From positions 620,001-684,000 of the forward strand of contig CP019454.1 of the NCBI GenBank assembly GCA_002951815.1: 64,000 nucleotides of DNA, read 5' to 3'. Below, piece by piece: positions 1 through 64,000 of the stretch. The translations under genes and the position numbers were made by a program. How positions within the stretch are numbered: the stretch's first letter is position 1; the number at the start of each line of letters is the position of its first letter. The notes beneath the pieces were generated by a model that saw only the letters and a list, made by a program, of their open reading frames with translations, ran no database searches and was not told the origin of the DNA. This DNA is from Sulfobacillus thermotolerans (GTDB taxonomy: Bacteria > Bacillota > Sulfobacillia > Sulfobacillales > Sulfobacillaceae).

Positions 1-291
1 TTGCATGGTAAAAAGTACATCTTGTGGGGATAGACGAAAATTGATGGGATGAATTATCGCTCCCAGCATAGACAAGGCATATTTCAATTCTAGGTAGCGG
101 TGACTGTTGATATCCATCACCCCGACGACGCAGCCTGGGCGAACACCTAAGGATTCGAGACAATTGGCCAACCGAACGCTGCGCGTATACACTTGTGCGT
201 AGTCAAAGGTGTGTGTTCCGCTGGTAACGGGAACCGTACTGTGCTGGTAGGCGGCATCTTCCAACAGCGCATGAACGACGACCTTATTCAT
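1..291 (-). CDS. Acyl-CoA synthetase / AMP-dependent ligase, N-terminal part (partial)
   Basis: The minus strand reads open from an ATG at 291 to the left edge, giving the first 97 residues of a longer protein. The sequence has the look of an AMP-dependent synthetase N-terminus: a TFDYAQVYTRSVRLANCL-like segment, then VGVMDINSHRYLELKYALSM and GAIIHPINFRLSP, where medium/long-chain acyl-CoA ligases carry the 'AVxxxNxxxYxExxxAxxxxGAxxxxxNxRL' pattern. The ATG follows a GGGGAGGGG ribosome binding site and overlaps the TAA of the acyl-CoA dehydrogenase by 8 bp, so the two are co-translated. It would activate a fatty or other carboxylic acid for the adjacent dehydrogenase. The ATP- and CoA-binding parts are outside the window, so the substrate cannot be judged. 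Confidence 0.8.
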   Translation of the reverse strand, partial: MNKVVVHALLEDAAYQHSTVPVTSGTHTFDYAQVYTRSVRLANCLESLGVRPGCVVGVMDINSHRYLELKYALSMLGAIIHPINFRLSPQDVLFTMQ

Positions 292-1897
292 CAACAACCC
301 CTCCCCAGATGTCCTGGTCGGTATCGGCCCAAAAGGGATATTCTTGATGTTCCAAAAACTTTGTGGCATAAAGGTCTGCCAATTTGGCATAGCGCTCCCC
401 TTGATCTTCCGCCATGTCGTAGAGCAGCGCCACCTGCGTAGCGTCTGCTATAGCGCGCAAGTCGTTCTTGGCGTGCCACTGAGCTTCGCGTCCGCTCATC
501 GCCTGTAAGTGATGAAGACTATTATCGAGGGTTTCTTGGGCAAGATGCGCCGCGTGCGTTCCGGCGTGAGTCAAATAGGCATGGAGTTCTTCAAGAACGG
601 CCTGGTGCGCGTGATGGCGTGTGACGGTTTCAAGAAAATCCAGGGCCTGAATGTTGCTAGGCCCCTCCCATATGGGAGTAATCAATGCTTCGCGGTGCCA
701 CCGGGAGACAGCATATTCTTCCAGGAAGCCTAAGCCACCAAACAACTCCATGCCCATGGCTGTCATGGCTGCTGCGTGTTCTGCGGTTCGGTTTTTGGCC
801 AAGTGGGTGACAAAGCGGGCGGCATGGTAGCGGTCCGTATAAGGTGGCCGATCCGTCCATGCGGCATCGAATTTTTGCACCCCGTAAAACGCCAGAGCTA
901 ATCCGCCTGCAGACCGCACTGCAAAGTCGGTGAGATCTCGCCGTATGAGCGGATGATTTTGCAACGTTGCCCCAAAACTGTGGCGACGTGCGACGCGTTC
1001 TAGGACTTCGAAGTGCGCTTTCTTGCCCGTGGCCATTGCCACAACGGCGTTGGCTAAGCGTGAGACGGTCAAGTTTTCTAATGTGTAGTATATGCCGTGG
1101 TTCGCCTGCCCAATGAGGTAGGCCTCACTGCCATTGAGTTCGACTTCTCCAGATGGCACCGCGCGCGTTGCGCTCTTGTCTTTTAAGCGACGCACCTGAA
1201 AGTTCAAGGTGCCTTGGCGGGTCAAACGAGGCAGTAAATAGAGCCCCAAACCTTTTGGGCCAGGCTGGCTACCATCCGGACGTGCCGTGGTAATCGCATA
1301 GTCGGTTAATCCGGCACCGCTTGCGAAATATTTGTCTCCAAAAAGTCTCCAGACCTCGCCATCGAAGGTGGCACGGGTTTCATTGGCACCTAAGTCGCTG
1401 CCGCCTTGCGATTCTGTCATCCACGTGGCTCCCCATGCTGCACCCGATAGCAAGTGGGATATGATGGCGTCTTTGCCGGGAATGCTGTCGTCGCCATATT
1501 TGTGCAGCGCATAAGCGGTTTGACCGGTGATCGTCAAAATGCAGCCTATGCCGGGGTCTCCAAGCAAATAGAGAAGGGCGTAGTGAAAAGGCCAGCCTTG
1601 GTGCTGGTAAGGGGGGGAGGCAATCCATGCACTTTGCGATAAAACGCTGCGCTCACTAGGACTAAGACGCACACGGTCAATGCGGTGGCCATCGAGATCA
1701 TGGGCGACTAATACTGGCGGTGCATCATGGTCAATATGGTAGCACGCTTCATAGACGTCACGGCCCGCCCATGCTCCGAACTCCTGCAGGCGTGGCCATT
1801 GTTCTTGAGAAGCTGGCCAAAAGTGACGAAGGACGGCCTGCAATTCGCGGTCGTTGTCGAAATGATTGGTGCCATAAGCATAGGAAATGCTTTCCAT
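284..1897 (-). CDS. AidB-like acyl-CoA dehydrogenase
   Basis: A 537-residue flavoprotein that would oxidise an acyl-CoA to the enoyl-CoA with FAD as cofactor. The FAD/substrate-binding motif WMTESQGGSD lies near residues 159-168 and matches the AidB branch, in which MTEKQGGSD is typical. The C-terminal region has a GGLGFLEEY segment and an ITPIWEGPSNIQ motif that corresponds to the catalytic-glutamate region of the family. Length (about 540) fits AidB-like enzymes rather than the 380-residue short forms. Its ATG is one base after the stop of the MerR regulator, and its binding site AAAGGAGGAG is the end of that regulator's coding sequence. It also overlaps the downstream acyl-CoA ligase. The context indicates fatty-acid or branched-chain acyl-CoA degradation; a DNA-repair role as proposed for E. 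coli AidB is less likely. Confidence 0.88.
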   Translation of the reverse strand: MESISYAYGTNHFDNDRELQAVLRHFWPASQEQWPRLQEFGAWAGRDVYEACYHIDHDAPPVLVAHDLDGHRIDRVRLSPSERSVLSQSAWIASPPYQHQGWPFHYALLYLLGDPGIGCILTITGQTAYALHKYGDDSIPGKDAIISHLLSGAAWGATWMTESQGGSDLGANETRATFDGEVWRLFGDKYFASGAGLTDYAITTARPDGSQPGPKGLGLYLLPRLTRQGTLNFQVRRLKDKSATRAVPSGEVELNGSEAYLIGQANHGIYYTLENLTVSRLANAVVAMATGKKAHFEVLERVARRHSFGATLQNHPLIRRDLTDFAVRSAGGLALAFYGVQKFDAAWTDRPPYTDRYHAARFVTHLAKNRTAEHAAAMTAMGMELFGGLGFLEEYAVSRWHREALITPIWEGPSNIQALDFLETVTRHHAHQAVLEELHAYLTHAGTHAAHLAQETLDNSLHHLQAMSGREAQWHAKNDLRAIADATQVALLYDMAEDQGERYAKLADLYATKFLEHQEYPFWADTDQDIWGGVVDE

Positions 1898-1898
1898 A

Positions 1899-2309
1899 TT
1901 ACTCTCCTCCTTTTGTGATGTGATCGAGGCGGTTTTTCATCACGGACCGGAGTTCTTTAATTTCCGTGATGATGGCTTGTAGTGCTTCCACTTGTGTCTG
2001 CAGTTCAAGAAGTTTTGCATCTCCGCGACGGATGACGTCTTTTAATTGTGTGACTTCTGTGGGATCTGCATCGTACAGATCCAGCATGTCTTGGATGTCT
2101 TTCAGTCCAAAACCCAAACGGCGTCCGCGCAAGATCAGCTGAAGGCGTACACGGTCGCGCTCATGGTATAGGCGCTTGGCCCCCTGGCGTTCGGGATTTA
2201 ACAAACCCATATCTTCGTAGTGACGTAAGGTGCGTGGGGTAACGTCGCAGAGCGTGCTGAGTTCATTAATGGAATAGACCCGAGGTCTTGCAGATTTTGA
2301 CCGTGGCAT
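1899..2309 (-). CDS. MerR-family transcriptional regulator of acyl-CoA degradation
   Basis: A 136-residue one-component regulator. Residues 12-38 form the MerR winged helix (YSINELSTLCDVTPRTLRHY), followed by an arginine-rich wing and a C-terminal coiled coil (about 85-130) used for dimerisation. There is no cysteine-rich metal loop, so it should sense an organic ligand, as LiuR/FadR-like MerR proteins do. I chose the ATG at 2309 because it sits 7 bases after AGGAGGG; a longer open frame exists upstream but has no binding site and would run through the operator. It is the first gene of the operon with the acyl-CoA dehydrogenase and ligase. A perfect palindrome 35 bases upstream is its likely binding site, so autoregulation is expected. 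Confidence 0.85.
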   Translation of the reverse strand: MPRSKSARPRVYSINELSTLCDVTPRTLRHYEDMGLLNPERQGAKRLYHERDRVRLQLILRGRRLGFGLKDIQDMLDLYDADPTEVTQLKDVIRRGDAKLLELQTQVEALQAIITEIKELRSVMKNRLDHITKGGE

Positions 2310-2343
2310 ACAGAGCCCTCCTATTAACAAAATATACAGCAAA

Positions 2344-2359
2344 TTTACGTGAACGTAAA
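2344..2359. promoter_or_regulatory. Palindromic operator TTTACGTGAACGTAAA for the MerR regulator
   Basis: A perfect 7-2-7 inverted repeat (TTTACGT GA ACGTAAA). On the minus strand it covers a possible -35 (TTTACG) that is 17 bases from a TATATT -10 (about 2320-2325), so it overlaps the promoter of the MerR operon. It resembles, as I recall it, the binding box of LiuR-type MerR regulators. The divergent gene at 2427 could be co-regulated; a TATAAT -10 for it lies at 2397-2402, with only a weak, badly spaced -35 (TTGTCC, 2370-2375). Confidence 0.7.
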
Positions 2360-2426
2360 CACAGTTATTTTGTCCAAATTTAGACCGCGGGGTGTGTATA
2401 ATGAAGGCGCAAAGGAGAGTGGAGAT

Positions 2427-3266
2427 ATGCGGTGGGGGACCGTGGTGTTGCCTAGCGGAGCGATAACGGCCGCGTTTTTGCGAGAAGACGGCGTAGTCAC
2501 TGTCGAACAGATCAATAAACAATATCATACTCATTATCCATCCGATTTGGAGTCGATCATTACACAGCGGCTAAGCCTTGACGTCGTTGCAGTGGGAAAA
2601 GATGTTGCGGCCTTGCCGTTGGAAACAGTTCGGGTGGCGGCCCCTTTAGCGCATCCAGAGCGTATTGTCGGCATTGGGCTCAATTACCGCGACCATGCGC
2701 AGGACTTGGGTGAAAACGTGCCGGAAGAACCGGCGACGTTTATCAAACCGAACAATACCATTATCGGACCCGAAGAGGCTATTCGTATTCCGCCCGTATC
2801 CACACGCACGACGGCTGAAGCAGAAATCGCCTTGGTATTTGGGCAGACGTGCCGAGACGTACCTCTCGGATCTTGGCGAGATGTCATTTTCGGGGTGGTT
2901 CCGGTGTTGGATATGACAACTGAAGACATCTTGCGCAAGAATCCGCGATTTCTGACGCGTTCCAAGGGCTATGATGCCTTTTTCGCCTTCGGACCATGGA
3001 TCGTCACGATCGATGAGCTAGGAGACTGGACATCTATCGTCATCGAGACGGTGGTGAACGGTGTCGTTAAGGCGCGAAGCGATTTGGCCCATATGACCTA
3101 TGGATTGGACCGATTAGTGGCGTTCATTACGACGGCCGCGACCGTGGGGGCGACGGCAGTGCTGAGCACGGGAACGCCTGGGGCGGCGGTGATTCATGCG
3201 GGTGATGTAGTGGAAGCGCGCGTAACGTCCATTGGAACGCTGGTCAATCCGGTAATCGGGTCTTAG
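2427..3266 (+). CDS. Fumarylacetoacetate hydrolase family protein
   Basis: A 279-residue protein of the FAH superfamily, whose members hydrolyse, decarboxylate or hydrate 2-oxo-acids formed in aromatic or sugar-acid breakdown. The core begins near residue 76 with RIVGIGLNYRDHAQDLG and PATFIKPNNTIIGP, the standard FAH entry motif; AEAEIALVFG (about residue 127) carries the metal-binding glutamates, and DMTTEDILRKNPRFLTRSKG is the conserved substrate-side loop. The N-terminal 70 residues are the usual FAH cap. I start it at the ATG at 2427, preceded by AAAGGAGAGTGGAG; an upstream in-frame ATG at 2349 lies inside the operator. It is divergent from the acyl-CoA degradation operon and ends at a strong hairpin. 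The exact reaction cannot be told from sequence. Confidence 0.85.
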   Translation: MRWGTVVLPSGAITAAFLREDGVVTVEQINKQYHTHYPSDLESIITQRLSLDVVAVGKDVAALPLETVRVAAPLAHPERIVGIGLNYRDHAQDLGENVPEEPATFIKPNNTIIGPEEAIRIPPVSTRTTAEAEIALVFGQTCRDVPLGSWRDVIFGVVPVLDMTTEDILRKNPRFLTRSKGYDAFFAFGPWIVTIDELGDWTSIVIETVVNGVVKARSDLAHMTYGLDRLVAFITTAATVGATAVLSTGTPGAAVIHAGDVVEARVTSIGTLVNPVIGS

Positions 3267-3303
3267 ATTAAATATCATATTGAAACAAAAATATGTTATA
3301 TTG

Positions 3304-3335
3304 TGATAGGCTGACACGGTCGGCCTATCATTTTT
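3304..3335 (+). terminator. Rho-independent terminator after the FAH-family gene
   Basis: TGATAGGC (3304-3311) pairs with GCCTATCA (3323-3330) around an 11-base loop and is followed by TTTTT. It lies between the FAH gene and galE, so galE probably depends on a promoter very close by or on read-through. Confidence 0.8.
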
Positions 3336-3359
3336 ATGCCAGCAACAAGGAGGCGGGGT

Positions 3360-4325
3360 ATGACAGACAAACCCAATGCGGTCGTCATTACGGGTGGCTT
3401 GGGATATGTGGGGCAGTCATTGGCGGCTGTTTTGCAAGACCAAGGTGCGAATCCTGTGTTAATCGATAACCGAGGCGTTGCAAGTCAGGTACTAGGTGTT
3501 CCGGTGATACGCGGCTCGGTGGCGGATGGGGCGATTTGGCGGCAACTCGCAGACTCATATCATATCCAAACGATCTATCATTGTGCGGGGCTGATTGTGG
3601 TTTCAGAATCGGTTCATGATCCTGCGCGCTATTTCTCTGAGAATGTTTGTGCATCGCTGGCGATGTTGAACCATGTGCGTGCCATTGGGTCTGTCCCGAT
3701 TGTTTTCTCGTCTTCGGCAGCGGTTTATGGCAACCCCCAGACCACGCCGATTCCAGAAGATGCCGTAAAGGCCCCCATTAGCCCTTATGGCATGAGCAAG
3801 TGGGAATTTGAACAGATGTTGGCGGCTTTTGAAGTGGCCTACGGCCAACCTTGGGTAGCTTTGCGTTATTTCAATGTGGCCGGAGCGGTGAAGGGTGTGA
3901 GAGAACAACATGAGCCCGAAACTCATCTCTTGCCGTTGGTAAAAGCTGCTTTGCGTCAAGGCCAGCAACCACAAATATTTGGGACCGATTATCCGACACC
4001 GGATGGTACGGCGATTCGTGATTATATTCATATGGCGGATTTGGTAGATGTTCACGTGCGCGCTGCAGACTATTTAACTCATGGCGGTGCGTCTCGGGCT
4101 TTTAATGTCGGATCTGGTCGCGGCCATTCGGTTCAAGAAGTCATGGAAGGTTTTGAGCGGGTTAGTGGGCGCTCTGTCAATGCGCAGCGTCTTCCCCGTC
4201 GCGCGGGCGATCCTCCCGTCCTCGTCGCGGATATTGCACAAGCTCAAGAATATTTAGGTTTTGATCCGAAGCATTCTCAAGACATTGACGAGATGATTCG
4301 GGACATCTGGCAAGATGGGGTATAA
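3360..4325 (+). CDS. galE: UDP-glucose 4-epimerase
   Basis: A 321-residue extended short-chain dehydrogenase that interconverts UDP-galactose and UDP-glucose, the last step of the Leloir pathway. The NAD-binding motif TGGLGYVG is at residues 11-18; SSSAAVYG (117-124) carries the catalytic serine region, and YGMSK (143-147) is the YxxxK catalytic pair. RYFNVAGA follows, typical of GalE. The start at 3360 has AAGGAGG eight bases upstream; an earlier ATG at 3336 would begin before that site. It is the first gene of a galactose cluster followed by a DeoR regulator, a paralogue, galT and galK. The 83-bp gap before the next gene could carry an internal promoter, but I see no clear one. Confidence 0.93.
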   Translation: MTDKPNAVVITGGLGYVGQSLAAVLQDQGANPVLIDNRGVASQVLGVPVIRGSVADGAIWRQLADSYHIQTIYHCAGLIVVSESVHDPARYFSENVCASLAMLNHVRAIGSVPIVFSSSAAVYGNPQTTPIPEDAVKAPISPYGMSKWEFEQMLAAFEVAYGQPWVALRYFNVAGAVKGVREQHEPETHLLPLVKAALRQGQQPQIFGTDYPTPDGTAIRDYIHMADLVDVHVRAADYLTHGGASRAFNVGSGRGHSVQEVMEGFERVSGRSVNAQRLPRRAGDPPVLVADIAQAQEYLGFDPKHSQDIDEMIRDIWQDGV

Positions 4326-4408
4326 CGAAAATGGATAACAAAAACATCATTTTTAAAAGAGCTATTGGGATATAGCCAAGGCGACAAGCTAATTAGGGGG
4401 GAACCGCG

Positions 4409-5206
4409 TTGAACCCTCAGGAACGGCGGGAACAACTGTTAACATGGATTGCGCGCCACGGCACCGCGTCGATTCAGCAGTTGGCGCAGGTCTTGCATGT
4501 TTCCGAAATGACCGTGCGCCGAGACTTACGTATTTTACAACAAGCCCATCTGCTACAGAGCATTCCAGGCGGTGCCGAAGTCAAGAAAAGTGCCACGGAG
4601 CTGGCTTTTGACGTAAAACGGCGTCTGCATCGAGACGAGAAAGAAGCGATTGCGGCTAAAGCCTTAGAACTGATTGACTCCGACATGACGATTGCGTTTT
4701 CGGCGGGCACCACGACATGGGCTGTGGCCCACCGTATACGCGGCTTTCAACAGCTGACCTTTGTGACGAATTCCACGAATATTGCCTTGGAATTACAGCA
4801 AAATGGTTGGACACAGATTGTCTTGACCGGGGGTAATTTTCGAACGCCGTCCGATGCTTTGGTGGGACCATTTGCCGAATACACAGCGCGGCACTTGCAT
4901 ACCGATGTGCTCTTTTTAGGCGTTCATGGGCTGGACGTGGAGGCGGGCATGACGACACCTAATATTCAGGAGGCGGCCATTGACCGTGTTCTGATCGAGC
5001 AGGCCCAAAAAGTTGTCGTCGTCATGGATCATAGCAAATGGGGCATTAAAGCGCTGGCGCGGATCGCGCCGATCGAAATGGTTGATGCCATTATTACCAC
5101 GCGCACACCCCATGTACAAGCACATATTGCGGCGTGCGAGCGTTTGGGCATTGAAGTCTTTACAGCGACTTTGCCTGATCAGGGTTCAAAGGAGGAGCCC
5201 TTATGA
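4409..5206 (+). CDS. DeoR/GlpR-family transcriptional regulator of the galactose operon
   Basis: A 265-residue repressor-type protein. Residues 5-58 are the DeoR helix-turn-helix (RREQLLTWI, then QLAQVLHVSEMTVRRDLR), and residues 75-235 are the DeoR sugar-phosphate sensor domain, with the characteristic TIAFSAGTTTWAVA and FVTNSTNIA loops. DeoR proteins bind phosphorylated sugars, so galactose-1-phosphate or a related metabolite is a reasonable effector (inference). It starts with TTG after a GGGGGG purine run; the N-terminus fits the family length exactly at that codon. It ends in an ATGA overlap with the next gene, which ties its expression to galT and galK. Confidence 0.87.
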   Translation: MNPQERREQLLTWIARHGTASIQQLAQVLHVSEMTVRRDLRILQQAHLLQSIPGGAEVKKSATELAFDVKRRLHRDEKEAIAAKALELIDSDMTIAFSAGTTTWAVAHRIRGFQQLTFVTNSTNIALELQQNGWTQIVLTGGNFRTPSDALVGPFAEYTARHLHTDVLFLGVHGLDVEAGMTTPNIQEAAIDRVLIEQAQKVVVVMDHSKWGIKALARIAPIEMVDAIITTRTPHVQAHIAACERLGIEVFTATLPDQGSKEEPL

Positions 5207-6015
5207 CCATCTATCGCACCCAGGAACCCCTGTCTGATGGTCGCCACCTTATTCAGTACCAGTTGTCTCACCCACTGGAGGTAGCCAAAGAATCTGTGAC
5301 GGTGGTGACCGGGAGCAATATGCTGGCGACAGAGACCGCGCGGGTTTTAACAGAGCAGGGGGAGCGCGTAATCCTAATACAAACAACCATGAACCCGGCG
5401 CCCTCCCAAGACAGGGTGTATTTCGGAACGGTGGGGTCGAGTGATGTATGGAATGCTATTGCTCATCAATATACCATTGCCCATGTGCTGCATTTGGCCG
5501 CGTTCGATGAGATCGATCCCCATAATCCTTACGCATGTTTTACGCAGATTGTGGCTGAGGGAATGGCCATGCTCCAGTGGCTGAAGACGCTGCCGCCCAA
5601 ATCTTTCGTCTATGCGGCGGTTGAACCGCGGGTGTCTGACCATCTCCAAGGTTCGCAGCAAGAAACAGCGTATGCGGCCAGTGTCCATCAATTTGCATGG
5701 CAGCTGATGCTGACTTCGGACGGCCTTGGAATCCCGTTCGTGATCTTACGACTGCCTCCGGTGGTCGTGGCTCAAGGTCAGCGCTACACGGATTTATGGG
5801 GGACTGTGGTGGGCATTGTCCAAAAACGGACTGAGCGTGACCAAATCGCCTTGGGGAACGCAGTTGACGGTATTATCCGAGCCCATGCATATCTTCAGAC
5901 AGGAGGCGCGTCACACGTTATGGACATTACCTTGCAGCACCGCAACTCGTGGCCCGATGACGGCGCCATCCCTGCGGAAAGTGGTGTGGTCACACCTCCG
6001 GAGGGTGACGCATGA
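5203..6015 (+). CDS. Degenerate GalE-like NAD-epimerase paralogue (probable pseudoenzyme)
   Basis: A 270-residue protein with the outline of an extended short-chain dehydrogenase: a beta-strand and dinucleotide-type turn at VTGSNMLA (35-42), LHLAA at about residue 96-100, and a RLPPVVV segment where sugar epimerases have RYFNVAG. The catalytic residues are lost. The glycine motif has only one glycine, the serine region reads FVYAAVEP, and the expected YxxxK is YAASV (157-161), with valine in place of lysine. An N-terminal extension of about 30 residues precedes the fold. It overlaps the deoR gene and galT by 4 bp on either side, so it is under selection as part of the operon. A sensory or structural role for a UDP-sugar or NAD is possible; it is unlikely to be an active epimerase. 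Confidence 0.75.
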   Translation: MTIYRTQEPLSDGRHLIQYQLSHPLEVAKESVTVVTGSNMLATETARVLTEQGERVILIQTTMNPAPSQDRVYFGTVGSSDVWNAIAHQYTIAHVLHLAAFDEIDPHNPYACFTQIVAEGMAMLQWLKTLPPKSFVYAAVEPRVSDHLQGSQQETAYAASVHQFAWQLMLTSDGLGIPFVILRLPPVVVAQGQRYTDLWGTVVGIVQKRTERDQIALGNAVDGIIRAHAYLQTGGASHVMDITLQHRNSWPDDGAIPAESGVVTPPEGDA

Positions 6016-6905
6016 TCGAATTGCGGCAAGATCCGCTATCTGGGGATTGGGTGAGTTTAAATGCCAACCGCCAATCCCGTCCGCTCACCCAATTGCACGA
6101 TGCGTGTCCGTTTTGTCCCGGGCCTCATGCAGAGGTGGGGGACCAACTGTTTGATGTGGCGGTTTTTGACAATCGCTACCCGTCGTTTCACAATCCTGGA
6201 AATGCCGAAGTGGTAGTGTACTCTCCGCGCCATCACGATGATTTAGCGTACCTACCCAAAGACCACGTGCAACTAGTGTGGAATGTCTGGGCTGAGCGTA
6301 TTAAAGCCTTAGAAGAAGAGCCAGGCACCGCGTCTGTGTTTGTTTTTGAGAATCGCGGCCAGAAAGTGGGTGCGACCATTGCCCATCCCCACGGCCAAAT
6401 TTATGCCTATCCGTATATTCCTCCGCGCCTCGTCAAAGAGCTGCCTCACTTTGTGGATGCGTGTCCACTTTGCGACGTCCGTGCTGAGAACCCGTTGCTC
6501 TTTAATGGTCAATATTGGCGACTCGAAGTGCCCTATGCCATGCGCATGCCATATGAGGTGCGCTTGGTGCCCCAAAGACACATGGCAAGTTTTGTTGACC
6601 TCAGCGAACAGGAGCGACAAGAAGGGGCTAGACTGATGCAAAGTCTGATTCGCGCCTATGACCGATTTTTTGGATTTCGCACGGCCTTGGTGATGGCTTT
6701 GTATCAAAGGCCGACGCCACCTGTGCCCTATCATTTTCGTTGGGAATTTTTTCCGATAGACCGAGGCGGGGGCAAGATCAAGTACTTAGCGGGATCGGAG
6801 TTGGCGATGGAAGCTTTTGTGGTGGATATGGTGCCCGAACAGGTGCAAGAGCGGCTTCAGCCATTTCTTGACCGTGAAATAGCCAAGGGGGAGACGAATG
6901 GATAA
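6012..6905 (+). CDS. galT: Galactose-1-phosphate uridylyltransferase
   Basis: A 297-residue enzyme that transfers UMP from UDP-glucose to galactose-1-phosphate. The nucleotidylated histidine motif HPHGQ is at residues 125-129. Two CxxC pairs, CPFC (32-35) and CPLC (151-154), are the zinc or structural sites of class I GalT. LRQDPLSGDWV at the N-terminus and EFFP plus DRGGGKIKYLAGSE in the second HIT-like half are family hallmarks. Somewhat shorter than E. coli GalT (348), as in other short bacterial forms. It overlaps the preceding gene by 4 bp (ATGA) and galK by 8 bp. Confidence 0.93.
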   Translation: MIELRQDPLSGDWVSLNANRQSRPLTQLHDACPFCPGPHAEVGDQLFDVAVFDNRYPSFHNPGNAEVVVYSPRHHDDLAYLPKDHVQLVWNVWAERIKALEEEPGTASVFVFENRGQKVGATIAHPHGQIYAYPYIPPRLVKELPHFVDACPLCDVRAENPLLFNGQYWRLEVPYAMRMPYEVRLVPQRHMASFVDLSEQERQEGARLMQSLIRAYDRFFGFRTALVMALYQRPTPPVPYHFRWEFFPIDRGGGKIKYLAGSELAMEAFVVDMVPEQVQERLQPFLDREIAKGETNG

Positions 6906-8058
6906 CATGCAGATCACGCCCAACAGCATGGCAGAACAATTTGTTCGATTATATGGTCGAGAACCCGAATATATCTGGCGGGCGCCTGGCCGGGTGAACT
7001 TAATTGGCGATCATACGGACTATCAAGGCGGATTAGCGTTGCCCATCGCGTTGCCTTATGCCACATGGGTGGCGAGTCGGACTCGGTCGGATCAAGACAT
7101 TCATGTGGCGACCGACTACCATCAAGAGCAGCTGGTTCTGCCTTATGCGAAGCGCCGCGCTCTCATGGCGAGCGCGACCACGCTATCGGGATTGACCGGC
7201 TTTTTAAGCGCGACATGGGAGATCACGCAGTGCGAAGTGGGCGCGGATTTGTGGATTGCGACAGATGTGCCGGTGGCCAGTGGGTTGTCTTCGTCGGCGG
7301 CTTTGTCACTGGCCTTGTTAGCTACGGCGTACAGCTTAAACCACCAGGATTTTGAGCCCATGGCCATTATTCGCCAAGCCCAGGAGGTTGAAAATGTCTA
7401 TTTGGGCGTGTCTTCAGGAATTCTAGACCCGATGGCTATTGTACTGGCCCGGGAATATTCAGCTATTTTGGTTAATGCGGCCCGAGAAACGGGCACGCCT
7501 GTCCCCTTTGATTACGCGTCAGCGCAACAACGATTGTGGATAGTGGACACGCATACCCCGAGAACTTTGGCGGGCAGCGGGTATCAACAGCGTGTCCATG
7601 AAACTAACCAGGCGCGGAATCAACTGGGTGTGGCATTTTTGAGCGATGCTTCTTGGGAACAAGTGCAAACCTTAAAAGACCCTATTTTAAGAGCACGAAG
7701 CCGTCACGTTATTCGGGAAAATCAGCGCGTTCAAGACGTGATCGCGGCCGCGGCCGCGGGCGAGTGGCAGCGCGTCAAAGCATTATTTTGGCAGAGCCAT
7801 GCGTCTTTATCCCAGGACTTTGGCGTATCCACGCCCGTGTTAGATGCGACCGTGACGTGGCTTCAGGAACGCGAAATAGGGGCGCGCGTCACGGGCGCTG
7901 GATTTGGTGGTTCGGTCATTGCCTTAGGCGAGGCCCAGCGAGAAGACGAGGTACGTGCCCTTCTCACGCACCGCTATCAAGCGTCTGGGTGGGCTCTGCC
8001 AAGCGTGATGGCGGTACCTCATCCAACGGGCGGCCTGGCCCAAGTTGGGGCGCTTTAA
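6898..8058 (+). CDS. galK: Galactokinase
   Basis: A 386-residue GHMP kinase that phosphorylates galactose at C1. The galactokinase signature GRVNLIGDHTDYQGG is at residues 31-45, the ATP-binding glycine/serine loop PVASGLSSSAALS near 125-137, and the third GHMP motif VTGAGFGGSVIAL near 335-347. The ATG at 6898 follows AAGGGGGAG and overlaps galT. It is the last gene of the Leloir operon; a fresh promoter lies just after its stop codon. No galactose transporter or galactosidase is seen in the window. Confidence 0.94.
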   Translation: MDNMQITPNSMAEQFVRLYGREPEYIWRAPGRVNLIGDHTDYQGGLALPIALPYATWVASRTRSDQDIHVATDYHQEQLVLPYAKRRALMASATTLSGLTGFLSATWEITQCEVGADLWIATDVPVASGLSSSAALSLALLATAYSLNHQDFEPMAIIRQAQEVENVYLGVSSGILDPMAIVLAREYSAILVNAARETGTPVPFDYASAQQRLWIVDTHTPRTLAGSGYQQRVHETNQARNQLGVAFLSDASWEQVQTLKDPILRARSRHVIRENQRVQDVIAAAAAGEWQRVKALFWQSHASLSQDFGVSTPVLDATVTWLQEREIGARVTGAGFGGSVIALGEAQREDEVRALLTHRYQASGWALPSVMAVPHPTGGLAQVGAL

Positions 8059-8067
8059 CTCATGGCT

Positions 8068-8096
8068 TTGTCATCTCAACGAAACCCTTATATAAT
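8068..8096 (+). promoter_or_regulatory. Sigma-A promoter TTGTCA-17-TATAAT
   Basis: TTGTCA (8068-8073) and TATAAT (8091-8096) are separated by exactly 17 bases, one of the best promoters in the window. Transcription should start near 8103, about 155 bases before the aldo/keto reductase start codon. This separates the aldo/keto reductase-larEBC unit from the galactose operon. Confidence 0.8.
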
Positions 8097-8102
8097 TAGA
8101 CT

Positions 8103-8258
8103 AGGTCCCGCACCACCAAGGACTCTCGGTGGTCTGGCAAGGGATTCGTACATAGCGTTTCGTTACCACTTTCCAAGCAAGACATTGGCTGTCCCTTCAC
8201 GAGCGAGGCAAACGTCCTCGAATAATATCCTGATGAATCCCAATAAAGGAGCGATTTC
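8103..8258 (+). ncRNA. Structured 5' leader of the aldo/keto reductase-larEBC operon (candidate cis-regulatory RNA)
   Basis: The predicted 155-nt leader has no convincing reading frame but several self-complementary parts: ACCACC (8112-8117) with GGTGGT (8128-8133); AAGGGA (8139-8144) with TCCCTT (8192-8197), enclosing CCAA/TTGG (8173-8176 with 8185-8188); and CGAGG (8204-8208) with CCTCG (8216-8220). The ribosome binding site AAAGGAG follows. There is no terminator T-run, so control, if any, would be at translation. I do not recognise a known riboswitch class. Confidence 0.4.
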
Positions 8259-9134
8259 ATGGAAAAAAGGCGGTTTGGGCGGACTAACCATCAGAGTTCC
8301 GTGATCATTTTTGGTGCTGCGAGCTTATGGTCTGTGACCCAAGACGAAGCGGATGCGGCTATCCAACTCGCGTTGGATGCGGGAATCAATCATTTTGATA
8401 CGGCCGCCAGTTACGGCGTGGCCGAAGAGCGAATGCAGCCATGGATGCCAAAAATCCGCTCTTCAATTTTCCTCGCCACCAAGACCGATGGGCTGACGCG
8501 GGATGAAGCATGGCGAGAGATTGAGCAATCTTTGCGGCGCATGCAGGTGGAGTATTTAGATTTGGAACAGTTGCATGAAGTGAACTCCATGGAGAAACTA
8601 GACCAACTGTTGCGCCCAGATGGCGGTTTACAGGCCCTGATTGAAGCCAAAGAGCAAGGGTTGGTTCGCTTTATCGGTATCACCGGTCACGGACATCAAG
8701 CGCCTAGAGTGCATTGGGAAGCTTTACGACGATTTCCTTTTGACAGTGTGCTCACGCCGTATAACTTTGTCCTTTATGCTAATGCACAATATCGGCACGA
8801 TTTTGATCAATTAGTGGCAGAAGTGGAACGTCAAGATGTGGGCTTTTGCACGATTAAGGCCGTCGCTAAAGGTCCCTGGCCATCGCCTGAAGCGCAGCAC
8901 TACAATACGTGGTATGAGCCCTTTGACGACCAGGCACATATTCAGCAATGCATTAATTTTGTGCTTAGCCAGCCTGCCATTGCCGGACTGCCAAGTGCGG
9001 GCGATGTTCACTTGCTGCCCGGCATTATCCGCGCGGCGGAGCAGTATCAGCCTATGACGCACGCGGAGCAACAGGCGTTGATGGCGACAGCAGACCGCTA
9101 TGCGTCGCCATTTGGGGAATTCTCACACCCCTAA
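8259..9134 (+). CDS. Aldo/keto reductase (first of two flanking larEBC)
   Basis: A 291-residue NAD(P)H-dependent oxidoreductase of the aldo/keto reductase superfamily. The catalytic tetrad is visible: Asp and Tyr in FDTAASYG (about 48-55), Lys in LATKTD (about 73) and His in EQLHEV (about 107). The barrel is shorter at the C-terminus than classic 320-residue members, as in the YghZ/AKR-like small branch. Starts at an ATG after AAAGGAG. It opens the operon whose next genes make the nickel-pincer cofactor, so its substrate may be a sugar, polyol or hydroxy acid that is also handled by a LarA-like racemase or epimerase (inference). Confidence 0.85.
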
Positions 9135-9164
9135 AGAATACGGATTGTCAAGGAGGGCAGAGCT

Positions 9165-10001
9165 GTGGAGCAGGCTTGGGAAAAATACCAGAGGGTCAAA
9201 GATATGCTTGCACGTTTAGACCAGCTGGCCATCGCCTTTTCTGGGGGAGTGGATAGCAGTTTGCTTCTTTATGCTGCCGTGCAAGCGTTAGGACCCGAGC
9301 GGGTTTTGGCGGTGACCTCCGCGTCTGAGACGTACCCTGAACGGGAACGCTTGGCGGCCGAACAGGTCGCACGAGAAATCGGTGCGCCCCAGTTGGTGAT
9401 TCATACTGAGGAATTAGCTATTCCTGGTTATGCGGAGAATCCCATTAATCGGTGTTATTTTTGTAAACAAGAGTTATTTACGCAATTGGTAGCGGTTGCG
9501 CAAGAACGCGGGATTAGGCATGTGGCGTTTGGTGCGATTGCGGATGACGAAGGCGAGTTTCGCCCTGGACTGATGGCCGCTAGGGAAAAGAATGTGTTGG
9601 CGCCCTTGCAAAAGGCCCAATTGATCAAGCGCGAAGTGCGGTTTTTGGCGCATGCGTTGGGGCTGTCCAACTGGGATAAACCGTCTCTTGCCTGTTTATC
9701 ATCGCGTATTCCTTACGGACACCGGATTACACGGGAAATTCTGTCTCAAGTGGACCAAGCGGAGCTGTTCTTGTTGCAGCTCGGATTTCGTCAGGTGCGT
9801 GTGCGTCATCATGGCGATGTCGCTCGCATTGAAGTACCTCCTGAAGACCGCGTGGGCATTTTAGATTTAACCGCGCTTATCACTGAAAAGTTTCAGGCAC
9901 TGGGCTACCATCATATTGCGCTGGATCTCAACGGCTACCGTAGTGGCAGTATGAATGCAGGACTGCCGCTCGTGGTAACGGGCGCGAATGGGCAGCCATA
10001 A
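9165..10001 (+). CDS. larE: LarE, ATP-dependent sacrificial sulfur transferase
   Basis: A 278-residue PP-loop enzyme that adenylates and then thiolates the pyridinium dicarboxylate precursor of the nickel-pincer nucleotide. The PP-loop SGGVDSS is at residues 26-32. NRCYFCK lies near 95-101, and the cysteine in PSLACLSSR is residue 177, equivalent to the sacrificial Cys176 of the Lactiplantibacillus plantarum enzyme, so this should be the single-turnover cysteine-donating type rather than the 4Fe-4S type. Starts with GTG after AAGGAGGG. The larE-larB-larC order is compact. Confidence 0.92.
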   Translation: MEQAWEKYQRVKDMLARLDQLAIAFSGGVDSSLLLYAAVQALGPERVLAVTSASETYPERERLAAEQVAREIGAPQLVIHTEELAIPGYAENPINRCYFCKQELFTQLVAVAQERGIRHVAFGAIADDEGEFRPGLMAAREKNVLAPLQKAQLIKREVRFLAHALGLSNWDKPSLACLSSRIPYGHRITREILSQVDQAELFLLQLGFRQVRVRHHGDVARIEVPPEDRVGILDLTALITEKFQALGYHHIALDLNGYRSGSMNAGLPLVVTGANGQP

Positions 10002-10025
10002 GCAAAGACAAACAGCGTTTGCCAA

Positions 10026-10787
10026 GTGGAGGGGACACCAACGAATCACAAAGAATTGTTGCAAGCCGTGCAACAGGGCCAGTTGAGTGTCGAGGAAGGC
10101 TTGGACGCTCTGAAGCGGCTTAATGCGGATGACTTAGGATTTGCGCAGATTGACCATCATCGGGCTTGGCGGCAAGGATTGCCTGAAGTCGTGTATTGCG
10201 CAGGCAAAACCGTCGAACAATCGGTTGCCATTTTATTGCGGCAAGCTCAGGTCGGATCGGGACCATTGATGGGGACACGTGCACCCCGAGCGGTCTATGA
10301 CCACCTCGAAGGCCGTGGCTATGATTTTGAATATGATGACGAGGCGCATTTGGTGGTTCTGCGCCGAGGTGTTCCTGAGCCGCAAGGGCAAGTGCTTGCC
10401 GTATCGGCAGGAACGGCAGATGGACCCATCTTGCGGGAAGCCGAAGTCACAGCAGAGTTAATGGGCGCGAAGGTCGAGCGGTTAATCGATGTGGGCGTTG
10501 CGGGACTGCATCGCCTGTTAGGCCATCTAGATACCCTCTATGCCGCGCGGGTGATTATTGTTGCGGCGGGAATGGACGGAGCTTTGCCAAGTGTCATCGG
10601 AGGGCTTGTGGATGTTCCGGTCATTGCGATACCGACGAGTGTGGGATATGGTGCTAATTTTGCGGGAGTGGCACCGCTCTTAACGATGTTGAACAGTTGT
10701 GCCGCTGGGATTGGGGTCGTGAATATTGACAATGGATTTGGGGCCGGCTATCTGGCTGGACTGATTAACCGTGGGGGTTGCCCATGA
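10026..10787 (+). CDS. larB: LarB, pyridinium-3,5-biscarboxylic acid mononucleotide synthase
   Basis: About 250 residues. LarB carboxylates and hydrolyses nicotinic acid adenine dinucleotide to give the first intermediate of the nickel-pincer cofactor. The C-terminal half is the PurE/AIR-carboxylase-like fold (VLAVSAGTADGPILREA, about 120-136, and later PTSVGYGANFAG), as is standard. The start is uncertain. The GTG at 10026 gives a frame with no binding site upstream, while a GGAGGGG at 10028-10034 stands six bases before an ACG codon at 10041, after which the protein begins NHKELLQAV as LarB homologues do. A rare ACG start is therefore possible. It ends in an ATGA overlap with larC. Confidence 0.9.
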   Translation: MEGTPTNHKELLQAVQQGQLSVEEGLDALKRLNADDLGFAQIDHHRAWRQGLPEVVYCAGKTVEQSVAILLRQAQVGSGPLMGTRAPRAVYDHLEGRGYDFEYDDEAHLVVLRRGVPEPQGQVLAVSAGTADGPILREAEVTAELMGAKVERLIDVGVAGLHRLLGHLDTLYAARVIIVAAGMDGALPSVIGGLVDVPVIAIPTSVGYGANFAGVAPLLTMLNSCAAGIGVVNIDNGFGAGYLAGLINRGGCP

Positions 10788-12043
10788 ATGAGCTCTTGGC
10801 ATATTTGGAGTGCCCAGCAGGTGTCAGTGGCAACATGTTCTTGGGTGCATGGTTGGATGCTGGCGTCGCAGAAGACCGGTGGCGGGAGATGTTGGCGTCT
10901 TTGATGCTGAAAGGCGTTAGCGTCAACCGTACGGCCGTTTACCCCAAAGGGATTCAAGCTACCTTCGTGGATGTCGTGGTCGACGAGGAGGCCCCATGGT
11001 ATGAAACTCATCCGGCGCCCGAGTCCACGTTGCATCCCCACCGACATTGGGCAGAGATTGATGCCTTGCTGACACAAGCGGGGGGACTTCCGGAGATCGT
11101 AAAAACTCTGAGTCGGCGGGCATTTCGGCTGCTAGCCGAAGCTGAAGGGGCGGTGCACGGAGTACCTGCTGAAGAGGTCCACTTTCATGAAGTGGGAGCC
11201 TACGATGCGATTATCGACGTTGTGGGCGCGTTTTGTGGGTGGTATTTGGCCGGCATGCCCCGTTGCTATGTGTCTCCTATCGAAGTCGGGGGAGGGACGG
11301 TCTCTTGCGCCCACGGACGGTTGCCGGTACCGGCTCCGGCGGTAGCCCGTTTGCTGCAAGGCTTCGTAACCTACTCCTCCGGAAATTGGGGGGAGACGGT
11401 CACACCGACTGGCGCGGCGATTTTGCGTGCCCTGGTCGAACACTCGGGGAGCTTGGGAAAGCCTGTGCCTCCCATGCGGGATCAAAGAGGAGGATATGGT
11501 GCGGGTTCCCGGGAATTTCCTGTCGCCAACGTTTTTCGTATTCGTATGGGACAAGCGGTGCGCTCTCGGGATGATGCCAGCGTAGTGGAACTAAGTGCCA
11601 ATATCGACGATATGTCGCCCGAGTGGATGGGGGATATCATTGACGTATTGCTTAAACAAGGGGCTCTTGATGCGTGGGTCACGCCGGTGGTGATGAAAAA
11701 AGGACGGCCGGGCTGGATTGTATCAGCACTGACGGATCTTGCCCAAGAAGAATTTGTCACCGAGGTTATGCTGCGTCAGACCACCACACTCGGGGTGCGG
11801 CGGATGGAGCGCCAGCGCACGGTGCTGGAGCGCTCGTGGGAGGTGGTCTCGACTCCCTATGGAGCGGTCCGGATGAAAATAGCCGGCCGCCATGGTCAAA
11901 TTTGGAATGCCGCACCTGAATATGAAGACTGCAGAAGGCAGGCTCATGAAGCTGGGGTGCCACTGAAGGATGTCTATCAAGCGGCTTGGTCGGCCTTCCA
12001 ACAGCCGAAGACGGAAGACGATTTTGACGGCGGCATAGAATGA
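10784..12043 (+). CDS. larC: LarC, nickel insertion enzyme for the pincer cofactor
   Basis: A 419-residue protein that inserts nickel into the thiolated pyridinium mononucleotide. It starts with YLECPAGVSGNMFLGAWLDAG, the LarC N-terminal pattern, includes HFHEVGAYDAIIDVVGA (about 130-146) and SPIEVGGGTVSCAHG, and continues without interruption into the C-terminal half with ANIDDMSPEWMG. In L. plantarum the two halves are joined by programmed frameshifting (larC1/larC2); here they are a single frame. The ATG at 10784 overlaps the larB stop by 4 bp. No larA (lactate racemase), larD or nickel transporter is nearby. Confidence 0.92.
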   Translation: MNELLAYLECPAGVSGNMFLGAWLDAGVAEDRWREMLASLMLKGVSVNRTAVYPKGIQATFVDVVVDEEAPWYETHPAPESTLHPHRHWAEIDALLTQAGGLPEIVKTLSRRAFRLLAEAEGAVHGVPAEEVHFHEVGAYDAIIDVVGAFCGWYLAGMPRCYVSPIEVGGGTVSCAHGRLPVPAPAVARLLQGFVTYSSGNWGETVTPTGAAILRALVEHSGSLGKPVPPMRDQRGGYGAGSREFPVANVFRIRMGQAVRSRDDASVVELSANIDDMSPEWMGDIIDVLLKQGALDAWVTPVVMKKGRPGWIVSALTDLAQEEFVTEVMLRQTTTLGVRRMERQRTVLERSWEVVSTPYGAVRMKIAGRHGQIWNAAPEYEDCRRQAHEAGVPLKDVYQAAWSAFQQPKTEDDFDGGIE

Positions 12044-12064
12044 GATAGGGGGAGGCGGAGTCTG

Positions 12065-13048
12065 ATGCAATATCGGCCCTTGGGTACGACGGGACTTGAG
12101 GTCAGTGCGTTAAGTTTTGGGACATGGGCCATTGGAGGCTCATGGGGAAGCGTCGAAGATGAGCAAGCCCGAGAAGGGATTGCGCGAGCTATAGAACTTG
12201 GGGTCAATTTCTTTGACACGGCGGATGTTTACGGAAATGGGCGATCGGAACAATTATTAGGTGACATGACGCATCACATGGCGGATCGCATCGCGATTGC
12301 CACCAAATTTGGACGCTCTGGAGATTGGCAAGATCCTGCCAACTATCAAGAACCGGCGATTCGAGCCTTTTGTGAAGCGAGTTTACGGCGTTTGCAGCGG
12401 GACACGATTGATTTATATCAAATTCATTGTCCGCCGACATGGGTGATTGAGCGTGGGGACGTTTTTGCTATTTTGGACCAGCTTCAGCAAGAAGGCAAAA
12501 TTCGCGCATACGGTGTAAGCGTCGAGACTGTAGACGAGGGACTCCTGGCGCTGCAGTACCCGGGAGTCAAAGCGTTGCAGGTGATATTCAACCTGTTTCG
12601 GCAAAAGCCGTTGGATCAATTGTTTCCCCAGGCTCAGGCGCAAAACGTTGGAATCTTAGCCCGCGTCCCACTGGCTAGTGGTCTATTGACGGGCAAGTTT
12701 CGTGTGGACCATCAATTCGCCGCGGATGATCACCGAGCCTTTAATAAAAATGGCGAGTATTTTAATGTCGGAGAAACGTTTGCAGGAATTCCCTTTGAGA
12801 CCGGGGTGGCGCTTGCGCATCAGTTGCAGTGGATTGCGCAAGGGCGCGAAACGATGGCCCGAGCGGCCTTGCGCTGGGTTATTGATAGCCCAGGGGTGAC
12901 TTGCGCCATTCCGGGCTTTAAATCGGCTAAACAAGTTGAAGACAATCTAGCCGCGTTAGCGGTTCCCTCGTTTACTGAAGAGGAACGGGCACAATTGCAG
13001 CAATTTTATCAAGAGGCCGTCGCGCCTACCATTCGTGGACGGTATTAG
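12065..13048 (+). CDS. Aldo/keto reductase (second, after larC)
   Basis: A 327-residue aldo/keto reductase of the YajO/GSP69-like type. Catalytic Asp51 and Tyr56 are in FFDTADVYGNGRSEQLLG, Lys is in IATKFG (about 81) and His in YQIHCPPT (about 121). The C-terminal AIPGFKSAKQVEDNL is the NADP-binding signature of the family. It starts at ATG 21 bases after larC, preceded by AGGGGGAGGCGG, so it belongs to the same operon as the first aldo/keto reductase and larEBC. Two different reductases bracketing the cofactor genes suggest one carbohydrate pathway (inference). Confidence 0.86.
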   Translation: MQYRPLGTTGLEVSALSFGTWAIGGSWGSVEDEQAREGIARAIELGVNFFDTADVYGNGRSEQLLGDMTHHMADRIAIATKFGRSGDWQDPANYQEPAIRAFCEASLRRLQRDTIDLYQIHCPPTWVIERGDVFAILDQLQQEGKIRAYGVSVETVDEGLLALQYPGVKALQVIFNLFRQKPLDQLFPQAQAQNVGILARVPLASGLLTGKFRVDHQFAADDHRAFNKNGEYFNVGETFAGIPFETGVALAHQLQWIAQGRETMARAALRWVIDSPGVTCAIPGFKSAKQVEDNLAALAVPSFTEEERAQLQQFYQEAVAPTIRGRY

Positions 13049-13497
13049 GTCCTGGAGATAGCAAACCCTATATTGGATACGGGTTGCTGCTGGGAGAAAT
13101 GTACTGCTTGGCCCTTTTCTTAATATCATTTTTCAATGTCCGGAGATATGGTTTACGCCATATTTCCGGACGTTTTCGTTCTGACGGGCCAGGGCGGATA
13201 TTTCAGAGCCGGATGTCTTGGAGGGAATTCCTTGCCTATCGGCTGATGGTCGAACCCTTAGATAATGCAGGGAGTTCGCAGTACATCCATACTGGCCGTA
13301 GGCTGTAGTTGTGCCAATATCCGAAGTTCATGCCCGTGTGCCGATATCCAGGGTTCTCAGTCTCTTTGCCATTCGCTTTTATAAGCCGGTCTGGTTAGGC
13401 ATAGTCGGTGGGGTTTGGCCATATTGTCAATATCAAGCACATCACGATGATATGGATTCTAAACAGGCTATGGGGGCGTCTAGGGAGGATATGAGAG
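13049..13497. other. 449-bp intergenic region: terminator, repeats and probable permease promoter
   Basis: No supported gene. It holds a strong terminator (13138-13178), two imperfect direct repeats TGTGCC(A/G)ATATCC at 13310-13322 and 13337-13349 (27 bp apart, 12 of 13 identical), and a perfect palindrome ATATTG T CAATAT at 13421-13433. The palindrome overlaps the -35 of a candidate promoter TTGTCA (13424-13429)-18-TGATAT (13448-13453) that would serve the APC permease. The repeats and palindrome are candidate regulator sites. Confidence 0.45.
13138..13178 (+). terminator. Terminator of the aldo/keto reductase-larEBC operon
   Basis: GTCCGGAGATATGG (13138-13151) pairs over 14 positions, one as a G-U pair, with CCATATTTCCGGAC (13158-13171) across a 6-base loop, followed by GTTTTCGTT. 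This is a long, very stable hairpin. Confidence 0.85.
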
Positions 13498-14901
13498 ATG
13501 GGACACGGGACGAAGGTTGTGAAGCGACTACAGCAGAATAGCTTAACGACCGCCGATATTACCGCGGTATCTATGGCTAATACGGCACCTGCCATGAGCT
13601 TTTTCTTTTCCTTCGCCACGATTGCCGCGGCGGCTGGTATTGCGAGCCCTTTAGCGATTGTTGTGGCCGCTATTGTGATTCTTTTAAAAATCAATAGTTT
13701 GGTGGAGTTTACCCGGGTTACGCCGAGTACCGGATCATATATCTCCTATATTGGCAAAACATTTGGTCCCGTTGCGGGGGTAATGGCAGCATGGGCCTTG
13801 AGCTTTGGGTTCATTGTCGCGGTGGGCTTTGTCATTGCCGTTCTTGGCGGGTGGACGTCTCTGATTTTGCAGCAGTTTCTTCACGTGACTGTAGCATGGC
13901 AGTTCTTCTCGATTCTTTTTGTTTTAGTCGTGGGGTATTTGGTTTATCGCGGGGTCAAAATCTCCACAAAATGGGCGGCAGCCATGTTTGCATTTGAGTT
14001 GCTCCTCATTCTTGTCAGTATGGCGGCTATTATTGTGACCCATTGGCATCACTTGTCTTTCAGTAGCTTCAATCCCCATTATATCAAGAATGGATTAGCC
14101 GGCATGGGATTGGCATTTCCTCTTGCGGTGTTCCTGTTTATTGGTGTTGGCAATCCTGGCGCGATGGTCGAGGAAACTCAAAATCCCCGTCGAGCTGTCC
14201 CCGTGGCGATTTACACAGCGACCTTACTTGTTACCGTCATCTATGTGCTGATGGCGTGGACCACCTCCGTGGCTTTTCACAACAATGCCCAGGCCATCGC
14301 CAGTCAAAGCGTTCCATTCGTCGTGGCGGCTTCGAAAGCATTAGGGCCTTTCACGCTTTTGGTGTATCTTGCGGGCCTGACGAGTACCTTTGCCTCTCTT
14401 ATTGGTGCGACGAATGCGCAAGCACGTATGATTTTTAGTGCAGGACGTGAAGGGCTGCTGCCGTTTGAATTAGGACGGGTCAGCCGCTATGGAACTCCGG
14501 TCTCGGCTATCATTCTATACCTGGGCGTGGCATTGACGATTACGTTAATTTGGGCCCATCACGGGTCGCCGCTGACCATCGCCGGGGTGATTGCTACGCT
14601 GGGCACAATTCCTGTGGCGCTGGTTTATCTGGTGTTGAATCTGGCGGTTCCCGTTTATTATTTGCGGGAGTGCCGTTCTCAGTTCTCATGGCTTCGTCAC
14701 CTTGTTATCCCCATTGCAGGTACCCTAGCCTTAATTCTTCCTTTATGGGGTTTGATTGAGCCAGGCCAGCCCGCTCCATTTAACGAATTTCCTTGGATTG
14801 TATTGGGATTGTTGATGGTGGCCTGGGCCTATGCGCTGTGGCGCCTGCGCCACATTCCCGATTTGGCCGATCGGGTTGGGAGCATTATTGCCGATGAGTA
14901 A
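13498..14901 (+). CDS. APC-superfamily amino acid permease
   Basis: A 467-residue integral membrane protein with about 12 hydrophobic spans. The first spans carry the APC pattern (LTTADITAVSMANTAPAMS, then GSYISYIGKTFGPVAG), where the unwound helix 1 binds the amino acid backbone. GNPGAMVEETQNPRRAVPVA in the middle is the conserved loop of the family. It starts at ATG after GGGAGGATATGAG. Substrate not determinable; basic, aromatic or amine substrates are all found in relatives. It is transcribed alone, and its stop is 6 bp from the convergent DUF2079 gene. Confidence 0.87.
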   Translation: MGHGTKVVKRLQQNSLTTADITAVSMANTAPAMSFFFSFATIAAAAGIASPLAIVVAAIVILLKINSLVEFTRVTPSTGSYISYIGKTFGPVAGVMAAWALSFGFIVAVGFVIAVLGGWTSLILQQFLHVTVAWQFFSILFVLVVGYLVYRGVKISTKWAAAMFAFELLLILVSMAAIIVTHWHHLSFSSFNPHYIKNGLAGMGLAFPLAVFLFIGVGNPGAMVEETQNPRRAVPVAIYTATLLVTVIYVLMAWTTSVAFHNNAQAIASQSVPFVVAASKALGPFTLLVYLAGLTSTFASLIGATNAQARMIFSAGREGLLPFELGRVSRYGTPVSAIILYLGVALTITLIWAHHGSPLTIAGVIATLGTIPVALVYLVLNLAVPVYYLRECRSQFSWLRHLVIPIAGTLALILPLWGLIEPGQPAPFNEFPWIVLGLLMVAWAYALWRLRHIPDLADRVGSIIADE

Positions 14902-14907
14902 GAGCCC

Positions 14908-16761
14908 CTATTGACTAATCGTCAGACCGGACAGAGAAAAGTTTTGGTGTCCAGAGGTCCAAAGCGCAATAGCGAGATTCTCATGGTGGCGCACGTCGAC
15001 CGTTAAGGTGTCATGGGACATGCCTGACATGATATCAGCGACATAACGGCCGGCTATAATCTTGCCCAAAACGACGGACTGCGTAGGTCTAGGGCTATGG
15101 ACAGTGACGGCAATATGGTACAGTCCTGGAGTAAATGCGACGGCGATGGGGGCGAAAATCATGCCGCGTGTCCTTTGGGAAACCTGCAGGCTTTGCGTGT
15201 TCCAATTTAAATGGCCGAGTAGAATCTTCTGAGTCCAAATAGGAATGTCCCATGACGGTGTCCGTGGCTGCCATCCTGCGGCGAACGGTGCCTGTGGCGG
15301 GATGCGGAAATGGCGCATTCCAGAGACAATAAACAAGGGTCCTTGATGGAACGACACGTGGTAGCCTGAGTGCAGGGCGTGAGCTAAAACGTCCGCTAAA
15401 TAAGGCGTGGTGGGCTGGGCGGCAACAATATCTGTGGTGACATGGTTGGAACCGGCTTCATGCCAAAGCTCGGGTAAGGTGCCTGTGGCTAGACCTAATG
15501 CGACTTGCCGGTCAACACCTAGCAAATCATAGCGATACAGCCAAGGGCCGAGTCGGTTTTGAGTCCATATCACACTGTTTCGTGACAGGTGGCGGTTGGC
15601 TTGCTGGGTGGCGGTCCATGTGCGCGGATGCGTGACCGACAGAAGGGGCAGGATGTTGACGCTTAAGAAGCTGGTTTCTAAGATCATGGTGGTGAGACTT
15701 ATGCCAAAAAGGAGACGGGATCGACGGTTTTTGAATCGCTCAAGAGCTTCGATTAAGGCCAGAAAAAGCCAGCCCGCAAGTATCACTTGATATTGAGACG
15801 TGAGGTACCGTTGATTAGGGAATAACGAGAGCGCATTGAGAAAAAGCAAGGAGAGCATGGCTGGTGTGGAGGCTGCCCCCAAGAGTGACAAGCCCAGTAC
15901 AGGGCCTAAAATCCAAATAAAGTAGGACTCTTCATGAGATAAATGGTGCGCAACAAGGGAAAAGTGAGTGACAATGCCAGCCAACATGCCTATGTATCCA
16001 TGGCCGAGATAGGCGTATAGGTGTTTATTATGTTGCGTCATGCCGCCGTCAAAATACTGAGGAATAATCCAATCCATTTCGACGAAGAAGAATAGAAGGC
16101 TGCCGCCTAAAGTGATCAGGCCGTCGCGAATACGGTGTTGCCAGAGTATCAAGCCAAAACCGAACGCACCAATAGAGATGATGGCCACATTCTTGGATAG
16201 CGCTGCACATAGAAAAAGGATAGAGGAAAGAATTTTCGATTCGGCCTGATAGGCGACATAAGCCCAAATTAAAAACGGTAGCGCAATGAAATCGGGATGA
16301 AAGTCAAACTGACTGCCGCCAATAATGGCTGGATATAAAAGAAAAGCCATCGAGACAACTGCTGCCTGCCATTCCGACAAGCCATGGAGCCGTGCTGCTC
16401 GGTAAATTCCCCAAGCACTTATTGCGGTTGCCGTACTTTGTAAAGCAAACAAAAAGACGGCCCCCCCCAGAAAACGGAAGCCATAGGCGATGGGATAAAT
16501 CCATAGAAATCCATCGATCGATACCGCGGGCGCTTGAAAGACACTCGAAAAAGCCCACCAATTGCCATGCGAGATATTCCACATTTCTTGCTCAAAGGCA
16601 CCTAAATCCATGGTCGTGGCTTCCATATTATAAAATTTATGAACCGACACGATGAGTTGAAACGAGACAAACAAACACGTGACCACGATGGTCGTAACCT
16701 GCGGCCATGACCAACGCGTTTGTGTTCGGGTGCCGGGGAAAGTGTTGAATGCAGGTATCAC
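14908..16761 (-). CDS. DUF2079 family polytopic membrane protein
   Basis: A 617-residue membrane protein. After a first span it has METATTMDLGAFEQEMWN-like sequence, then GGSQFDFHPDFIALPFLIWA, the two hallmarks of DUF2079 (DLGxFxQ and FHP). Such proteins resemble GT-C glycosyltransferases or PMT mannosyltransferases and probably act on lipid-linked sugars at the outer face of the membrane; no reaction is proven. About 10-11 spans are followed by a soluble beta-rich tail of about 200 residues. I place the start at the GTG at 16761, six bases after AGGAGG; the frame extends eight codons further to a TTG at 16785, but that codon precedes the binding site, which would then be translated. Confidence 0.8.
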   Translation of the reverse strand: MIPAFNTFPGTRTQTRWSWPQVTTIVVTCLFVSFQLIVSVHKFYNMEATTMDLGAFEQEMWNISHGNWWAFSSVFQAPAVSIDGFLWIYPIAYGFRFLGGAVFLFALQSTATAISAWGIYRAARLHGLSEWQAAVVSMAFLLYPAIIGGSQFDFHPDFIALPFLIWAYVAYQAESKILSSILFLCAALSKNVAIISIGAFGFGLILWQHRIRDGLITLGGSLLFFFVEMDWIIPQYFDGGMTQHNKHLYAYLGHGYIGMLAGIVTHFSLVAHHLSHEESYFIWILGPVLGLSLLGAASTPAMLSLLFLNALSLFPNQRYLTSQYQVILAGWLFLALIEALERFKNRRSRLLFGISLTTMILETSFLSVNILPLLSVTHPRTWTATQQANRHLSRNSVIWTQNRLGPWLYRYDLLGVDRQVALGLATGTLPELWHEAGSNHVTTDIVAAQPTTPYLADVLAHALHSGYHVSFHQGPLFIVSGMRHFRIPPQAPFAAGWQPRTPSWDIPIWTQKILLGHLNWNTQSLQVSQRTRGMIFAPIAVAFTPGLYHIAVTVHSPRPTQSVVLGKIIAGRYVADIMSGMSHDTLTVDVRHHENLAIALWTSGHQNFSLSGLTISQ

Positions 16762-17374
16762 AAAGGGCCTCCTATAGATTTTCAAATTGTATTAAGTCGG
16801 GTCATATATGCTCATGTTGCTTTCGTCAAAAGATCGTTAAATTCCTGCCTAATTTTGGCGTTTTTAGGAAATTGATGGGGATCTAGGGATGATGTTCCAA
16901 TCCGGTAGCTTCCCCTATGGGCAAAGATGTTGACAATTTGGCTTGACGAAAACGCTGCAAAGAAGGTGGGATGACGTTCGTTTCCCTTCTCATACAGGTC
17001 CGGTGTGCACGGATACCGATTCATGACGATGGGCATGGACTCATCGAATCGGCGAGTGATTTAGCAAGTTCCACGAAAGGATGAACCGGAACGCCAAGAG
17101 GCTGTTATGTCTTCTCCTAAAATGCGGTCGATTTGAGAAGTTTTTGTGAAAAGGCACAGATATGAGAGACATTGAAGGGTCTGTCAGATGGTACTCTAGA
17201 GGGGTAAGGAAGAGTTTTCCTCTGTTTTTGTCTTCGTTTTTTGATTACATGTCTTGATGGTTTCTGCGTTACTGGGAAGGGCTATCATGGTGTTTCCTAA
17301 CGGTATTTCGAAGCGGTTCTTCGGTAATGGGGTAGCCAAAGGGGACAACACATGACAGTAAGGGGGTCGACAAC
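16762..17374. other. 613-bp intergenic region, no confident gene
   Basis: Between the divergent DUF2079 and NCS1 genes. A 74-codon minus-strand frame (16812-17036) lacks a ribosome binding site and I cannot relate it to a family; it may be a remnant. A short CGAAG-CGGTT-CTTCG hairpin lies just upstream of the NCS1 gene. I could not find a convincing promoter with both boxes. Confidence 0.4.
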
Positions 17375-18922
17375 GTGGCTAAACCACAACCAAGAGATCA
17401 ACGGGAAGATTATGCGTTACGCTTTGTTCCAGCGAGTTTTCGGATCTGGCACTGGTCGAGCATTTTCAGTGTCTTGATTGGTGTTTCCACCGCGATGTTC
17501 TTTTTGTCATGGGGAAGTGAATTGACCTTAGAGTACGGGACTGGGCCAACAATTTGGGGTATGGTGTTTGGCGTACTGTTTATTGGATCCGTTGGTTTCT
17601 TCTTTAGTTGGGTCGGGGCCAAAACGGGGCTCGATAGTGATCTGATTACACGGGGCAGCGGGTATGGGTTTATGGGTTCCGCCATTGCTTCGATTTTGTA
17701 TAGCTTCAATTATATTATGTTCTTTGCGTTTGAAGGCTCCATTTTAGTAGGAGCTTTGCAGACGAGTATGCCTCGCGTTCCTGCTTTGCTGTGGGAAACG
17801 TTGATTGGGCTGCTCTTTATCGTATTGGCCACGAAGGGCATGCGGTTTTTAAGTTGGTTGATGTGGGTGACTCTTCCTATCTACGCAGTGGCCGTGGCAT
17901 TCGTGTGGTACCATGTGGCCCATGTTCCCCATCCCGTACCATGGCTGGCTTATCGGCCTGCTAAAGCCCCATCGCTTACGGCGGGACCGATTTTGCTGCA
18001 ATTAGCTGCCACGGTGTTTGCCTTGATTAGCATGGGGACGCAAGGGGCAGATTTAGGACGCTTTGTGCGTGCCAAAGATACCGCCATCGGTGCCTTCTTC
18101 AACGGGTATGTCGTGATGATTGTCACGTTCTTAGGGGTGGTATTACTTGGCTCGTATTTTGGACTAGAGCTGCATCAGACGAATCCTGGGGATTATTTTA
18201 CGGCTATTTTAGGGCCGGTCGGGCTACTTATTGTGCTGATCACCCAAGTGCGCATTAATACGGTCAATGTGTACAGTGGTTCCCTTGCCTATTCGAATTT
18301 CTTTTCGCGTGTCTTTCATTTCACACCCGGCCGCCAATGGTGGGGAGTTCTTACGGCAGTCTTGGGGACCGTGTTAATGATGGGAAATATTTTTGCCCAC
18401 ATGCTCCAAATTCTGACTTTTGAGGGCGTCTTTATCATCGCTTGGGCGATGACAGTGGTATCCGACACTCTTTTTAACAAATGGCTATTTAAGCTAAGTC
18501 CCGCCGGGTATGAATACAAACGGGCCTTTTTGCCGCAATTCAACGTAGTAGGCGTGGGCGCGCTGGTGATTGCCCTGCTGGTCTCGGGTCCCTTAGCCTT
18601 TGGTGCGGCAGGTCCTCTTGGCGAAACATGGGCCCCTTTTGTTTCGGCGGGATTAGGATTATTGCTCCCGCCAATAATTGCCGGCGTGACTAAAGGACGC
18701 ACCTACCATGTGCGCTCAACGGCGTCACTGGAATCTGGGCAGGACCAGGTGATAAATTGTATCCAATGTCATCACGCGTTCGAGGCATTAGATATGGTGG
18801 CTTGTCCCTTTCATCAAGGGCCTTTATGCTCGGTGTGCTGTGGATCAGAATCAGCGTGTGGCGATCAATGTAAAAGTGCCGAATTGCTCACACAAACGGT
18901 ATCGCAAGGAACCTCTTGGTAA
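17375..18922 (+). CDS. NCS1-family permease with a C-terminal cysteine-cluster domain
   Basis: A 515-residue transporter of the nucleobase:cation symporter-1 family (purine, cytosine, hydantoin or allantoin type). About 12 spans, with SWGSELTLEYGTGPTIWGMV at the first spans and AATVFALISMGTQGADLGRF in the middle. After the last span comes a 60-residue soluble tail with a cysteine pattern CIQC-x15-C-x8-CSVCC-x5-CGDQC (about residues 455-500), which looks like a zinc-binding module. I recall similar tails in NCS1-like sensor proteins. GTG start after AAGGGGG. It lies directly upstream of pxpB, so it may import 5-oxoproline, hydantoin-like compounds or a related lactam. Confidence 0.82.
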   Translation: MAKPQPRDQREDYALRFVPASFRIWHWSSIFSVLIGVSTAMFFLSWGSELTLEYGTGPTIWGMVFGVLFIGSVGFFFSWVGAKTGLDSDLITRGSGYGFMGSAIASILYSFNYIMFFAFEGSILVGALQTSMPRVPALLWETLIGLLFIVLATKGMRFLSWLMWVTLPIYAVAVAFVWYHVAHVPHPVPWLAYRPAKAPSLTAGPILLQLAATVFALISMGTQGADLGRFVRAKDTAIGAFFNGYVVMIVTFLGVVLLGSYFGLELHQTNPGDYFTAILGPVGLLIVLITQVRINTVNVYSGSLAYSNFFSRVFHFTPGRQWWGVLTAVLGTVLMMGNIFAHMLQILTFEGVFIIAWAMTVVSDTLFNKWLFKLSPAGYEYKRAFLPQFNVVGVGALVIALLVSGPLAFGAAGPLGETWAPFVSAGLGLLLPPIIAGVTKGRTYHVRSTASLESGQDQVINCIQCHHAFEALDMVACPFHQGPLCSVCCGSESACGDQCKSAELLTQTVSQGTSW

Positions 18923-18971
18923 AATGAGTAAAGAGGACAGCTCAAGCAAAGCAACGATGAGGTGAGACATT

Positions 18972-19697
18972 TTGGCGACTTGGAGGATTCGCCCGGTAGG
19001 CGAATATGCGGTCCTCATCGAGTTCGGTTCTGCCATAGATGAGCAGATTAATAGGCAGGTGCACCACATCGCTCACTGGATTCGCGCACAGATGCCATTG
19101 GTTCGTGATGTGATCCCCGCCTATACGACGGTTCTTGTACTCTATTCCCCGGAAATGGGAGGGCTAGATTGGAACGGTTTGGTGGCAGAGGCTTTGGCCA
19201 CAATGCCTGCGCAAGACACAAGGGGCCGGCATGTGACCTTGCCTGTGGCTTATGGGGAAGAGTTTGGGCCTGATTTGAATGACGTGGCTCAGATGCATCA
19301 GATGCAGCGGGATGCGGTAATCGCTGCACATGCCGGGAAGGATTACCGTGTGTATTGTCTAGGATTTTCTCCAGGCTTTCCCTTTTTAGGTCCTGTTCCC
19401 GAATCCATACGGGCTCCCCGCCGACCCACTCCGCGGTCGACAGTCCCAGCTGGTTCTGTTGGCATTGCCGAGCAGCAGACGGGGATTTATGCTACTGCAA
19501 CGCCAGGGGGGTGGCAAATCATCGGGCGGACGCCGATTCGGCTATTTCGACCCGAATTAGATGCTCCCATTCCTTATGAACCTGGAGACGTGGTGCGGTT
19601 TTGGCCCATTGACGCCAAAATGTATCAGGTTTTGGCGAATGATCCTGCCATTCAAAACGGCCCGTGGCCCGATCAACTATGGGCGGGGGGGTGGTGA
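18972..19697 (+). CDS. pxpB: 5-oxoprolinase subunit B (KipI-like)
   Basis: A 241-residue subunit of the prokaryotic ATP-dependent 5-oxoprolinase PxpABC, which opens 5-oxo-L-proline to glutamate. Family landmarks are VLVLYSPE near the N-terminus, GFSPGFPFLGPVPE (about 136-149) and a C-terminal PGGWQIIGRTPIRLF. It starts with TTG, seven bases after GAGGTGA; upstream the mRNA carries a possible 13-codon frame (18924-18965) ending at the binding site, which may only be chance. pxpC follows 4 bases after its stop. Confidence 0.92.
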   Translation: MATWRIRPVGEYAVLIEFGSAIDEQINRQVHHIAHWIRAQMPLVRDVIPAYTTVLVLYSPEMGGLDWNGLVAEALATMPAQDTRGRHVTLPVAYGEEFGPDLNDVAQMHQMQRDAVIAAHAGKDYRVYCLGFSPGFPFLGPVPESIRAPRRPTPRSTVPAGSVGIAEQQTGIYATATPGGWQIIGRTPIRLFRPELDAPIPYEPGDVVRFWPIDAKMYQVLANDPAIQNGPWPDQLWAGGW

Positions 19698-19701
19698 GGC
19701 A

Positions 19702-20652
19702 ATGATCGTGGTCCGAAAACCAGGGGTCCAAGCAACCATTCAAGATTTGGGCCGCTACGGGTATCAGGCGCTAGGTTTTGCTTCGGGCGGTGCTGTTGAT
19801 GCTCTGGCATATCGTTGGGCTAATGCACTAGTCGGCAACGCGCCAGAGGCCGCCGCTATTGAAATAGTTTTGCAAGGAGGAGAGTGGTCTTTTGAAGAAA
19901 GTACATGGGTTGCCGTAACCGGCGCTGTTTGTGAAGTGGTAGTGAATGACAAGGAAAGATTGCCGGCATGGAGTGCTTTTTGGGTGCAAGCGGGCAGTAC
20001 GGTTCGATTGGGAAAATTCACAGGCGTGTACGCGTACTTGGCGGTACGCGGGGGATGTGCAGTCCCCACCGTGATGGGCAGCCGCAGTACGGATTTAGTC
20101 GCAGGGATCGGGGGATATGCCGGTCGTGCGTTACAGGCGGGGGACAAAATTCCGGTCGGTTCCACGGCGTTGGATGACTGGGCTTACCGGAGAATGCTTC
20201 GGCGAGCCCCGATGCTGTGTCAAGACATCTTAGCTCCTGTTCGGCTGTTGGCAGGTCCTCATGATGAGGTCATGGGCGAAAATTTGTGGACGAAGTTCTT
20301 TTCTCAAGAGTTTGTAGTCGGAGCGGACAGTAACCGCATGGGTATCCGGCTTCAGGGCACCTTTCGCCCTGACCCTCTTGCCCCCATGATATCAGAAGGC
20401 ATGGCGCCAGGAGCCGTGCAGATTACGCCTGACGGCACGGCACTCGTTTTGCTGCCGGCTCGAGGGACTTTGGGCGGATATCCCGTTGTGGCCATGGTTG
20501 CCACCGTCGATTTGGGACGATTGGCCCAACTCAAGCCCGGTCGCAAGGTTCGCTTTGAGCGGGTGAGCCGCGAGACATCGCGTCAGTTGTGGGAGCAAGC
20601 GGTTTTGGCTATCCACGACCGCAATGTTCGCGAAGAAGATCGCGAGGATTAG
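19702..20652 (+). CDS. pxpC: 5-oxoprolinase subunit C (KipA-like)
   Basis: A 316-residue partner of PxpB. It begins VVRKPGVQATIQDLGRYGYQ, the biotin-dependent carboxylase-like/KipA start, followed by GFASGGAVDALAYRWAN. SNRMGIRLQG (about 218) and TPDGTALVLLPARGTLGGYP are other conserved stretches. The ATG at 19702 is preceded by GGTGAGG; a longer frame starts within pxpB but lacks support. Its stop overlaps the stop of the convergent ATPase gene by 4 bp. pxpA, normally adjacent, is displaced by about 2.9 kb. Confidence 0.92.
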   Translation: MIVVRKPGVQATIQDLGRYGYQALGFASGGAVDALAYRWANALVGNAPEAAAIEIVLQGGEWSFEESTWVAVTGAVCEVVVNDKERLPAWSAFWVQAGSTVRLGKFTGVYAYLAVRGGCAVPTVMGSRSTDLVAGIGGYAGRALQAGDKIPVGSTALDDWAYRRMLRRAPMLCQDILAPVRLLAGPHDEVMGENLWTKFFSQEFVVGADSNRMGIRLQGTFRPDPLAPMISEGMAPGAVQITPDGTALVLLPARGTLGGYPVVAMVATVDLGRLAQLKPGRKVRFERVSRETSRQLWEQAVLAIHDRNVREEDRED

Positions 20653-21383
20653 TCGTCATCACGAAAGAGTTCTCGGAGAAAGACGTCCGGAGACTTTAGG
20701 AAGGACAGTGTTAATTGGTAGGGCGTAGAGTCCTCGTAGCGTATAGACGTGATAGGGGCAGCGTCAAAAGAGTAGATGGTTGCACCGGGAAACGCGAGGA
20801 GGATGGGTGAGTGGGTAGCGATGATGACTTGGGTCTGGCCGGTCCCGGACCATTGCTTTAACAGACGAAGAAAAGCCAATTGACCGGTAATGGAGAGGGC
20901 GGATTCCGGTTCGTCAAAAAGGTAGAGGGCAGAAGAGCGGGGTTGCAATCGGTTGCGAAATAAGGATAAAAAGGATTCCCCGTGCGACTGCTGATGGAGA
21001 GATTTGCCTCCATATGACGTAAAGACGCTGTCGTCCTCTAATTCTTCCAGATAGCTGGCGTAGCTGAAAAAACTTTCTGCCCGAAAGAAGAAGCCGTGTA
21101 ACGCCTTGTGGTTCCATGTTAGACGCATAGCTTGGGACAGTTGCCCATCGGTATGGGCGGCGTGATACGCGGCATGGCGGCTGCCGCCTTCGGGGTTAAA
21201 TCCGGAAGCTATGGCAAGAGACTCGAGGATTGTAGATTTGCCGCTTCCATTATCCCCAATGAAGAAGGTGACCGCTGTCGGAAAGGATAGGACGTTTAAG
21301 TGTTCGAGGACGGTCAGATTCCATGGATACGTTGATGGGCGTGGTGTGGGCCATGTCAACCGGACTTCTCGCAGGGGAAGAAT
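20649..21383 (-). CDS. AAA/ABC-type predicted ATPase
   Basis: A 236-244 residue single-domain ATPase of the SMC/RecF-like 'predicted ATPase' group (COG3910-like). Walker A is FIGDNGSGKSTILE, the ABC signature position reads SHGESF, Walker B is LYLFDEPESALS, and IIATHSPILL is the H-loop. It may act alone or with a nuclease in repair or defence. The start is unusual. The frame is closed by a TAG just upstream of AGGAGG, and the codon 8 bases after AGGAGG is ATT (21381-21383), giving an N-terminus (LPLREVRLTWP) like family members. The first conventional start is a TTG at 21359 without a binding site. It runs against pxpC and is next to an IS607-type element. Confidence 0.78.
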   Translation of the reverse strand: MLPLREVRLTWPTPRPSTYPWNLTVLEHLNVLSFPTAVTFFIGDNGSGKSTILESLAIASGFNPEGGSRHAAYHAAHTDGQLSQAMRLTWNHKALHGFFFRAESFFSYASYLEELEDDSVFTSYGGKSLHQQSHGESFLSLFRNRLQPRSSALYLFDEPESALSITGQLAFLRLLKQWSGTGQTQVIIATHSPILLAFPGATIYSFDAAPITSIRYEDSTPYQLTLSFLKSPDVFLRELFRDDD

Positions 21384-21428
21384 GGGGATCGCCTCCTATG
21401 CAAAGGGGTTTTAACAGTTTGCTAAAAG

Positions 21429-21458
21429 TTTACCTATGGTTACCCATTATTGTATAAT
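21429..21458 (+). promoter_or_regulatory. Promoter of the IS607-type element; leaderless tnpA mRNA likely
   Basis: TTTACC (21429-21434) and TATAAT (21453-21458) with an 18-base spacer. The start of transcription would fall at about 21465, the A of the tnpA ATG, and no ribosome binding site is present, so translation is probably leaderless. The two similar sequences TTTACC and GGTTACCC near here may be transposase-binding repeats. Confidence 0.55.
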
Positions 21459-21464
21459 TTAGGT

Positions 21465-22094
21465 ATGCATAGAAAACTTGTCGGCATTCGTGAAGCGGCG
21501 GAATTTTTAGGTGTGACCCCATCGACGTTACGTCGATGGGACCACGAAGGAACGTTGTTGCCCGATGAACGCACAGCGGGTGGGTATCGGCGTTACGACT
21601 TGGCCCGGTTGCGACCTGACCAGTTTCACCGACGCAGCCCGCGTCGCAAAACCGTCGCCTATGCCCGCGTATCGAGCCACGACCAGAAAGACGATCTGGA
21701 GCGGCAAAAGCACGTGCTGGAGATCTATTGTGCCCGTCAAGGGTGGACCTTTGAGGTCGTGGCGGATCTCGGATCCGGGATGAATTATCACAAAAAGGGT
21801 CTCAAGCGCCTCTTAAATGACATCCTCGCCGACCGGGTCGGTCGGCTGGTTGTGACCCATAAGGACCGTCTCGTGCGCTTTGGGGCGGAGCTCGTCTTTG
21901 CGATCTGCGAAGCCAAGCAGGTGGAGGTGGTGATTCTCAATCAAGGCGAGGACACGACCTTTGAGGAAGAGCTGGCTCAAGACGTCCTCGAAATAATCAC
22001 CGTGTTTTCGGCTCGGCTCTACGGCAGCCGCTCCCGCAAGAACCAAAAATTGCTCGACGGCGTGAAACACGCCGTGGAGGAGGCGTCATCATGA
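21465..22094 (+). CDS. tnpA: IS607-type serine recombinase TnpA
   Basis: A 209-residue transposase. The N-terminal MerR-like helix-turn-helix (GIREAAEFLGVTPSTLRRWD, about 7-26) binds the element ends, and the C-terminal resolvase domain carries YARVSS (catalytic Ser70) plus VADLGSGMNYHKKGLKRLL and VTHKDRLVRFG, the usual small serine recombinase motifs. It starts at an ATG with no binding site, at the predicted transcription start. It overlaps tnpB by 4 bp. Intact, with no frameshift, so the element may be mobile. Confidence 0.93.
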   Translation: MHRKLVGIREAAEFLGVTPSTLRRWDHEGTLLPDERTAGGYRRYDLARLRPDQFHRRSPRRKTVAYARVSSHDQKDDLERQKHVLEIYCARQGWTFEVVADLGSGMNYHKKGLKRLLNDILADRVGRLVVTHKDRLVRFGAELVFAICEAKQVEVVILNQGEDTTFEEELAQDVLEIITVFSARLYGSRSRKNQKLLDGVKHAVEEASS

Positions 22095-23278
22095 TTCTGG
22101 CCCATAAGATTGCGCTCGACCCGAATAACGTTCAAGAGACGTATTTCCGCAAGGCCGCCGGGACGGCCCGTTTCGCGTACAATGGGGCCTTGGATCAGTG
22201 GCAACAACAGTTCGACGCATGGAAAGCCGATCCTACGTTGCCCAAGCCGACCGAAGCCGCTCTGCGGCGTCAACTCAATGCACTCAAGCGCGCCGCCTTC
22301 CCCTGGATGCTGGAGGTTACCAAGAACGCCCCCCAGATGGCGATTATGCACTTGGGTCAAGCGTTCAAGAATTTCTTTGCGGGGATCGCCGAGTATCCCA
22401 CGTTTAAGAAAAAGGGCCGACACGACAGCTTTACGCTCACCAACGACCCATTCACGGTCAAAGGGCAAAAAGTGCATATGCCCAAATTAGGCTGGGTGCG
22501 CATGCACGAACCGTTGCGATTTATCGGCACAGTGGTAGCAGGCACCGTGTCGCGGACCGCTGATCGCTGGTTTTTGAGCGTCACCGTCGAACTTCCCGAT
22601 CCCCCCAGTGTCCGCCGCGAACGCCAAGCGGTAGTCGGCGTGGATTTGGGCGTGTCGGCGTTGGCGACGCTCTCGACCGGAGAGAAGATCGTGGGACCGA
22701 AAGCCTATGCGGACGCCTTGGCACAGCTTCGGCGGTTATCGAAACAATTCAGTCGCCAGATGGAAGTCGCCAAAGTCCGCGCCGGGCTTCAGCCCGGCCA
22801 GCCCACCCCGAAAGGGATGCCCATGCCCTTGTCCCAGAATATGCGAAAGACGCAGCGGCGCATGGCCCGACGCCATGCGCGGATTGCGAATATCCGGGCG
22901 GATGCGTTACACCAACTGACCACCGATCTCGTGCAGCGCTTCGATGTCATGGCCATCGAGGACCTGAACGTCGCCGGGATGCTCAAAAATCATCCTCTCG
23001 CCCGGGCGATTGCTGATATGGGCTTTGAGGAATTCCGTCGGCAACTCGCATACAAAGCGGCCCAATGCGGGAAAACGGTGGTCATCGTGAGCCGTTGGTA
23101 TCCGAGCAGCAAAACGTGTTCCGCGTGTGGATACAAAATGCCGAAAATGCCGCTCGCTATGCGGGAGTGGACGTGCCCAGAATGTCACACACACCACGAC
23201 CGCGACATCAATGCGGCGATCAATTTGCGAAACGTGGCCGAGAGTTCGGTGAGGGGCTCCTCACCCGTGTCTGCCTGA
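22091..23278 (+). CDS. tnpB: TnpB RNA-guided nuclease of the IS607 element
   Basis: A 395-residue TnpB, the ancestor-like relative of Cas12. The RuvC triad is complete: Asp185 (GVDLGV), Glu290 (AIEDLNVAGM) and Asp372 (HDRDINAAINL). The zinc-finger cysteines are Cys343/Cys346 and Cys362/Cys365. Family knowledge: TnpB uses an omega-RNA made from the 3' end of its own gene and the element's right end to cut at a target next to a short motif, which helps retain the element. Here the stop codon lies within the loop of a perfect hairpin (23269-23286), consistent with such an RNA. All catalytic residues are kept, so it is probably active. Confidence 0.93.
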   Translation: MILAHKIALDPNNVQETYFRKAAGTARFAYNGALDQWQQQFDAWKADPTLPKPTEAALRRQLNALKRAAFPWMLEVTKNAPQMAIMHLGQAFKNFFAGIAEYPTFKKKGRHDSFTLTNDPFTVKGQKVHMPKLGWVRMHEPLRFIGTVVAGTVSRTADRWFLSVTVELPDPPSVRRERQAVVGVDLGVSALATLSTGEKIVGPKAYADALAQLRRLSKQFSRQMEVAKVRAGLQPGQPTPKGMPMPLSQNMRKTQRRMARRHARIANIRADALHQLTTDLVQRFDVMAIEDLNVAGMLKNHPLARAIADMGFEEFRRQLAYKAAQCGKTVVIVSRWYPSSKTCSACGYKMPKMPLAMREWTCPECHTHHDRDINAAINLRNVAESSVRGSSPVSA

Positions 23279-23345
23279 CGGCAGACCTGCTCGGTGACAG
23301 CCTGTGGAGTGCCCGCCCGTGGACGACCGGCCAATGGCCCTAAGA
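23248..23345 (+). ncRNA. Candidate omega-RNA scaffold at the 3' end of tnpB
   Basis: Two perfect consecutive hairpins occur here: GGTGAGG (23248-23254)/CCTCACC (23259-23265) with a 4-base loop, and GTCTGCC (23269-23275)/GGCAGAC (23280-23286), whose TGAC loop contains the tnpB stop codon. A short GGCC-AAT-GGCC follows near 23330-23340. Stable stems overlapping the stop codon are what TnpB guide RNAs show. The RNA's 3' end and the guide start at the element's right boundary, which I could not place. Confidence 0.5.
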
Positions 23346-23518
23346 AGCGGTGGCATGATGACACAGGAAGGTGGCTCCGGTTGATCAATTGATTAACGAT
23401 GATCAGACTTGGATAAGTCCATCAGAACGGTAGGACGTGCTTACTCTCAGCATACCATAAGGCCTAGGATTGCCGGCGACCGGATAGTTATTCAAAGAGA
23501 TAATAAAGAGGGGGCTAT

Positions 23519-24295
23519 ATGATGCGGGAAACTATTGATATCAACTGTGATATGGGCGAAAGCTTTGGCGTCTACCATTTGGGAGATGATGCCGGCATTA
23601 TGCCTTTTATCACGTCGGCGAATGTGGCATGTGGATTTCACGCCGGAGATCCGCAGGTCATGCAGCGTACGGTAGCCTTAGCCAAAACCCACGGCGTCGC
23701 GGTGGGCGCGCATCCTAGTTTTCCGGATTTGGTAGGGTTTGGACGTCGAAACATGACCTTGACGTATGAGGAAGCCTATGCCGACGTGCTGTATCAAATA
23801 GGCAGCCTCTATGGCGTAGCAAAGAGCCAGGGGCTATCTCTTCAGCATGTCAAGCCACATGGCCAACTGAACAATATGGCGGTGACAGACGCTCAATTAG
23901 CGCAAGCGATTGTGGATGCCATCTGGGCATTTGACCCCTCTCTCATCGTTATCGCTTATGGGGGAGAGCTTATGCGTGCGGCGGAAGCAAGGGGTTTGCG
24001 GGTCGCGCACGAAGTATACGCGGACCGTGAATATCTGGATAACGGACAGCTGGTGCCGCGCTCTTATTCCCATGCCGTTATCCATGATGTGGAGCGAATC
24101 GTGGCGCGTGCTGTGCAGATGGTGAAAGATCAAGCTATCCCAACCGTCTCCGGTCAACATCTGCCCGTACAGGTGGACACAATTTGTGTGCACGGCGACA
24201 CACCTGGGGCACGGTCCATAGCCCAGGCATTGCGGGAGGGGTTGGAAGATGCCAAGATTATGGTGCGCACATTAGCCACAACAGCCGCACTGTAA
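23519..24295 (+). CDS. pxpA: 5-oxoprolinase subunit A (LamB/YcsF family)
   Basis: A 258-residue metal-dependent TIM-barrel-like subunit of the PxpABC 5-oxoprolinase. DINCDMGESFG at the N-terminus, ITSANVACGFHAGDPQVM (about 36-53), GAHPSFPDLVGFGRR (about 62-76) and HVKPHGQLNN (about 110-119) are all diagnostic. It starts at an ATG after GAGGGGG (a second ATG is the next codon). It is separated from pxpB and pxpC by the ATPase gene and the IS607 element, so it needs its own promoter within 23279-23518; no clear pair of boxes is visible. Confidence 0.93.
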   Translation: MMRETIDINCDMGESFGVYHLGDDAGIMPFITSANVACGFHAGDPQVMQRTVALAKTHGVAVGAHPSFPDLVGFGRRNMTLTYEEAYADVLYQIGSLYGVAKSQGLSLQHVKPHGQLNNMAVTDAQLAQAIVDAIWAFDPSLIVIAYGGELMRAAEARGLRVAHEVYADREYLDNGQLVPRSYSHAVIHDVERIVARAVQMVKDQAIPTVSGQHLPVQVDTICVHGDTPGARSIAQALREGLEDAKIMVRTLATTAAL

Positions 24296-24297
24296 GT

Positions 24298-24357
24298 CCA
24301 CTCAAATACCGAGTGGTACCGAGCAGGAAAACCTGCGGGGTGCCACGAATAGAGTGG
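24298..24357 (+). promoter_or_regulatory. Alternative RNA hairpins in the leader of the MazG-like/helicase pair
   Basis: CCACTC (24298-24303) can pair with GAGTGG at 24311-24316 or with a second GAGTGG at 24352-24357. The first GAGTGG also shares bases with GTGGTACC (24313-24320), which pairs with GGTGCCAC (24339-24346, one G-U) around an inner GCAGG-AAAA-CCTGC hairpin. The pairings exclude each other, and the last GAGTGG is about 10 bases upstream of the ribosome binding site TTAGGAGG. No T-run is present. A translational switch or a 3'-end stabilising structure are both possible. Confidence 0.4.
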
Positions 24358-24382
24358 TAATCGGCGGTTAGGAGGATTTGCG

Positions 24383-24706
24383 GTGGCGACGTATAACAAG
24401 TTGGTTCGGGATAAAATCCCTGACATCATTCAAGCAGCGGGAAAAACATGCCGCATTCGGACACTCAACGATGAAGAAATGCGACTCATGCTGCAACGCA
24501 AGCTGCACGAAGAAGTGCAAGAATATTCGAGTGCAAAGACCGATGTGGAAGCGTTAGAAGAACTGGCGGATATGCTAGAAGTCATGTGGGCCCTGGCAAA
24601 ACAGCACGGAGCCACCCCTGAACAGTTGCTTACGGTTCAAAACCAGAAACATCGCTTGCGCGGGGGGTTTGAACACCGCATTTTTTTAATCGATGTCGAT
24701 GACTGA
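24383..24706 (+). CDS. MazG-like nucleotide pyrophosphohydrolase
   Basis: A 107-residue all-alpha NTP pyrophosphatase of the MazG/phosphoribosyl-ATP pyrophosphohydrolase-like group. It begins YNKLVRDKIPDII, typical of the stand-alone 'house-cleaning' type, and has the metal ligands in LHEEVQEY (about 38-45) and EALEELADMLEVMWAL (about 55-70). It starts with GTG after TTAGGAGG. It overlaps the following helicase gene by 14 bp with no binding site for the latter, so the two are coupled. Proteins of this type near helicases are suspected of acting in anti-phage defence by removing or sensing nucleotides (inference). Confidence 0.87.
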   Translation: MATYNKLVRDKIPDIIQAAGKTCRIRTLNDEEMRLMLQRKLHEEVQEYSSAKTDVEALEELADMLEVMWALAKQHGATPEQLLTVQNQKHRLRGGFEHRIFLIDVDD

Positions 24707-27116
24707 TGTAACGCTTTTAACCCGAAATTTAGTGAAGGTTATCCGTTCCCAGTTGAAAGAAGCCCAAGCGGTTTATTGGCTGGTTGCATTTGCCATGCAG
24801 TCTGGGGTGGAGCTACTGCTGCGCGATTTGAAAGCCGCAGAAGCGGCCGGAACCGATATCAAAATTTTAGTGGGCGACTATCTTTATGTCACGGAGCCCG
24901 AGGCTTTGGTCCAGCTGCTTGACGCACTGCCGACCGCGGAACTGCGTCTATGGAAGAGCCAAGGCCAATCTTTTCATGCTAAAGCTTATCTCTTTGAACA
25001 TGCGAACGCGGCGGATACGATGATCGTGGGGTCGTCGAATTTGTCGCAATCGGCGATGACGAGTGGGATCGAATGGAATCTTTTAGCCCGCGACCGGTCA
25101 ACGCAAGCTGTGGAACATTTTATGCGGTTATTCTACGCGGATCGCACCGTGCCTCTTAATGCGATAACTCTGGCACACTATGTGAAGGATTGGCATCAAT
25201 TTCGTCAGCAGCATCCAGATCATCTGGCGACGTGGACTGAGCGCGAGGCATTGACCTTGATGTTCGATCCGGAAGATATGGCTCAGAGTCCTTCACCTGA
25301 TGCGCAGGTAACGCCGACGCTCTTGCCAACGCCAGTGCAAGCGGAAGCACTTGCCGCATTGTCAGACACGCGGCAAGAAGGCTATTCTAAAGCCTTGGTG
25401 GTATTGCCTACGGGACTCGGCAAAACGTATCTGGCAGCATTTTTTGCCCAACAGTTTCGCCGTATTTTGTTTGTGGCCCACCGTGATGAAATTCTTCGCC
25501 AGGCATTGGCGACGTTTCAGTCCGTGATGCACCAGCGGTCATTTGCTGTCTATACAGGAAAGCACGATGATGGACGTGAGAGTATTTTTGCTTCGGTGTT
25601 TACGTTGGCAAGCGAAAAGCATCGCCGGCAATTTTCACCCACGGCCTTTGATCTCATGGTTGTTGATGAATTTCATCATGCGGCCGCCGCATCGTATCAA
25701 CGGCTGCTAACGTATTTTCGCCCCCAATTTTTATTAGGGCTTACGGCGACACCTGACCGGACAGATGGACGCGATATCTTTTCGCTATGCGATGGGAATG
25801 TGGCGTTTCAGGTATCATTGCCCGATGCTATCACACGTCAATGGTTGTCGCCTTTTTGGTATGTGGGGGTTTATGATCCGATCGATTACAGCGCACTGCG
25901 GTGGCGCCGCACCCATTATGATCCGAACGATCTTCTGCGTGCCCAGTTATCGGAATCCCATGTCGCTGCGGTCTATCAAGCATGGCAGGCTTATCATCAA
26001 ACGCGTACACTTGGGTTCTGTAGTTCTATCCGCCATGCCGAATTCTTGGCCGAACAGTTTGCCAAACGGGGAGTGCGCAGCACGTGGGTTTATGCTGGTT
26101 CGGGATTGGGGCAACGCCATCAAGTGATTCAGGAACTCATGCAAGGGCAGTGGGATATTGTTTTCAGTGTCGACCTCTTTAATGAAGGTGTGGATATTCC
26201 TGCGGTCGACACCATTTTACTGGTGAGGCCTACCGATTCATCGATTGTGTTTATTCAGCAGTTGGGACGAGGACTAAGGCGCGCGCCAAACAAAACGCAC
26301 TGTGTCATCATCGATTTAGTCGGCAATTACCGTAATGTCGAGGCCAAACTTATGTGGTTAGGCATCAAAAACCCCGCCGCTTTAGTCACGTCAGGACTCC
26401 CGGCAATCCGGCGGCAATTGCCCCCGGATTGCCGGTTCGACTTGGACTTGCAAAGTCTTAATGTCCTTGAGCGCATGATGCGCCAGCAAACACCACGAAA
26501 GCAAGTCGTGATGGATGCCTATCGCCACTTGCAAGAAGATTTGGGACGTCCCCCTACGTACTTAGAGTTTCACCTGCAATCCGGTGTGCCAGGGACCGCT
26601 GTACATCAGGAATTTGGCACGTATATTGGGCTGAAATACTTGTTAGGTGTCTTAACGCCAGACGAAGTTCAGGCCTGGGATAAATATCAGAAATGGTTGC
26701 TCGAAGTTGAATCCACGCTGATGGTGAAAAGCTATAAGATGGTTTTGCTTAAGGCTATGTTGGCGCGCGGCCCGCTGCAGTGGGTCGCACCCGTGACCGC
26801 GCGAGATGTGGCGGCTTATTTTCACCAATATCTGACGGCCGAGCCCCACCGCATGCGCGTAGACTTTTCCGACAAAACGACGATGCCCCTTAGAACCTAT
26901 CACCCGGAACGCATGGCGAATTTGATTCAGCGTATGCCAATGAAACAATGGAGTCAGAGCAGTGCGGGATGGGTGCAGCTCACCGGCGATACGCTGCAAA
27001 TTCGTGTGGGGGCGGCGGATGCGCGGACACTCACGATATTAGCGAATTGGACCGAGCAAATTGCCGATTATCGTCTGCATGCTTATTTTGAACGCAAGAG
27101 TCAGGCGCTGACGTAA
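24693..27116 (+). CDS. PLD-nuclease/SF2 helicase fusion, DUF3427-like
   Basis: An 807-residue protein. Residues 1-170 are a phospholipase D-like nuclease domain with one HxK half-site (SFHAKAYLFE, then VGSSNLSQSAMTSGIEWN). Residues 215-560 are a superfamily 2 helicase: Walker A VLPTGLGKT, DEFH box (VVDEFHHAAA), motif III LTATPDRTDGRD, and motif VI QQLGRGLRRA. The C-terminal 250 residues resemble the DUF3427 tail (RPPTYLEFHLQ). Start at ATG 24693 or 24699; no ribosome binding site, translation coupled to the MazG-like gene. Relatives are found in defence islands; the function has not been shown. The nuclease plus helicase suggests DNA degradation or restriction. Confidence 0.87.
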   Translation: MSMTDVTLLTRNLVKVIRSQLKEAQAVYWLVAFAMQSGVELLLRDLKAAEAAGTDIKILVGDYLYVTEPEALVQLLDALPTAELRLWKSQGQSFHAKAYLFEHANAADTMIVGSSNLSQSAMTSGIEWNLLARDRSTQAVEHFMRLFYADRTVPLNAITLAHYVKDWHQFRQQHPDHLATWTEREALTLMFDPEDMAQSPSPDAQVTPTLLPTPVQAEALAALSDTRQEGYSKALVVLPTGLGKTYLAAFFAQQFRRILFVAHRDEILRQALATFQSVMHQRSFAVYTGKHDDGRESIFASVFTLASEKHRRQFSPTAFDLMVVDEFHHAAAASYQRLLTYFRPQFLLGLTATPDRTDGRDIFSLCDGNVAFQVSLPDAITRQWLSPFWYVGVYDPIDYSALRWRRTHYDPNDLLRAQLSESHVAAVYQAWQAYHQTRTLGFCSSIRHAEFLAEQFAKRGVRSTWVYAGSGLGQRHQVIQELMQGQWDIVFSVDLFNEGVDIPAVDTILLVRPTDSSIVFIQQLGRGLRRAPNKTHCVIIDLVGNYRNVEAKLMWLGIKNPAALVTSGLPAIRRQLPPDCRFDLDLQSLNVLERMMRQQTPRKQVVMDAYRHLQEDLGRPPTYLEFHLQSGVPGTAVHQEFGTYIGLKYLLGVLTPDEVQAWDKYQKWLLEVESTLMVKSYKMVLLKAMLARGPLQWVAPVTARDVAAYFHQYLTAEPHRMRVDFSDKTTMPLRTYHPERMANLIQRMPMKQWSQSSAGWVQLTGDTLQIRVGAADARTLTILANWTEQIADYRLHAYFERKSQALT

Positions 27117-27194
27117 TCATCGCTTGTGACCATGTCTTGTCCATGGTAGGATGGCATCAGCAGATAGTTAGGACTGTTTACGAAGGAGGCATGC

Positions 27195-28373
27195 ATGACA
27201 CGCCCAACCCGAGCAGACCTTAACACGTTGCGCCATCATAATCGTCAGGTCATTGTCGATATCATGAGACGCTACGGATCATTGTCGCGAGCGGAATTGG
27301 CACGCTTGACACGTTTAAGCAAGGTGACTGTATCAGAAGTCGTCGACGATTTAGTGGCCGAAGGTTATTTGCGTGCCGTGGGTTTAGGGACCGCAGACAT
27401 GGGCCGAAAACCCATGCTCATGGCGTTTAAGGAGTCAGCAGGGTTTGTGCTGGGAATAGAAGTGGCACCACGTATCGTGCGGTTGATCGTGACCGACTTG
27501 ATGGGAGATATCGTGGCAACCTTTGAGGAGTCTGTCGTAGCAGCGGCGGGGGACGACCTGATTAGGGCCCTATGTGCCCTCATTAGTAAGGCGCGAAACC
27601 ATCTACCTCAGAGCCGTTATGGCTTGATGGCGGTAGGCATTGCCATCAGTGGCTGGGTCGACTTCGCGCAAGGCGTGGTCGTGGCTGCACCCAATATGAC
27701 ATGGGCACCGCTCGCTTTGCAAGAACGTCTCGCCAGCTGTGTTCACGTGCCAATTATTGTCGATAATGAGGCGAATGCGGCCTTAGCCTATGAACATGGA
27801 CACGGCATCTTGCGCGATGTGGATCATGCTGTCTATTTGAGTGTGGGTTATGGCTTAGGCAGCGGGATGTTGATGAATGGTGCCGTGTATCGGGGACACA
27901 AAGGAATGGCCGGAGAAATGGGGCATATGGTCTTAGACCCTGCGGGGCCTTTGTGTACGTGTGGCAATCATGGCTGCTGGGAAATGTATAGTTCCGAAAA
28001 AGCTTTGCAGAGAATGATGAGTGGCTGCACGCCTGCACTCACCGTCAACGAAGGGGACCTGACGCACTGGGCAATACAACAGGCGCGGCAGGGGGCGCCG
28101 TGCGCGCGTCAGGCTTTACGCGCGGTAGGCCGTTCTCTTGGCCAAGGGATCATCAATATTGCAAACCTATTGAACCCCCAGACTCTGGTGGTCGGAAATG
28201 GGATGGTCGAAGCTTGGGAGTTCTTAGAACCCGAAATGATGGCAGTGCTTAGTCAGGCAGGACTTTCTGCCACAACCCAAGACCTTATCGTCACGCCGTC
28301 GCCCCATTATCAAGATGCCGCAGTCCGCGGGGCGGCGGCGCTTGCGTGTGACGCCGTTATTGCCCGGATTTAA
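27195..28373 (+). CDS. ROK-family transcriptional repressor (XylR-like)
   Basis: A 392-residue protein with an N-terminal MarR-like winged helix (VDIMRRYGSLSRAELARLTRLSKVTVSEVVDDL, described by its positions 17-49) followed by a ROK domain. GIEVAPRIVRLIVTDLMG is the ROK nucleotide-fold start, and CTCGNHGCWE (about 255-264) is the CxCGxxGCxE zinc signature. It starts at ATG after GAAGGAGG. Its downstream neighbour is a xylulokinase 78 bp away, so it is probably a xylose-responsive repressor of that gene. No xylose isomerase or transporter is nearby. Confidence 0.9.
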   Translation: MTRPTRADLNTLRHHNRQVIVDIMRRYGSLSRAELARLTRLSKVTVSEVVDDLVAEGYLRAVGLGTADMGRKPMLMAFKESAGFVLGIEVAPRIVRLIVTDLMGDIVATFEESVVAAAGDDLIRALCALISKARNHLPQSRYGLMAVGIAISGWVDFAQGVVVAAPNMTWAPLALQERLASCVHVPIIVDNEANAALAYEHGHGILRDVDHAVYLSVGYGLGSGMLMNGAVYRGHKGMAGEMGHMVLDPAGPLCTCGNHGCWEMYSSEKALQRMMSGCTPALTVNEGDLTHWAIQQARQGAPCARQALRAVGRSLGQGIINIANLLNPQTLVVGNGMVEAWEFLEPEMMAVLSQAGLSATTQDLIVTPSPHYQDAAVRGAAALACDAVIARI

Positions 28374-28451
28374 GACTCAGGTTATGCATGGAGTGTACAA
28401 AGATCGATAGAGCACGAAGCGGCATGGTCAGACGCGAAGGGAGGAAGAAGT

Positions 28452-29912
28452 ATGGACGCATATATTGGGCTCGATGTTGGAACACAAGGGATGAAAGGGG
28501 TGGTGGTGGATGACGCGGGGAGCGTGTTAGACACGGCGTATGCCCCCTATCCGACGCAAAGTCCCGCGCCTGGCTGGCAGGAGCAAAATCCGCAAGATTG
28601 GTTGATGGCCTATGATGAGGTGTTGCAACGCCTTATGGCAAAACATCTGCCGGTCGTATACCGGGGCATTGGGTTCACAGGGCAAATGCATACGACGGTG
28701 GCATGTAACGCCAATGGAGTCCCAGTGCGCCCTGCCATATTATGGTCTGATACGCGGGCAGCTGGGTACGGGGAAGCGCTGGAGCAGCGATATGGCCTAG
28801 ATAGCCTTGTGCGCCAAACAGCGAATAAACCGCTGGCCAATTTTTCTGTGTTGCGTTTGCTTTGGATGAAAGATCATGAACCCCAACACTACCGAACCAT
28901 TCAGCGGGTGGCCGTGGCTAAGGACTGGGTACGGGATCAAGTCACGGGAACTTTCATGGCGGACGTCACGGATGGGTCAGGGACGTATTTGTTTGATGTG
29001 GGGCGAAGGCAATGGAACTGGGAATGGATGCACACGTTATCGATTCCACGTCAATGGTGGGCGGATGCGGTGGAGTCACCTACCGTGGTTGGAGACTTAA
29101 GGCGCGGGCCACAAGCATTGCAGCACGTTCCGGTTGTCGCCGGAGCTGGGGATCAGGAGGCAAGTGCTGTTGGCACGGGGCTGACCAATGAAGGCGATTT
29201 AGGGGTCTCCATCGGCACTTCGGGCGTCATTTTTTGGCCGCGGTCGGGATTTTCTCTGCCTCCCCACCCGTCGATTCATGCTTTTTGCCATGCTGTCCCG
29301 GGGATGTGGCACTGGATGGCGGTCACGCAATCAGCCGCCTTATCTTTGCGCTGGTACCGTGACACCTTTGCTCCCACATTATCCTACCGTGACTTAGACC
29401 AACTCGCGGCATCAAGCGCTGCCGGTAGCCACGGGCTCTTGTTTTTTCCCTATTTGCAAGGAGAACGGGCTCCTTTAATGAATGCCCATGCGCAAGGCAC
29501 GTTAATGGGATTAAGGCCGGAGCATCGGGCTTCGGATATTGTGCGGGCGATTTTGGAGGGCGTCGTGTTTAGTCTCTTCCATGCGTGGCTAATGATGAAG
29601 CCAGCGCAGAAAAAGTCATTAGAGCGCATGGTGGCGACCGGGGGCGGTGCTCAAAGCACATTATGGATGCAAATTTTGGCGGATGTCTTTCAAATACCGG
29701 TAACCGTCGTCGACGATCCGGGAGCCGCTGTTGGCGCCGCATGGCTAGCCCGGCGCGCTATTAGCGGGGATGTTAAGGAGCTGTCGCTGCGTGTGCGAAA
29801 AGTCGTTGAGCCCAGTCAAAATCAAGGGGTCTATGCCGAGCGCTTTCACGCATATCGCAGCATGGCGATGAATCTTAACGGGCTTTGGGGGAAGGAAACG
29901 GTTCAGGGTTGA
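28452..29912 (+). CDS. xylB: FGGY-family carbohydrate kinase, xylulokinase-like
   Basis: A 486-residue kinase of the FGGY family that phosphorylates D-xylulose in the pentose route. YIGLDVGTQGMKGVVVD at the N-terminus is the phosphate-binding turn; GIGFTGQMHTTV (about 74-85) and AILWSDTRA (about 96-104) are typical of xylulokinases, VSIGTSGVIFW and ATGGGAQSTLWMQILADVF are the second nucleotide-binding half. ATG after GGGAGGAAG. Its stop overlaps the convergent XRE/TPR regulator gene by 10 bp. The family also includes other pentulose kinases, so the sugar is probable rather than certain. Confidence 0.88.
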   Translation: MDAYIGLDVGTQGMKGVVVDDAGSVLDTAYAPYPTQSPAPGWQEQNPQDWLMAYDEVLQRLMAKHLPVVYRGIGFTGQMHTTVACNANGVPVRPAILWSDTRAAGYGEALEQRYGLDSLVRQTANKPLANFSVLRLLWMKDHEPQHYRTIQRVAVAKDWVRDQVTGTFMADVTDGSGTYLFDVGRRQWNWEWMHTLSIPRQWWADAVESPTVVGDLRRGPQALQHVPVVAGAGDQEASAVGTGLTNEGDLGVSIGTSGVIFWPRSGFSLPPHPSIHAFCHAVPGMWHWMAVTQSAALSLRWYRDTFAPTLSYRDLDQLAASSAAGSHGLLFFPYLQGERAPLMNAHAQGTLMGLRPEHRASDIVRAILEGVVFSLFHAWLMMKPAQKKSLERMVATGGGAQSTLWMQILADVFQIPVTVVDDPGAAVGAAWLARRAISGDVKELSLRVRKVVEPSQNQGVYAERFHAYRSMAMNLNGLWGKETVQG

Positions 29913-31069
29913 CTGGCAATGATGTGAAAGCTACATGTCAAGCGTTGTTCATAATCGTCAAGGACTAGGTTATCCGTCTGAAAAGGCGGGGTCGGCAGCC
30001 CTAGCTTTTGAGCCAACAAAATCATTGATGCCGTATCCTGAGTGTCTTTGGGGTCTGGAACTAAGGCGTATTGCTGGGCATAAGCAGCTGCTTCTGGCAA
30101 GTGGCCCGCCAAGATGTGCGTGAGACAGAGCTCGGCAATGGTCGATCCCCGTTGTCGGGTTTGGGTGTCGCCGTACAAGGCTAAAGCCTTCTCTAATTGC
30201 TCAATGGCCAAGGCGAATTCCCCGCATTGTCGGTGCAAGACACCCATATTGTGGTAGATGCGTGCAGTTTGTAACGGCGTGGCCTTATCGATAAGGGTTT
30301 CGAATTGTTGGATAAGGCCTTTGTCTTTTCCGTGAAGGGCCCAATAACAAATCAGTTCACCGAGATGCGTTTCGACATTAATGACAGGATCGGCGAAGGG
30401 ATGGCGCTTGACTTGGCAATAGAGGGTTAGGGCGTCCTTATAGTTTTTATTTGCTAATAGAATATTGGCCTTCGTGTAGTCAACCAGGTTGGCTTCACGA
30501 GGCCGGTGAAGGGCTAAAAAAATTTCCTTTGCTTGGGCCAACAATGGCTGGCATTGACGGCCGTTGTGATGTTCCGCAAGAGAGAGTGCTAACGCATGAT
30601 TATACAACGCGACGCCTTTGCGATAACTAATGGCTACATGATTCAGTGCATTGACCATTAACTGACTCCATTGCAACATTTGTTTGAAGTCCTGTTTTTT
30701 TAAAGAAATCTTCTCCATGAGATAATAGACTTTGCTATTGTAGCGTCCATTGTAAGAGCCTTGACTAAACGCCAGGGCATGTAAGGCAATGGCTTCAGCT
30801 AGTTTTACGTTATCGGCTTCTAACATCAATTCCGCAAGTCGACAAAGAGTTGGCGGTCTTCTTTCAACCTGCAAATATTCCAAATACCAAACATCATCGG
30901 GCCAAGTCAACGCAATGGCGAGCTGCCGCATGACGCTGGGGGAGGGAATACGTGTACCCGCCTCGATTGCCAAAAGATATGATTTTGAAATCCCTGCTTT
31001 ACTGGCAGCATCGGTTGAGGTCAGTCCCATTTTCTGCCGACGGCGTTTGACGATTGTATTTAAACTCAT
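29903..31069 (-). CDS. XRE-family regulator with TPR repeats (RRNPP-type peptide receptor candidate)
   Basis: A 388-residue cytoplasmic protein. Residues 4-58 are an XRE helix-turn-helix (VKRRRQKMGLTSTDAASKAG, then ISKSYLLAIEAGTRIPS). The rest, about 70-388, is all-helical with repeated TPR-like units, such as ARIYHNMGVLHRQCGEFALA with FALAIEQLEKALALYGD and YTKANILLANKNYKDALTLY. HTH plus TPR at this length is the plan of RRNPP receptors (Rap, Rgg, NprR, PlcR, PrgX, AimR), which bind re-imported signalling peptides. It starts at ATG after AGAGGG. It is divergent from a short secreted peptide gene 65 bp away, with a palindrome between them, the layout of rgg/shp pairs. No transmembrane or kinase part is present. 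Confidence 0.85.
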   Translation of the reverse strand: MSLNTIVKRRRQKMGLTSTDAASKAGISKSYLLAIEAGTRIPSPSVMRQLAIALTWPDDVWYLEYLQVERRPPTLCRLAELMLEADNVKLAEAIALHALAFSQGSYNGRYNSKVYYLMEKISLKKQDFKQMLQWSQLMVNALNHVAISYRKGVALYNHALALSLAEHHNGRQCQPLLAQAKEIFLALHRPREANLVDYTKANILLANKNYKDALTLYCQVKRHPFADPVINVETHLGELICYWALHGKDKGLIQQFETLIDKATPLQTARIYHNMGVLHRQCGEFALAIEQLEKALALYGDTQTRQRGSTIAELCLTHILAGHLPEAAAYAQQYALVPDPKDTQDTASMILLAQKLGLPTPPFQTDNLVLDDYEQRLTCSFHIIASQP

Positions 31070-31092
31070 TGTCTACCCTCTGGTAAGTTTCA

Positions 31093-31121
31093 TTGTACTC
31101 GAGTACTAGTATCATTATACG
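31093..31121 (+). promoter_or_regulatory. Palindromic operator and promoter between receptor and peptide genes
   Basis: GTACTCGAGTAC (31095-31106) is a perfect 12-bp palindrome, and TACTAGTA (31104-31111) partly repeats it. A plus-strand promoter TTGTAC (31093-31098)-17-TATACG (31116-31121) has the palindrome in its -35/spacer. On the minus strand a TATAAT (31119-31114) could be the -10 of the receptor gene, so one operator would control both directions. The plus-strand boxes leave a very short leader, so the exact -10 is uncertain. Confidence 0.6.
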
Positions 31122-31134
31122 TGAGGTGAGAACA

Positions 31135-31299
31135 ATGAATAAAATTTTACGGGCCATAATAGTGATGGCCGGATTGGCTGCAGTTGTGGGAGTTCTGCCC
31201 ACCCACATAGGTCTTGGAGCTACGAGCACGCAAGCTGCCGTGAGCCCATTGGGGAGTACGGGGCCTGCCCCGATTATGTTAGGAACCAGACAGGCGTAA
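31135..31299 (+). CDS. Small secreted pro-peptide (candidate signalling peptide precursor)
   Basis: A 54-residue protein with a clear signal sequence: basic N-region MNKILR, a hydrophobic core AIIVMAGLAAVVGVL, then a polar region with a plausible signal peptidase site after TSTQA. Cleavage there leaves AVSPLGSTGPAPIMLGTRQA, a 20-residue tail without cysteines. It starts at the ATG at 31135 after GTGAGGTGAG; an in-frame ATG at 31093 lies in the promoter. A terminator follows. Size, secretion signal and divergent position next to an HTH-TPR protein match RRNPP propeptides, which are cut again to 5-10 residue signals. The active part cannot be told; the C-terminal end is most usual. Confidence 0.72.
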   Translation: MNKILRAIIVMAGLAAVVGVLPTHIGLGATSTQAAVSPLGSTGPAPIMLGTRQA

Positions 31300-31347
31300 C
31301 AATAGCCGCAAGGCCTTCTATGTGAATGGAGTGTTCCCGCTCTCAAA

Positions 31348-31391
31348 GGGAGGCGTCATCAGGTGATACTTGGTCGCCTCCTTATTTTATA
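31348..31391 (+). terminator. Terminator of the pro-peptide gene
   Basis: GGGAGGCG (31348-31355) pairs with CGCCTCC (31375-31381), enclosing a 19-base loop, and is followed by TTATTTTAT. It isolates the peptide gene from soeA downstream. Confidence 0.75.
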
Positions 31392-31530
31392 AACCTGCCG
31401 ATGTAAGTGAACCGTAATGTGTGACTTCTGCTTAATGCGAGGGTTATGAACACCTTTATAAATGTCCATTCCAACAACATGGCTGCCCATGATGCGTTGA
31501 CGTTCCAATGGCGGCAAGGAGGGTTTTACG

Positions 31531-34398
31531 ATGGCATTGACTAAAGGCACAGCCATGCATTTTCCGCTTGAGAATGGCTCGGACTTAGGCAGAACGCGAA
31601 AAGTCCATACCACCTGTTTTATGTGCGCCTGCCGGTGCGGGATTGAAGTGACCGTCGAACATGAACAGATTCGCTTTATTGCCGGGATTAAAGACTCGCC
31701 CGTGAATAAGGGAGTGTGGTGCGCGAAAGGCGGCGCCGGTATCATGACCCAATATTCGCCGGCGCGGCTGATGACGCCTTTGATGCGGGCCCCGGGCAGC
31801 GAACGCGGGCAGGGGGAGTTGGTGCCGGTCGATTGGGAAACGGCGCTCCGCACGGTCGCCGGGTGGTTGCAGCAGATTCGGGACACGGATCCGGCGCAGT
31901 TGGCGTACTTTACGGGCCGGGATCAAATGCAGGCCTTCAATGGCTATTGGGCGCGGCAGTTTGGGACCCCGAACTGGGCAGCGCATGGCGGGTTTTGCTC
32001 GGTCAACATGGCGGCCGGGGGGATGTATTCGGTCGGGGGCAGCTTTTGGGAGTTCGGGTGGCCGGATTTGGACGCGGCCCGGTGGTTTATGTTGCTGGGG
32101 GTGGCGGAAGATCATCCCTCCAATCCGTTGAAGCTGGCGATTGGCCGGCTGAAAGACCGTGGGGGACGGTTTGTGGTCGTGAATCCGGTGCGGAGCGGCT
32201 ATGGCGCGTTGGCGGACGAATGGGTGCCTATTCGTCCCGGGACCGATGGGGCGTTGCTCATGGCCATGATGCATGTGCTAGAACGCGAGGGGCTCTATGA
32301 CCGGGAATTCTTGGCGCGGTACACGAATGCCGCGGGATTGGTGACCGTGGCACCGGGCCAGCCGGAGGATGGTCTGCTGTGGAAGGATGCCAACGGGGAG
32401 GTGCTGGTGGCCACCGGGGCGCAGACCTTTACCCCCTTTCGGCAAGCGGGTGGCCACGGCCGCTTAGAGGGCGTCTACACCCACGCCGGTCGGACCTATC
32501 GGCCGGCCTTTGCGGTGTTCCAAGAGCGGTTGACCACCTGTACGCCCGCCTGGGCAGAAGCGATTACGGGCATCCCCCGCCGGACGATCGTCCGGCTGGC
32601 CTTGGAAATGGGGACGACGGCCTTGCAGCATCCGGTGGTGGTGCCGCAGCCTTGGACCGACTTTTATGGGGTGACGCATCCGCAGACCGTGGGCCGCCCC
32701 GTGGCGTTTCATGCGATGCGGGGCTTGGCGGCGCACACCAACGGCTTTCAGACCGTGCGCGCGCTGTTTGATTTAATGATGATGTTGGGGACGATTGATC
32801 GGCCGGGCGGCTTTCGGTATAAGAGCCCCTATCCCAAAGCAGCGCCGCCTCCGTGGACTCCCCCTTCCCACCGCCGTGATTATCAGCCGGGCCAGCCGGC
32901 GCCGGGGCCGTTACTTGGGTATCCCCAGACTCCCGACGATTTATTGGTCGACGGCGATACGCCGTTGCGGATTGACGAGGCGTATTCGTGGAAATACCCG
33001 CTGGCGGCCCACGGAGTGATTCAAAACGTGATTCGCAATGCCTATGACCGGAGGCCCTATGGGATTGACACGCTGATGATCTACATGTCGAATCTGGCGT
33101 GGAATTCGAGCTGGAATACGTTGGAGACGCGGGCGATGCTGCAGGCCAAGGATGATGACGGCAACTATGTCATTCCCCATGTGGTCGTGTTCGACGCGTA
33201 TGATTCGGAAACCGTGGCCTTTGCGGATATTGTTTTTCCCGATACGACGTACCTCGAACGGTGGGATGCGGCCTCGTTACAGGATCGGCCCATCTCGGAA
33301 CCGGATGGACCAGCGGACTCGATCCGCCAGCCCGTCGTCGCGCCGCCGCCGGGCGTGCGGCCGGCGGCCGACACGCTGATTGAATTAGCCAACCGGCTGC
33401 AGTTGCCGGGATTTGTGGAAAACGGTCAGCGCCGCTACCAGACCTACGCCGACTTTTTGCAAGGATGGGAAACATCCCCCGGCTCGGGCGTGGGGCTCTT
33501 AGCGGGCTTTCGGGGGCCGCAGGGTACCGACCAGTATGTCGGCGCACCCAATCCCCAGCAGTTGCAGGCGTATGCGAACAATCAAGCATTTTGGTATGAC
33601 GAGATTCCCTCGGAGCGCAAATATTACCGGATGGCCAACCAAGCGTATCTGGACTGGGCCCAGAGTGTGCGGTTTGTGCCGACAGCCGATCCGATTGTGC
33701 TGCAATTTTATTCCGAGCCCTTACAGACCTTTCGGCTCGCCGGGCAAGGCCTGTGGCCCGGGAAGCAGCCGACCCATCCCGCTCTCCGCGCGCGTTTGGC
33801 CACCTACTTTGATCCCTTGCCGTTTTGGTATCCGCCCTTAGAAGAGCAGGAGGCGACGGCGGCGGAGTATCCGTTACTTTTGATTACGCAGCGGCCCATG
33901 ACCCACTATCATTCGTGGGGCTCGCAAAATGCGTGGCTGCGGCAACTCTTGATGGAGAATCCGCTCTTTATCAATCCGCAAGCGGCCCACGCGTTAGGAC
34001 TGACGGACGGGCAATGGGTGTGGATAGAGTCGCGCCAGGGGCGGATGACGGCGAAGCTGCGTTTCTCGGATGCGGTGGAACCGGGGACCGTGTGGACGTG
34101 GAATGCGATTGCCAAGGCGCCGGGGGCGTGGGGGTTGCATCCCGACGCCCCGGAAAGCCAGCAGGCCATTTTAGTCAATCATATTGTGCCCGACACCTTG
34201 ACGTCGCGTGATGGCCAGGTGACGTTTAACAATGATCCGATTACCGGGCAAGCCGGGTGGTACGACACGAAGGTCCGCGTGTACCCCTCGGAGCTGCATG
34301 AGGTGTGGCCGAAAGTGGCACCGCAGAAGCCCAGGCGGGCGGACATGGTGAACTTGCCGCACTTACGGTATACGACCCGCAAAGGGGGAGGACGTTAA
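31531..34398 (+). CDS. soeA: SoeA-like sulfite dehydrogenase (quinone), molybdopterin subunit
   Basis: A 955-residue DMSO-reductase family molybdoenzyme. The N-terminal 4Fe-4S motif is Cys29-x2-Cys32-x3-Cys36-x27-Cys64 (CFMCACRCG ... WCAKG). GFCSVNMAAGGMYSVGGSFW (about residue 160) and VAEDHPSNPLKLAIGRLK are close to what I know of SoeA, the cytoplasmic sulfite-oxidising subunit in purple sulfur bacteria. No Tat signal is present, also as in SoeA. It would oxidise sulfite to sulfate and pass electrons through SoeB and SoeC to quinone. Start ATG eight bases after AGGAGG; its stop overlaps the soeB ATG (TAATG). Base composition is richer in G+C than the flanks. A polysulfide or thiosulfate reductase is the main alternative. 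Confidence 0.83.
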   Translation: MALTKGTAMHFPLENGSDLGRTRKVHTTCFMCACRCGIEVTVEHEQIRFIAGIKDSPVNKGVWCAKGGAGIMTQYSPARLMTPLMRAPGSERGQGELVPVDWETALRTVAGWLQQIRDTDPAQLAYFTGRDQMQAFNGYWARQFGTPNWAAHGGFCSVNMAAGGMYSVGGSFWEFGWPDLDAARWFMLLGVAEDHPSNPLKLAIGRLKDRGGRFVVVNPVRSGYGALADEWVPIRPGTDGALLMAMMHVLEREGLYDREFLARYTNAAGLVTVAPGQPEDGLLWKDANGEVLVATGAQTFTPFRQAGGHGRLEGVYTHAGRTYRPAFAVFQERLTTCTPAWAEAITGIPRRTIVRLALEMGTTALQHPVVVPQPWTDFYGVTHPQTVGRPVAFHAMRGLAAHTNGFQTVRALFDLMMMLGTIDRPGGFRYKSPYPKAAPPPWTPPSHRRDYQPGQPAPGPLLGYPQTPDDLLVDGDTPLRIDEAYSWKYPLAAHGVIQNVIRNAYDRRPYGIDTLMIYMSNLAWNSSWNTLETRAMLQAKDDDGNYVIPHVVVFDAYDSETVAFADIVFPDTTYLERWDAASLQDRPISEPDGPADSIRQPVVAPPPGVRPAADTLIELANRLQLPGFVENGQRRYQTYADFLQGWETSPGSGVGLLAGFRGPQGTDQYVGAPNPQQLQAYANNQAFWYDEIPSERKYYRMANQAYLDWAQSVRFVPTADPIVLQFYSEPLQTFRLAGQGLWPGKQPTHPALRARLATYFDPLPFWYPPLEEQEATAAEYPLLLITQRPMTHYHSWGSQNAWLRQLLMENPLFINPQAAHALGLTDGQWVWIESRQGRMTAKLRFSDAVEPGTVWTWNAIAKAPGAWGLHPDAPESQQAILVNHIVPDTLTSRDGQVTFNNDPITGQAGWYDTKVRVYPSELHEVWPKVAPQKPRRADMVNLPHLRYTTRKGGGR

Positions 34399-35060
34399 TG
34401 CAACTGACGATTATCACGGACTTGAACAAATGTGTGGGCTGCAAGAGTTGCCAAGTCTCCTGTAAAGAGCACAATACCTCCGGCGACTTTGGGCCTGTGC
34501 CGGATCACGACCCGTACCGGGAGGCCGAAGGCATGTGGTGGAACCGGGTCATCGGCATGGAGGCGGGGGAATACCCGCACGTCGGGGTCATGTACTTGCC
34601 CAAGGCCTGCATGCATTGTTATGACGCGCCCTGCGTCCCGGTCTGTCCGACCGGCGCCTCGTACAAGCGCGACGATAACGGGGTGGTGCTGGTCGATTAC
34701 GAGGCCTGTATCGGCTGTCAGTTGTGTATGTGGGCCTGTCCCTATGGCGTGCGCGAATTTGATGAGCATGAGGGCGTGGTCAAGAAATGCACGCTGTGTA
34801 TAGACCGGATCGAAGATGAGAGCTTGCCGCCCGAAGACCGGCAGCCCGCGTGCGTGCAAAGTTGTCCCACCCACGCCCGCACCTTTGGCGATTTGGAGGA
34901 CCCGGATTCGGCCGTCGCGCATTTGGTGGCCGAGCGGCAAGGGTTTGTCTTGTTGCCCGAGTTGGGCGCGCGGCCGGCCATCCATTATTTGCCCCGGCGG
35001 CACGCTCCGGGGTGGGTGGACGCGGAGACGATTGAGCGGGTTTTGGGGGAGGGATCGTAA
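34398..35060 (+). CDS. soeB: SoeB-like four-cluster ferredoxin subunit
   Basis: A 220-residue electron-transfer subunit of the DmsB/PsrB type with four cysteine groups for [4Fe-4S] clusters: CVGCKSCQVSC (12-22), CMHCYDAPCVPVCPTG (about 74-89), CIGCQLCMWACPYG (about 107-120), and CTLC with a distal CVQSCPTHA (about 134-160). It links the molybdenum site to the membrane anchor. The ATG at 34398 overlaps the soeA stop by one base; an earlier in-frame start would lie deep within soeA. Its own TAA overlaps the soeC ATG in the same TAATG manner. Confidence 0.9.
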   Translation: MQLTIITDLNKCVGCKSCQVSCKEHNTSGDFGPVPDHDPYREAEGMWWNRVIGMEAGEYPHVGVMYLPKACMHCYDAPCVPVCPTGASYKRDDNGVVLVDYEACIGCQLCMWACPYGVREFDEHEGVVKKCTLCIDRIEDESLPPEDRQPACVQSCPTHARTFGDLEDPDSAVAHLVAERQGFVLLPELGARPAIHYLPRRHAPGWVDAETIERVLGEGS

Positions 35061-36046
35061 TGCGTCCGACGGGGCCCTTATTGACGTTAACGTTGTTGCA
35101 GGGCGTGTCCTGGGGCGTGATGGCGGTCGTGACGGCCGCCATATTCGGGGCCTGGCCGGTGTCGATGGCCACGGTGCACGCATGGGAGTGGCTCGCGTGG
35201 GGCACGGGGGCCTTAGGGGGCAGCGCCTCGGTGTTTCACATGCACCGGTTGGCGGCGGCGCGGCATGTCTTGCGCCGCTTGCGGAGTTCGTGGCTGAGTC
35301 GCGAGGCGTTGAGCACGGGGGGCTACATGGCCGTGTTGTCGGTCGCGGTCGCCCTGCGTGTGCTGTGGCCGCAGGCGCGCGGCCTGTGGGAAGCCGCGAC
35401 GCTGCTCGCGGCGGGGCTCGGCGCGGTGGCGGTGTATATCACCGCCATGCTATATGCGACGATTCCGGCGATGCGGAGTTGGCATTCGCCGCTCACGGTG
35501 GTGGTGTTCTTTGCCGCCGCCCTGTTAAGCGGCCTGGCGGGCGCGGGCGCGGTGGCGGCGTGGACCGGCGGCCCGGGGCGGGGTGGGTTGCCGGGCGTGG
35601 AAGCCGCTGCGGCGCTGGTCTTTGGGGCGTTGGTCGCGCTGCAAATCCGGGCGTTTCGCCTGGCGGCCGCGGGGGTGCTCGCGGCCACGGGGACGGGGCT
35701 CGCGGGGCGGCCCTACCGGTTGCAAGACGCGGGCGGGAGTCGGCCGCCGTACCGCACGCAGACACAAATCTGGCCGGTCCTGCCGGCCGCGGTTCGCACC
35801 AGTGGCTATGCCGCTGTCTTGGTCTTGGCCGTGGTGGGGCCGTGTCTGGCCGCCTTGCAGGGGACCGCGGGGCTGGTGTGGGGGGCGGGGAGTGCGTGGC
35901 TGGGGGTAGCGCTCAGCCGCGGGATGTTTTTTGCGGATGCGACGCATAGTTCGCGGGTGTGGTTTGCCGATCAGCCCAAAATCCCGTCGCCCGTCCGCCG
36001 TGAGCCGGGGCGGCCCTATAGACGGCGTACTTCGATAAAGTTGTGA
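35060..36046 (+). CDS. soeC: SoeC-like DmsC-family membrane anchor subunit
   Basis: A 328-residue integral membrane protein with about eight spans, of the DMSO reductase anchor (DmsC) family. After the first spans it has VFHMHRLAAARHVLRRLRSSWLSREALS (positions 58-85), the DmsC-like loop with SWLSRE. It should bind quinone and complete the sulfite dehydrogenase. Its DNA is extremely rich in G and C (long runs of GCG, GGC and GGG codons) compared with the genes on either side, suggesting that the soe operon was acquired. A long hairpin terminator follows 50 bases after its stop. Confidence 0.87.
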   Translation: MRPTGPLLTLTLLQGVSWGVMAVVTAAIFGAWPVSMATVHAWEWLAWGTGALGGSASVFHMHRLAAARHVLRRLRSSWLSREALSTGGYMAVLSVAVALRVLWPQARGLWEAATLLAAGLGAVAVYITAMLYATIPAMRSWHSPLTVVVFFAAALLSGLAGAGAVAAWTGGPGRGGLPGVEAAAALVFGALVALQIRAFRLAAAGVLAATGTGLAGRPYRLQDAGGSRPPYRTQTQIWPVLPAAVRTSGYAAVLVLAVVGPCLAALQGTAGLVWGAGSAWLGVALSRGMFFADATHSSRVWFADQPKIPSPVRREPGRPYRRRTSIKL

Positions 36047-36095
36047 TTGGTAGGGCGCTAACTCCGAGACAGGTACGATGACGTGTTATCGCTTG

Positions 36096-36154
36096 AAAGC
36101 TAAGCTTGGTCGGTGCTCGGTTCATGGCAAGCGCCCACCAAGCTTAGCTTTTAA
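36096..36154 (+). terminator. Terminator of the soeABC operon
   Basis: AAAGCTAAGCTTGGT (36096-36110) and ACCAAGCTTAGCTTT (36137-36151) are a perfect 15-bp inverted repeat around a 26-base loop, followed by a short T/A run. Because the stem is A/T-flanked on both sides it could stop transcription in either direction. Confidence 0.75.
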
Positions 36155-36228
36155 AGAGGGCAAGGCATGGGCTCCATGATATCGATATTTGCCACATACG
36201 ACCTGGTGGTGCAAGCGCGTAAAATACT

Positions 36229-36380
36229 TTGTGGACGGTTCATCATCATGATGATATAGGTATTCTTTCTACCGTGGCACGTTTAGATATTGAACGGGCT
36301 CCACTTCAGGAGACATGACGCTGGACTAAAGAGAGAATCGCTGTCTTCTAAAGGGCATCAAACGCGTCACCCTTTTTGTT
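36229..36380 (+). ncRNA. Candidate small RNA transcription unit
   Basis: TTGTGG (36229-36234) and TGATAT (36252-36257) are spaced by 17 bases. A perfect palindrome ATCATCATGATGAT (36242-36255) covers the spacer and the -10, as a repressor site would. About 90 bases downstream AAAGGG (36350-36355)/CCCTTT (36370-36375) is followed by TTTGTTTT, a terminator-like end. A transcript of about 115 nt is implied. No coding potential was found in it. Neither box is strong. Confidence 0.25.
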
Positions 36381-36474
36381 TTAGCAAGAACGGCGGGACA
36401 TCCACTCACCAGTAGGCAAAATCGCCTAAGGGTGCTGCCTAATCCGTATTCGCTTTCTCATTGAGGGTAAGAGA

Positions 36475-36510
36475 AACCGCCATCACCCTTTTTAGTGGCT
36501 AATGGCGGTT
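36475..36510 (-). terminator. Terminator of the cytochrome b operon
   Basis: AACCGCCAT (36475-36483) pairs with ATGGCGGTT (36502-36510). On the minus strand it lies 11 bases after the stop of the last cytochrome operon gene and is followed by TCTCTT. Confidence 0.65.
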
Positions 36511-36520
36511 AGTTTGCACA

Positions 36521-37492
36521 TCACGAGATGCCGCGGGTGTGATCCCCTTGGTTTTTCCGTGTGCGATGCGTTCGGTAGTAGTCTTTCCACACCAATTTGT
36601 AGAGGCCGAGATAACGGGGCACTTGATTCCATCCCGGGATCCACGGAGTAAAGGCGAGCGCTAGCCAGAACAAGAAGCCGATGCTTAATGCAATGGCATC
36701 AGACGCCGACGAATTTGCCACAAACGGCCATTGGTAGATCCATGTGGGAATTGTCATCCACCACGCAGCGGGATAGCCTGGGATGGCTGAATGGATGATA
36801 CCCCATTGAGTGCCGCCGAGTTGCAATGGCGCAGCAGCCGTTTGCAGGGGCTGCCCCTGTAGGAAAAGGAGATAGTTTTGGTTGTCAAAGCGGTTCACAA
36901 CATTGGGATTGCGAATTAAAGCGCCAGACATTAATCCGCTCTTCCCCAAACGAAGCGTGGCATTCATGAGGGATGCGACGGGGCCGTAAACGCCTTTGGG
37001 CACGACAACTTGCCCATTGACGACTCGGGCGTGGTCTAAAGCTTTTGTATAATTTTGTTCCCAAAGGGTTTGAAGAGCCGGAGATGCGCTTTCGAATTGG
37101 GTGAGCGCTGGTTTAATGGAAGGGTTAAGCGTTGCGGCCATCGTCAGTGGTTTGAGGATGAAGTCTTGTGCGGCGTTGACCGGATGGATTATCCCTGTCC
37201 ATTTTTGTAGGATAGACTCCACGTTGCCCGTACCATTGTTATAGGGAGGGCCGTAATTGGCGATGGAGCCTTGCCCATCGAGGGCCCGCAGGGAAACTTG
37301 CTCGAAGGTCACAGGATTTTGAGTTGCGTATTTCTGAATGGTTAACGGAGGCTTTTCTGGGACCCCAAAGAGCGCTGATAAAACGAGTACCAGAATCGTT
37401 ACAATCCCTAAGGTGCCCATCAGGTGCTTCATGAAGTCTTCCGGGACATAACGGTAATCCGTTACAACGTCTTGCGTTGGTCTAGCGGCCAT
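36521..37492 (-). CDS. Cytochrome b complex membrane subunit with a large extracytoplasmic insert
   Basis: A 323-residue protein. One span near residues 24-44 (MGTLGIVTILVLVLSALFGV) is followed by PEKPPLTIQKYATQNPVTFE, then a soluble region of about 200 residues that includes GQGSIANYGPPYNNGTGN, and two spans near the C-terminus (SDAIALSIGFLFWLALAFTPWIPGW). The first span and the PPLTIQ motif recall the beginning of subunit IV or cytochrome b C-terminal domains, but the middle does not. It lies 5 bp downstream of cytochrome b6, so it is probably a partner subunit of that complex. I know similar proteins beside b-type cytochromes in acidophiles but cannot name a defined family. Confidence 0.65.
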   Translation of the reverse strand: MAARPTQDVVTDYRYVPEDFMKHLMGTLGIVTILVLVLSALFGVPEKPPLTIQKYATQNPVTFEQVSLRALDGQGSIANYGPPYNNGTGNVESILQKWTGIIHPVNAAQDFILKPLTMAATLNPSIKPALTQFESASPALQTLWEQNYTKALDHARVVNGQVVVPKGVYGPVASLMNATLRLGKSGLMSGALIRNPNVVNRFDNQNYLLFLQGQPLQTAAAPLQLGGTQWGIIHSAIPGYPAAWWMTIPTWIYQWPFVANSSASDAIALSIGFLFWLALAFTPWIPGWNQVPRYLGLYKLVWKDYYRTHRTRKNQGDHTRGIS

Positions 37493-37497
37493 ATCTG

Positions 37498-38115
37498 TCA
37501 GCTCCTTTCAGCCGTGTGAGGAGGTTGTTTGAGAGGATAGGGGGGGACGACACCCTTAATGCGTACCCGAACAATATGGCCAAATATAATGGCGCTTAAC
37601 GTAAGCGGGAGTACGACCAGATGCATACCCATCATTTGGCCTGCATTGGGGAGGTTAATCCATGCGAGGCCTAGGGCGTTGAGCCCATCTTTGGCTTGTA
37701 CGGCGTTCCACTGTGAATAGAAATCGCCATTGATTAAGAATCCGGTAAACGCCGTGGGAATGGCAATAAGTAGAGCCAAGGCGCCCAACACCCAAGTTTC
37801 ACGCCGTCCTCCACGCCACGCTCCCGTAAAGAACACGCGCCACAAATGCAACATCATGAAGAAGAAAAAGGCTTGCACCGACCAAAAATGTACAGCTGCG
37901 GCGAAGCGGTCGGCCCCATTATAGGACCAGCTAGCAGGGCCGTTGGCGGCGAGAATAACCCCTGAGATAATCAGGGCCACAAAGCTTGACGCCGTTAATG
38001 AGCCAAGCATGTACATGAAGCCTTGGGCATATTCGGGCATTGTTTCGGGGAGCCACGTATCAATCGACATGACCTCGGTTAAGGCCTGACGAGACAGCTT
38101 GGTCCAATTGGCCAT
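37498..38115 (-). CDS. Cytochrome b6-type protein (N-terminal cytochrome b domain)
   Basis: A 205-residue, four-span haem protein. The two haem-ligand helices are visible: AVHFWSVQAFFFFMMLHLWR carries two histidines 14 residues apart (about 91 and 105), and GMHLVVLPLTLSAIIFGHIVR carries the second pair. The WRGGRRETWVLGALALLI segment after helix B matches the GxxRxxxWxxG pattern of cytochrome b. It would transfer electrons from quinol across the membrane. ATG after TTAGGAGGGATC. A tiny membrane peptide gene precedes it and a large-insert subunit follows; no Rieske protein is in the window, so the oxidant partner is unknown. Confidence 0.9.
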   Translation of the reverse strand: MANWTKLSRQALTEVMSIDTWLPETMPEYAQGFMYMLGSLTASSFVALIISGVILAANGPASWSYNGADRFAAAVHFWSVQAFFFFMMLHLWRVFFTGAWRGGRRETWVLGALALLIAIPTAFTGFLINGDFYSQWNAVQAKDGLNALGLAWINLPNAGQMMGMHLVVLPLTLSAIIFGHIVRVRIKGVVPPYPLKQPPHTAERS

Positions 38116-38153
38116 GGTAGATCCCTCCTAATTAAGTAGTGAATGAACAGATG

Positions 38154-38243
38154 TTAATGGTGTCGACTGGGCCACAACAGCCCAGCTAAAAACGTCAACA
38201 GAAAAATGCCCTCAACAATCCAATTTCCTGTTTGTGTGGTCAT
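38154..38243 (-). CDS. Small single-span membrane peptide of the cytochrome b operon
   Basis: A 29-codon gene: MTTQTGNWIVEG, a hydrophobic span IFLLTFLAGLLW, and the tail PSRHH. The ATG is preceded by TAGGAGGATCCC, an excellent ribosome binding site, and the cytochrome b6 gene follows 38 bp later with its own site. Length and topology match the tiny accessory subunits of respiratory complexes (PetG/PetL/PetN, CydX, CcoQ-like), which stabilise the assembly. Homology cannot be judged at this size; the operon position is the main support. Confidence 0.65.
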   Translation of the reverse strand: MTTQTGNWIVEGIFLLTFLAGLLWPSRHH

Positions 38244-38458
38244 GGGATCCTCCTATCTCAATGGGGTGTATCAAGTTCTTGCCGTTGGCCTTGCCGCGGA
38301 TCAAGAGAATCGTCGCGATGAAGATTGCGCGGTAGGCCACTAAGGAAATAATAAAAAATCCGATATTTCAACGCGATACAAAAGAAATTTGTCAGCGCTC
38401 TCATAGCGAACGGATTGGATGAAAGCGCTGATTCATTCATGCTGCGCAAGTAAGGCCG

Positions 38459-38737
38459 TTATGATGCGCGGTGAGTTCCACCGGGGAAGTGCTGCTGGTG
38501 ATGTGCTAATGAAATGGGAGGTGCAGCGGGCCGGTGTGTTGTCGGGTTATGGGGATGCCTAGCCCAATAGACCCATGTGATGAGAACGCTCAATGTCCAA
38601 GCAAGATATCCTAATACCATAGTCAAAAGAACCGCTATTAGAGGGCTATGCGAAACATGACTGTTAAAGTGAAAGACTAGGCTCGTCAGACCCAAACCGA
38701 CTAACAGCGAACCGATGCTTTTTTGCAACAGTTTCAT
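38459..38737 (-). CDS. Two-span membrane protein of unknown function
   Basis: A 92-residue protein beginning MKLLQKSIGSLLVGLGLTSL. Two hydrophobic stretches (about 8-23 and 35-62) are followed by a histidine- and proline-rich tail (YWARHPHNPTTHRPAAPP). The ATG at 38737 follows AAGGAGGCGG; the frame continues upstream without another binding site. It lies upstream of the cytochrome b operon on the same strand, separated by 215 bp. I do not recognise a family. The composition suggests an inner membrane protein linked to respiration, but that is only from position. Confidence 0.55.
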   Translation of the reverse strand: MKLLQKSIGSLLVGLGLTSLVFHFNSHVSHSPLIAVLLTMVLGYLAWTLSVLITWVYWARHPHNPTTHRPAAPPISLAHHQQHFPGGTHRAS

Positions 38738-39251
38738 CCCAACCGCCTCCTTAAGGATATTGTCGCCTTTTTGCGGAAACATGAAATCGTTCAAATGACC
38801 TAGTTCAGGGGGTTCCAATGGACCTGATTGCTGCCCGAGAAGTGGTTTTTATGCGACATAAATTAGGACGTTTTATCCCCGAAAAGGGACTGTTGCCGTA
38901 AGGCGTCGTAGTGTTGTGTTGGTGGCACGGCGAAGCGAAGCAAATGGGGTGGTTATTGCGAACTAAATGAAAGGGGCGTCCCCAACCACACAAGAATTTA
39001 TGGAGCAGCAATGGAGGCGGCGGGTGGAAGAAGCCGTTCTATTTTTTTACTATGTGCGCAGCGACGAGGGCAAGGTGACCGACGACGTTGGGTCTGTTTC
39101 CCAGAAGGTTCAAGAACCCTTGGACTCGAAGCTAAGCTTAGGTGCTATTACCTGGTACGCCTATCTGTCCTGTCGGAAGAGGCCAATGTGATCTGAGAAG
39201 AGATTTTCGCAAGAAAACGTGTGAGGATAGACCATAAGATTGACAAGAGAT
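38738..39251. other. 514-bp intergenic region without a supported gene
   Basis: It contains a 27-codon plus-strand frame at 38818-38901 and a 74-codon frame at 38967-39191, neither with a ribosome binding site or a recognisable family. A short GGGGCGTCCCC inverted repeat occurs near 38972. The region may hold the promoter for the two-span membrane protein gene, but I could not identify both boxes. Confidence 0.35.
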
Positions 39252-39986
39252 TTAGTGTGGCAAAACGCGTGTGGCGTGCAGATCAGTGCTGGTCGTAAGA
39301 AATCCGCCTGACCGTGCAATATTGTAGTGGGTTGCTTGCTCGGCAAAAGCAGGAGAAGTGGTTGCGGCGCAATCGCTGAGTAAAATTGTGTCGTAACCCA
39401 GTGCGGCCCCATCAAGCAATGTGGCAAAGACGCATTGGTCGACATTAACACCAGCAAAAAAGAGAGTGGTGATCTGGTGGCTACGAAGAATTTGGTCTAA
39501 TACCGTCCCTTGAAAGCCACTCAAACGGTATTTGTCAATTCGCCAGTCAGCAGCCTCAGGGATCAATCCTGGAACCAATTGCACAGACCAGCTATCCTTC
39601 ACGAGGGCAGGGCCGAGATCTTGTGGGAGCGATCCGCCAATGCCGCCCCATTCGCTATTGCGCTGAAACGCATACAAAACACTAGGAGGAAGGTTGGCAA
39701 GATCGAGGCGGTTTCCCCAGTTGACCCACCCAATATGCATACCGATAGAGCGTGCAGCGTCTACAGCTTGCTGAATGGCTGGGATAAGGCCAGATGTTGG
39801 TGCTCTCTTGAGCTCGGCTGCGCAGAAGTAGTTCTGCATGTCAATAATTAACAGAGCTGAATGTGCGGGTGAAAAGATGAGAGAACCTTGGCTATGGAGT
39901 ATCTGATGACGGGGAGGGGCAGCCCGGCTGATATCAATGGTATCACCCGAGACCTCCCACCAGTTATTGGGATGGCCAATGCGCAT
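39252..39986 (-). CDS. Isochorismatase-family cysteine hydrolase
   Basis: A 244-residue hydrolase of the isochorismatase fold, which includes N-carbamoylsarcosine amidase, ureidoacrylate amidase, biuret hydrolase and nicotinamidase. The catalytic triad is visible: Asp in LLIIDMQNYF (about 49), Lys in RIDKYRLSGFQGT (about 152) and Cys in GVNVDQCVFATLLDGAALGYD (about 185). ATG at 39986 after AAAGGCGG; upstream in-frame codons extend into the regulator region without a site. It is divergent from a GntR regulator. With an M20 carbamoyl hydrolase nearby, a C-N bond hydrolase acting on a ureido or amide compound is likely. Confidence 0.82.
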   Translation of the reverse strand: MRIGHPNNWWEVSGDTIDISRAAPPRHQILHSQGSLIFSPAHSALLIIDMQNYFCAAELKRAPTSGLIPAIQQAVDAARSIGMHIGWVNWGNRLDLANLPPSVLYAFQRNSEWGGIGGSLPQDLGPALVKDSWSVQLVPGLIPEAADWRIDKYRLSGFQGTVLDQILRSHQITTLFFAGVNVDQCVFATLLDGAALGYDTILLSDCAATTSPAFAEQATHYNIARSGGFLTTSTDLHATRVLPH

Positions 39987-40123
39987 ATCGAGCCGCCTTT
40001 CGTAAGAGAATGTGGGGTTATGGTAGCACAAAACGTGGGCGCAAGGGGCTACAGATTTGGGCACAACGCCCAAATTCTTAAGAGGGTTTGATGTGGCCAA
40101 GTCTAGGGTACCGTGTCGGCTTG

Positions 40124-40201
40124 CTAGGAGCAGATCCTAGACAACATGGCTGTTCTTCGAGTGCGGTTTACCGATCTTGGACCATTGGTATACGGAATAC
40201 C
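40124..40201. promoter_or_regulatory. Inverted repeats in the isochorismatase/GntR divergent region
   Basis: GGTAT-ACGGA-ATACC (40187-40201) resembles the GGTATACC-type half sites used by FadR-subfamily GntR proteins. CTAGGA-GCAGA-TCCTAG (40124-40140) is a second perfect inverted repeat 46 bp upstream. Both lie in the 294-bp gap between the two start codons and may be bound by the GntR protein. Confidence 0.45.
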
Positions 40202-40280
40202 GTTTGAGAAAATTTAATTAACTTTGCAGGAATTTTGCTGTGAATGGCGAATATCTGATGCATCAGGGAGGAGAAAAGCC

Positions 40281-40970
40281 TTGAGTGAAGGAGATGACAG
40301 CTCGTCAGCGTTGCGTCCCATTGTGGCGCAAGGACTAGCTGAGGAAGTGTTAGAACGTCTTAAACAAGCTATTTTGGATGGGGATTTGCGGCCAGGCCAA
40401 CGGCTAATTGAGCATACTTTGGCCAACGAATTGGGCGTTTCGCGCACACCAGTGCGGGAGGCGTTAAAGCATTTAGCAGCTGAAGGCCTTGTGACGGTCG
40501 ATGGTCGAAGAGGCTTGGTGGTATCTCGGCTTTCTCTAGAAGTGATTGAAGAAGCGTATATGGTTAGAGAAGTCCTGGAAGGTCTCGCGGCACGTTTGGC
40601 TAGCGAGCATCCATACGACCCTGCTGATCTCCAGAAACTCCAGAGGGCTTTGGATGCCATGGAGCAAGGAGGGCTATCACCGAAAGCCTTTGATGCCGTG
40701 CATGGGGAGTTTCACGATACAGTACGGAATATGGCGCACAACGCATATTTAGACCGCTATTTAGGCGAACTCACGGCGTTTCGGACACGCATGGTGTCCC
40801 TAGACTGGATTCCGAAGACACGCGTGACGCGATCGTTGGAAGAGCATCGATCGATTTATGAGGCCATTCGCGATGGACGATCTGACGATGCTGAGCGTTT
40901 AGCTCGGCAGCATGTTGCGAGTACACGAAAAGCCCTATTGCAACGGTTGCAAGACCATGCGGATGCGTAA
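40281..40970 (+). CDS. GntR-family regulator with FCD ligand-binding domain
   Basis: A 229-residue regulator of the FadR subfamily. The winged helix spans about residues 12-75 (LKQAILDGDLRPGQRLIEHT, then LGVSRTPVREALKHLAAEGLV), and the rest is the all-helical FCD domain with the metal/ligand histidines in HGEFHDTVRNMAHN and EEHRSIYEAI. I start it at the TTG at 40281, seven bases after GGAGGAG; the frame runs 19 codons further upstream without a binding site. It lies between the isochorismatase-fold hydrolase and the ABC transporter genes and likely controls both. Confidence 0.88.
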   Translation: MSEGDDSSSALRPIVAQGLAEEVLERLKQAILDGDLRPGQRLIEHTLANELGVSRTPVREALKHLAAEGLVTVDGRRGLVVSRLSLEVIEEAYMVREVLEGLAARLASEHPYDPADLQKLQRALDAMEQGGLSPKAFDAVHGEFHDTVRNMAHNAYLDRYLGELTAFRTRMVSLDWIPKTRVTRSLEEHRSIYEAIRDGRSDDAERLARQHVASTRKALLQRLQDHADA

Positions 40971-41007
40971 GTTTCATCATTCTGAGCAAACAGTGGGAGG
41001 GAAGCGC

Positions 41008-42570
41008 ATGAACAAGAAACAAGGATTAGGTATGGCAGCAGTATTGCTAACAGGCAGCATGCTGGCGGGTTGCGGAACATCTTCCGCGCAAAGTACGGTA
41101 TCTAGCCACTCTGGAGCCCCTGTTGAGGCTTCACCCGTGCGGGGCGGAACGTTAAATGTGGGGATTGATTCCGATTTCGTGACGTTGAATCCTGCTATGT
41201 CATCGGCTTTGATTGACCGTCAAGCCTTCATCAATATTTTTGATCCCTTGCTAAAATTGTCCCCCACCATGCAAGTGGAACCCAATCTGGTAACACACTG
41301 GACCGTGACCAATGGGGGCACGACATACACCTTGTTCTTGCGCCACGGGGTCAAGTTTCAAGATGGCACCCCCTTTAATGCGCAGGCTGTCATTTACAAC
41401 TGGGATTGGGAAATGAATCCAGCTAACGCATCGCCGCGACTGAGCGACTTGTCACTCGTGACACATTTGGCGGCGCCCAATCCTTATGAAATCGTCGTGA
41501 CGCTTAAGGCCCCCTATTCGGCGTTTCTCTCTGTGCTGACAGGACGAACAGGAATGATTTCATCGCCAACGGCCATGAAAAAATGGGGGAGTGCGTATGG
41601 GCTTCATCCCGTCGGCACCGGGCCATTTAAGTTTGTGCAATGGATTAAGAACGATCACATGATTTTGGAACGCAATCCGCTGTATTGGAAAAAGAACCAA
41701 CCCTATCTAAACAAAATTGTCTACACACCTATCACCAATCCCGTTCAGGAATATAATGCATTGGTGACGGGGCAGGTCAACGTGATTGATAGTGTGCCGT
41801 ATCAAGATGTGAACAGCCTCGCGTCGAACACGTCGTTGCGGTATGCGGAAAACCCTGGGTTGGGATATGCCGATATGGAACTTAATACGCAGGCATCGCC
41901 ACTAAACAATGTTCACAACCGAGAAGCCATTGACTATGCCATTAATCGTCAAGCGCTGAACCAATTATTGTACTTTGGGCACGCGGTACCTGCCTATACC
42001 CAGTTTTCTCCTGCATCGTGGGCATATGATCCCCACATTAAGGTGCCATATTCAGATGCTTTAGCGCGGCAACAATTGGCGAAAGCTGGCAATCCCAAAG
42101 GATTTTCCTTTACCTTGCTGGGAGAAAATGATCCCGCCACTGTTCAAGAGATGGAAGCGATTCAAAGCGAGTTAGCAAAAGTTGGTATCACGATGCACAT
42201 AGAGCCCGTTGACTTCACGACCCTGCTGACCGATGCCATCAATGGCAATTATCAAGCTGATTTGCTCGGGTGGAGCGGCAGACCCGATCCGGACCAAAAT
42301 AGCTATGCATTTGACACGACCGGCGGTAGCTTTAACGACCCGCGTTACTCCAACTCTCAAGTGGATAGCTTACTTTTGAAGGCGCGGGAAGCTGCCTCGG
42401 AAAGTGTGCGCAAGCAGTACTACGACGAGGCGGCGACTATCGTGTTACATCAAGCTCCCTATATCTTCCTTGAATACACTCCAGTGATTCAGGCGTGGTC
42501 CCCGAGCGTTCATGGATTTCAGGTTTACCCCGATGGATTGATGCGTTTTTCGAAGACATGGATTAAGTAG
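41008..42570 (+). CDS. Peptide/solute ABC transporter substrate-binding lipoprotein
   Basis: A 520-residue family 5 solute-binding protein. The N-terminus MNKKQGLGMAAVLLTGSML ends in the lipobox LAGC, so it is a membrane-anchored lipoprotein. VRGGTLNVGIDSDFVTLNPA is the family start, followed by WTVTNGGTTYTLFLRHGVKF and the C-terminal substrate-cleft region with GWSGRPDPDQNSYAF. ATG at 41008 after GGGAGGG. It is followed by two DppB/DppC-type permeases. Binds oligopeptides, glutathione or other solutes; with a gamma-glutamyltransferase-like gene downstream, glutamyl compounds are plausible. Confidence 0.92.
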   Translation: MNKKQGLGMAAVLLTGSMLAGCGTSSAQSTVSSHSGAPVEASPVRGGTLNVGIDSDFVTLNPAMSSALIDRQAFINIFDPLLKLSPTMQVEPNLVTHWTVTNGGTTYTLFLRHGVKFQDGTPFNAQAVIYNWDWEMNPANASPRLSDLSLVTHLAAPNPYEIVVTLKAPYSAFLSVLTGRTGMISSPTAMKKWGSAYGLHPVGTGPFKFVQWIKNDHMILERNPLYWKKNQPYLNKIVYTPITNPVQEYNALVTGQVNVIDSVPYQDVNSLASNTSLRYAENPGLGYADMELNTQASPLNNVHNREAIDYAINRQALNQLLYFGHAVPAYTQFSPASWAYDPHIKVPYSDALARQQLAKAGNPKGFSFTLLGENDPATVQEMEAIQSELAKVGITMHIEPVDFTTLLTDAINGNYQADLLGWSGRPDPDQNSYAFDTTGGSFNDPRYSNSQVDSLLLKAREAASESVRKQYYDEAATIVLHQAPYIFLEYTPVIQAWSPSVHGFQVYPDGLMRFSKTWIK

Positions 42571-42579
42571 GCGAAGCCA

Positions 42580-43524
42580 ATGGTAACCTTTATTGTGCGC
42601 CGTATTCTTTCGCTGCTCCCCGTCGCGTTTATCGTGCTTGTGGTGACATTTAGTTTGATTCACCTGACGCCCGGCAATCCCGCGTACACAATATTGGGGG
42701 ACCAGGCCAGTCCTCAGGCGGTGCATTTGTTGGATGTGAAGATGGGACTGACGCGGCCATTGCCGCAACAGTTTGCGGCGTATATCGGGCAGGTGGCGCG
42801 TGGCAATTTAGGCGTGTCGCTTCTCGACGGACAATCCGTATTATCTCTGATTATTACCCGTCTTCCCGTGACCTTGGAGCTTGCCGTCCTTGCCGTTATT
42901 GTGTCGCTCTTGATTGCTATTCCTACGGGAATCTTCGCCGCCTATCGGCCCAACACCTGGGTGGATAACCTGTCGCGTCTTTTGGCGTTGGTCGGGGCGG
43001 CGATCCCCAATTTTTGGCTGGCATTGCTGCTGGTGTATATCTTTGCCGTGGGACTGCACTGGCTTCCCTCTTTAGGGTGGGTGCCACTGACACAAAGCGT
43101 GCCGGGTAATTTGGTTCATTTGGTGTTGCCGGTGATTGTCTTAGCGCTGCCCTTGGCTGCTGTGACATCGCGGGTGTTACGCGGTGAATTAATCGAAGTC
43201 ATGCATTTGCTTTACATTCAAGTCGCTCGCGCGAAAGGCATCAGCGAATGGGCTGTCGTTATGCACCATGGTGTGCGCAATGCGTTGGTGCCCGTGGTGA
43301 CTGTCGTGGGGTTGCAAGTGGGTGCCTTGCTGGGAGGAGTTGTCATTACAGAAACGATTTTTTCCTTGCCGGGGATGGGACAATTGGTCGTCAATGCGAT
43401 TTTTGACCGGGATTACCCGGTACTAGACGGCTCGGTCTTGTTCATGGCATTTGTGGTATTGCTGGCCAATTTGTGTGTTGATCTTGTCTATGCGTGGCTT
43501 GACCCGCGTATTCGTTACAACTGA
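42580..43524 (+). CDS. ABC transporter permease, DppB/GsiC type
   Basis: A 314-residue membrane protein with six spans. It begins FIVRRILSLLPVAFIVLVVTF and contains LTPGNPAYTILGDQAS, hallmarks of DppB/GsiC permeases, and the cytoplasmic EAA-like loop ARAKGISEWAVVMHHGVRNAL that contacts the ATPase. It is 9 bp after the binding protein gene. It forms a heterodimer with the following permease. No ATP-binding subunit is found in the cluster. Confidence 0.92.
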   Translation: MVTFIVRRILSLLPVAFIVLVVTFSLIHLTPGNPAYTILGDQASPQAVHLLDVKMGLTRPLPQQFAAYIGQVARGNLGVSLLDGQSVLSLIITRLPVTLELAVLAVIVSLLIAIPTGIFAAYRPNTWVDNLSRLLALVGAAIPNFWLALLLVYIFAVGLHWLPSLGWVPLTQSVPGNLVHLVLPVIVLALPLAAVTSRVLRGELIEVMHLLYIQVARAKGISEWAVVMHHGVRNALVPVVTVVGLQVGALLGGVVITETIFSLPGMGQLVVNAIFDRDYPVLDGSVLFMAFVVLLANLCVDLVYAWLDPRIRYN

Positions 43525-43550
43525 CCACGAAGCCACTGCGAAGGGAGGTC

Positions 43551-44432
43551 ATGAATGTGGTCGAGCAGCAGATGTCATCAGAGGTGATCGTGGTCACGGA
43601 TGCTCAAGGCCATAGCCGCGCGCTGCGCCGTTTTTGGAAAAACAAACTGGGTGTCATGGGACTTATTATTGTGGTGGGATTTGTGCTGATGGCGCTGTTT
43701 GCGCCGGGGATTGCGCCCTTTTCTCCATTGGCGACGCATTTTAGCCATGCCTTTCAGCCGCCATCCGCTCGTCATTGGTTAGGAACGGATGAACTGGGTC
43801 GGGATGTTCTTTCGCGGATCATTTACGGAGCCCGCAGTTCCTTGGTTTCTGGTATTTTAATTGTGGCCATTGGCGTAGGCATTGGTGTACCTGTTGGGCT
43901 GGTCTCGGGCTATTACGGCGGGTGGATTGACGACGTGATTATGCGCGTCGTGGACGCGGCTCTCGCGTTTCCGGCATTGGTTCTCGCGTTAGCCATTGCG
44001 TGGATTTTAGGGCCGTCTCTTATTCATGCGGTATGGGCCATAGCGGCCGTCACCATCCCCCAATTTGCCCGGATTACCCGTGGGCAGGTGTTGAGTGCGC
44101 GGACACGAGAGTATGTCGAAGCGGCACGCTGTTTAGGGGCATCGCCATGGCGGATAATGCTTCACCATGTTTTGCGCAATGCCGCTACCCCTATTCTTGT
44201 GGTGGCCACTTTGAATATTGGAAGTGCGATTCTGGCGGTGGCCAGCCTATCTTTCCTAGGATTGGGGCCGCCTCCACCCGCCCCTAATTGGGGCGCGATG
44301 TTGCAAGATGGGTCGCAGTATTTAAATATGGCACCATGGATTTCATTGTTTCCGGGGCTTGCGATTTTCTTAGCTGTTTTGGGCTTTTCCACGTTAGGGG
44401 ATGGATTACGGGATGTGCTGGACCCAAAGTAG
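43551..44432 (+). CDS. ABC transporter permease, DppC/GsiD type
   Basis: A 293-residue permease of the DppC type. [20 protein letters not shown] is the first span, [21 protein letters not shown] is the DppC signature, and [20 protein letters not shown] is the ATPase-contact loop. Start uncertain: the ATG at 43551 stands only two bases after GGGAGG, whereas the GTG at 43557 has the ideal spacing. The ATPase subunits usually encoded next are missing; a gamma-glutamyltransferase-like gene follows instead, so ATPases must come from another locus. Confidence 0.92.
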
Positions 44433-44498
44433 GACGGTGTTTTGCCGCGTGGCGTCTGAGACAATCACAGTGACGGCAACAAGGAAGGGATTGATGGG

Positions 44499-46100
44499 AT
44501 GAAATGGGATGCGAATGTCTATCCGAGTGCCTCACGGCGGACGGTGGTTTACGCGACACATGGAATGGTCGCTACGGCCCAACCGCTGGCGGCACAAGCA
44601 GGATTAGAAATTTTACAAGCGGGTGGTAACGCCATCGACGCCGCGATTGCGACAGCCGCATGTCTAACTGTTGTGGAGCCTACTTCCAATGGCTTAGGCG
44701 GTGACGCCTTTGCCATGGTGTGGTCAGGCGGCAGGTTGACTGGGCTTAATGCAAGTGGCCCCGCGCCTCAGGGCCTTACCAAAGACTGGATAAGAGAGCG
44801 TGGATTTCATGAAATGCCTGCAACAGGATGGGGTGCGGTGACGATACCCGGAATTCCGGCGGCATGGGCGGTGTTGTCCGAGCGATTTGGGTCGATGCCT
44901 TTGGAAGTTGTGTTGAAGCCGGCCATACGACTTGCGCGCGAGGGATTCCCGGTGTCACCAACGGTTGCGCATTTTTGGCAACGAGCGGCTGAACGGTACC
45001 GGGAAGTGCTGACCGGCCCAGAATTTTCGGCATGGTTTGAGACCTTTACAAAGCATGGTCGTGCACCAGTGCCAGGAGAGCGATGGGTCTTGCCTGACCA
45101 TGCCAAGACATTACAAGAGATTGCCAATACGCATGCCGAGTCTTTTTACCGCGGCCGACTCGCCCAAGAAATGGTACGCTTCTCGCACGCCACGGGCGGC
45201 ATTTTGTCATTAAAGGATTTCGGAGCATATGCTCCCGAGTGGGTTGACCCGTTGTCTGTCGCATTTCGCGACTATGAGGTATGGGAGCTGCCGCCCAATG
45301 GCCAAGGGCTTGTGGCGTTAATGGCGCTAAAAATTCTCGAAGGGCTGGATGCTCATTCAGAGGAAGAGCGGATCCACCAACAAATTGAAGCGCTAAAACT
45401 GGCTTTTGCCGATGCGCAGCGCTACTTGGCTGACCCGCAGTATATGGCGAGTCCCCCCGCCGCATTTTTGGACGCGGCCTATCTGCAAGAACGACGGAGC
45501 TTGATTGGCCCCAAGGCCGCTTTGCCGCACGCAGGATTGCCGAGACCCGGAGGTACCGTATATTTGGCCACAGCGGATAATCAAGGCAATATGGTGTCCT
45601 ATATTCAAAGCAATTTTGCTGGGTTTGGATCCGGGCTGGTCGTGCCAGGAACGGGAATTGCGCTTCAGAATCGCGGGCAATTGTTTTCTCTAGAAGAGGG
45701 TCATCCCAATATATTGGAACCCGGTAAAAGGCCATATCATACCATTATTCCCGGATTTTTAACACAGAAGGGAAAGCCGATTGGCCCATTTGGCGTAATG
45801 GGTGGGTTTATGCAGCCGCAAGGACACGTTCAAGTCTTAAGCCGTGTTCTGGAGGGGGGAATGAACCCGCAAGCCGCTTTAGATGCCCCACGATTTTATT
45901 GGGAACAAGGCATGCATGTGGTCGTGGAGCACACCATGGCTCCGGAAATTGTGGCGGCTTTGCGCGAGCGCGGCCATGATGTGCAAGTTACGACGGAAGT
46001 GGCGCCGTTCGGACGGGGTCAAATCGTGTGGCAAGACGGGAGTGGCGTGCTCATTGGAGCCACGGAACCGCGTGCGGATGGCATGGTAGCCGCCTGGTAA
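44499..46100 (+). CDS. Gamma-glutamyltransferase-like Ntn hydrolase
   Basis: A 533-residue precursor of the gamma-glutamyltranspeptidase family, which self-cleaves at a threonine and then hydrolyses or transfers gamma-glutamyl or related acyl groups. The predicted nucleophile is Thr353 in GGTVYLATADNQGN. LEILQAGGNAIDAAIATAA (37-55) and NGLGGDAFAMVW are the large-subunit signatures, and GFGSGLVVPGTGIALQNRG belongs to the small subunit. No signal peptide is seen, so it should be cytoplasmic, like YwrD. It follows the ABC permeases, so it may process the imported compound. Convergent with the MFS gene across a terminator. Confidence 0.9.
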   Translation: MKWDANVYPSASRRTVVYATHGMVATAQPLAAQAGLEILQAGGNAIDAAIATAACLTVVEPTSNGLGGDAFAMVWSGGRLTGLNASGPAPQGLTKDWIRERGFHEMPATGWGAVTIPGIPAAWAVLSERFGSMPLEVVLKPAIRLAREGFPVSPTVAHFWQRAAERYREVLTGPEFSAWFETFTKHGRAPVPGERWVLPDHAKTLQEIANTHAESFYRGRLAQEMVRFSHATGGILSLKDFGAYAPEWVDPLSVAFRDYEVWELPPNGQGLVALMALKILEGLDAHSEEERIHQQIEALKLAFADAQRYLADPQYMASPPAAFLDAAYLQERRSLIGPKAALPHAGLPRPGGTVYLATADNQGNMVSYIQSNFAGFGSGLVVPGTGIALQNRGQLFSLEEGHPNILEPGKRPYHTIIPGFLTQKGKPIGPFGVMGGFMQPQGHVQVLSRVLEGGMNPQAALDAPRFYWEQGMHVVVEHTMAPEIVAALRERGHDVQVTTEVAPFGRGQIVWQDGSGVLIGATEPRADGMVAAW

Positions 46101-46153
46101 CGGTGCAGACCCACTTTGACAGTAAGAACGCACATGAAACACGTCAATCTAAA

Positions 46154-46182
46154 CGCCCCCCACAGAGGTTTTGTGAGGGGCG
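46154..46182. terminator. Bidirectional terminator between the glutamyltransferase-like and MFS genes
   Basis: CGCCCC-C-CACA (46154-46164) pairs with TGTG-A-GGGGCG (46172-46182) with one mismatch. It sits in the 103-bp gap between convergent genes; there is little T-run on either side, so strength is uncertain. Confidence 0.6.
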
Positions 46183-46203
46183 ATTGACTGTGCGTGGGGT
46201 CTT

Positions 46204-47436
46204 TTAAGCAGGTAATTCTTGCCCCTTGCGTTCGGGAACCCATCGCCAAACGAAGAGCGCAGCAACCGGATAGACGATAAATAGCAAGGTCAGCGCTGAC
46301 GTGATGCTCATTTGGGTTGCAAGCAGACCGATGAGGAGCGGGCCTAATCCGCCGCCGACGCCGCGTCCTGTCCCGAAAATGAAGTTTTCCGCCGTAGACC
46401 GCGACTCGGTGGGGTAGTACTCAGATAGCAATGCACCGTATCCTCCCATCCCACCGTTGACGAAAGCGCCTAAGATAAATCCGCCCCAGAGCACGATGAC
46501 CGGACTGGTGATCGAAAAGTACAAGGGAATCATGAGCGCGGTGCCAAGGAACAAGATAATGTAAGAGGGTTTGCGGCCAATTGTATCGCACAGCCATCCA
46601 AAAAAGATAATACCAACAATCATTCCGGTGGTGGTAATCAAGGTCCATTCGGTGGTGTGGCCTAACGTGTAGTGATGCACTTTTTCGAGCGTTGAGGGCA
46701 TCCAGAGCATAATCGCGTAGTATCCAAAATTCTGCACGGTTGTCATAAATAGCAGGGCCAGCGTGACTTTTGTCACTTTTCCAGAGGCAAACAAATCGGT
46801 CAGCGGAAAAGCACGGCGGTGGGTGCGAGCCTTTTGGAAGTCAGCAGGTTCTTTTAGGCGAAATCGCGCCCAAGCGGCTAAGATGGCGGGCAAAACGCCA
46901 ACCACCATGACTCCGCGCCAACCCCAATGCGGCAAGATGAGGAGCGTCACAAATGATGCTAACAACACGCCGAGACTGAATCCAATGGCGACATAGGAAC
47001 CGGCTTGCGCCCGGATTTTGGCGGGCCATGATTCGGTGACCAGAGTCATACCAATGCCAAACTCTCCGCCAATGCCCAAGCCCACAAGAAAACGCCAGAA
47101 AAGCAACATGTGGTAATTGGGCGATAACGCGGATAGGCCTGTCGATGCTGCATATAGCAAAATGGTCCAGCTCAGGGTGCGTACGCGGCCTACATAGTCA
47201 GCAAGCAAGCCAAAAGCGTATGAACCGACCCATGTCCCCACCATGGTGGCAGTGGCAATGGCACCAGCTTGGACGGAATTGAGGGCAAAACTGGCGATCA
47301 CTGCCGTGAGGGTAAAAGAAATAATCATTTGATCGAGTCCATCGGTCAAATAGCCCAGGCTTGCTGCGCCAAGATTTTGCCACTGCGTGCGCTTGGTCGA
47401 GGGGTAGCTTAAGGATTGGGACGTTTGCTCTGCCAT
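46204..47436 (-). CDS. MFS transporter, metabolite:H+ symporter type
   Basis: A 410-residue, 12-span major facilitator. The first cytoplasmic-loop motif FGLLADYVGRVRTL and LVGLGIGGEFGIGMTLVTESW are typical of the AAHS/SHS or sugar-acid symporter groups; GWLCDTIGRKPSYI repeats the motif in the second half. The ATG at 47436 follows TTAAGGAGGTTGAC. It is divergent from an IclR regulator, so it should import the compound handled by the downstream PyrK/PyrD-like and amidohydrolase genes. Candidate substrates are orotate, dihydroorotate or other carboxylates (inference). Confidence 0.88.
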   Translation of the reverse strand: MAEQTSQSLSYPSTKRTQWQNLGAASLGYLTDGLDQMIISFTLTAVIASFALNSVQAGAIATATMVGTWVGSYAFGLLADYVGRVRTLSWTILLYAASTGLSALSPNYHMLLFWRFLVGLGIGGEFGIGMTLVTESWPAKIRAQAGSYVAIGFSLGVLLASFVTLLILPHWGWRGVMVVGVLPAILAAWARFRLKEPADFQKARTHRRAFPLTDLFASGKVTKVTLALLFMTTVQNFGYYAIMLWMPSTLEKVHHYTLGHTTEWTLITTTGMIVGIIFFGWLCDTIGRKPSYIILFLGTALMIPLYFSITSPVIVLWGGFILGAFVNGGMGGYGALLSEYYPTESRSTAENFIFGTGRGVGGGLGPLLIGLLATQMSITSALTLLFIVYPVAALFVWRWVPERKGQELPA

Positions 47437-47591
47437 TGTCAACCTCCTTAAAAAAATGCTGAGTTTCTGGTTGCGGGATGTGTTCACAGAAGAGTTTGTC
47501 AATCTATGCAATACGATGGCATAATGAAAGAGAATTCGTCAAGATATCTCATAACTTTTTGTTTTACTTATACAAAACTATATTTAAACTA

Positions 47592-47621
47592 TTGACTAGA
47601 CTGAAATTGAGACAGTAGTAT
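47592..47621 (+). promoter_or_regulatory. Promoter TTGACT-18-TAGTAT upstream of the IclR operon
   Basis: TTGACT (47592-47597) and TAGTAT (47616-47621). TTGAGACA, inside the spacer, and ATGAGACA, just after the -10, are similar direct repeats and could be contacted by the IclR protein. Confidence 0.5.
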
Positions 47622-47647
47622 CAAAAATGAGACAAGGAGATGGTGCT

Positions 47648-48427
47648 GTGGATCGGCTGGATCGGATTGTGCGCGTGATGGAACTCGTATCGCAACAAGG
47701 CCGCGAAGGAGCGAGTTTAACGCAGATTGGGTATGTATTGGAATTGCCGAAAGCCAGCTTATACCGCCTTGTCGCCGACATGGAACAGGCGGGACTGTTA
47801 ACCCACAATGCTCGCATTAACCGGTATTTCCTTAGTTGGAGGGTTTTTGAATGGGCCACGGCTTATTATGCGCAGACCTCATATGTCGAAGTGCTGCAAG
47901 AAGCCGTGACTTCTTTAACGCAAGAAGTGCAGTTGTTCAGCTATGCTGCCGTTTTGCAGGGCGGGCGCTTATTCAGTGTAGCCGTGGCCACGCCGAGAAG
48001 CTTTTATCCGGTGTATGTCAAATTAGGAGCGCGGGTGCCGCTGCGAGGATCGGCCCCTGGCAAAGTATTATTAGCGCAATTTCCGCCAGAGCGGGTGACG
48101 GCCTGGTTTGAACAAGAAGACCGAGAGCTGGGCTTTTGGACGCCGACCCCCTACACACAATCCGTGACTACTTTGCAGCAAGAAATGCCGCAGATTCACC
48201 AGCAAGGGTGGGCACTCTGCCGAGATGAGCTGGAGTTGGGCAATAGTGCGATTGCGATCCCGGTGGGGACTCCGCCATGGTGGGTCAGTTTAACGATTGT
48301 AGCGCCTACCTTGGTTGTCGCCGAGCGGACGCAAGAGTTGCTAGCGGCGCTGCGCGCCGTCGGACAGCGCATCTCGAGTCCCTTGGATATGGCCCGCGTG
48401 GTGGAAAATGAGGGGATAGAGCCGTGA
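47648..48427 (+). CDS. IclR-family transcriptional regulator
   Basis: A 259-residue regulator. The N-terminal winged helix (LDRIVRVMELVSQQG, then LTQIGYVLELPKASLYRLV, up to about residue 65) is followed by the IclR effector domain with PVYVKLGARVPLRGSAPGKV, the conserved effector loop, and CRDELELGNSAIAIPV. Start at the GTG at 47648, eight bases after AAGGAG; seven further upstream codons lack support. Divergent from the MFS gene and overlapping the PyrK-like gene by 4 bp, so it controls both directions. IclR members commonly regulate aromatic and ureide catabolism. Confidence 0.88.
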   Translation: MDRLDRIVRVMELVSQQGREGASLTQIGYVLELPKASLYRLVADMEQAGLLTHNARINRYFLSWRVFEWATAYYAQTSYVEVLQEAVTSLTQEVQLFSYAAVLQGGRLFSVAVATPRSFYPVYVKLGARVPLRGSAPGKVLLAQFPPERVTAWFEQEDRELGFWTPTPYTQSVTTLQQEMPQIHQQGWALCRDELELGNSAIAIPVGTPPWWVSLTIVAPTLVVAERTQELLAALRAVGQRISSPLDMARVVENEGIEP

Positions 48428-49173
48428 GTTGGGCGCGTGAAATGGCTACGGTATACTCCTGCGTCCATTTGGATGATACGGTCGCCCGCTTGGAAATAGA
48501 AAGTCCCGATGTCGCGCGTGCGATGAATCCAGGACAATTTGTGATGGTACGTCCCGAACAGTCATCACTGTTGCCACGGGCGATGGCTCCTAGTGAGTGG
48601 GATCCCGTTAAGGGCCGCGTCATCTTGTATATCCGTATTGTAGGGCCGGGAACTCAGGCGTTGTCTGCGTTACAGCATGGGGACCGGTTAATGGTGATTG
48701 GACCGTTGGGCACACCCGTACGGCCAGAGGAGGGAGCTTGGGCGTTATTGGGGCGTGGCGTGGGAATTACCCCGCTGTTGCCAGTGGCCAAAGAACTGGG
48801 CCGACGAGGACACGATGTGAGGATTTACTTATCAGCCCGGGCACAACACTTGCTGTTGGAAGCGGATGCATTTGCCGCCATAGGGCCTGTTACCTGCCAT
48901 GTGGATGGTCAAGGCGCATCGTCTGTATCGTTGCAATTTATCAAGGATTTACAGGACGGATACCGTCCTCGGCGTGTGTTGGTGTGCGGATCGCGCCGCT
49001 TGACGGCGCAAGTGGCGGCATGGCAAGGAGTTTATGGCTATGAAGCGCAGGTCTTTTTGGAAGAGAAGATGGCGTGTGGGATTGGATGGTGCAAGGGATG
49101 CGCAACCGGGCCGGAATGGCACTTGTTATGCGTGGATGGTCCCACCCGACCGATTGAGGAGGGATTGCTGTGA
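48424..49173 (+). CDS. PyrK-like dihydroorotate dehydrogenase electron-transfer subunit
   Basis: A 249-residue FAD and [2Fe-2S] protein that connects a class 1B dihydroorotate dehydrogenase to NAD. The N-terminal ferredoxin-reductase-like beta barrel has NPGQFVMVRP, the NAD part has LLGRGVGITPLLPVAKEL, and the iron-sulfur ligands are Cys218, Cys223, Cys226 and Cys236 (C-x4-C-x2-C-x9-C). It overlaps iclR and the pyrD-like gene by 4 bp each. Being in an IclR-controlled operon rather than a pyr operon, it probably serves catabolism, so I do not give it the biosynthetic name. Confidence 0.85.
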   Translation: MSWAREMATVYSCVHLDDTVARLEIESPDVARAMNPGQFVMVRPEQSSLLPRAMAPSEWDPVKGRVILYIRIVGPGTQALSALQHGDRLMVIGPLGTPVRPEEGAWALLGRGVGITPLLPVAKELGRRGHDVRIYLSARAQHLLLEADAFAAIGPVTCHVDGQGASSVSLQFIKDLQDGYRPRRVLVCGSRRLTAQVAAWQGVYGYEAQVFLEEKMACGIGWCKGCATGPEWHLLCVDGPTRPIEEGLL

Positions 49174-50117
49174 GCCAGACGTCTGTGTCATTACGCACAC
49201 AGATTGGCCAGGTTCAGCTCAAAAACCCTGTGATGCCGGCATCGGGGACGTTTGACTGCCACAATGCTCCAGCATTGCCCTTTGATGCAGCGATCCTTGG
49301 GGCTATTGTGGTCAAAAGTGTCACACTTCACCCCCAAAAAGGTAATCCTCCGCCGCGATTGGCCGAAACACCTTCCGGTTTGATTAACTCCATTGGTATT
49401 CCGAGTCCTGGCATTGACGTGTTCATTCAGCAGATCTTACCGGTTTATACCGCCTTAGGGTCACCGGTGATTGTGAGTGTGGCGGGGTACTCTGCCAACG
49501 AATATGCGGAACTGGTCGCCGCGCTCGACGGACTGAAAAGCGTTGAGGCGATTGAACTGAATTTGTCCTGTCCTAATATTCGGTATCACCGGATGCCGGC
49601 ACAGGATAAGGACTTGCTGCAAGAGTGTGTTGCGATGGCCCGAGGTGCGACGGCCAAACCGCTATGGGCGAAATTGTCTCCTGATGTGCCTTCCGTGGGT
49701 GAAATGGCCCAGGCCGCGGAAGTGGCAGGGGCCGATGCTTGTACCGTAATTAATACGACGTCTGCGATGATGGTCAATATCCATACCCTGAGGCCGATGA
49801 TTGGGGCCACGAGGGGAGGATTGTCAGGGCCCGCTTTGTTACCGATAGCGCTGGCCGCCGTGTGGGATGCGACACACCATGCCAACATTCCAGTGATTGG
49901 GGTGGGGGGCATCAGCACGGTTGAAGACGTCGTGGCCGTATTTGCAGCGGGAGCGAGTGCGGTTCAAATTGGGACCGCGTCATTTTATGACCCCATGGCG
50001 ATGCCGCGACTCATTGGAGAACTTGACCGCTATTTAAAAGATAAGGGAATAGCCAGCATTGAAGAACTCAAGGCAAAGATTCGCCAATCGCAAACCCCAA
50101 GCGCAGAGGAGGTATAA
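49170..50117 (+). CDS. Class 1B dihydroorotate dehydrogenase-like flavoprotein
   Basis: A 315-residue FMN-binding TIM barrel of the PyrD class 1B group. ASGTFDCHN near the N-terminus, INSIGIPSPG, and IELNLSCPNI with the catalytic cysteine (about residue 133) are as expected; GVGGISTVEDVVAVFAAGAS is the phosphate-binding end. Starts with GTG in a GTGA overlap with the PyrK-like gene. In its context (IclR, MFS transporter, carbamoyl hydrolase) it may reduce orotate or a dihydropyrimidine rather than make orotate. Dihydropyrimidine dehydrogenase PreA is a related alternative. Confidence 0.87.
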   Translation: MSQTSVSLRTQIGQVQLKNPVMPASGTFDCHNAPALPFDAAILGAIVVKSVTLHPQKGNPPPRLAETPSGLINSIGIPSPGIDVFIQQILPVYTALGSPVIVSVAGYSANEYAELVAALDGLKSVEAIELNLSCPNIRYHRMPAQDKDLLQECVAMARGATAKPLWAKLSPDVPSVGEMAQAAEVAGADACTVINTTSAMMVNIHTLRPMIGATRGGLSGPALLPIALAAVWDATHHANIPVIGVGGISTVEDVVAVFAAGASAVQIGTASFYDPMAMPRLIGELDRYLKDKGIASIEELKAKIRQSQTPSAEEV

Positions 50118-50120
50118 CCC

Positions 50121-51353
50121 GTGCAATCATCACAGTTTTGGACGTGGGCAAAGACGCTGAGCGGATTTGGACAAAACGCCGATGGGTCTTTATCCCGTCT
50201 CGCTTTTACGGTCAGTGATGTCGCGTCCAGACGTTGGCTTCAGGAATTGTGGGTGTCTATGCACGCAGACGTGCACATCGACGGAATAGGCAACGTGATT
50301 GGACGGATGGGCGATCCTCCTTATATTCTATTGTCTTCGCACACCGATAGTGTGCCTTATGGCGGACATTATGACGGCGTGTTGGGGGTTTTAGCCGCCA
50401 CCTTTGTCCTGTCACAATGGGATGTCCATTGGGGTGGCCTCATGGTCGTGGATTGGTCTAGTGAAGAATCCAGTCGCTTCGGTATGAGCACACTGGGGAG
50501 TCGGTCGGCCTGTGGGGAAGCGGATACTCTAGACTGGCACCAAACCGACAAAGATGGCATATCTTTGCAAGACGCCGCCCAAAAAGCCTTTGGTTATGGC
50601 AGTGTGCCTATTTGGGCTTTGCCAGTTTCGGCGATTCGCGCAGCACTCGAACTGCATATTGAGCAAGGCACGGCATTGGCCAAAGCTCATCAACCCTTAG
50701 CTGTGGTGACCGCGATTGCGGCGCCTCAAAGGTGGGTGATTGCTTTGCGCGGTCAAGCGAATCATAGCGGGAGCACTTTGATGGCCGATCGTCATGACGC
50801 ATTGGCCGCTGCGGCATGGCTCATTACCCGGATTGAGGCGGCTTCTGCCAGGTGGGAGTCAGCCGGACTGCATGCGACGGTCACGGCGGTTGAGGTAGAT
50901 CCAGGGGCCAGTAATGTGATCGCGGGGGCAGTACGTCTCCTTCTGGATATCCGGGCGCAGTCTGCCGATGTGCTCAGCACCTTCAGCCAAGCGTTTGATA
51001 AAGAGTGTCAAGAAGTCCAAACGCTTCGTGGGGTCCATATTGATCGGCGTATTCTTAGCCAGGAGCAGCCAGGGCATCTTTCCCCGGAAATTATCGAAGT
51101 GCTTGCCGGTCAGCTTCGTGCCCGCTGTATGTCCCCTTATATGACGACGAGTTGGCCAAGCCATGATAGTTTGACGCTGTGCCGCCATGTGCCGACGGGA
51201 ATGCTTTTTGTTCGCAATATGTCCGGCGTATCCCACCAACCCGGTGAAGCCATTGATCCCCAGGACATAGAGTGGGGATTGGCTTTGTACTATCAAACCG
51301 TGAAGGCTCTGGCTTTAGGACACAATCAATCCGAAAGGGTGCTTTCGTCCTGA
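50121..51353 (+). CDS. M20-family N-carbamoyl-L-amino acid / allantoate amidohydrolase
   Basis: A 410-residue binuclear-metal amidohydrolase (hydantoinase/carbamoylase family). Metal ligands are visible in LSSHTDSVPYGGHYDGVLGV (about 72-91) and SEESSRFGMSTLGSRSACG; LELHIEQGTALAK is the third metal motif, and the C-terminal HDSLTLCRHVPTGMLFVRN and SHQPGE complete the site. GTG start after GAGGAGG, 3 bp after the pyrD-like gene. It would release the carbamoyl group (as CO2 and NH3) from an N-carbamoyl amino acid such as N-carbamoyl-aspartate. The ring-opening dihydropyrimidinase or dihydroorotase is not in the window. Confidence 0.87.
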   Translation: MQSSQFWTWAKTLSGFGQNADGSLSRLAFTVSDVASRRWLQELWVSMHADVHIDGIGNVIGRMGDPPYILLSSHTDSVPYGGHYDGVLGVLAATFVLSQWDVHWGGLMVVDWSSEESSRFGMSTLGSRSACGEADTLDWHQTDKDGISLQDAAQKAFGYGSVPIWALPVSAIRAALELHIEQGTALAKAHQPLAVVTAIAAPQRWVIALRGQANHSGSTLMADRHDALAAAAWLITRIEAASARWESAGLHATVTAVEVDPGASNVIAGAVRLLLDIRAQSADVLSTFSQAFDKECQEVQTLRGVHIDRRILSQEQPGHLSPEIIEVLAGQLRARCMSPYMTTSWPSHDSLTLCRHVPTGMLFVRNMSGVSHQPGEAIDPQDIEWGLALYYQTVKALALGHNQSERVLSS

Positions 51354-51372
51354 AAGCGAAGAGGACGACAAG

Positions 51373-51399
51373 GCTCACGAAATTTCGTGAGCTTTTTTT
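51373..51399 (+). terminator. Terminator after the amidohydrolase gene
   Basis: GCTCACG (51373-51379) and CGTGAGC (51386-51392) around AAATTT, followed by seven T residues. A textbook rho-independent terminator. Confidence 0.9.
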
Positions 51400-51586
51400 G
51401 TTGTAAGTTTTCAGTAGAGTTAGAGACGTGATTTCCATTGGGGGATGAACGTCAGCTAAAGGTGCTTTGGAGCCATGCGATGCCCGAAGGTGCCATCGCA
51501 AGCTTACAGGACCCGATTTAGGCGAATTCTTAGTACTATGAAGTTTTTTGTAGAAGGTTACTGCCATAATACCAAGAGGTGTCACG

Positions 51587-52022
51587 ATGTCTTATGAAGG
51601 CGATGAGATGAGGCAGCAGGGAAATCGGCCTTGGCACATTGAAGTCAACGGCATTAATCAGGTCAGCCGTGCGGAGCATTTTGCTGTTGGGCACCGGTTT
51701 GGCGGCATGGGCGGGAATTTTTATCGCGGACCAGCTGGGGCGGCGAAAGGGCATGTACCACGCAGACCTATTATATGGCGCAGCGCCTCCTTACCAAGTG
51801 CGCGTGGACGCCCTTATTATGTGGGCGCTGGGTACTGGCGCAGGGTTGTTATGTACCTCCTCACCGTTTTTTGTGGGTACTTTAGCGCGAGGGATTTTCT
51901 ATGGATCGAGTCTCGAATTAATGGTGGCGTTTACGGTGACCCTGGTGGGATACCTACTCCTTGGTCTTAGAACCGGGAACCTCCACACGGTGATAGAAGG
52001 TGCAAAGGGAGAATGCGAATGA
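51587..52022 (+). pseudogene. NCS1 permease pseudogene with a large internal deletion
   Basis: The first 30 codons (ATG at 51587 after CCAAGAGGTG) read NRPWHIEVNGINQVSRAEH, like the cytosolic N-terminus of NCS1 permeases. That frame then becomes nonsense. In the next frame, from about 51639, the sequence is the NCS1 C-terminal end: LLLGTGLAAWAGIFIADQLG, then ALIMWALGTGAGLLCTSSPF and LARGIFYGSSLELMVAFT. So about 300 middle codons are missing and the join is out of frame. The remnant overlaps the start of the PfkB kinase gene. A cytosine-, hydantoin- or nucleoside-type substrate would suit the neighbours, but the gene is dead. Confidence 0.7.
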
Positions 52023-52963
52023 GATGGGAACAGCCCCAACGACTTGTGGTCGTCAGTAGCATTATCATGGACATTATGATGTATGTCGATGCGTGGCCTC
52101 CCCGCGGCGGTGATGTCATTGCGCGTGCAGGCCGTATTACGCCAGGGGGAGCATTCAACGTCATTGAGGCGGCCGTGCGTTTAGGACTGCCCGTAACCTA
52201 TGGAGGTCTTTTGGGGGTGGGGGTTTTTGGGCAGTGGATTCGCCAGACCCTGCGGGAAAAGGGTGTGGCTATTGCGCATGAGGACGTAAACCCGCAAGAC
52301 CAGGATACAGGGTTTGACGTCGCCCTTGTGGAGACAGGTGGAGAGCGGACGTTTGTTACCGCGTTAGGAGCTGAAAGTGAGTGGTCTTTGGAACATTTAG
52401 AGCACATTAATCTGGAACCGGGGGATGCCATTTACTTGTCGGGGTATGAATTCCTTTCAACCACTAAGGCCCCGGATCTGGCAAAATGGGCGCAACATGT
52501 GGCGACAAGCCATTTAGTGCTTTGGGACCCCGGACCGCTCGTTATGCAAATAGCGCCGGAGATACGTCAGGACCTATTGAATCGTAGCAATATCTGCAGT
52601 GCCAATCGAGGGGAAGCGGAATTGCTGACAGGCGCGTCTGATGCGTTTGACTCCGTCAGACGACTAAAACGGCTGATGAGTGAAGGGGCTTGGGCCATTG
52701 TCCGAGATGGATCCCAGGGCGCCTATTTATGTGGAGCAGATGATAAGGTGGTGCATATCCCGACCCGCCAAACCAAGGCGATCGATACTACCGGCGCGGG
52801 AGATGTCCATCAAGCTGCCCTCATCGCGGCATTGGCGCAGGGGCAAAGTTTGCCAGACGCCATATGGCAAGCCAACGTCGCGGCATCCTTATCAGTCGAA
52901 CGGGAGGGGCCCGGCCAAGGACCCGACTACGTTCAACTCCGCCGGACGATCAAGGAGTTCTAG
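52019..52963 (+). CDS. PfkB-family carbohydrate/nucleoside kinase
   Basis: A 314-residue ribokinase-like enzyme. The N-terminal substrate-binding motif is TPGGAFNVIEAAVRLGLPV (about 43-61), DPGPLVMQI lies centrally, and the C-terminal PfkB signature DTTGAGDVHQAALIAALAQG (about 260-279) has the catalytic Asp. The usual FxAG after GAGD is replaced by HQAA, a mild deviation. Start at the second ATG (52019), seven bases after AAAGGGAG. Coupled to the NCS1 remnant; nucleoside (for example pseudouridine) or sugar kinases are both possible. Its stop is two bases from the convergent thioredoxin-like gene. Confidence 0.83.
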   Translation: MRWEQPQRLVVVSSIIMDIMMYVDAWPPRGGDVIARAGRITPGGAFNVIEAAVRLGLPVTYGGLLGVGVFGQWIRQTLREKGVAIAHEDVNPQDQDTGFDVALVETGGERTFVTALGAESEWSLEHLEHINLEPGDAIYLSGYEFLSTTKAPDLAKWAQHVATSHLVLWDPGPLVMQIAPEIRQDLLNRSNICSANRGEAELLTGASDAFDSVRRLKRLMSEGAWAIVRDGSQGAYLCGADDKVVHIPTRQTKAIDTTGAGDVHQAALIAALAQGQSLPDAIWQANVAASLSVEREGPGQGPDYVQLRRTIKEF

Positions 52964-52965
52964 CG

Positions 52966-53538
52966 TCATTTCTGGCTGCGCATGATTGCGGTCGTTAAGG
53001 CTTTCCACGTCGAGCCGGGAGAGCTGTTGTAATACTGAACGTGGTTGTGGGCACTGAGGAGAAAATAAATATCAGGATATGCGGCACTGTCAAAGGCTGC
53101 CGTCAAGCGCCTTCCTGCTGTGCCCCAAATCCAAAGCGGGCGAGGTGCAATGCCCGCCATAAAAGGTGTCATGGCAGGGCCCTTCTGACCCATGTCGTGG
53201 TAGGCTTCGAGCTCGATGACTTGGATATGATGTTGAGCAAGCCATGTCCAGTGTTGGTTGATAAACTGTGTGCCGTAGTGGCAGCTGGCACACCATGTGG
53301 TCACAAACCATAGCAACGTGGGTTTGCCGGCCTCAGCGGTGGTCAGTAGTTCTTGTTTTCCCGTTTGTGCGTTAACAAAATTGCCATTGAGCGGTGGTAA
53401 CGATGACGCTGCACTGGAAGCAGAAGATGGCGATGCCGGAGGCAATGCCGGGACGGCTCTGCGGTGCAATGCCACAAAGAGTATGCCTATTAGGAGGATC
53501 CCCACCACGGGCCACAAGAGCGCACGGTATTTCAACAT
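52966..53538 (-). CDS. Membrane-anchored thioredoxin-like protein
   Basis: A 190-residue protein with one N-terminal span (about 8-24), a Pro/Ser/Ala-rich linker (30-48) and a thioredoxin-fold domain outside the membrane. The active-site motif is WCASC (Cys83, Cys86), preceded by LLWFVTTW as in TlpA/ResA-like proteins; a cis-proline-type loop follows near PDIYFLL. The ATG at 53538 overlaps the end of the upstream membrane protein gene by 7 bp. In the mercury locus it may reduce or trap thiol-bound metal, or mature the Cys-Cys membrane protein (inference). Confidence 0.78.
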   Translation of the reverse strand: MLKYRALLWPVVGILLIGILFVALHRRAVPALPPASPSSASSAASSLPPLNGNFVNAQTGKQELLTTAEAGKPTLLWFVTTWCASCHYGTQFINQHWTWLAQHHIQVIELEAYHDMGQKGPAMTPFMAGIAPRPLWIWGTAGRRLTAAFDSAAYPDIYFLLSAHNHVQYYNSSPGSTWKALTTAIMRSQK

Positions 53539-54092
53539 GTTGAACACCCGTCTTGCAGAGCGCAGGCCCCGTGAAGCATACGGCGGGTGGCCCAATAGGC
53601 CATCAGCACGGCAAATAATAGGCTAGCCCCTTCAATGGCGGTCGCATGTATCGCAAAAAACCCTTGAATGGGGCCGCTGATACGCCAAAGGCTGGTCAAA
53701 GGAATGCCAGCAAATGCTAACAAGGAGGGGAGGATGGGAGTGCAGCACAGCAGATTGGGTAAGGCACTGACTACGACGGCTAGCATGCTGCTGGCCTGCG
53801 AATGAAAGGCGATGGTCTGCTTCATGGCCCACCATTGCACGACAACCACCCAGCTGATGACCATTCCAAAGCCTACACTGTACAGGCCCATCATGGGCGT
53901 TAAATAATGCCAATTTTGCCAACGGAGCTGTTGCGTCGAGGCTTCCGGCAAAAATAGTGAATAAAAGGCCGTAATGATGATAAATGTGATAAATCCTAAA
54001 CGGCGGCTATCGCCAGCGCGCCATAAAGCCAAAACAAGAGCCTTGACAGACGACGGAGAGGCCGGCAATGAGACTGTAAAAGTTCTAGCCAA
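53532..54092 (-). CDS. Polytopic membrane protein with Cys-Cys motif (mercury locus)
   Basis: A 186-residue protein with about four spans (near 33-50, 68-88, 100-128, 143-168). The third span region contains NLLCCTPILPSLLAFAGIP, a paired cysteine inside a membrane segment as in MerT/MerF/MerC mercury importers, and the C-terminus ends with CALQDGCSTC. It starts with TTG, seven bases after AAAGGAG. It is the second gene after arsR and overlaps the thioredoxin-like gene. I do not recognise a named family; a mercury or other thiophilic-metal transporter is a reasonable hypothesis. Confidence 0.65.
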   Translation of the reverse strand: MARTFTVSLPASPSSVKALVLALWRAGDSRRLGFITFIIITAFYSLFLPEASTQQLRWQNWHYLTPMMGLYSVGFGMVISWVVVVQWWAMKQTIAFHSQASSMLAVVVSALPNLLCCTPILPSLLAFAGIPLTSLWRISGPIQGFFAIHATAIEGASLLFAVLMAYWATRRMLHGACALQDGCSTC

Positions 54093-54115
54093 AGCAAAGC
54101 TCCTTTCCCAAAATT

Positions 54116-54499
54116 CTAGAGTGAATCTTCACCGGGCGGTAGAAAAAAGCCACGGTTGGGTTCATTGGCGGGGCCTACGACGACGCAAGCGGCGACGCCT
54201 TCGGCATGGTCTTGCATCATGGCCAGGCCGAGATCCAGGAGGTCATTGACCCGGGAATCGGCGATTTGGTAGTACATGAAACGACCTCGGGGCGTCGCGA
54301 CGACAAAGCCACAGCTTTTCAAGCAGCTGAGATGATTAGAGAGGTGGCCTTGTCCGATACCTAAGGCAGTGACCATGTCTCCAACATTTAAAGACCCATG
54401 CTCTCGCAAAAGCGCGAGAATCCGCAGTCGAATGGGATGGCTCAGGCCCTGCCAAAAGGCGGCCATTAATTCATGTTGGCGATCATTCTGCTTGAGCAA
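54116..54499 (-). CDS. ArsR-family metal-responsive repressor
   Basis: A 127-residue ArsR/SmtB regulator with LSHPIRLRILALLREHGSLN and QGHLSNHLSCLKSCGFV, the recognition helix area carrying two cysteines, and ACVVVG near the C-terminus as a third. Cysteines in these places resemble CmtR- or MerR(ArsR-type) sensors for soft metals. It starts with TTG after GAAGGAAGGTCAGG. It is divergent from merA and leads a small operon with a membrane protein and a thioredoxin-like protein, so mercury is the likely signal. Confidence 0.87.
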   Translation of the reverse strand: MLKQNDRQHELMAAFWQGLSHPIRLRILALLREHGSLNVGDMVTALGIGQGHLSNHLSCLKSCGFVVATPRGRFMYYQIADSRVNDLLDLGLAMMQDHAEGVAACVVVGPANEPNRGFFLPPGEDSL

Positions 54500-54608
54500 T
54501 CCTGACCTTCCTTCCTTCTCACTACATCGGTCGATACGGCTAAGCGCAGGTTATCTTTATTTCGATCGTATCATGCTTATGGACCAGTGCCAAGCATTGA
54601 CCTTCAAC

Positions 54609-54620
54609 ATATTGTAATAT
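54609..54620. promoter_or_regulatory. ArsR-type operator ATATT-GT-AATAT
   Basis: A perfect 5-2-5 inverted repeat, itself flanked by TTCAA (54603-54607) and TTGAA (54620-54624). A possible -35 TTGACC (54597-54602) precedes it. It lies between arsR and merA and is A/T-rich, as ArsR/SmtB operators are. Confidence 0.55.
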
Positions 54621-54736
54621 TGAATTTATGTGATATGTTAGAGGGGAACCAGACATTTCTTGGGAACATTATTCGCATGAACTATTCGGACGTCGTGCAT
54701 CGTAAAGACGACAGAGCATAAAGGAGAGATGCAAGG

Positions 54737-56398
54737 GTGGATGAGAATAACACGAACCGCTTCGAGATGGCGATTGAAGGCATGACGTGCACGGATTGTG
54801 AGCGCCACGTGGCGCATGCTTTGGAGGCTGTCGGTGCCACCAATGTGGAAGTCAGCTTCCGCCGGGGTCGTGCGCTATTTTGGGCCTCTGTCGAATTTTC
54901 TGCAGACAAAGCGCAAGAGGCCGTAACGCAAGCGGGATACGTGCCGCACACACCGCACCTCGTTGAGCCCCAGAGCGTAGAACGCACGATCAAGGACACT
55001 TATGATTATGATTGGGTCGTCATTGGCTCTGGCAGCGCGGCATTTGCGTCGGCCATTGAAGCCCGCTCCGCGGGGGCTAAGGTGGCGATGATTGAAAGAG
55101 GGACCTTGGGAGGAACGTGTGTCAATGTGGGCTGCGTACCGTCAAAAACGCTTCTACGTGCGAGTGAACTCCATCATCAAGCCGCGTCCAATCCATTTGG
55201 AGGGCTCAATACCAGTGCAGGGCCTGTCGATCTGTCCCAGTTGGTGGCGGAAAAGGATCAACTGGTTCAAAGCATGAGGCAGAAGAAATATGCTGATTTA
55301 CTGCCACTCTACGAGATTGATTTTATTGAAGGGGAAGCCCAATTTATCGATGCTCATCGCATTGCGGTAGGAGACCGGATTATTACCGGGGCGCATTATT
55401 TGATTGCGACGGGGGCTAGGCCCCGAATTCCAGAAATCTCAGGATTGGAATCGGTCGACTACCTGACCAGCACTACGGCCTTGAATATCACGCAGCGTCC
55501 GGAACACCTTATCGTCATTGGATCCGGATACATTGCCCTTGAACTAGGACAGATGTTTCGCCGCTGGGGATCAAAAGTGACGCTGGTTCAACGCCGAACA
55601 GAGCTAATGCCGGATTATGATACAGAAGTGCGCACGGTCATCGCGGACGTTCTTAAGGCGTCGGGGATTGATGTGATTACCGGCGCCACCTATCACGATA
55701 TCGTGCAACGCGGTGCCGAAAAGGTCCTCACCGTGACGGTGAATCATGAAACTCGACACATTCGGGGCGATGCGGTGCTTGTTGCGGCGGGACGTGTGCC
55801 CAATACAGAGGCGTTAAACCTTGGCGCGGCAGGTGTGAGGTTAGGCAGGTTGGGGGAGCCTGTTATTGACGACACGCTTAAGACAGACAATCCACGAATC
55901 TATGCGGCTGGTGATGTGACGATGGGGCCGCAGTTTGTTTATGTCGCTGCGTATGAGGGTAAACTAGCAGCCCAAAACGCCATGGGTATTCAGGTGTCTA
56001 AACATATAGACCTTGGTGCCGTTCCTGCGGTAACCTTTACGCAACCAGCTATTGCTTCGGTGGGCATTACGGAAGAGATGGCAACTAAGCAGGGGTTAGC
56101 GGTCAAGACTTCGGTATTGCCGCTCGACGCCGTACCAAGGGCGTTGGCTAACCGGGAAACGCTTGGAATTTTCAAAGTGGTGGCGGAATCACAAAGTGGG
56201 AAGATTCGTGGTGTGCAGGTCGTGGCCGACAATGCGGGTGATGTCATTTATGCGGCGACCATGGCCGTGAAATATGGTTTGACGATTGATGATGTGACCG
56301 AATCTCTAGCACCTTATTTGACGATGGCGGAAGGATTAAAACTGGCGGCCCTCACCTTCGGGAAAGACGTCGACACCTTATCATGCTGTGCTGGATAG
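54737..56398 (+). CDS. merA: Mercuric reductase
   Basis: A 553-residue flavoprotein that reduces Hg(II) to Hg(0) with NADPH. An N-terminal heavy-metal-associated domain has GMTCTDC (Cys18, Cys21). The FAD site is VVIGSGSAAF (94-103), the redox pair is GGTCVNVGCVPSK (Cys128, Cys133), and the C-terminal pair is Cys550-Cys551 in SCCAG, all required for activity. YAAGDVT marks the FAD ribityl site. GTG start after AAGGAGAG. It is divergent from arsR and ends at a strong terminator. Complete and probably functional. Confidence 0.96.
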   Translation: MDENNTNRFEMAIEGMTCTDCERHVAHALEAVGATNVEVSFRRGRALFWASVEFSADKAQEAVTQAGYVPHTPHLVEPQSVERTIKDTYDYDWVVIGSGSAAFASAIEARSAGAKVAMIERGTLGGTCVNVGCVPSKTLLRASELHHQAASNPFGGLNTSAGPVDLSQLVAEKDQLVQSMRQKKYADLLPLYEIDFIEGEAQFIDAHRIAVGDRIITGAHYLIATGARPRIPEISGLESVDYLTSTTALNITQRPEHLIVIGSGYIALELGQMFRRWGSKVTLVQRRTELMPDYDTEVRTVIADVLKASGIDVITGATYHDIVQRGAEKVLTVTVNHETRHIRGDAVLVAAGRVPNTEALNLGAAGVRLGRLGEPVIDDTLKTDNPRIYAAGDVTMGPQFVYVAAYEGKLAAQNAMGIQVSKHIDLGAVPAVTFTQPAIASVGITEEMATKQGLAVKTSVLPLDAVPRALANRETLGIFKVVAESQSGKIRGVQVVADNAGDVIYAATMAVKYGLTIDDVTESLAPYLTMAEGLKLAALTFGKDVDTLSCCAG

Positions 56399-56427
56399 AC
56401 TGACATAACATTTTGTGTTGCCATTCG

Positions 56428-56468
56428 CTATGCCGCGTGCAGATTCTGCAGGCGGCATAGGTGCTTTT
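56428..56468 (+). terminator. Terminator of merA
   Basis: CTATGCCGC-G-TGCAG pairs with CTGCA-G-GCGGCATAG (56428-56460) around a 3-base loop with one mismatch, followed by GTGCTTTT. Confidence 0.8.
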
Positions 56469-56483
56469 GGCGAGGGGATTTTA

Positions 56484-56514
56484 TTGCGCGGGAAACTTAA
56501 TAAAACTATATAAT
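56484..56514 (+). promoter_or_regulatory. Promoter of the HxlR-type regulator
   Basis: TATAAT (56509-56514) within ACTATATAATGTAGCTA, and TTGCGC (56484-56489) as a -35 with a long 19-base spacer. A long spacer is common in promoters that need or are blocked by a regulator. Confidence 0.5.
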
Positions 56515-56594
56515 GTAGCTAACAATGCGACAGGGTAGACCGTGTCGATAGAAAGAATGCCTCGCATTGATGCACGGTTAGGAAGAAGGGGAGT

Positions 56595-56945
56595 TTGGTG
56601 CAAGACCTGGAGGATATTGTTTGTCCCATTCAACGAGCCGCGACGTTGGTGGCCGATGTGACGGTGATTATTATTTTACGGGAATTGCAGGCAGGCCCGA
56701 GACGTTTTGGGGAACTACAGGCGGTGGGAGTCAATCCGCGTTCGTTGTCGGAAAGACTGCGGCGATTGACAGCCCAAGGCATTATTGTGCGCACTCGCTA
56801 CGCCGAAGCACCGCCCAGGGTTGAGTATGAACTTACCGAAAAAGGGCGTGCATTGTGGCCCGTCTTAACAGCTTTGCAGCATTTTGGGGAAACGTGGCTT
56901 CCAGCTACGCCCCGTGAAACGGGAAAAGCCAGTCAATCCAAGTAA
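56595..56945 (+). CDS. HxlR-family transcriptional regulator
   Basis: A 115-116 residue winged-helix protein. It has the HxlR start EDIVCPIQRAATLVADV with a conserved cysteine (about residue 10) that senses thiol-reactive compounds in relatives such as HypR and YodB, then RRFGELQAVGVNPRSLSERL (recognition helix) and EYELTEKGRALWPVL. The start is TTG 56595 or the next codon GTG 56598; the GTG is better placed after AAGGGGAG. Located between merA and the nuo operon; the target is unknown. Confidence 0.85.
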   Translation: MVQDLEDIVCPIQRAATLVADVTVIIILRELQAGPRRFGELQAVGVNPRSLSERLRRLTAQGIIVRTRYAEAPPRVEYELTEKGRALWPVLTALQHFGETWLPATPRETGKASQSK

Positions 56946-56947
56946 AT

Positions 56948-56977
56948 GCAGCTCACCGGAGGATCTTGGTGAGCTGC
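56948..56977. terminator. Bidirectional terminator between the HxlR gene and the nuo operon
   Basis: GCAGCTCACC (56948-56957) and GGTGAGCTGC (56968-56977) form a perfect 10-bp stem in the 42-bp gap between two convergent genes. Confidence 0.7.
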
Positions 56978-56987
56978 GGATCCAAAT

Positions 56988-58319
56988 TTAGAGGAAATTC
57001 TGTGTCAGCCAAGCCAAAGGATAGCTCCAAATGCCCAGTCCTACAATCAGCAGCGCGAAAAGTTGGCTGGTGTTGATCCCCGGGCTTACTGTGGAGTCGT
57101 CGGTTTTAGGACTTTGGGCGAAAAACGGGTAAATCCAGCGGAAGTAGTATAAAAACGTAAATCCAGTAACCAGCAAGGCCGTCAGCCATAAAACAGGAGA
57201 ATCATGCATCACCGCTTCGATACTATATAATTTTGCCGCCATGCCCAGTGTAAAGGGAAATCCTGCAAATCCTGCCAGCGCTACAATAAGCGTGGCGGCG
57301 AACCATCGTCCGCCGGTGTCTAAGACACCTACCAGATCTAAGCGTGTGGGGTTGGCTGATCCGCTAAGGGCGCTTGCGGCACCAAATACGGCGATACTAG
57401 TCAGCGCATACGATAAGAGATAGACGCTAGCGGCGCCCATATGGCGCGATGACAAGGGCAGAAGGATATATCCAACTTGTGCGATTGCGGCATAGGCTAA
57501 CATGCGTTTGAGGCGGCGTTGGCGCCAAGCACCTAAAGATCCGACGATCATAGTGCCCACTGCGATAGTTTCCAAGCCTTGTGTCAAGTGAGGAAGGGCA
57601 TTGAAAACACCGCTGGTAGTGAGGTGGATGAGCACGCTGCCGGCAACAATTTTGGGCAACGTGGCAATCACGGTCGTTGCGGGCCATGCGGTTCCTTCAT
57701 ATGTGTCTGGTGCCCACAAATGAAAAGGAAAACTACCCATTTTGAACAACAGAGCCGAGAACATCAGGGTCAGTCCCGCAATGAGCACCGAATGTCCCGT
57801 CGTGGAAGGTCCAATAGTAAGGGTTCCGTGGATGCCTCCAATCAGACCTATTCCCGCAACTTCTGCCGCAGTAAAGAGGCTGCCAAGAATAAAGTATTTG
57901 ATGAGCGCCTCATCGCCGATTCGTGTCCAGCTCCAATGGCCAGCCAGACCATAGAGGCCGACGTTGACGGTTTCGATGCCCAGAAAGAGCATAAGCCAAT
58001 TATTGGTAGAAACAGCAGCGACGCCGCCAGCAGTTGCCATCATGAGAAGTGTGGACGCCAAGCGATCTTGGTGGGGAGCGAGGACTCCTGTTAGACCCAA
58101 GGCAGTTCCTAACACCAATTCTTGATAAATGACAATCGCTTGGTGTGGGGCCAGCAAATGTTCATACATAGGCAGCACAGCATGTGGTTGTGAGAAGAGA
58201 ACCATGAGAATCGCAAGGCCTGCAGCCAGTGTTCCCAAGCTCAAGGCTTTGGGAACTTCCAACAATTCGAAAACCATTAGGACGATGGGCACCATGCCTA
58301 GGACAATCCATGCGGTCAT
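56988..58319 (-). CDS. nuoN: NADH-quinone oxidoreductase subunit N
   Basis: A 443-residue antiporter-like membrane subunit of complex I. About 14 spans; LLFKMGSFPFHLWAPDTYEG carries the conserved lysine and proline-rich helix, and WRQRRLKRMLAYAAIAQVGYIL the second conserved lysine region. The ATG at 58319 overlaps nuoM by 4 bp; a longer frame upstream runs into nuoM and is not supported. Last gene of the operon, followed by a terminator. Confidence 0.9.
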   Translation of the reverse strand: MTAWIVLGMVPIVLMVFELLEVPKALSLGTLAAGLAILMVLFSQPHAVLPMYEHLLAPHQAIVIYQELVLGTALGLTGVLAPHQDRLASTLLMMATAGGVAAVSTNNWLMLFLGIETVNVGLYGLAGHWSWTRIGDEALIKYFILGSLFTAAEVAGIGLIGGIHGTLTIGPSTTGHSVLIAGLTLMFSALLFKMGSFPFHLWAPDTYEGTAWPATTVIATLPKIVAGSVLIHLTTSGVFNALPHLTQGLETIAVGTMIVGSLGAWRQRRLKRMLAYAAIAQVGYILLPLSSRHMGAASVYLLSYALTSIAVFGAASALSGSANPTRLDLVGVLDTGGRWFAATLIVALAGFAGFPFTLGMAAKLYSIEAVMHDSPVLWLTALLVTGFTFLYYFRWIYPFFAQSPKTDDSTVSPGINTSQLFALLIVGLGIWSYPLAWLTQNFL

Positions 58320-59677
58320 TTTAGTCCTCCCCAGTTCCAAATATGTGTCCACCATATGGGTGCGATGCCGATAAGAATAAGGGGAATTCCCAACCACGCG
58401 GCGGACCATACGCTGCCTGTCCTTGAAGAGACATTTGAGGTAGACCGCGTAAGATGGCCAAAATGCACACGCGCTAAGACTCGTAGCCAAGTGGCGGCCA
58501 TGAAAAGCATGGCTGGGATAATAAGATAGAGAATTACGGGGTCGCGTTGTAGGGCGACCATGACCACGCCGAATTCACCAGGAAACAATGCTAATCCGGG
58601 AATGCCCATATAGGCGAAAGCTCCCACGGTAAGCCAGCTAACTAACGCCGGAGATTTTTGATAAAGTCCCGTCATGTCTTGGATTTGGCGGCTGCCGATG
58701 AGGTCATAAATGCGGCTGGTCACTAAAAACAGGAGGGGAGAGGCGAGACCATGTCCTATCATAATTAATATAGCAGCTTGATTGCCCAAAGAAGTGCCAA
58801 ACGAGAGGGCTATTAAAACGTATCCCATAGAGGCTATCGAACTTTGGGCGACTGTTTGTTTGAGGTCGGTCTGGCCTAAAGCGAGTAAACTGCCAAGGAG
58901 TACGGTGAGCGCCCCCCACAGGGCTAAGAGGCTTGATGCGTGATGGATTGCTGGTGCAAGCATACTCGAAAATGACAAGAATCCAAAGGGAGCTACTTTG
59001 AGCGCCACACCTGACAAATACATGGATACCGGCGTCGAGGCTTCGCCATGCGTTCGAGGCAACCAAAGGTGAAAGGGCCATAATGGTGTTTTGATTGCCC
59101 ACATGACGAGCAAGAGGCCATAGACGCTGAATTGGAGGGTGCGGGGCACTACGTGACTATCAAACGTTGTGATATGATGCACCACGAGCGTTAAGGTGGC
59201 TGCGAGTAAAAACATGCCGGCAATTGCCGAAAAGGCTAAAAAGTATAAGGCTGCAGCCCGTCTATCGGTGCCGCCTTCTTTGCGTACGAGCAAATAAAAG
59301 GGTAATACCGCTATCTCGAATCCGAGAAAATAGAGGAGCAGATTGCGGCTTAAAAACGCCAGCGACACGCCGGAATACGCCAGCGATAGCCAAAATACCG
59401 AGTCCCGTGAAGGACTTTGATTTGTACAGGCTATACTTAATAAGACGATGCCATTTAGCCACAGCAACGGTTGGCTAAACGGCGTAACGGCGAGCGCGAT
59501 ATTCAAACCCAAAGACGGCCACCAAGAACCGTGAAACGACTGTCCGAGGGAAAGGCCGAATATGGCCTGCAAGGTATCGCTCAAGGCCATGGCTATAAAA
59601 AGAGGTCTAGTCTTGGCTTGTGGCAGCCACGGTAACAAGATGAGAAACATCCATGGGATCAGGAAATAAAGCAGCAT
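58316..59677 (-). CDS. nuoM: NADH-quinone oxidoreductase subunit M
   Basis: A 453-residue antiporter-like proton-pumping subunit, somewhat shorter than the usual 500 residues. LGFEIAVLPFYLLV contains the conserved glutamate of helix 5, IKTPLWPFHLWLPRTHGEAS is the discontinuous helix region with the lysine, and SSIASMGYVLIAL follows. It overlaps nuoN by 4 bp and lies 24 bp after nuoL. Confidence 0.91.
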   Translation of the reverse strand: MLLYFLIPWMFLILLPWLPQAKTRPLFIAMALSDTLQAIFGLSLGQSFHGSWWPSLGLNIALAVTPFSQPLLWLNGIVLLSIACTNQSPSRDSVFWLSLAYSGVSLAFLSRNLLLYFLGFEIAVLPFYLLVRKEGGTDRRAAALYFLAFSAIAGMFLLAATLTLVVHHITTFDSHVVPRTLQFSVYGLLLVMWAIKTPLWPFHLWLPRTHGEASTPVSMYLSGVALKVAPFGFLSFSSMLAPAIHHASSLLALWGALTVLLGSLLALGQTDLKQTVAQSSIASMGYVLIALSFGTSLGNQAAILIMIGHGLASPLLFLVTSRIYDLIGSRQIQDMTGLYQKSPALVSWLTVGAFAYMGIPGLALFPGEFGVVMVALQRDPVILYLIIPAMLFMAATWLRVLARVHFGHLTRSTSNVSSRTGSVWSAAWLGIPLILIGIAPIWWTHIWNWGGLK

Positions 59678-59701
59678 AAGAGTCCTCCGTTCGCTTTGGG
59701 A

Positions 59702-61357
59702 TTAGACATGAATATTCCAAATAACGATGGCTAACAAGGCAATGCCCGACAGCAGGGCATACCGTTGGGCGCGCCCTGATCCCCCCCACCGCACCAATCG
59801 ATTAGCCCATAAAATAACGGTAACAATGGTCAACGTTCCTTGAACAAGGGTGTGGTCCACCCAGACCGTCCACCCAGCAAGTTGGTTGATGCGACGCCAC
59901 AGGGCGGGATAAAGCACGCCAGTCAATAAGGGAAAAGGGATGGTCCAAAAAGCACCGACTGTGGCACCTAGGCCGATGGATAACAGACTAGGCCACGTCT
60001 GCTCTATGAAGATGGGCCTGACGGACACCCATGGATGCCAAAAAAAGTTGATGAGGACCAATCCACTGATGATGTAGGAGGGAATCAACATTCCGTACGA
60101 TGTGCGGTGAACTGGCGGAGCTTTTACAGGGATTAACGCCTTGACAAGTTTAGCCGTATAGGCACCGCCCAGAAAGGACAACAGAAGATCAAGCATTAGC
60201 GTATCTAATCCGTGTGAGGCGGTTTGATACAGAGCTTCTTTGGCGAGAAACCCCCCTGTTGGAGGCAACCCACTCATCCCCAAAGCTCCCATCATAAAAA
60301 GAGCGCTAAATTCAAATCGGTGAAGGCTGCCGGCCATGCGAGACAACAAGCCGGATTGGGCACGGTAGCTGGCAATGCCGCTAACAAAGAAGAGGAGTGC
60401 TTTGTAGAAGGCATGCGCGACAAGGAGGTTCCAAGCGGTGCGAGGTGATCCCATACCAATGGCGAGAATCATCATGCCCAATTGGCTGACGGTAGAGAAT
60501 GCGAGCAGTTTTTTTATTTCTTGACTGCCCACGGCTCCCATGGCGGCTAGCACGGCGGTACTGCCACCAAGAATCATGAGGGTTACCAGTCCTCCGGGTG
60601 TATGGTGCAGGAGCAATGTATAGCGAATCAGCAAATAAGGACCAGCAGCAACCATCGTGGCAGCATGAATGAGAGCGCTAGCAGGTGTTGGGCCCGCCAT
60701 AGCATCAACCAGCCATGAGGCATATGGTCCTTGAGCGGATTTGGCGGCAACGGCGCCAATGAGGGCCCATGCGATGAAGGCTGTGCCATGAAGATTGATG
60801 GCGGTTATGGTATTGTCATGATGAATAACGGCAAGAGCCACCGCGATTAGAAAACACACATCGCCAATGCGCGTCACCAGCATGGCTTTAGAGGCGGCAT
60901 ACCGGGCGGATGTTTCACCGCGAAAATAGCCAATTAATAGATAGGAGCCAACGCCCATCAATTCCCATCCGACGAACTGGGTGAACAGATTATCGCCGAA
61001 CACGGTACACAGCATTGCACCCGTAAAAGCGAGCAGTACGGATTGAAAGTACCCTCGGCGTGCATCGTGTGAAAAATATCCCGCCGAATACACCTGCGCT
61101 AGCAAATTGATAAGCGTGGTCAGACATGCCATCCAATTGGCGATAGGGACACTTTGCCAGTGAAGTGAGATAGGGTATCCACCCAAGGTGAGAAAATTCC
61201 ACCGGGAGTCTTGGTGGCTAGGGTATATCACGCTCTGTAAGCAGAACGCGAAGAGGGCCGCCGATATTGAGAATATGACACCGGACATTTTCTTAAAGGG
61301 AACCCATATGCCTAAAGTGCCCACGATGAGAGGAGTAAGGATCAGAAATCCGAGCAA
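59702..61357 (-). CDS. nuoL: NADH-quinone oxidoreductase subunit L
   Basis: A 551-residue antiporter-like subunit with the long lateral helix at the C-terminus. FVGWELMGVGSYLLIGYF is the conserved NuoL motif, WLVDAMAGPTPASALIHAAT the proton-channel signature, and GGFLAKEAL is found near residue 360. Start is TTG, eight bases after AAGGAGG, which itself lies in the last codons of nuoK. Shorter than E. coli NuoL (613) by about 60 residues. Confidence 0.91.
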   Translation of the reverse strand: MLGFLILTPLIVGTLGIWVPFKKMSGVIFSISAALFAFCLQSVIYPSHQDSRWNFLTLGGYPISLHWQSVPIANWMACLTTLINLLAQVYSAGYFSHDARRGYFQSVLLAFTGAMLCTVFGDNLFTQFVGWELMGVGSYLLIGYFRGETSARYAASKAMLVTRIGDVCFLIAVALAVIHHDNTITAINLHGTAFIAWALIGAVAAKSAQGPYASWLVDAMAGPTPASALIHAATMVAAGPYLLIRYTLLLHHTPGGLVTLMILGGSTAVLAAMGAVGSQEIKKLLAFSTVSQLGMMILAIGMGSPRTAWNLLVAHAFYKALLFFVSGIASYRAQSGLLSRMAGSLHRFEFSALFMMGALGMSGLPPTGGFLAKEALYQTASHGLDTLMLDLLLSFLGGAYTAKLVKALIPVKAPPVHRTSYGMLIPSYIISGLVLINFFWHPWVSVRPIFIEQTWPSLLSIGLGATVGAFWTIPFPLLTGVLYPALWRRINQLAGWTVWVDHTLVQGTLTIVTVILWANRLVRWGGSGRAQRYALLSGIALLAIVIWNIHV

Positions 61358-61360
61358 CGG

Positions 61361-61660
61361 TTATTCCTCCTTGTCATTTAATGCCTCAAAGGCTCTGACG
61401 TCCGTGGTGCGGTGACGATGGGCAAAACGCAATACCAAAGAGAGGCCCATGGTCGCCTCCGCTGCGGCTAGGGCGATGCTAAACACCACGACGATGGCCG
61501 TATGGGGGCCTGAAGGGTTTGTGGTCATGGCTAACAAAGCCATCCAATTGGCGGCTGTAATCAAAAGTTCCACCCCCATAAACAACAAAACAGCTTGGCG
61601 GTGACGCAGAATGATAAGAAAGCCCACCACAGCTAAGACCATTGCAGGTGCGTAGGTCAT
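61361..61660 (-). CDS. nuoK: NADH-quinone oxidoreductase subunit K
   Basis: A 99-residue three-span subunit with LLFMGVELLITAANWMAL, the conserved glutamate of helix 2, and FSIALAAAEATMGLSLVL carrying the helix 3 glutamate. ATG at 61660 after AGGAGG, overlapping nuoJ by 4 bp. The much longer frame upstream is within nuoJ and should be ignored. Confidence 0.91.
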   Translation of the reverse strand: MTYAPAMVLAVVGFLIILRHRQAVLLFMGVELLITAANWMALLAMTTNPSGPHTAIVVVFSIALAAAEATMGLSLVLRFAHRHRTTDVRAFEALNDKEE

Positions 61661-62136
61661 GGCAAATTGTCCTCCTGACGCCTCATGGCAATTGTTAGGG
61701 AACCGGCTAAAGCCGCCAGGAGTAAAATAGCGAGCAATTCTAATGACAAGCCTTGGTGTAAGAGGAGCTGACGCCCCAATTGGCGGCCTAAAATAGCACG
61801 GGATGTGCTGGGGTAAGAAATGGCTGCCAGAATGCCGGAGACGGGACTTAATAACCATGTGACAGCCCATAGCCGAGACTTGGGTTGAGCGCGGTTCCCA
61901 TAGGGGGTTACCATGATCACGAACATCATCATAATGAGTACCCCGCCGCCGTATACTAAAATTTGGATGCCAGCCAGCATTGGACTGTGTAATTCACCGA
62001 AGATTGCGCCCGATCCGACCATCGCGCCGGTTAAGAAATACCCGGAAAGGAGCGGACGATCGGACAGTAAGACACCTAGTCCGCACGCAATGGTGAGTGC
62101 GCTGGTGGCGCCATAAAAGATCGCGAGCCAGTTCAT
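61657..62136 (-). CDS. nuoJ: NADH-quinone oxidoreductase subunit J
   Basis: A 159-residue membrane subunit with five spans. LAGIQILVYGGGVLIMMMFVIM is the helix 3 motif with the conserved tyrosine-glycine stretch that undergoes the alpha-to-pi bulge in complex I. It overlaps nuoI and nuoK by 4 bp on each side. Confidence 0.9.
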   Translation of the reverse strand: MNWLAIFYGATSALTIACGLGVLLSDRPLLSGYFLTGAMVGSGAIFGELHSPMLAGIQILVYGGGVLIMMMFVIMVTPYGNRAQPKSRLWAVTWLLSPVSGILAAISYPSTSRAILGRQLGRQLLLHQGLSLELLAILLLAALAGSLTIAMRRQEDNLP

Positions 62137-62540
62137 ACCATCTCCTCCTTAGGTTGAGATAGAAGACTACGTCGAAGAGAATGGCGGTTTTCAGCGGCTA
62201 TTTCAAATTCGGGGCCCATCACCAAACAGTGAGGGGGGCAGGCTTCTACACAGAGGTCACAAAACATGCATAAGCTATAGTCGATGTCAAACTGCTCGAG
62301 AATAAAGCGCCGATTATCCCCTCGTACGCCGCTGATAGTGAGGCAATTGACTGGACATACTCTTTCGCAGGCACGGCATACGACACAGTCTTCTACAATG
62401 AGGCGATGAATGCCACGAAATCTGGGGGGAGTGTAGGCTCGTTGTTCTGGATAGGGGTGTGTTACGGGTCGACGGAACAGATGGATGCCCGTAACCTGTA
62501 GCCCTTTGAGGAATCCGCGACTGATCTGCTTGATGCGCAT
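62133..62540 (-). CDS. nuoI: NADH-quinone oxidoreductase subunit I
   Basis: A 135-residue ferredoxin-like subunit with two [4Fe-4S] motifs, CVVCRACERVCPVNC (about 52-66) and CMFCDLCVEACPPHC (about 91-105), each C-x2-C-x2-C-x3-CP. Carries electrons of clusters N6a/N6b towards quinone. Shorter than the usual 160-180 residues at both ends. 37 bp downstream of nuoH. Confidence 0.92.
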   Translation of the reverse strand: MRIKQISRGFLKGLQVTGIHLFRRPVTHPYPEQRAYTPPRFRGIHRLIVEDCVVCRACERVCPVNCLTISGVRGDNRRFILEQFDIDYSLCMFCDLCVEACPPHCLVMGPEFEIAAENRHSLRRSLLSQPKEEMV

Positions 62541-62577
62541 GCGGGTATGCCTCCTGTCTAGTAGGTGTTTGCGGGGG

Positions 62578-63480
62578 TTACAAGTTCCACGCTACAAGCC
62601 AAAGAAGATTTAATGAGGTCAATGGAATGAGAACCTTCCATCCCAATGCCATCAGTTGATCGGCTCGGATACGAGGAAGTGTGGCGCGCAACCAAATTAC
62701 AACCGATACGGTCCCTAAAATCTTGAGACCAAGACTCCAAATGGGGCCGCCGCCGAGATAGACGACAGCCATGAGCCAAGCGAGGAATAATAGTTGAGCG
62801 TATTCGGAAACAACAAACAGGGCAAAGCGCACTCCGCTATATTCCACATGGTATCCGGCGACTAATTCGGACTCTGCTTCGGTCAAATCAAAAGGTGGAC
62901 GATGGGCTTCGGCCATACCCGCAATAAAAAGGCTCAAGGCACCAAGCGGCTGCGTCAAAATATAAGGCAGAGGGTGCTGGTGCGATACAATCGTGGCGAG
63001 ATTTAAAGAGCCTGCCGCCATCGCGGGCCCCAATAGCGCCAGCGTGAGTGGTACTTCGTAGCTCACCATTTGAGCGGTAGCCCTAAGTCCGCCTAATAAT
63101 GCATACTTGCTGTGCGATCCAATGCCTGCAGCTAGAATTGCTAGCACTTCTAAGCTGAGAATGGCGCTGAGATAGAGAATGCCGATGTTCATATGGGGAT
63201 CGAGTTCCGGCAAGGAGGCGAACGCCATGAAAACGGGCAGGAAGGCCATTACAGGCGCTAGTCTAAAGAGCCAGGGATGAGCGGTATGGGGCATGGTGTC
63301 CGCTTTTGACAACAATTTGATAATGTCCGCTAAAGATTGCCACAACCCCTGCGGCCCTACACGATTGGGGCCATGGCGCACTTGCAGGCGAGCTAATAGA
63401 CGCCGTTCGTACCATAATAAGAAGGCCGCGACGGCTGGAATGGCCATGCCGACAACAAGGGCTACCAGCAAGGCTTTCAT
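62578..63480 (-). CDS. nuoH: NADH-quinone oxidoreductase subunit H
   Basis: A 300-residue subunit that forms the quinone-binding chamber. ERRLLARLQVRHGPNRVGPQ (about 25-44) and GMAEAHRPPFDLTEAESELV (about 188-207) are its diagnostic motifs, the latter with the conserved glutamates. Overlaps the nuoD stop by 4 bp (ATGA). Confidence 0.94.
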   Translation of the reverse strand: MKALLVALVVGMAIPAVAAFLLWYERRLLARLQVRHGPNRVGPQGLWQSLADIIKLLSKADTMPHTAHPWLFRLAPVMAFLPVFMAFASLPELDPHMNIGILYLSAILSLEVLAILAAGIGSHSKYALLGGLRATAQMVSYEVPLTLALLGPAMAAGSLNLATIVSHQHPLPYILTQPLGALSLFIAGMAEAHRPPFDLTEAESELVAGYHVEYSGVRFALFVVSEYAQLLFLAWLMAVVYLGGGPIWSLGLKILGTVSVVIWLRATLPRIRADQLMALGWKVLIPLTSLNLLWLVAWNL

Positions 63481-64000
63481 CGGTCAACCTCCCCTAAAAC
63501 AATATCGATGCTGCCCAAAATCGCGACTGCATCAGAAACCATATGGCCGATTAGCAACTGGGAAAGAACCTGCAAGTTAAAGAGACTGGGCGGACGGATC
63601 TTCATGCGTTGGGCGTAAGCCGTACCGTTGCCCACGAGGTACACGCCTAGTTCCCCTCGCGGACCCTCTACCGCAAAATAGGTTTCTTGCTTCGGAAACT
63701 TTACCACTTTGGGGACGGATGCCATGATAGGTCCAGATTCCACCAAATCTAGAAAGATTTCCAAAAGGTCGAGGCTTACGGCCATTTCTTCGACCCGCAC
63801 CTTATAGCGTGCGTACGTATCTCCGGCCAGATCAGTAATGATGCGTGGGGGTATTTCTGCATAAATGCCGTATGGTCGCTTCCACCGCAGGTCCCACGGA
63901 ACGCCGCTGGCACGAAGCATGGGCCCGCTCAATCCATAATGCAGAGCATGGGTCCCATCGATGATGCCAATGTGTTCGACCCTGCGCCGGAAAATTTCAT
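63477..64000 (-). CDS. nuoD: NADH-quinone oxidoreductase subunit D, C-terminal part (partial)
   Basis: The last 174 codons of NuoD, the 49-kDa hydrogenase-like subunit of complex I; the frame is open through the right edge. IFRRRVEHIGIIDG, YGLSGPMLRASGVPWDLR, and the C-terminal FNLQVLSQLLIGHMVSDAVAILGSIDIVLGEVDR (described by its end, GSIDIVLGEVDR) are typical. The TGA overlaps the nuoH start. The remaining nuo genes must lie to the right. Confidence 0.93.
   Translation of the reverse strand, partial: EIFRRRVEHIGIIDGTHALHYGLSGPMLRASGVPWDLRWKRPYGIYAEIPPRIITDLAGDTYARYKVRVEEMAVSLDLLEIFLDLVESGPIMASVPKVVKFPKQETYFAVEGPRGELGVYLVGNGTAYAQRMKIRPPSLFNLQVLSQLLIGHMVSDAVAILGSIDIVLGEVDR

Follow-up and report, generated by a model that had tools for sequence, protein, structure and literature searches.

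A candidate RRNPP-type receptor and pro-peptide gene pair with divergent gene order in Sulfobacillus thermotolerans

Introduction

In the genome of Sulfobacillus thermotolerans, a gene for a helix-turn-helix (HTH) protein with TPR-like repeats stands back to back with a gene for a very small protein, an arrangement that raises the question of whether the two form a receptor and its secreted signal. The original prediction, made from the DNA alone, read them as an RRNPP-type pair of a kind not known to be described in such organisms. Among 83 acidophiles surveyed for quorum sensing, including 17 Sulfobacillus, the only finds reported were systems of the AHL, AI-3 and DSF types and an enzyme that degrades AHL (PMC9040811). 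The prediction of novelty agrees with the texts of that survey and of the papers on RRNPP diversity (PMC10075063, PMC9765709, PMC12700828), which contain no Sulfobacillus peptide signalling. RRNPP_detector has been applied to all complete Firmicutes genomes (PMC10075063), and the pair may already be present in its supplementary lists. Here we examine the locus, which lies in a window (the whole stretch of DNA analysed) of 64,000 nucleotides, bases 620001-684000 of a contig of 3,317,203 bp, together with its relatives across the class and phylum.

Results

Architecture of the locus

The features of the locus are collected in Table 1. The receptor reading frame begins with ATG in the ORF list, and its Pfam matches are to HTH_3 (E 3.8e-11, residues 7-54), to TPR_2 above the curated cut-off, and to TPR_12 slightly under it (29.3 vs 30.1 bits). 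Its 3' end overlaps the convergent xylB by about 10 bp (29903-29912). The pro-peptide frame likewise starts with ATG, 5 bp downstream of the GAGGTGA sequence, and encodes a basic N-terminus followed by a hydrophobic core; an alternative TTG start at 31093 would give 68 aa and has no good ribosome-binding site. Downstream of the frame, the terminator RNA folds with -21.8 kcal/mol over a 71-base stretch, and a scan placed a terminator-like site at 31361-31379. In other words, the predicted 388-residue XRE-HTH protein with TPR-like repeats, the 65 bp separating it from a 54-residue gene with a good ribosome-binding site, the signal peptide (assigned by a hydrophobicity rule in place of SignalP) and the gene's own terminator are all borne out. 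A homology search with the 54-aa peptide returned itself as the sole convincing match, as is expected for pro-peptides.

Table 1. Features of the receptor and pro-peptide locus, in window coordinates.
Feature	Position	Strand	Basis
HTH-TPR receptor / transcription regulator, 388 aa	29903..31069 (stop included)	-	ORF, Pfam, AF2 model
XRE-type helix-turn-helix domain, N-terminal, residues 1-68	30866..31069	-	HTH_3 match; model helices 1-5
TPR superhelix, putative peptide-binding domain, residues 70-388	29906..30862	-	Asn columns, Rap/NprR structural matches
Groove-helix asparagines N157, N202, N274	30599-30601, 30464-30466, 30248-30250	-	
Divergent promoter region, 65 bp	31070..31134	.	sequence
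Perfect palindrome GTACTCGAGTAC, candidate operator for autoregulation	31095..31106	.	
Ribosome-binding site GAGGTGA, pro-peptide gene	31123..31129	+	sequence; RBS score
Pro-peptide gene, 54 aa, MNKILRAIIVMAGLAAVVGVLPTHIGLGATSTQA/AVSPLGSTGPAPIMLGTRQA	31135..31299	+	ORF, RBS, leader, counterparts in relatives
Conserved C-terminal core STGPAPIML, residues 41-49, likely pheromone region	31255..31281	+	motif; L003 NGPDPVIL
Intrinsic terminator, pro-peptide gene: stem 31347-31383, then TTATTTTA	31347..31391	+	

The palindrome in the spacer had been described as lying over a promoter. The palindrome is present, and the chance of one this long in 65 bp is about 2%; neither gene, however, was given a consensus sigma-70-type promoter by a promoter scan. 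By eye only, a TATAAT hexamer that could serve the receptor can be made out on the minus strand (31119-31114). A genome-wide search of the 3,317,203 bp found a single exact copy of GTACTCGAGTAC and one further site with one mismatch, and with no second exact site a palindrome search defines no regulon. The sequence is not conserved in relatives, the only members with a common palindrome being L079 and L081, which have a different one (TTCCATGGAA). We therefore reject the window palindrome as a family operator on the ground of its absence from the other members.

A receptor family found, in the genomes searched, only in the Sulfobacillus class

With the receptor as query, a search of 61 genomes found relatives at 34% identity in the same genus (L003) and at 27% in another family of the class (L004). 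When seven receptor relatives were combined into a profile (A1) and 154 genomes of the class were scanned with it, about 30 clear members of the family (above ~175 bits) stood apart from matches to the HTH only (below ~85 bits), except for a few fragmentary copies in between. The phylum was sampled with 398 genomes, and in these a 28-member profile matched strongly in the Sulfobacillus class only; two others scored ~90-106 bits. Within the genus the family is patchy, being found in two of eight genomes. A phage or plasmid origin is not supported, because plasmids gave matches at the level of the HTH only and the viral contigs searched contained no relative of the family.

A small divergent ORF accompanies the receptor

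The loci that we compared first have divergent ORFs of 51-62 aa with ribosome-binding sites and leaders. Across the family, a divergent ORF of 45-80 aa with a leader and a ribosome-binding site, within 320 bp, accompanies 17 of 29 scorable receptors and none of 266 control genes, which were genes with long ORFs from the same genomes; 135 of the controls have free upstream space (0/135). Fisher's test gives 3e-20 against all controls, 1e-15 against the 135, and 1e-14 with near-identical groups collapsed, for a rule whose thresholds were fixed after the positives had been seen and whose leader criterion is hydrophobicity and not SignalP. That no control gene matches shows that the rule is specific, and the receptor-peptide pairing, as read from these genomes, is beyond chance.

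The 12 receptors without a match are varied. Four are the second genes of tandem receptor pairs, and four more are the first genes of such pairs, with an EAL gene as divergent neighbour. Further upstream of L070 (436-646 bp) lie two peptide genes whose C-termini are the same, and in the near-identical L071 the flank ends at the contig end. For L025 and L101 the flank that was searched contains no peptide, and the two are apparent orphans. The clear exceptions to conservation of the ORF are thus the two apparent orphans and the receptors with an EAL or receptor gene upstream. Relatives at 20-34% receptor identity retain the small ORF. The original prediction had named loss of the small ORF from relatives that keep the receptor as grounds for abandoning it; position and C-terminal motif are kept in most relatives.

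The pro-peptides carry a common GPxP-type C-terminal core

When the C-terminal cores of the pro-peptides are compared, a common pattern emerges: TGPAPIML, NGPDPVIL, NGPLPPQPM, VGPPWPPTV, NGPGDPGPF (Table 2). Of 12 independent peptides, 11 contain the motif [GA]P.{1,3}P.{0,2}[LIVMF], whereas shuffled versions of the same peptides lead one to expect 2.5 (p<=5e-5); the motif was picked after the sequences had been seen. The peptides of the trio L004, L063 and L065, from one genus, all end in the same 12 residues (TEPNGPLPPQPM), while about half of the positions in their leaders differ. In the codons for these residues, L004 and L065 are separated by five synonymous changes and no amino-acid change, and purifying selection can be seen there.

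Table 2. C-termini of pro-peptides in the window and in relatives.
Locus	C-terminus
Window	STGPAPIML(GTRQA)
L003 (congener)	NANGPDPVIL
L004, L063, L065	EPNGPLPPQPM
L062, L064	VPNVGPPWPPTV or -TL
L007	SPGPTWPPVL
L072, L074	NGPGDPGPF
L076	NGPGDPGPLFP..
L079	NAPGGPGPLVPQG; L081 variant LIPQG
L069	NGPGGPGTL..
L067	APGDPGTL
L070	SPGDPGVI

In a maximum-likelihood tree the peptide classes track the receptor clades, a pattern that co-inheritance alone would likewise produce. Two genomes, G099 and G100, each encode several receptor-peptide pairs with differing codes, in the manner of Rap-Phr paralogues. By analogy, the behaviour of the peptide code resembles that of known pheromone families.

The receptor is predicted to form a TPR superhelix with conserved groove asparagines

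The 28-member alignment yields an AlphaFold2 (AF2) model with pLDDT 93.2 and pTM 0.86, in which five HTH helices are followed by paired helices to the C-terminus (pairs span residues 72-356). In the family, Pfam HTH_3 is found in 28/28 members and TPR_12 in 26/28; at E<=0.01 the 28 members match no RRNPP-specific Pfam family. The closest bacterial regulators in the PDB are phi3T Rap (Z 21.9), RapJ with CSF (Z 21.3), NprR (Z 21.7 and 20.8) and RapF with PhrF (Z 20.7), the best relatives having only ~8-14% identity to the receptor. The fold alone is not decisive, because eukaryotic TPR proteins score slightly higher (LGN, Z 23.4). At the level of sequence, the family profile matches PlcR (E 1.1e-10) and the Rap of pLS20 (3.9e-9), and Foldseek against PlcR gives E 2.7e-4. 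Profile and fold matches of one TPR protein to another come easily.

Three asparagines, N157, N202 and N274, are Asn in most members and occupy the A-helices 10, 12 and 16 of the model; the column of N274 is 68% Asn across the family. Aligned by hhalign, the family scores 96% (E 1.4e-9) against a profile of seven Rap proteins and weakly (18%) against a single Rap sequence. In the profile alignment N274 falls on the sole invariant Asn of the TPR region of the seven Rap proteins (..TARIYHNMGVLHRQ.. over ..TAKIYHNLGLIRWQ..). From its position and motif, this invariant residue is likely the counterpart of RapF Asn227, which is described as strictly conserved and as binding the peptide, through a backbone contact (PMC3601957). 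ComR has a similar residue, N208, in helix 12 (PMC5131891). The lack of a TPR groove, a second finding that would have spoken against the original prediction, is not what the model suggests: it predicts with confidence a TPR superhelix with conserved asparagines in the groove helices.

Discussion

We suggest, with a probability of roughly 80%, that the two genes form a quorum-sensing module of the RRNPP (RRNPPA) type, in which the peptide is secreted and trimmed, is then taken up again and binds the receptor. Gene arrangement, C-terminal motif, the modelled receptor fold and the groove asparagines together favour the pairing first proposed for this locus. Weighing against it are the presence of the family in only two of eight genomes of the genus, the two apparent orphans, the lack of conservation of the palindrome and the ease with which TPR proteins match one another. 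Export, processing, import, binding, the direction of regulation and the targets are steps that we infer. The 54-aa peptide would leave the cell via the Sec pathway and would be cleaved, leaving a short peptide around STGPAPIML that contains Pro and Gly, with the GTRQA tail of the window species also removed or else tolerated. It could then be re-imported through one of many Opp/Dpp-type transporters. More than 20 matches to the oligopeptide-binding protein family occur in the genome, one of them in the window (41272-42330, inside ORF 40912-42570) and followed by permease-like ORFs in the same direction; such Opp/Dpp-type binding proteins are necessary, and not sufficient, for peptide re-import. 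In the cell, the peptide would lie extended in the concave TPR groove with its backbone held by Asn274 and probably by Asn202 and Asn157, and its binding would alter the contact of the HTH with the divergent promoter. The receptor and peptide genes would in this way be autoregulated, and other genes probably regulated too.

We considered how else such a locus might arise. The peptide could act outside the cell, as an antimicrobial or a metal- or envelope-active agent, with the HTH-TPR protein as its dedicated regulator and the TPR domain sensing something else. An XRE regulator with a divergent small secreted protein would look identical, and the peptides are highly variable beyond the C-terminus. 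We nevertheless regard this as unlikely: conservation is limited to ~8-12 core residues that form the C-terminus or lie close to it, as in pheromone precursors; the inspected flanks contain no modification enzyme, exporter or immunity gene; and L070, with its duplicate peptide genes, recalls the known RRNPP systems that have pro-peptides in tandem (PMC11343458). Still less probable is a cell-autonomous pair of regulator and anti-regulator, in which the receptor senses the small protein from within, before export or held at the membrane by its leader. The sequence is compatible with cytoplasmic binding of an unprocessed peptide, and neither L003 nor L004 has a linked importer; against this, a clear secretion leader is kept although its sequence drifts, and Opp-type importers are abundant. 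That the small ORF arose by chance beside an ordinary regulator is rejected as highly improbable, for although short ORFs are common and the peptide has no convincing homologue by sequence search, the controls have no such ORF (0/266), the peptides have a common C-terminal motif, C-terminal codons show purifying selection, and relatives at 20-34% identity keep the ORF.

The signalling reading leaves the choice of targets to be considered. The original prediction pointed to the flanking soeABC operon or xylB, a suggestion that is not supported, since the peptide gene ends in a terminator of its own and neither is found beside the two relatives examined. As read from their ORFs, the neighbours are an MFS transporter and an MBL-fold protein in L003, and a peptidase-like and a flavoprotein-like gene in L004. 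In a lineage from acid-mine metagenomes, four receptors have a divergent EAL gene (a c-di-GMP phosphodiesterase; Pfam EAL, E 1e-29 to 2e-36) in place of the peptide gene, hinting that c-di-GMP turnover would be one output in this lineage, should the divergent promoter be under the control of the receptor.

A broader picture can be offered tentatively, and we hold it with less than even confidence: a separate RRNPPA subfamily, confined in these data to the Sulfobacillus class, would use Pro/Gly-rich GPxP pheromones that have to function at ~pH 1-3. A single genome would hold several pairs orthogonal to each other, and in one lineage from acid mines the system would be wired directly to c-di-GMP turnover by way of the divergent EAL genes. 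The readable C-terminal code leads to directly testable candidate pheromones in bioleaching bacteria, and raises the question of how short-peptide signalling might work in strong acid. The family would add a deep branch, with divergent gene order, to RRNPPA, and suggests a tie between peptide sensing and c-di-GMP.

How does the pair compare with known systems? It has the testable features of RRNPPA, namely an HTH, a predicted TPR superhelix, groove asparagines, an adjacent pro-peptide gene and a putative C-terminal signal. By close sequence, the receptor does not clearly belong to any named subfamily (Rap, NprR, PlcR, Rgg, PrgX, AimR, AloR, QssR). NprR-NprX and Rap-Phr, of the nine-TPR clan, have a TPR superhelix of like length, to which the model aligns over residues 68-388, and, as is predicted here, a Sec-type pro-peptide with a C-terminal pheromone. 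The identity to NprR and Rap is only ~10-13%, however, Rap has no HTH domain whereas the window receptor does, and the signal core here is a Pro/Gly-rich GPxP, unlike NprX and Phr. PlcR-PapR likewise combines an HTH and TPR transcription factor with an adjacent Sec-exported pro-peptide, but PlcR is shorter (five TPRs, ~285 aa), and both the sequence of PapR and its gene order differ from those of the window pair.

Gene order sets the pair apart from several of these systems. In Rgg-SHP, the receptor and short peptide genes are divergent, with one common promoter region, an arrangement that the window pair also has. SHP peptides are shorter, however, and are exported by PptAB or other routes with no long Sec leader (PMC12700828), and Rgg has no recognisable TPR sequences (PMC9765709). 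In the AimR, PlcR, NprR and Rap systems of Bacillales, the peptide gene is immediately downstream of the receptor (PMC9765709), in contrast to the divergent gene here. A DPG motif is widespread in the peptides of AimR-AimP and of RRNPP subfamily 08 of Paenibacillaceae (PMC12700828), and it also occurs in several pro-peptides of this family (NGPGDPGPF, APGDPGTL, SPGDPGVI), although this may be coincidence. The AimR and subfamily 08 receptors have degenerate TPRs, and AimR is phage-located, unlike the window family, which is absent from the viral contigs searched. The pair is best read as a new RRNPP-type subfamily, in which a known mode of action would be combined with a divergent gene order.

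Neighbouring genes in the window

About 10 kb separates the receptor-peptide pair from an operon for an oligopeptide-type ABC transporter (Table), in which the binding protein matches SBP_bac_5 and the permease-like ORFs encode 314 and 293 aa. This operon is a possible importer for the peptide, although it is one of many such transporters in the genome. The window also holds a 107-aa ORF resembling a nucleotide pyrophosphohydrolase, followed by an 807-aa helicase that is similar to RadD and to type I restriction subunit R and is phospholipase-D-like in appearance in its N-terminal part; the two genes may act as a unit in DNA repair or in defence.

Table. Coordinates of features at the receptor-related loci and in the window
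Feature	Location	Strand	Remarks
L070 tandem pro-peptide genes	35-208 and 242-418	-	57 and 58 aa
Oligopeptide-type ABC transporter operon	window 40912-46100
Pyrophosphohydrolase-like ORF and helicase	window 24383-27116
L164, another HTH-TPR protein	G000:C1:497351-498310		within an open frame of 443 aa
Second HTH-TPR regulator	L094 1527-2807 (G004)
Second HTH-TPR regulator	L027 1501-2697 (G003)

Variation among receptor loci

At locus L070 a single receptor has two tandem, nearly identical pro-peptide genes upstream, whose products share the C-terminal ending RPDSAASPGDPGVI. In-frame stop codons interrupt the receptor genes at L064 (genome G039) and L082 (G038), which are apparently decaying copies; at L064 the divergent pro-peptide ORF is still intact.

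Four loci at contig ends (L068, L073, L075 and L080) are arrays of receptors, phosphodiesterases and peptides. Here the receptors occur in tandem pairs, with divergent genes for the c-di-GMP phosphodiesterase (EAL) domain at the flank and a second EAL-like ORF, and at the far end of L068 and L075 lies a pro-peptide with the C-terminus SPGDPGLI/SPGDPGVI.

Other HTH-TPR proteins

Two Sulfobacillus genomes encode an HTH-TPR regulator different from the window receptor (L094 and L027, 92% identical). It is adjoined by a divergent, leader-bearing 41-aa ORF, MKHWQLVTVISLILLWMATFKPADGYIPTPSPITDVYHMVL, with a conserved C-terminus unlike that of the main peptide family, and the two may form a second peptide system. 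The L164-type protein, present as one copy in nearly all genomes of the genus and family, is a conserved regulator.

More distant HTH-TPR proteins from the taxonomic class that includes Sulfobacillus (50-85 bits) are found at L085, L088, L090, L093 and L096, where leader-bearing ORFs of 46-72 aa follow on the same strand, 16-60 bp downstream, in the classical receptor-then-peptide order.
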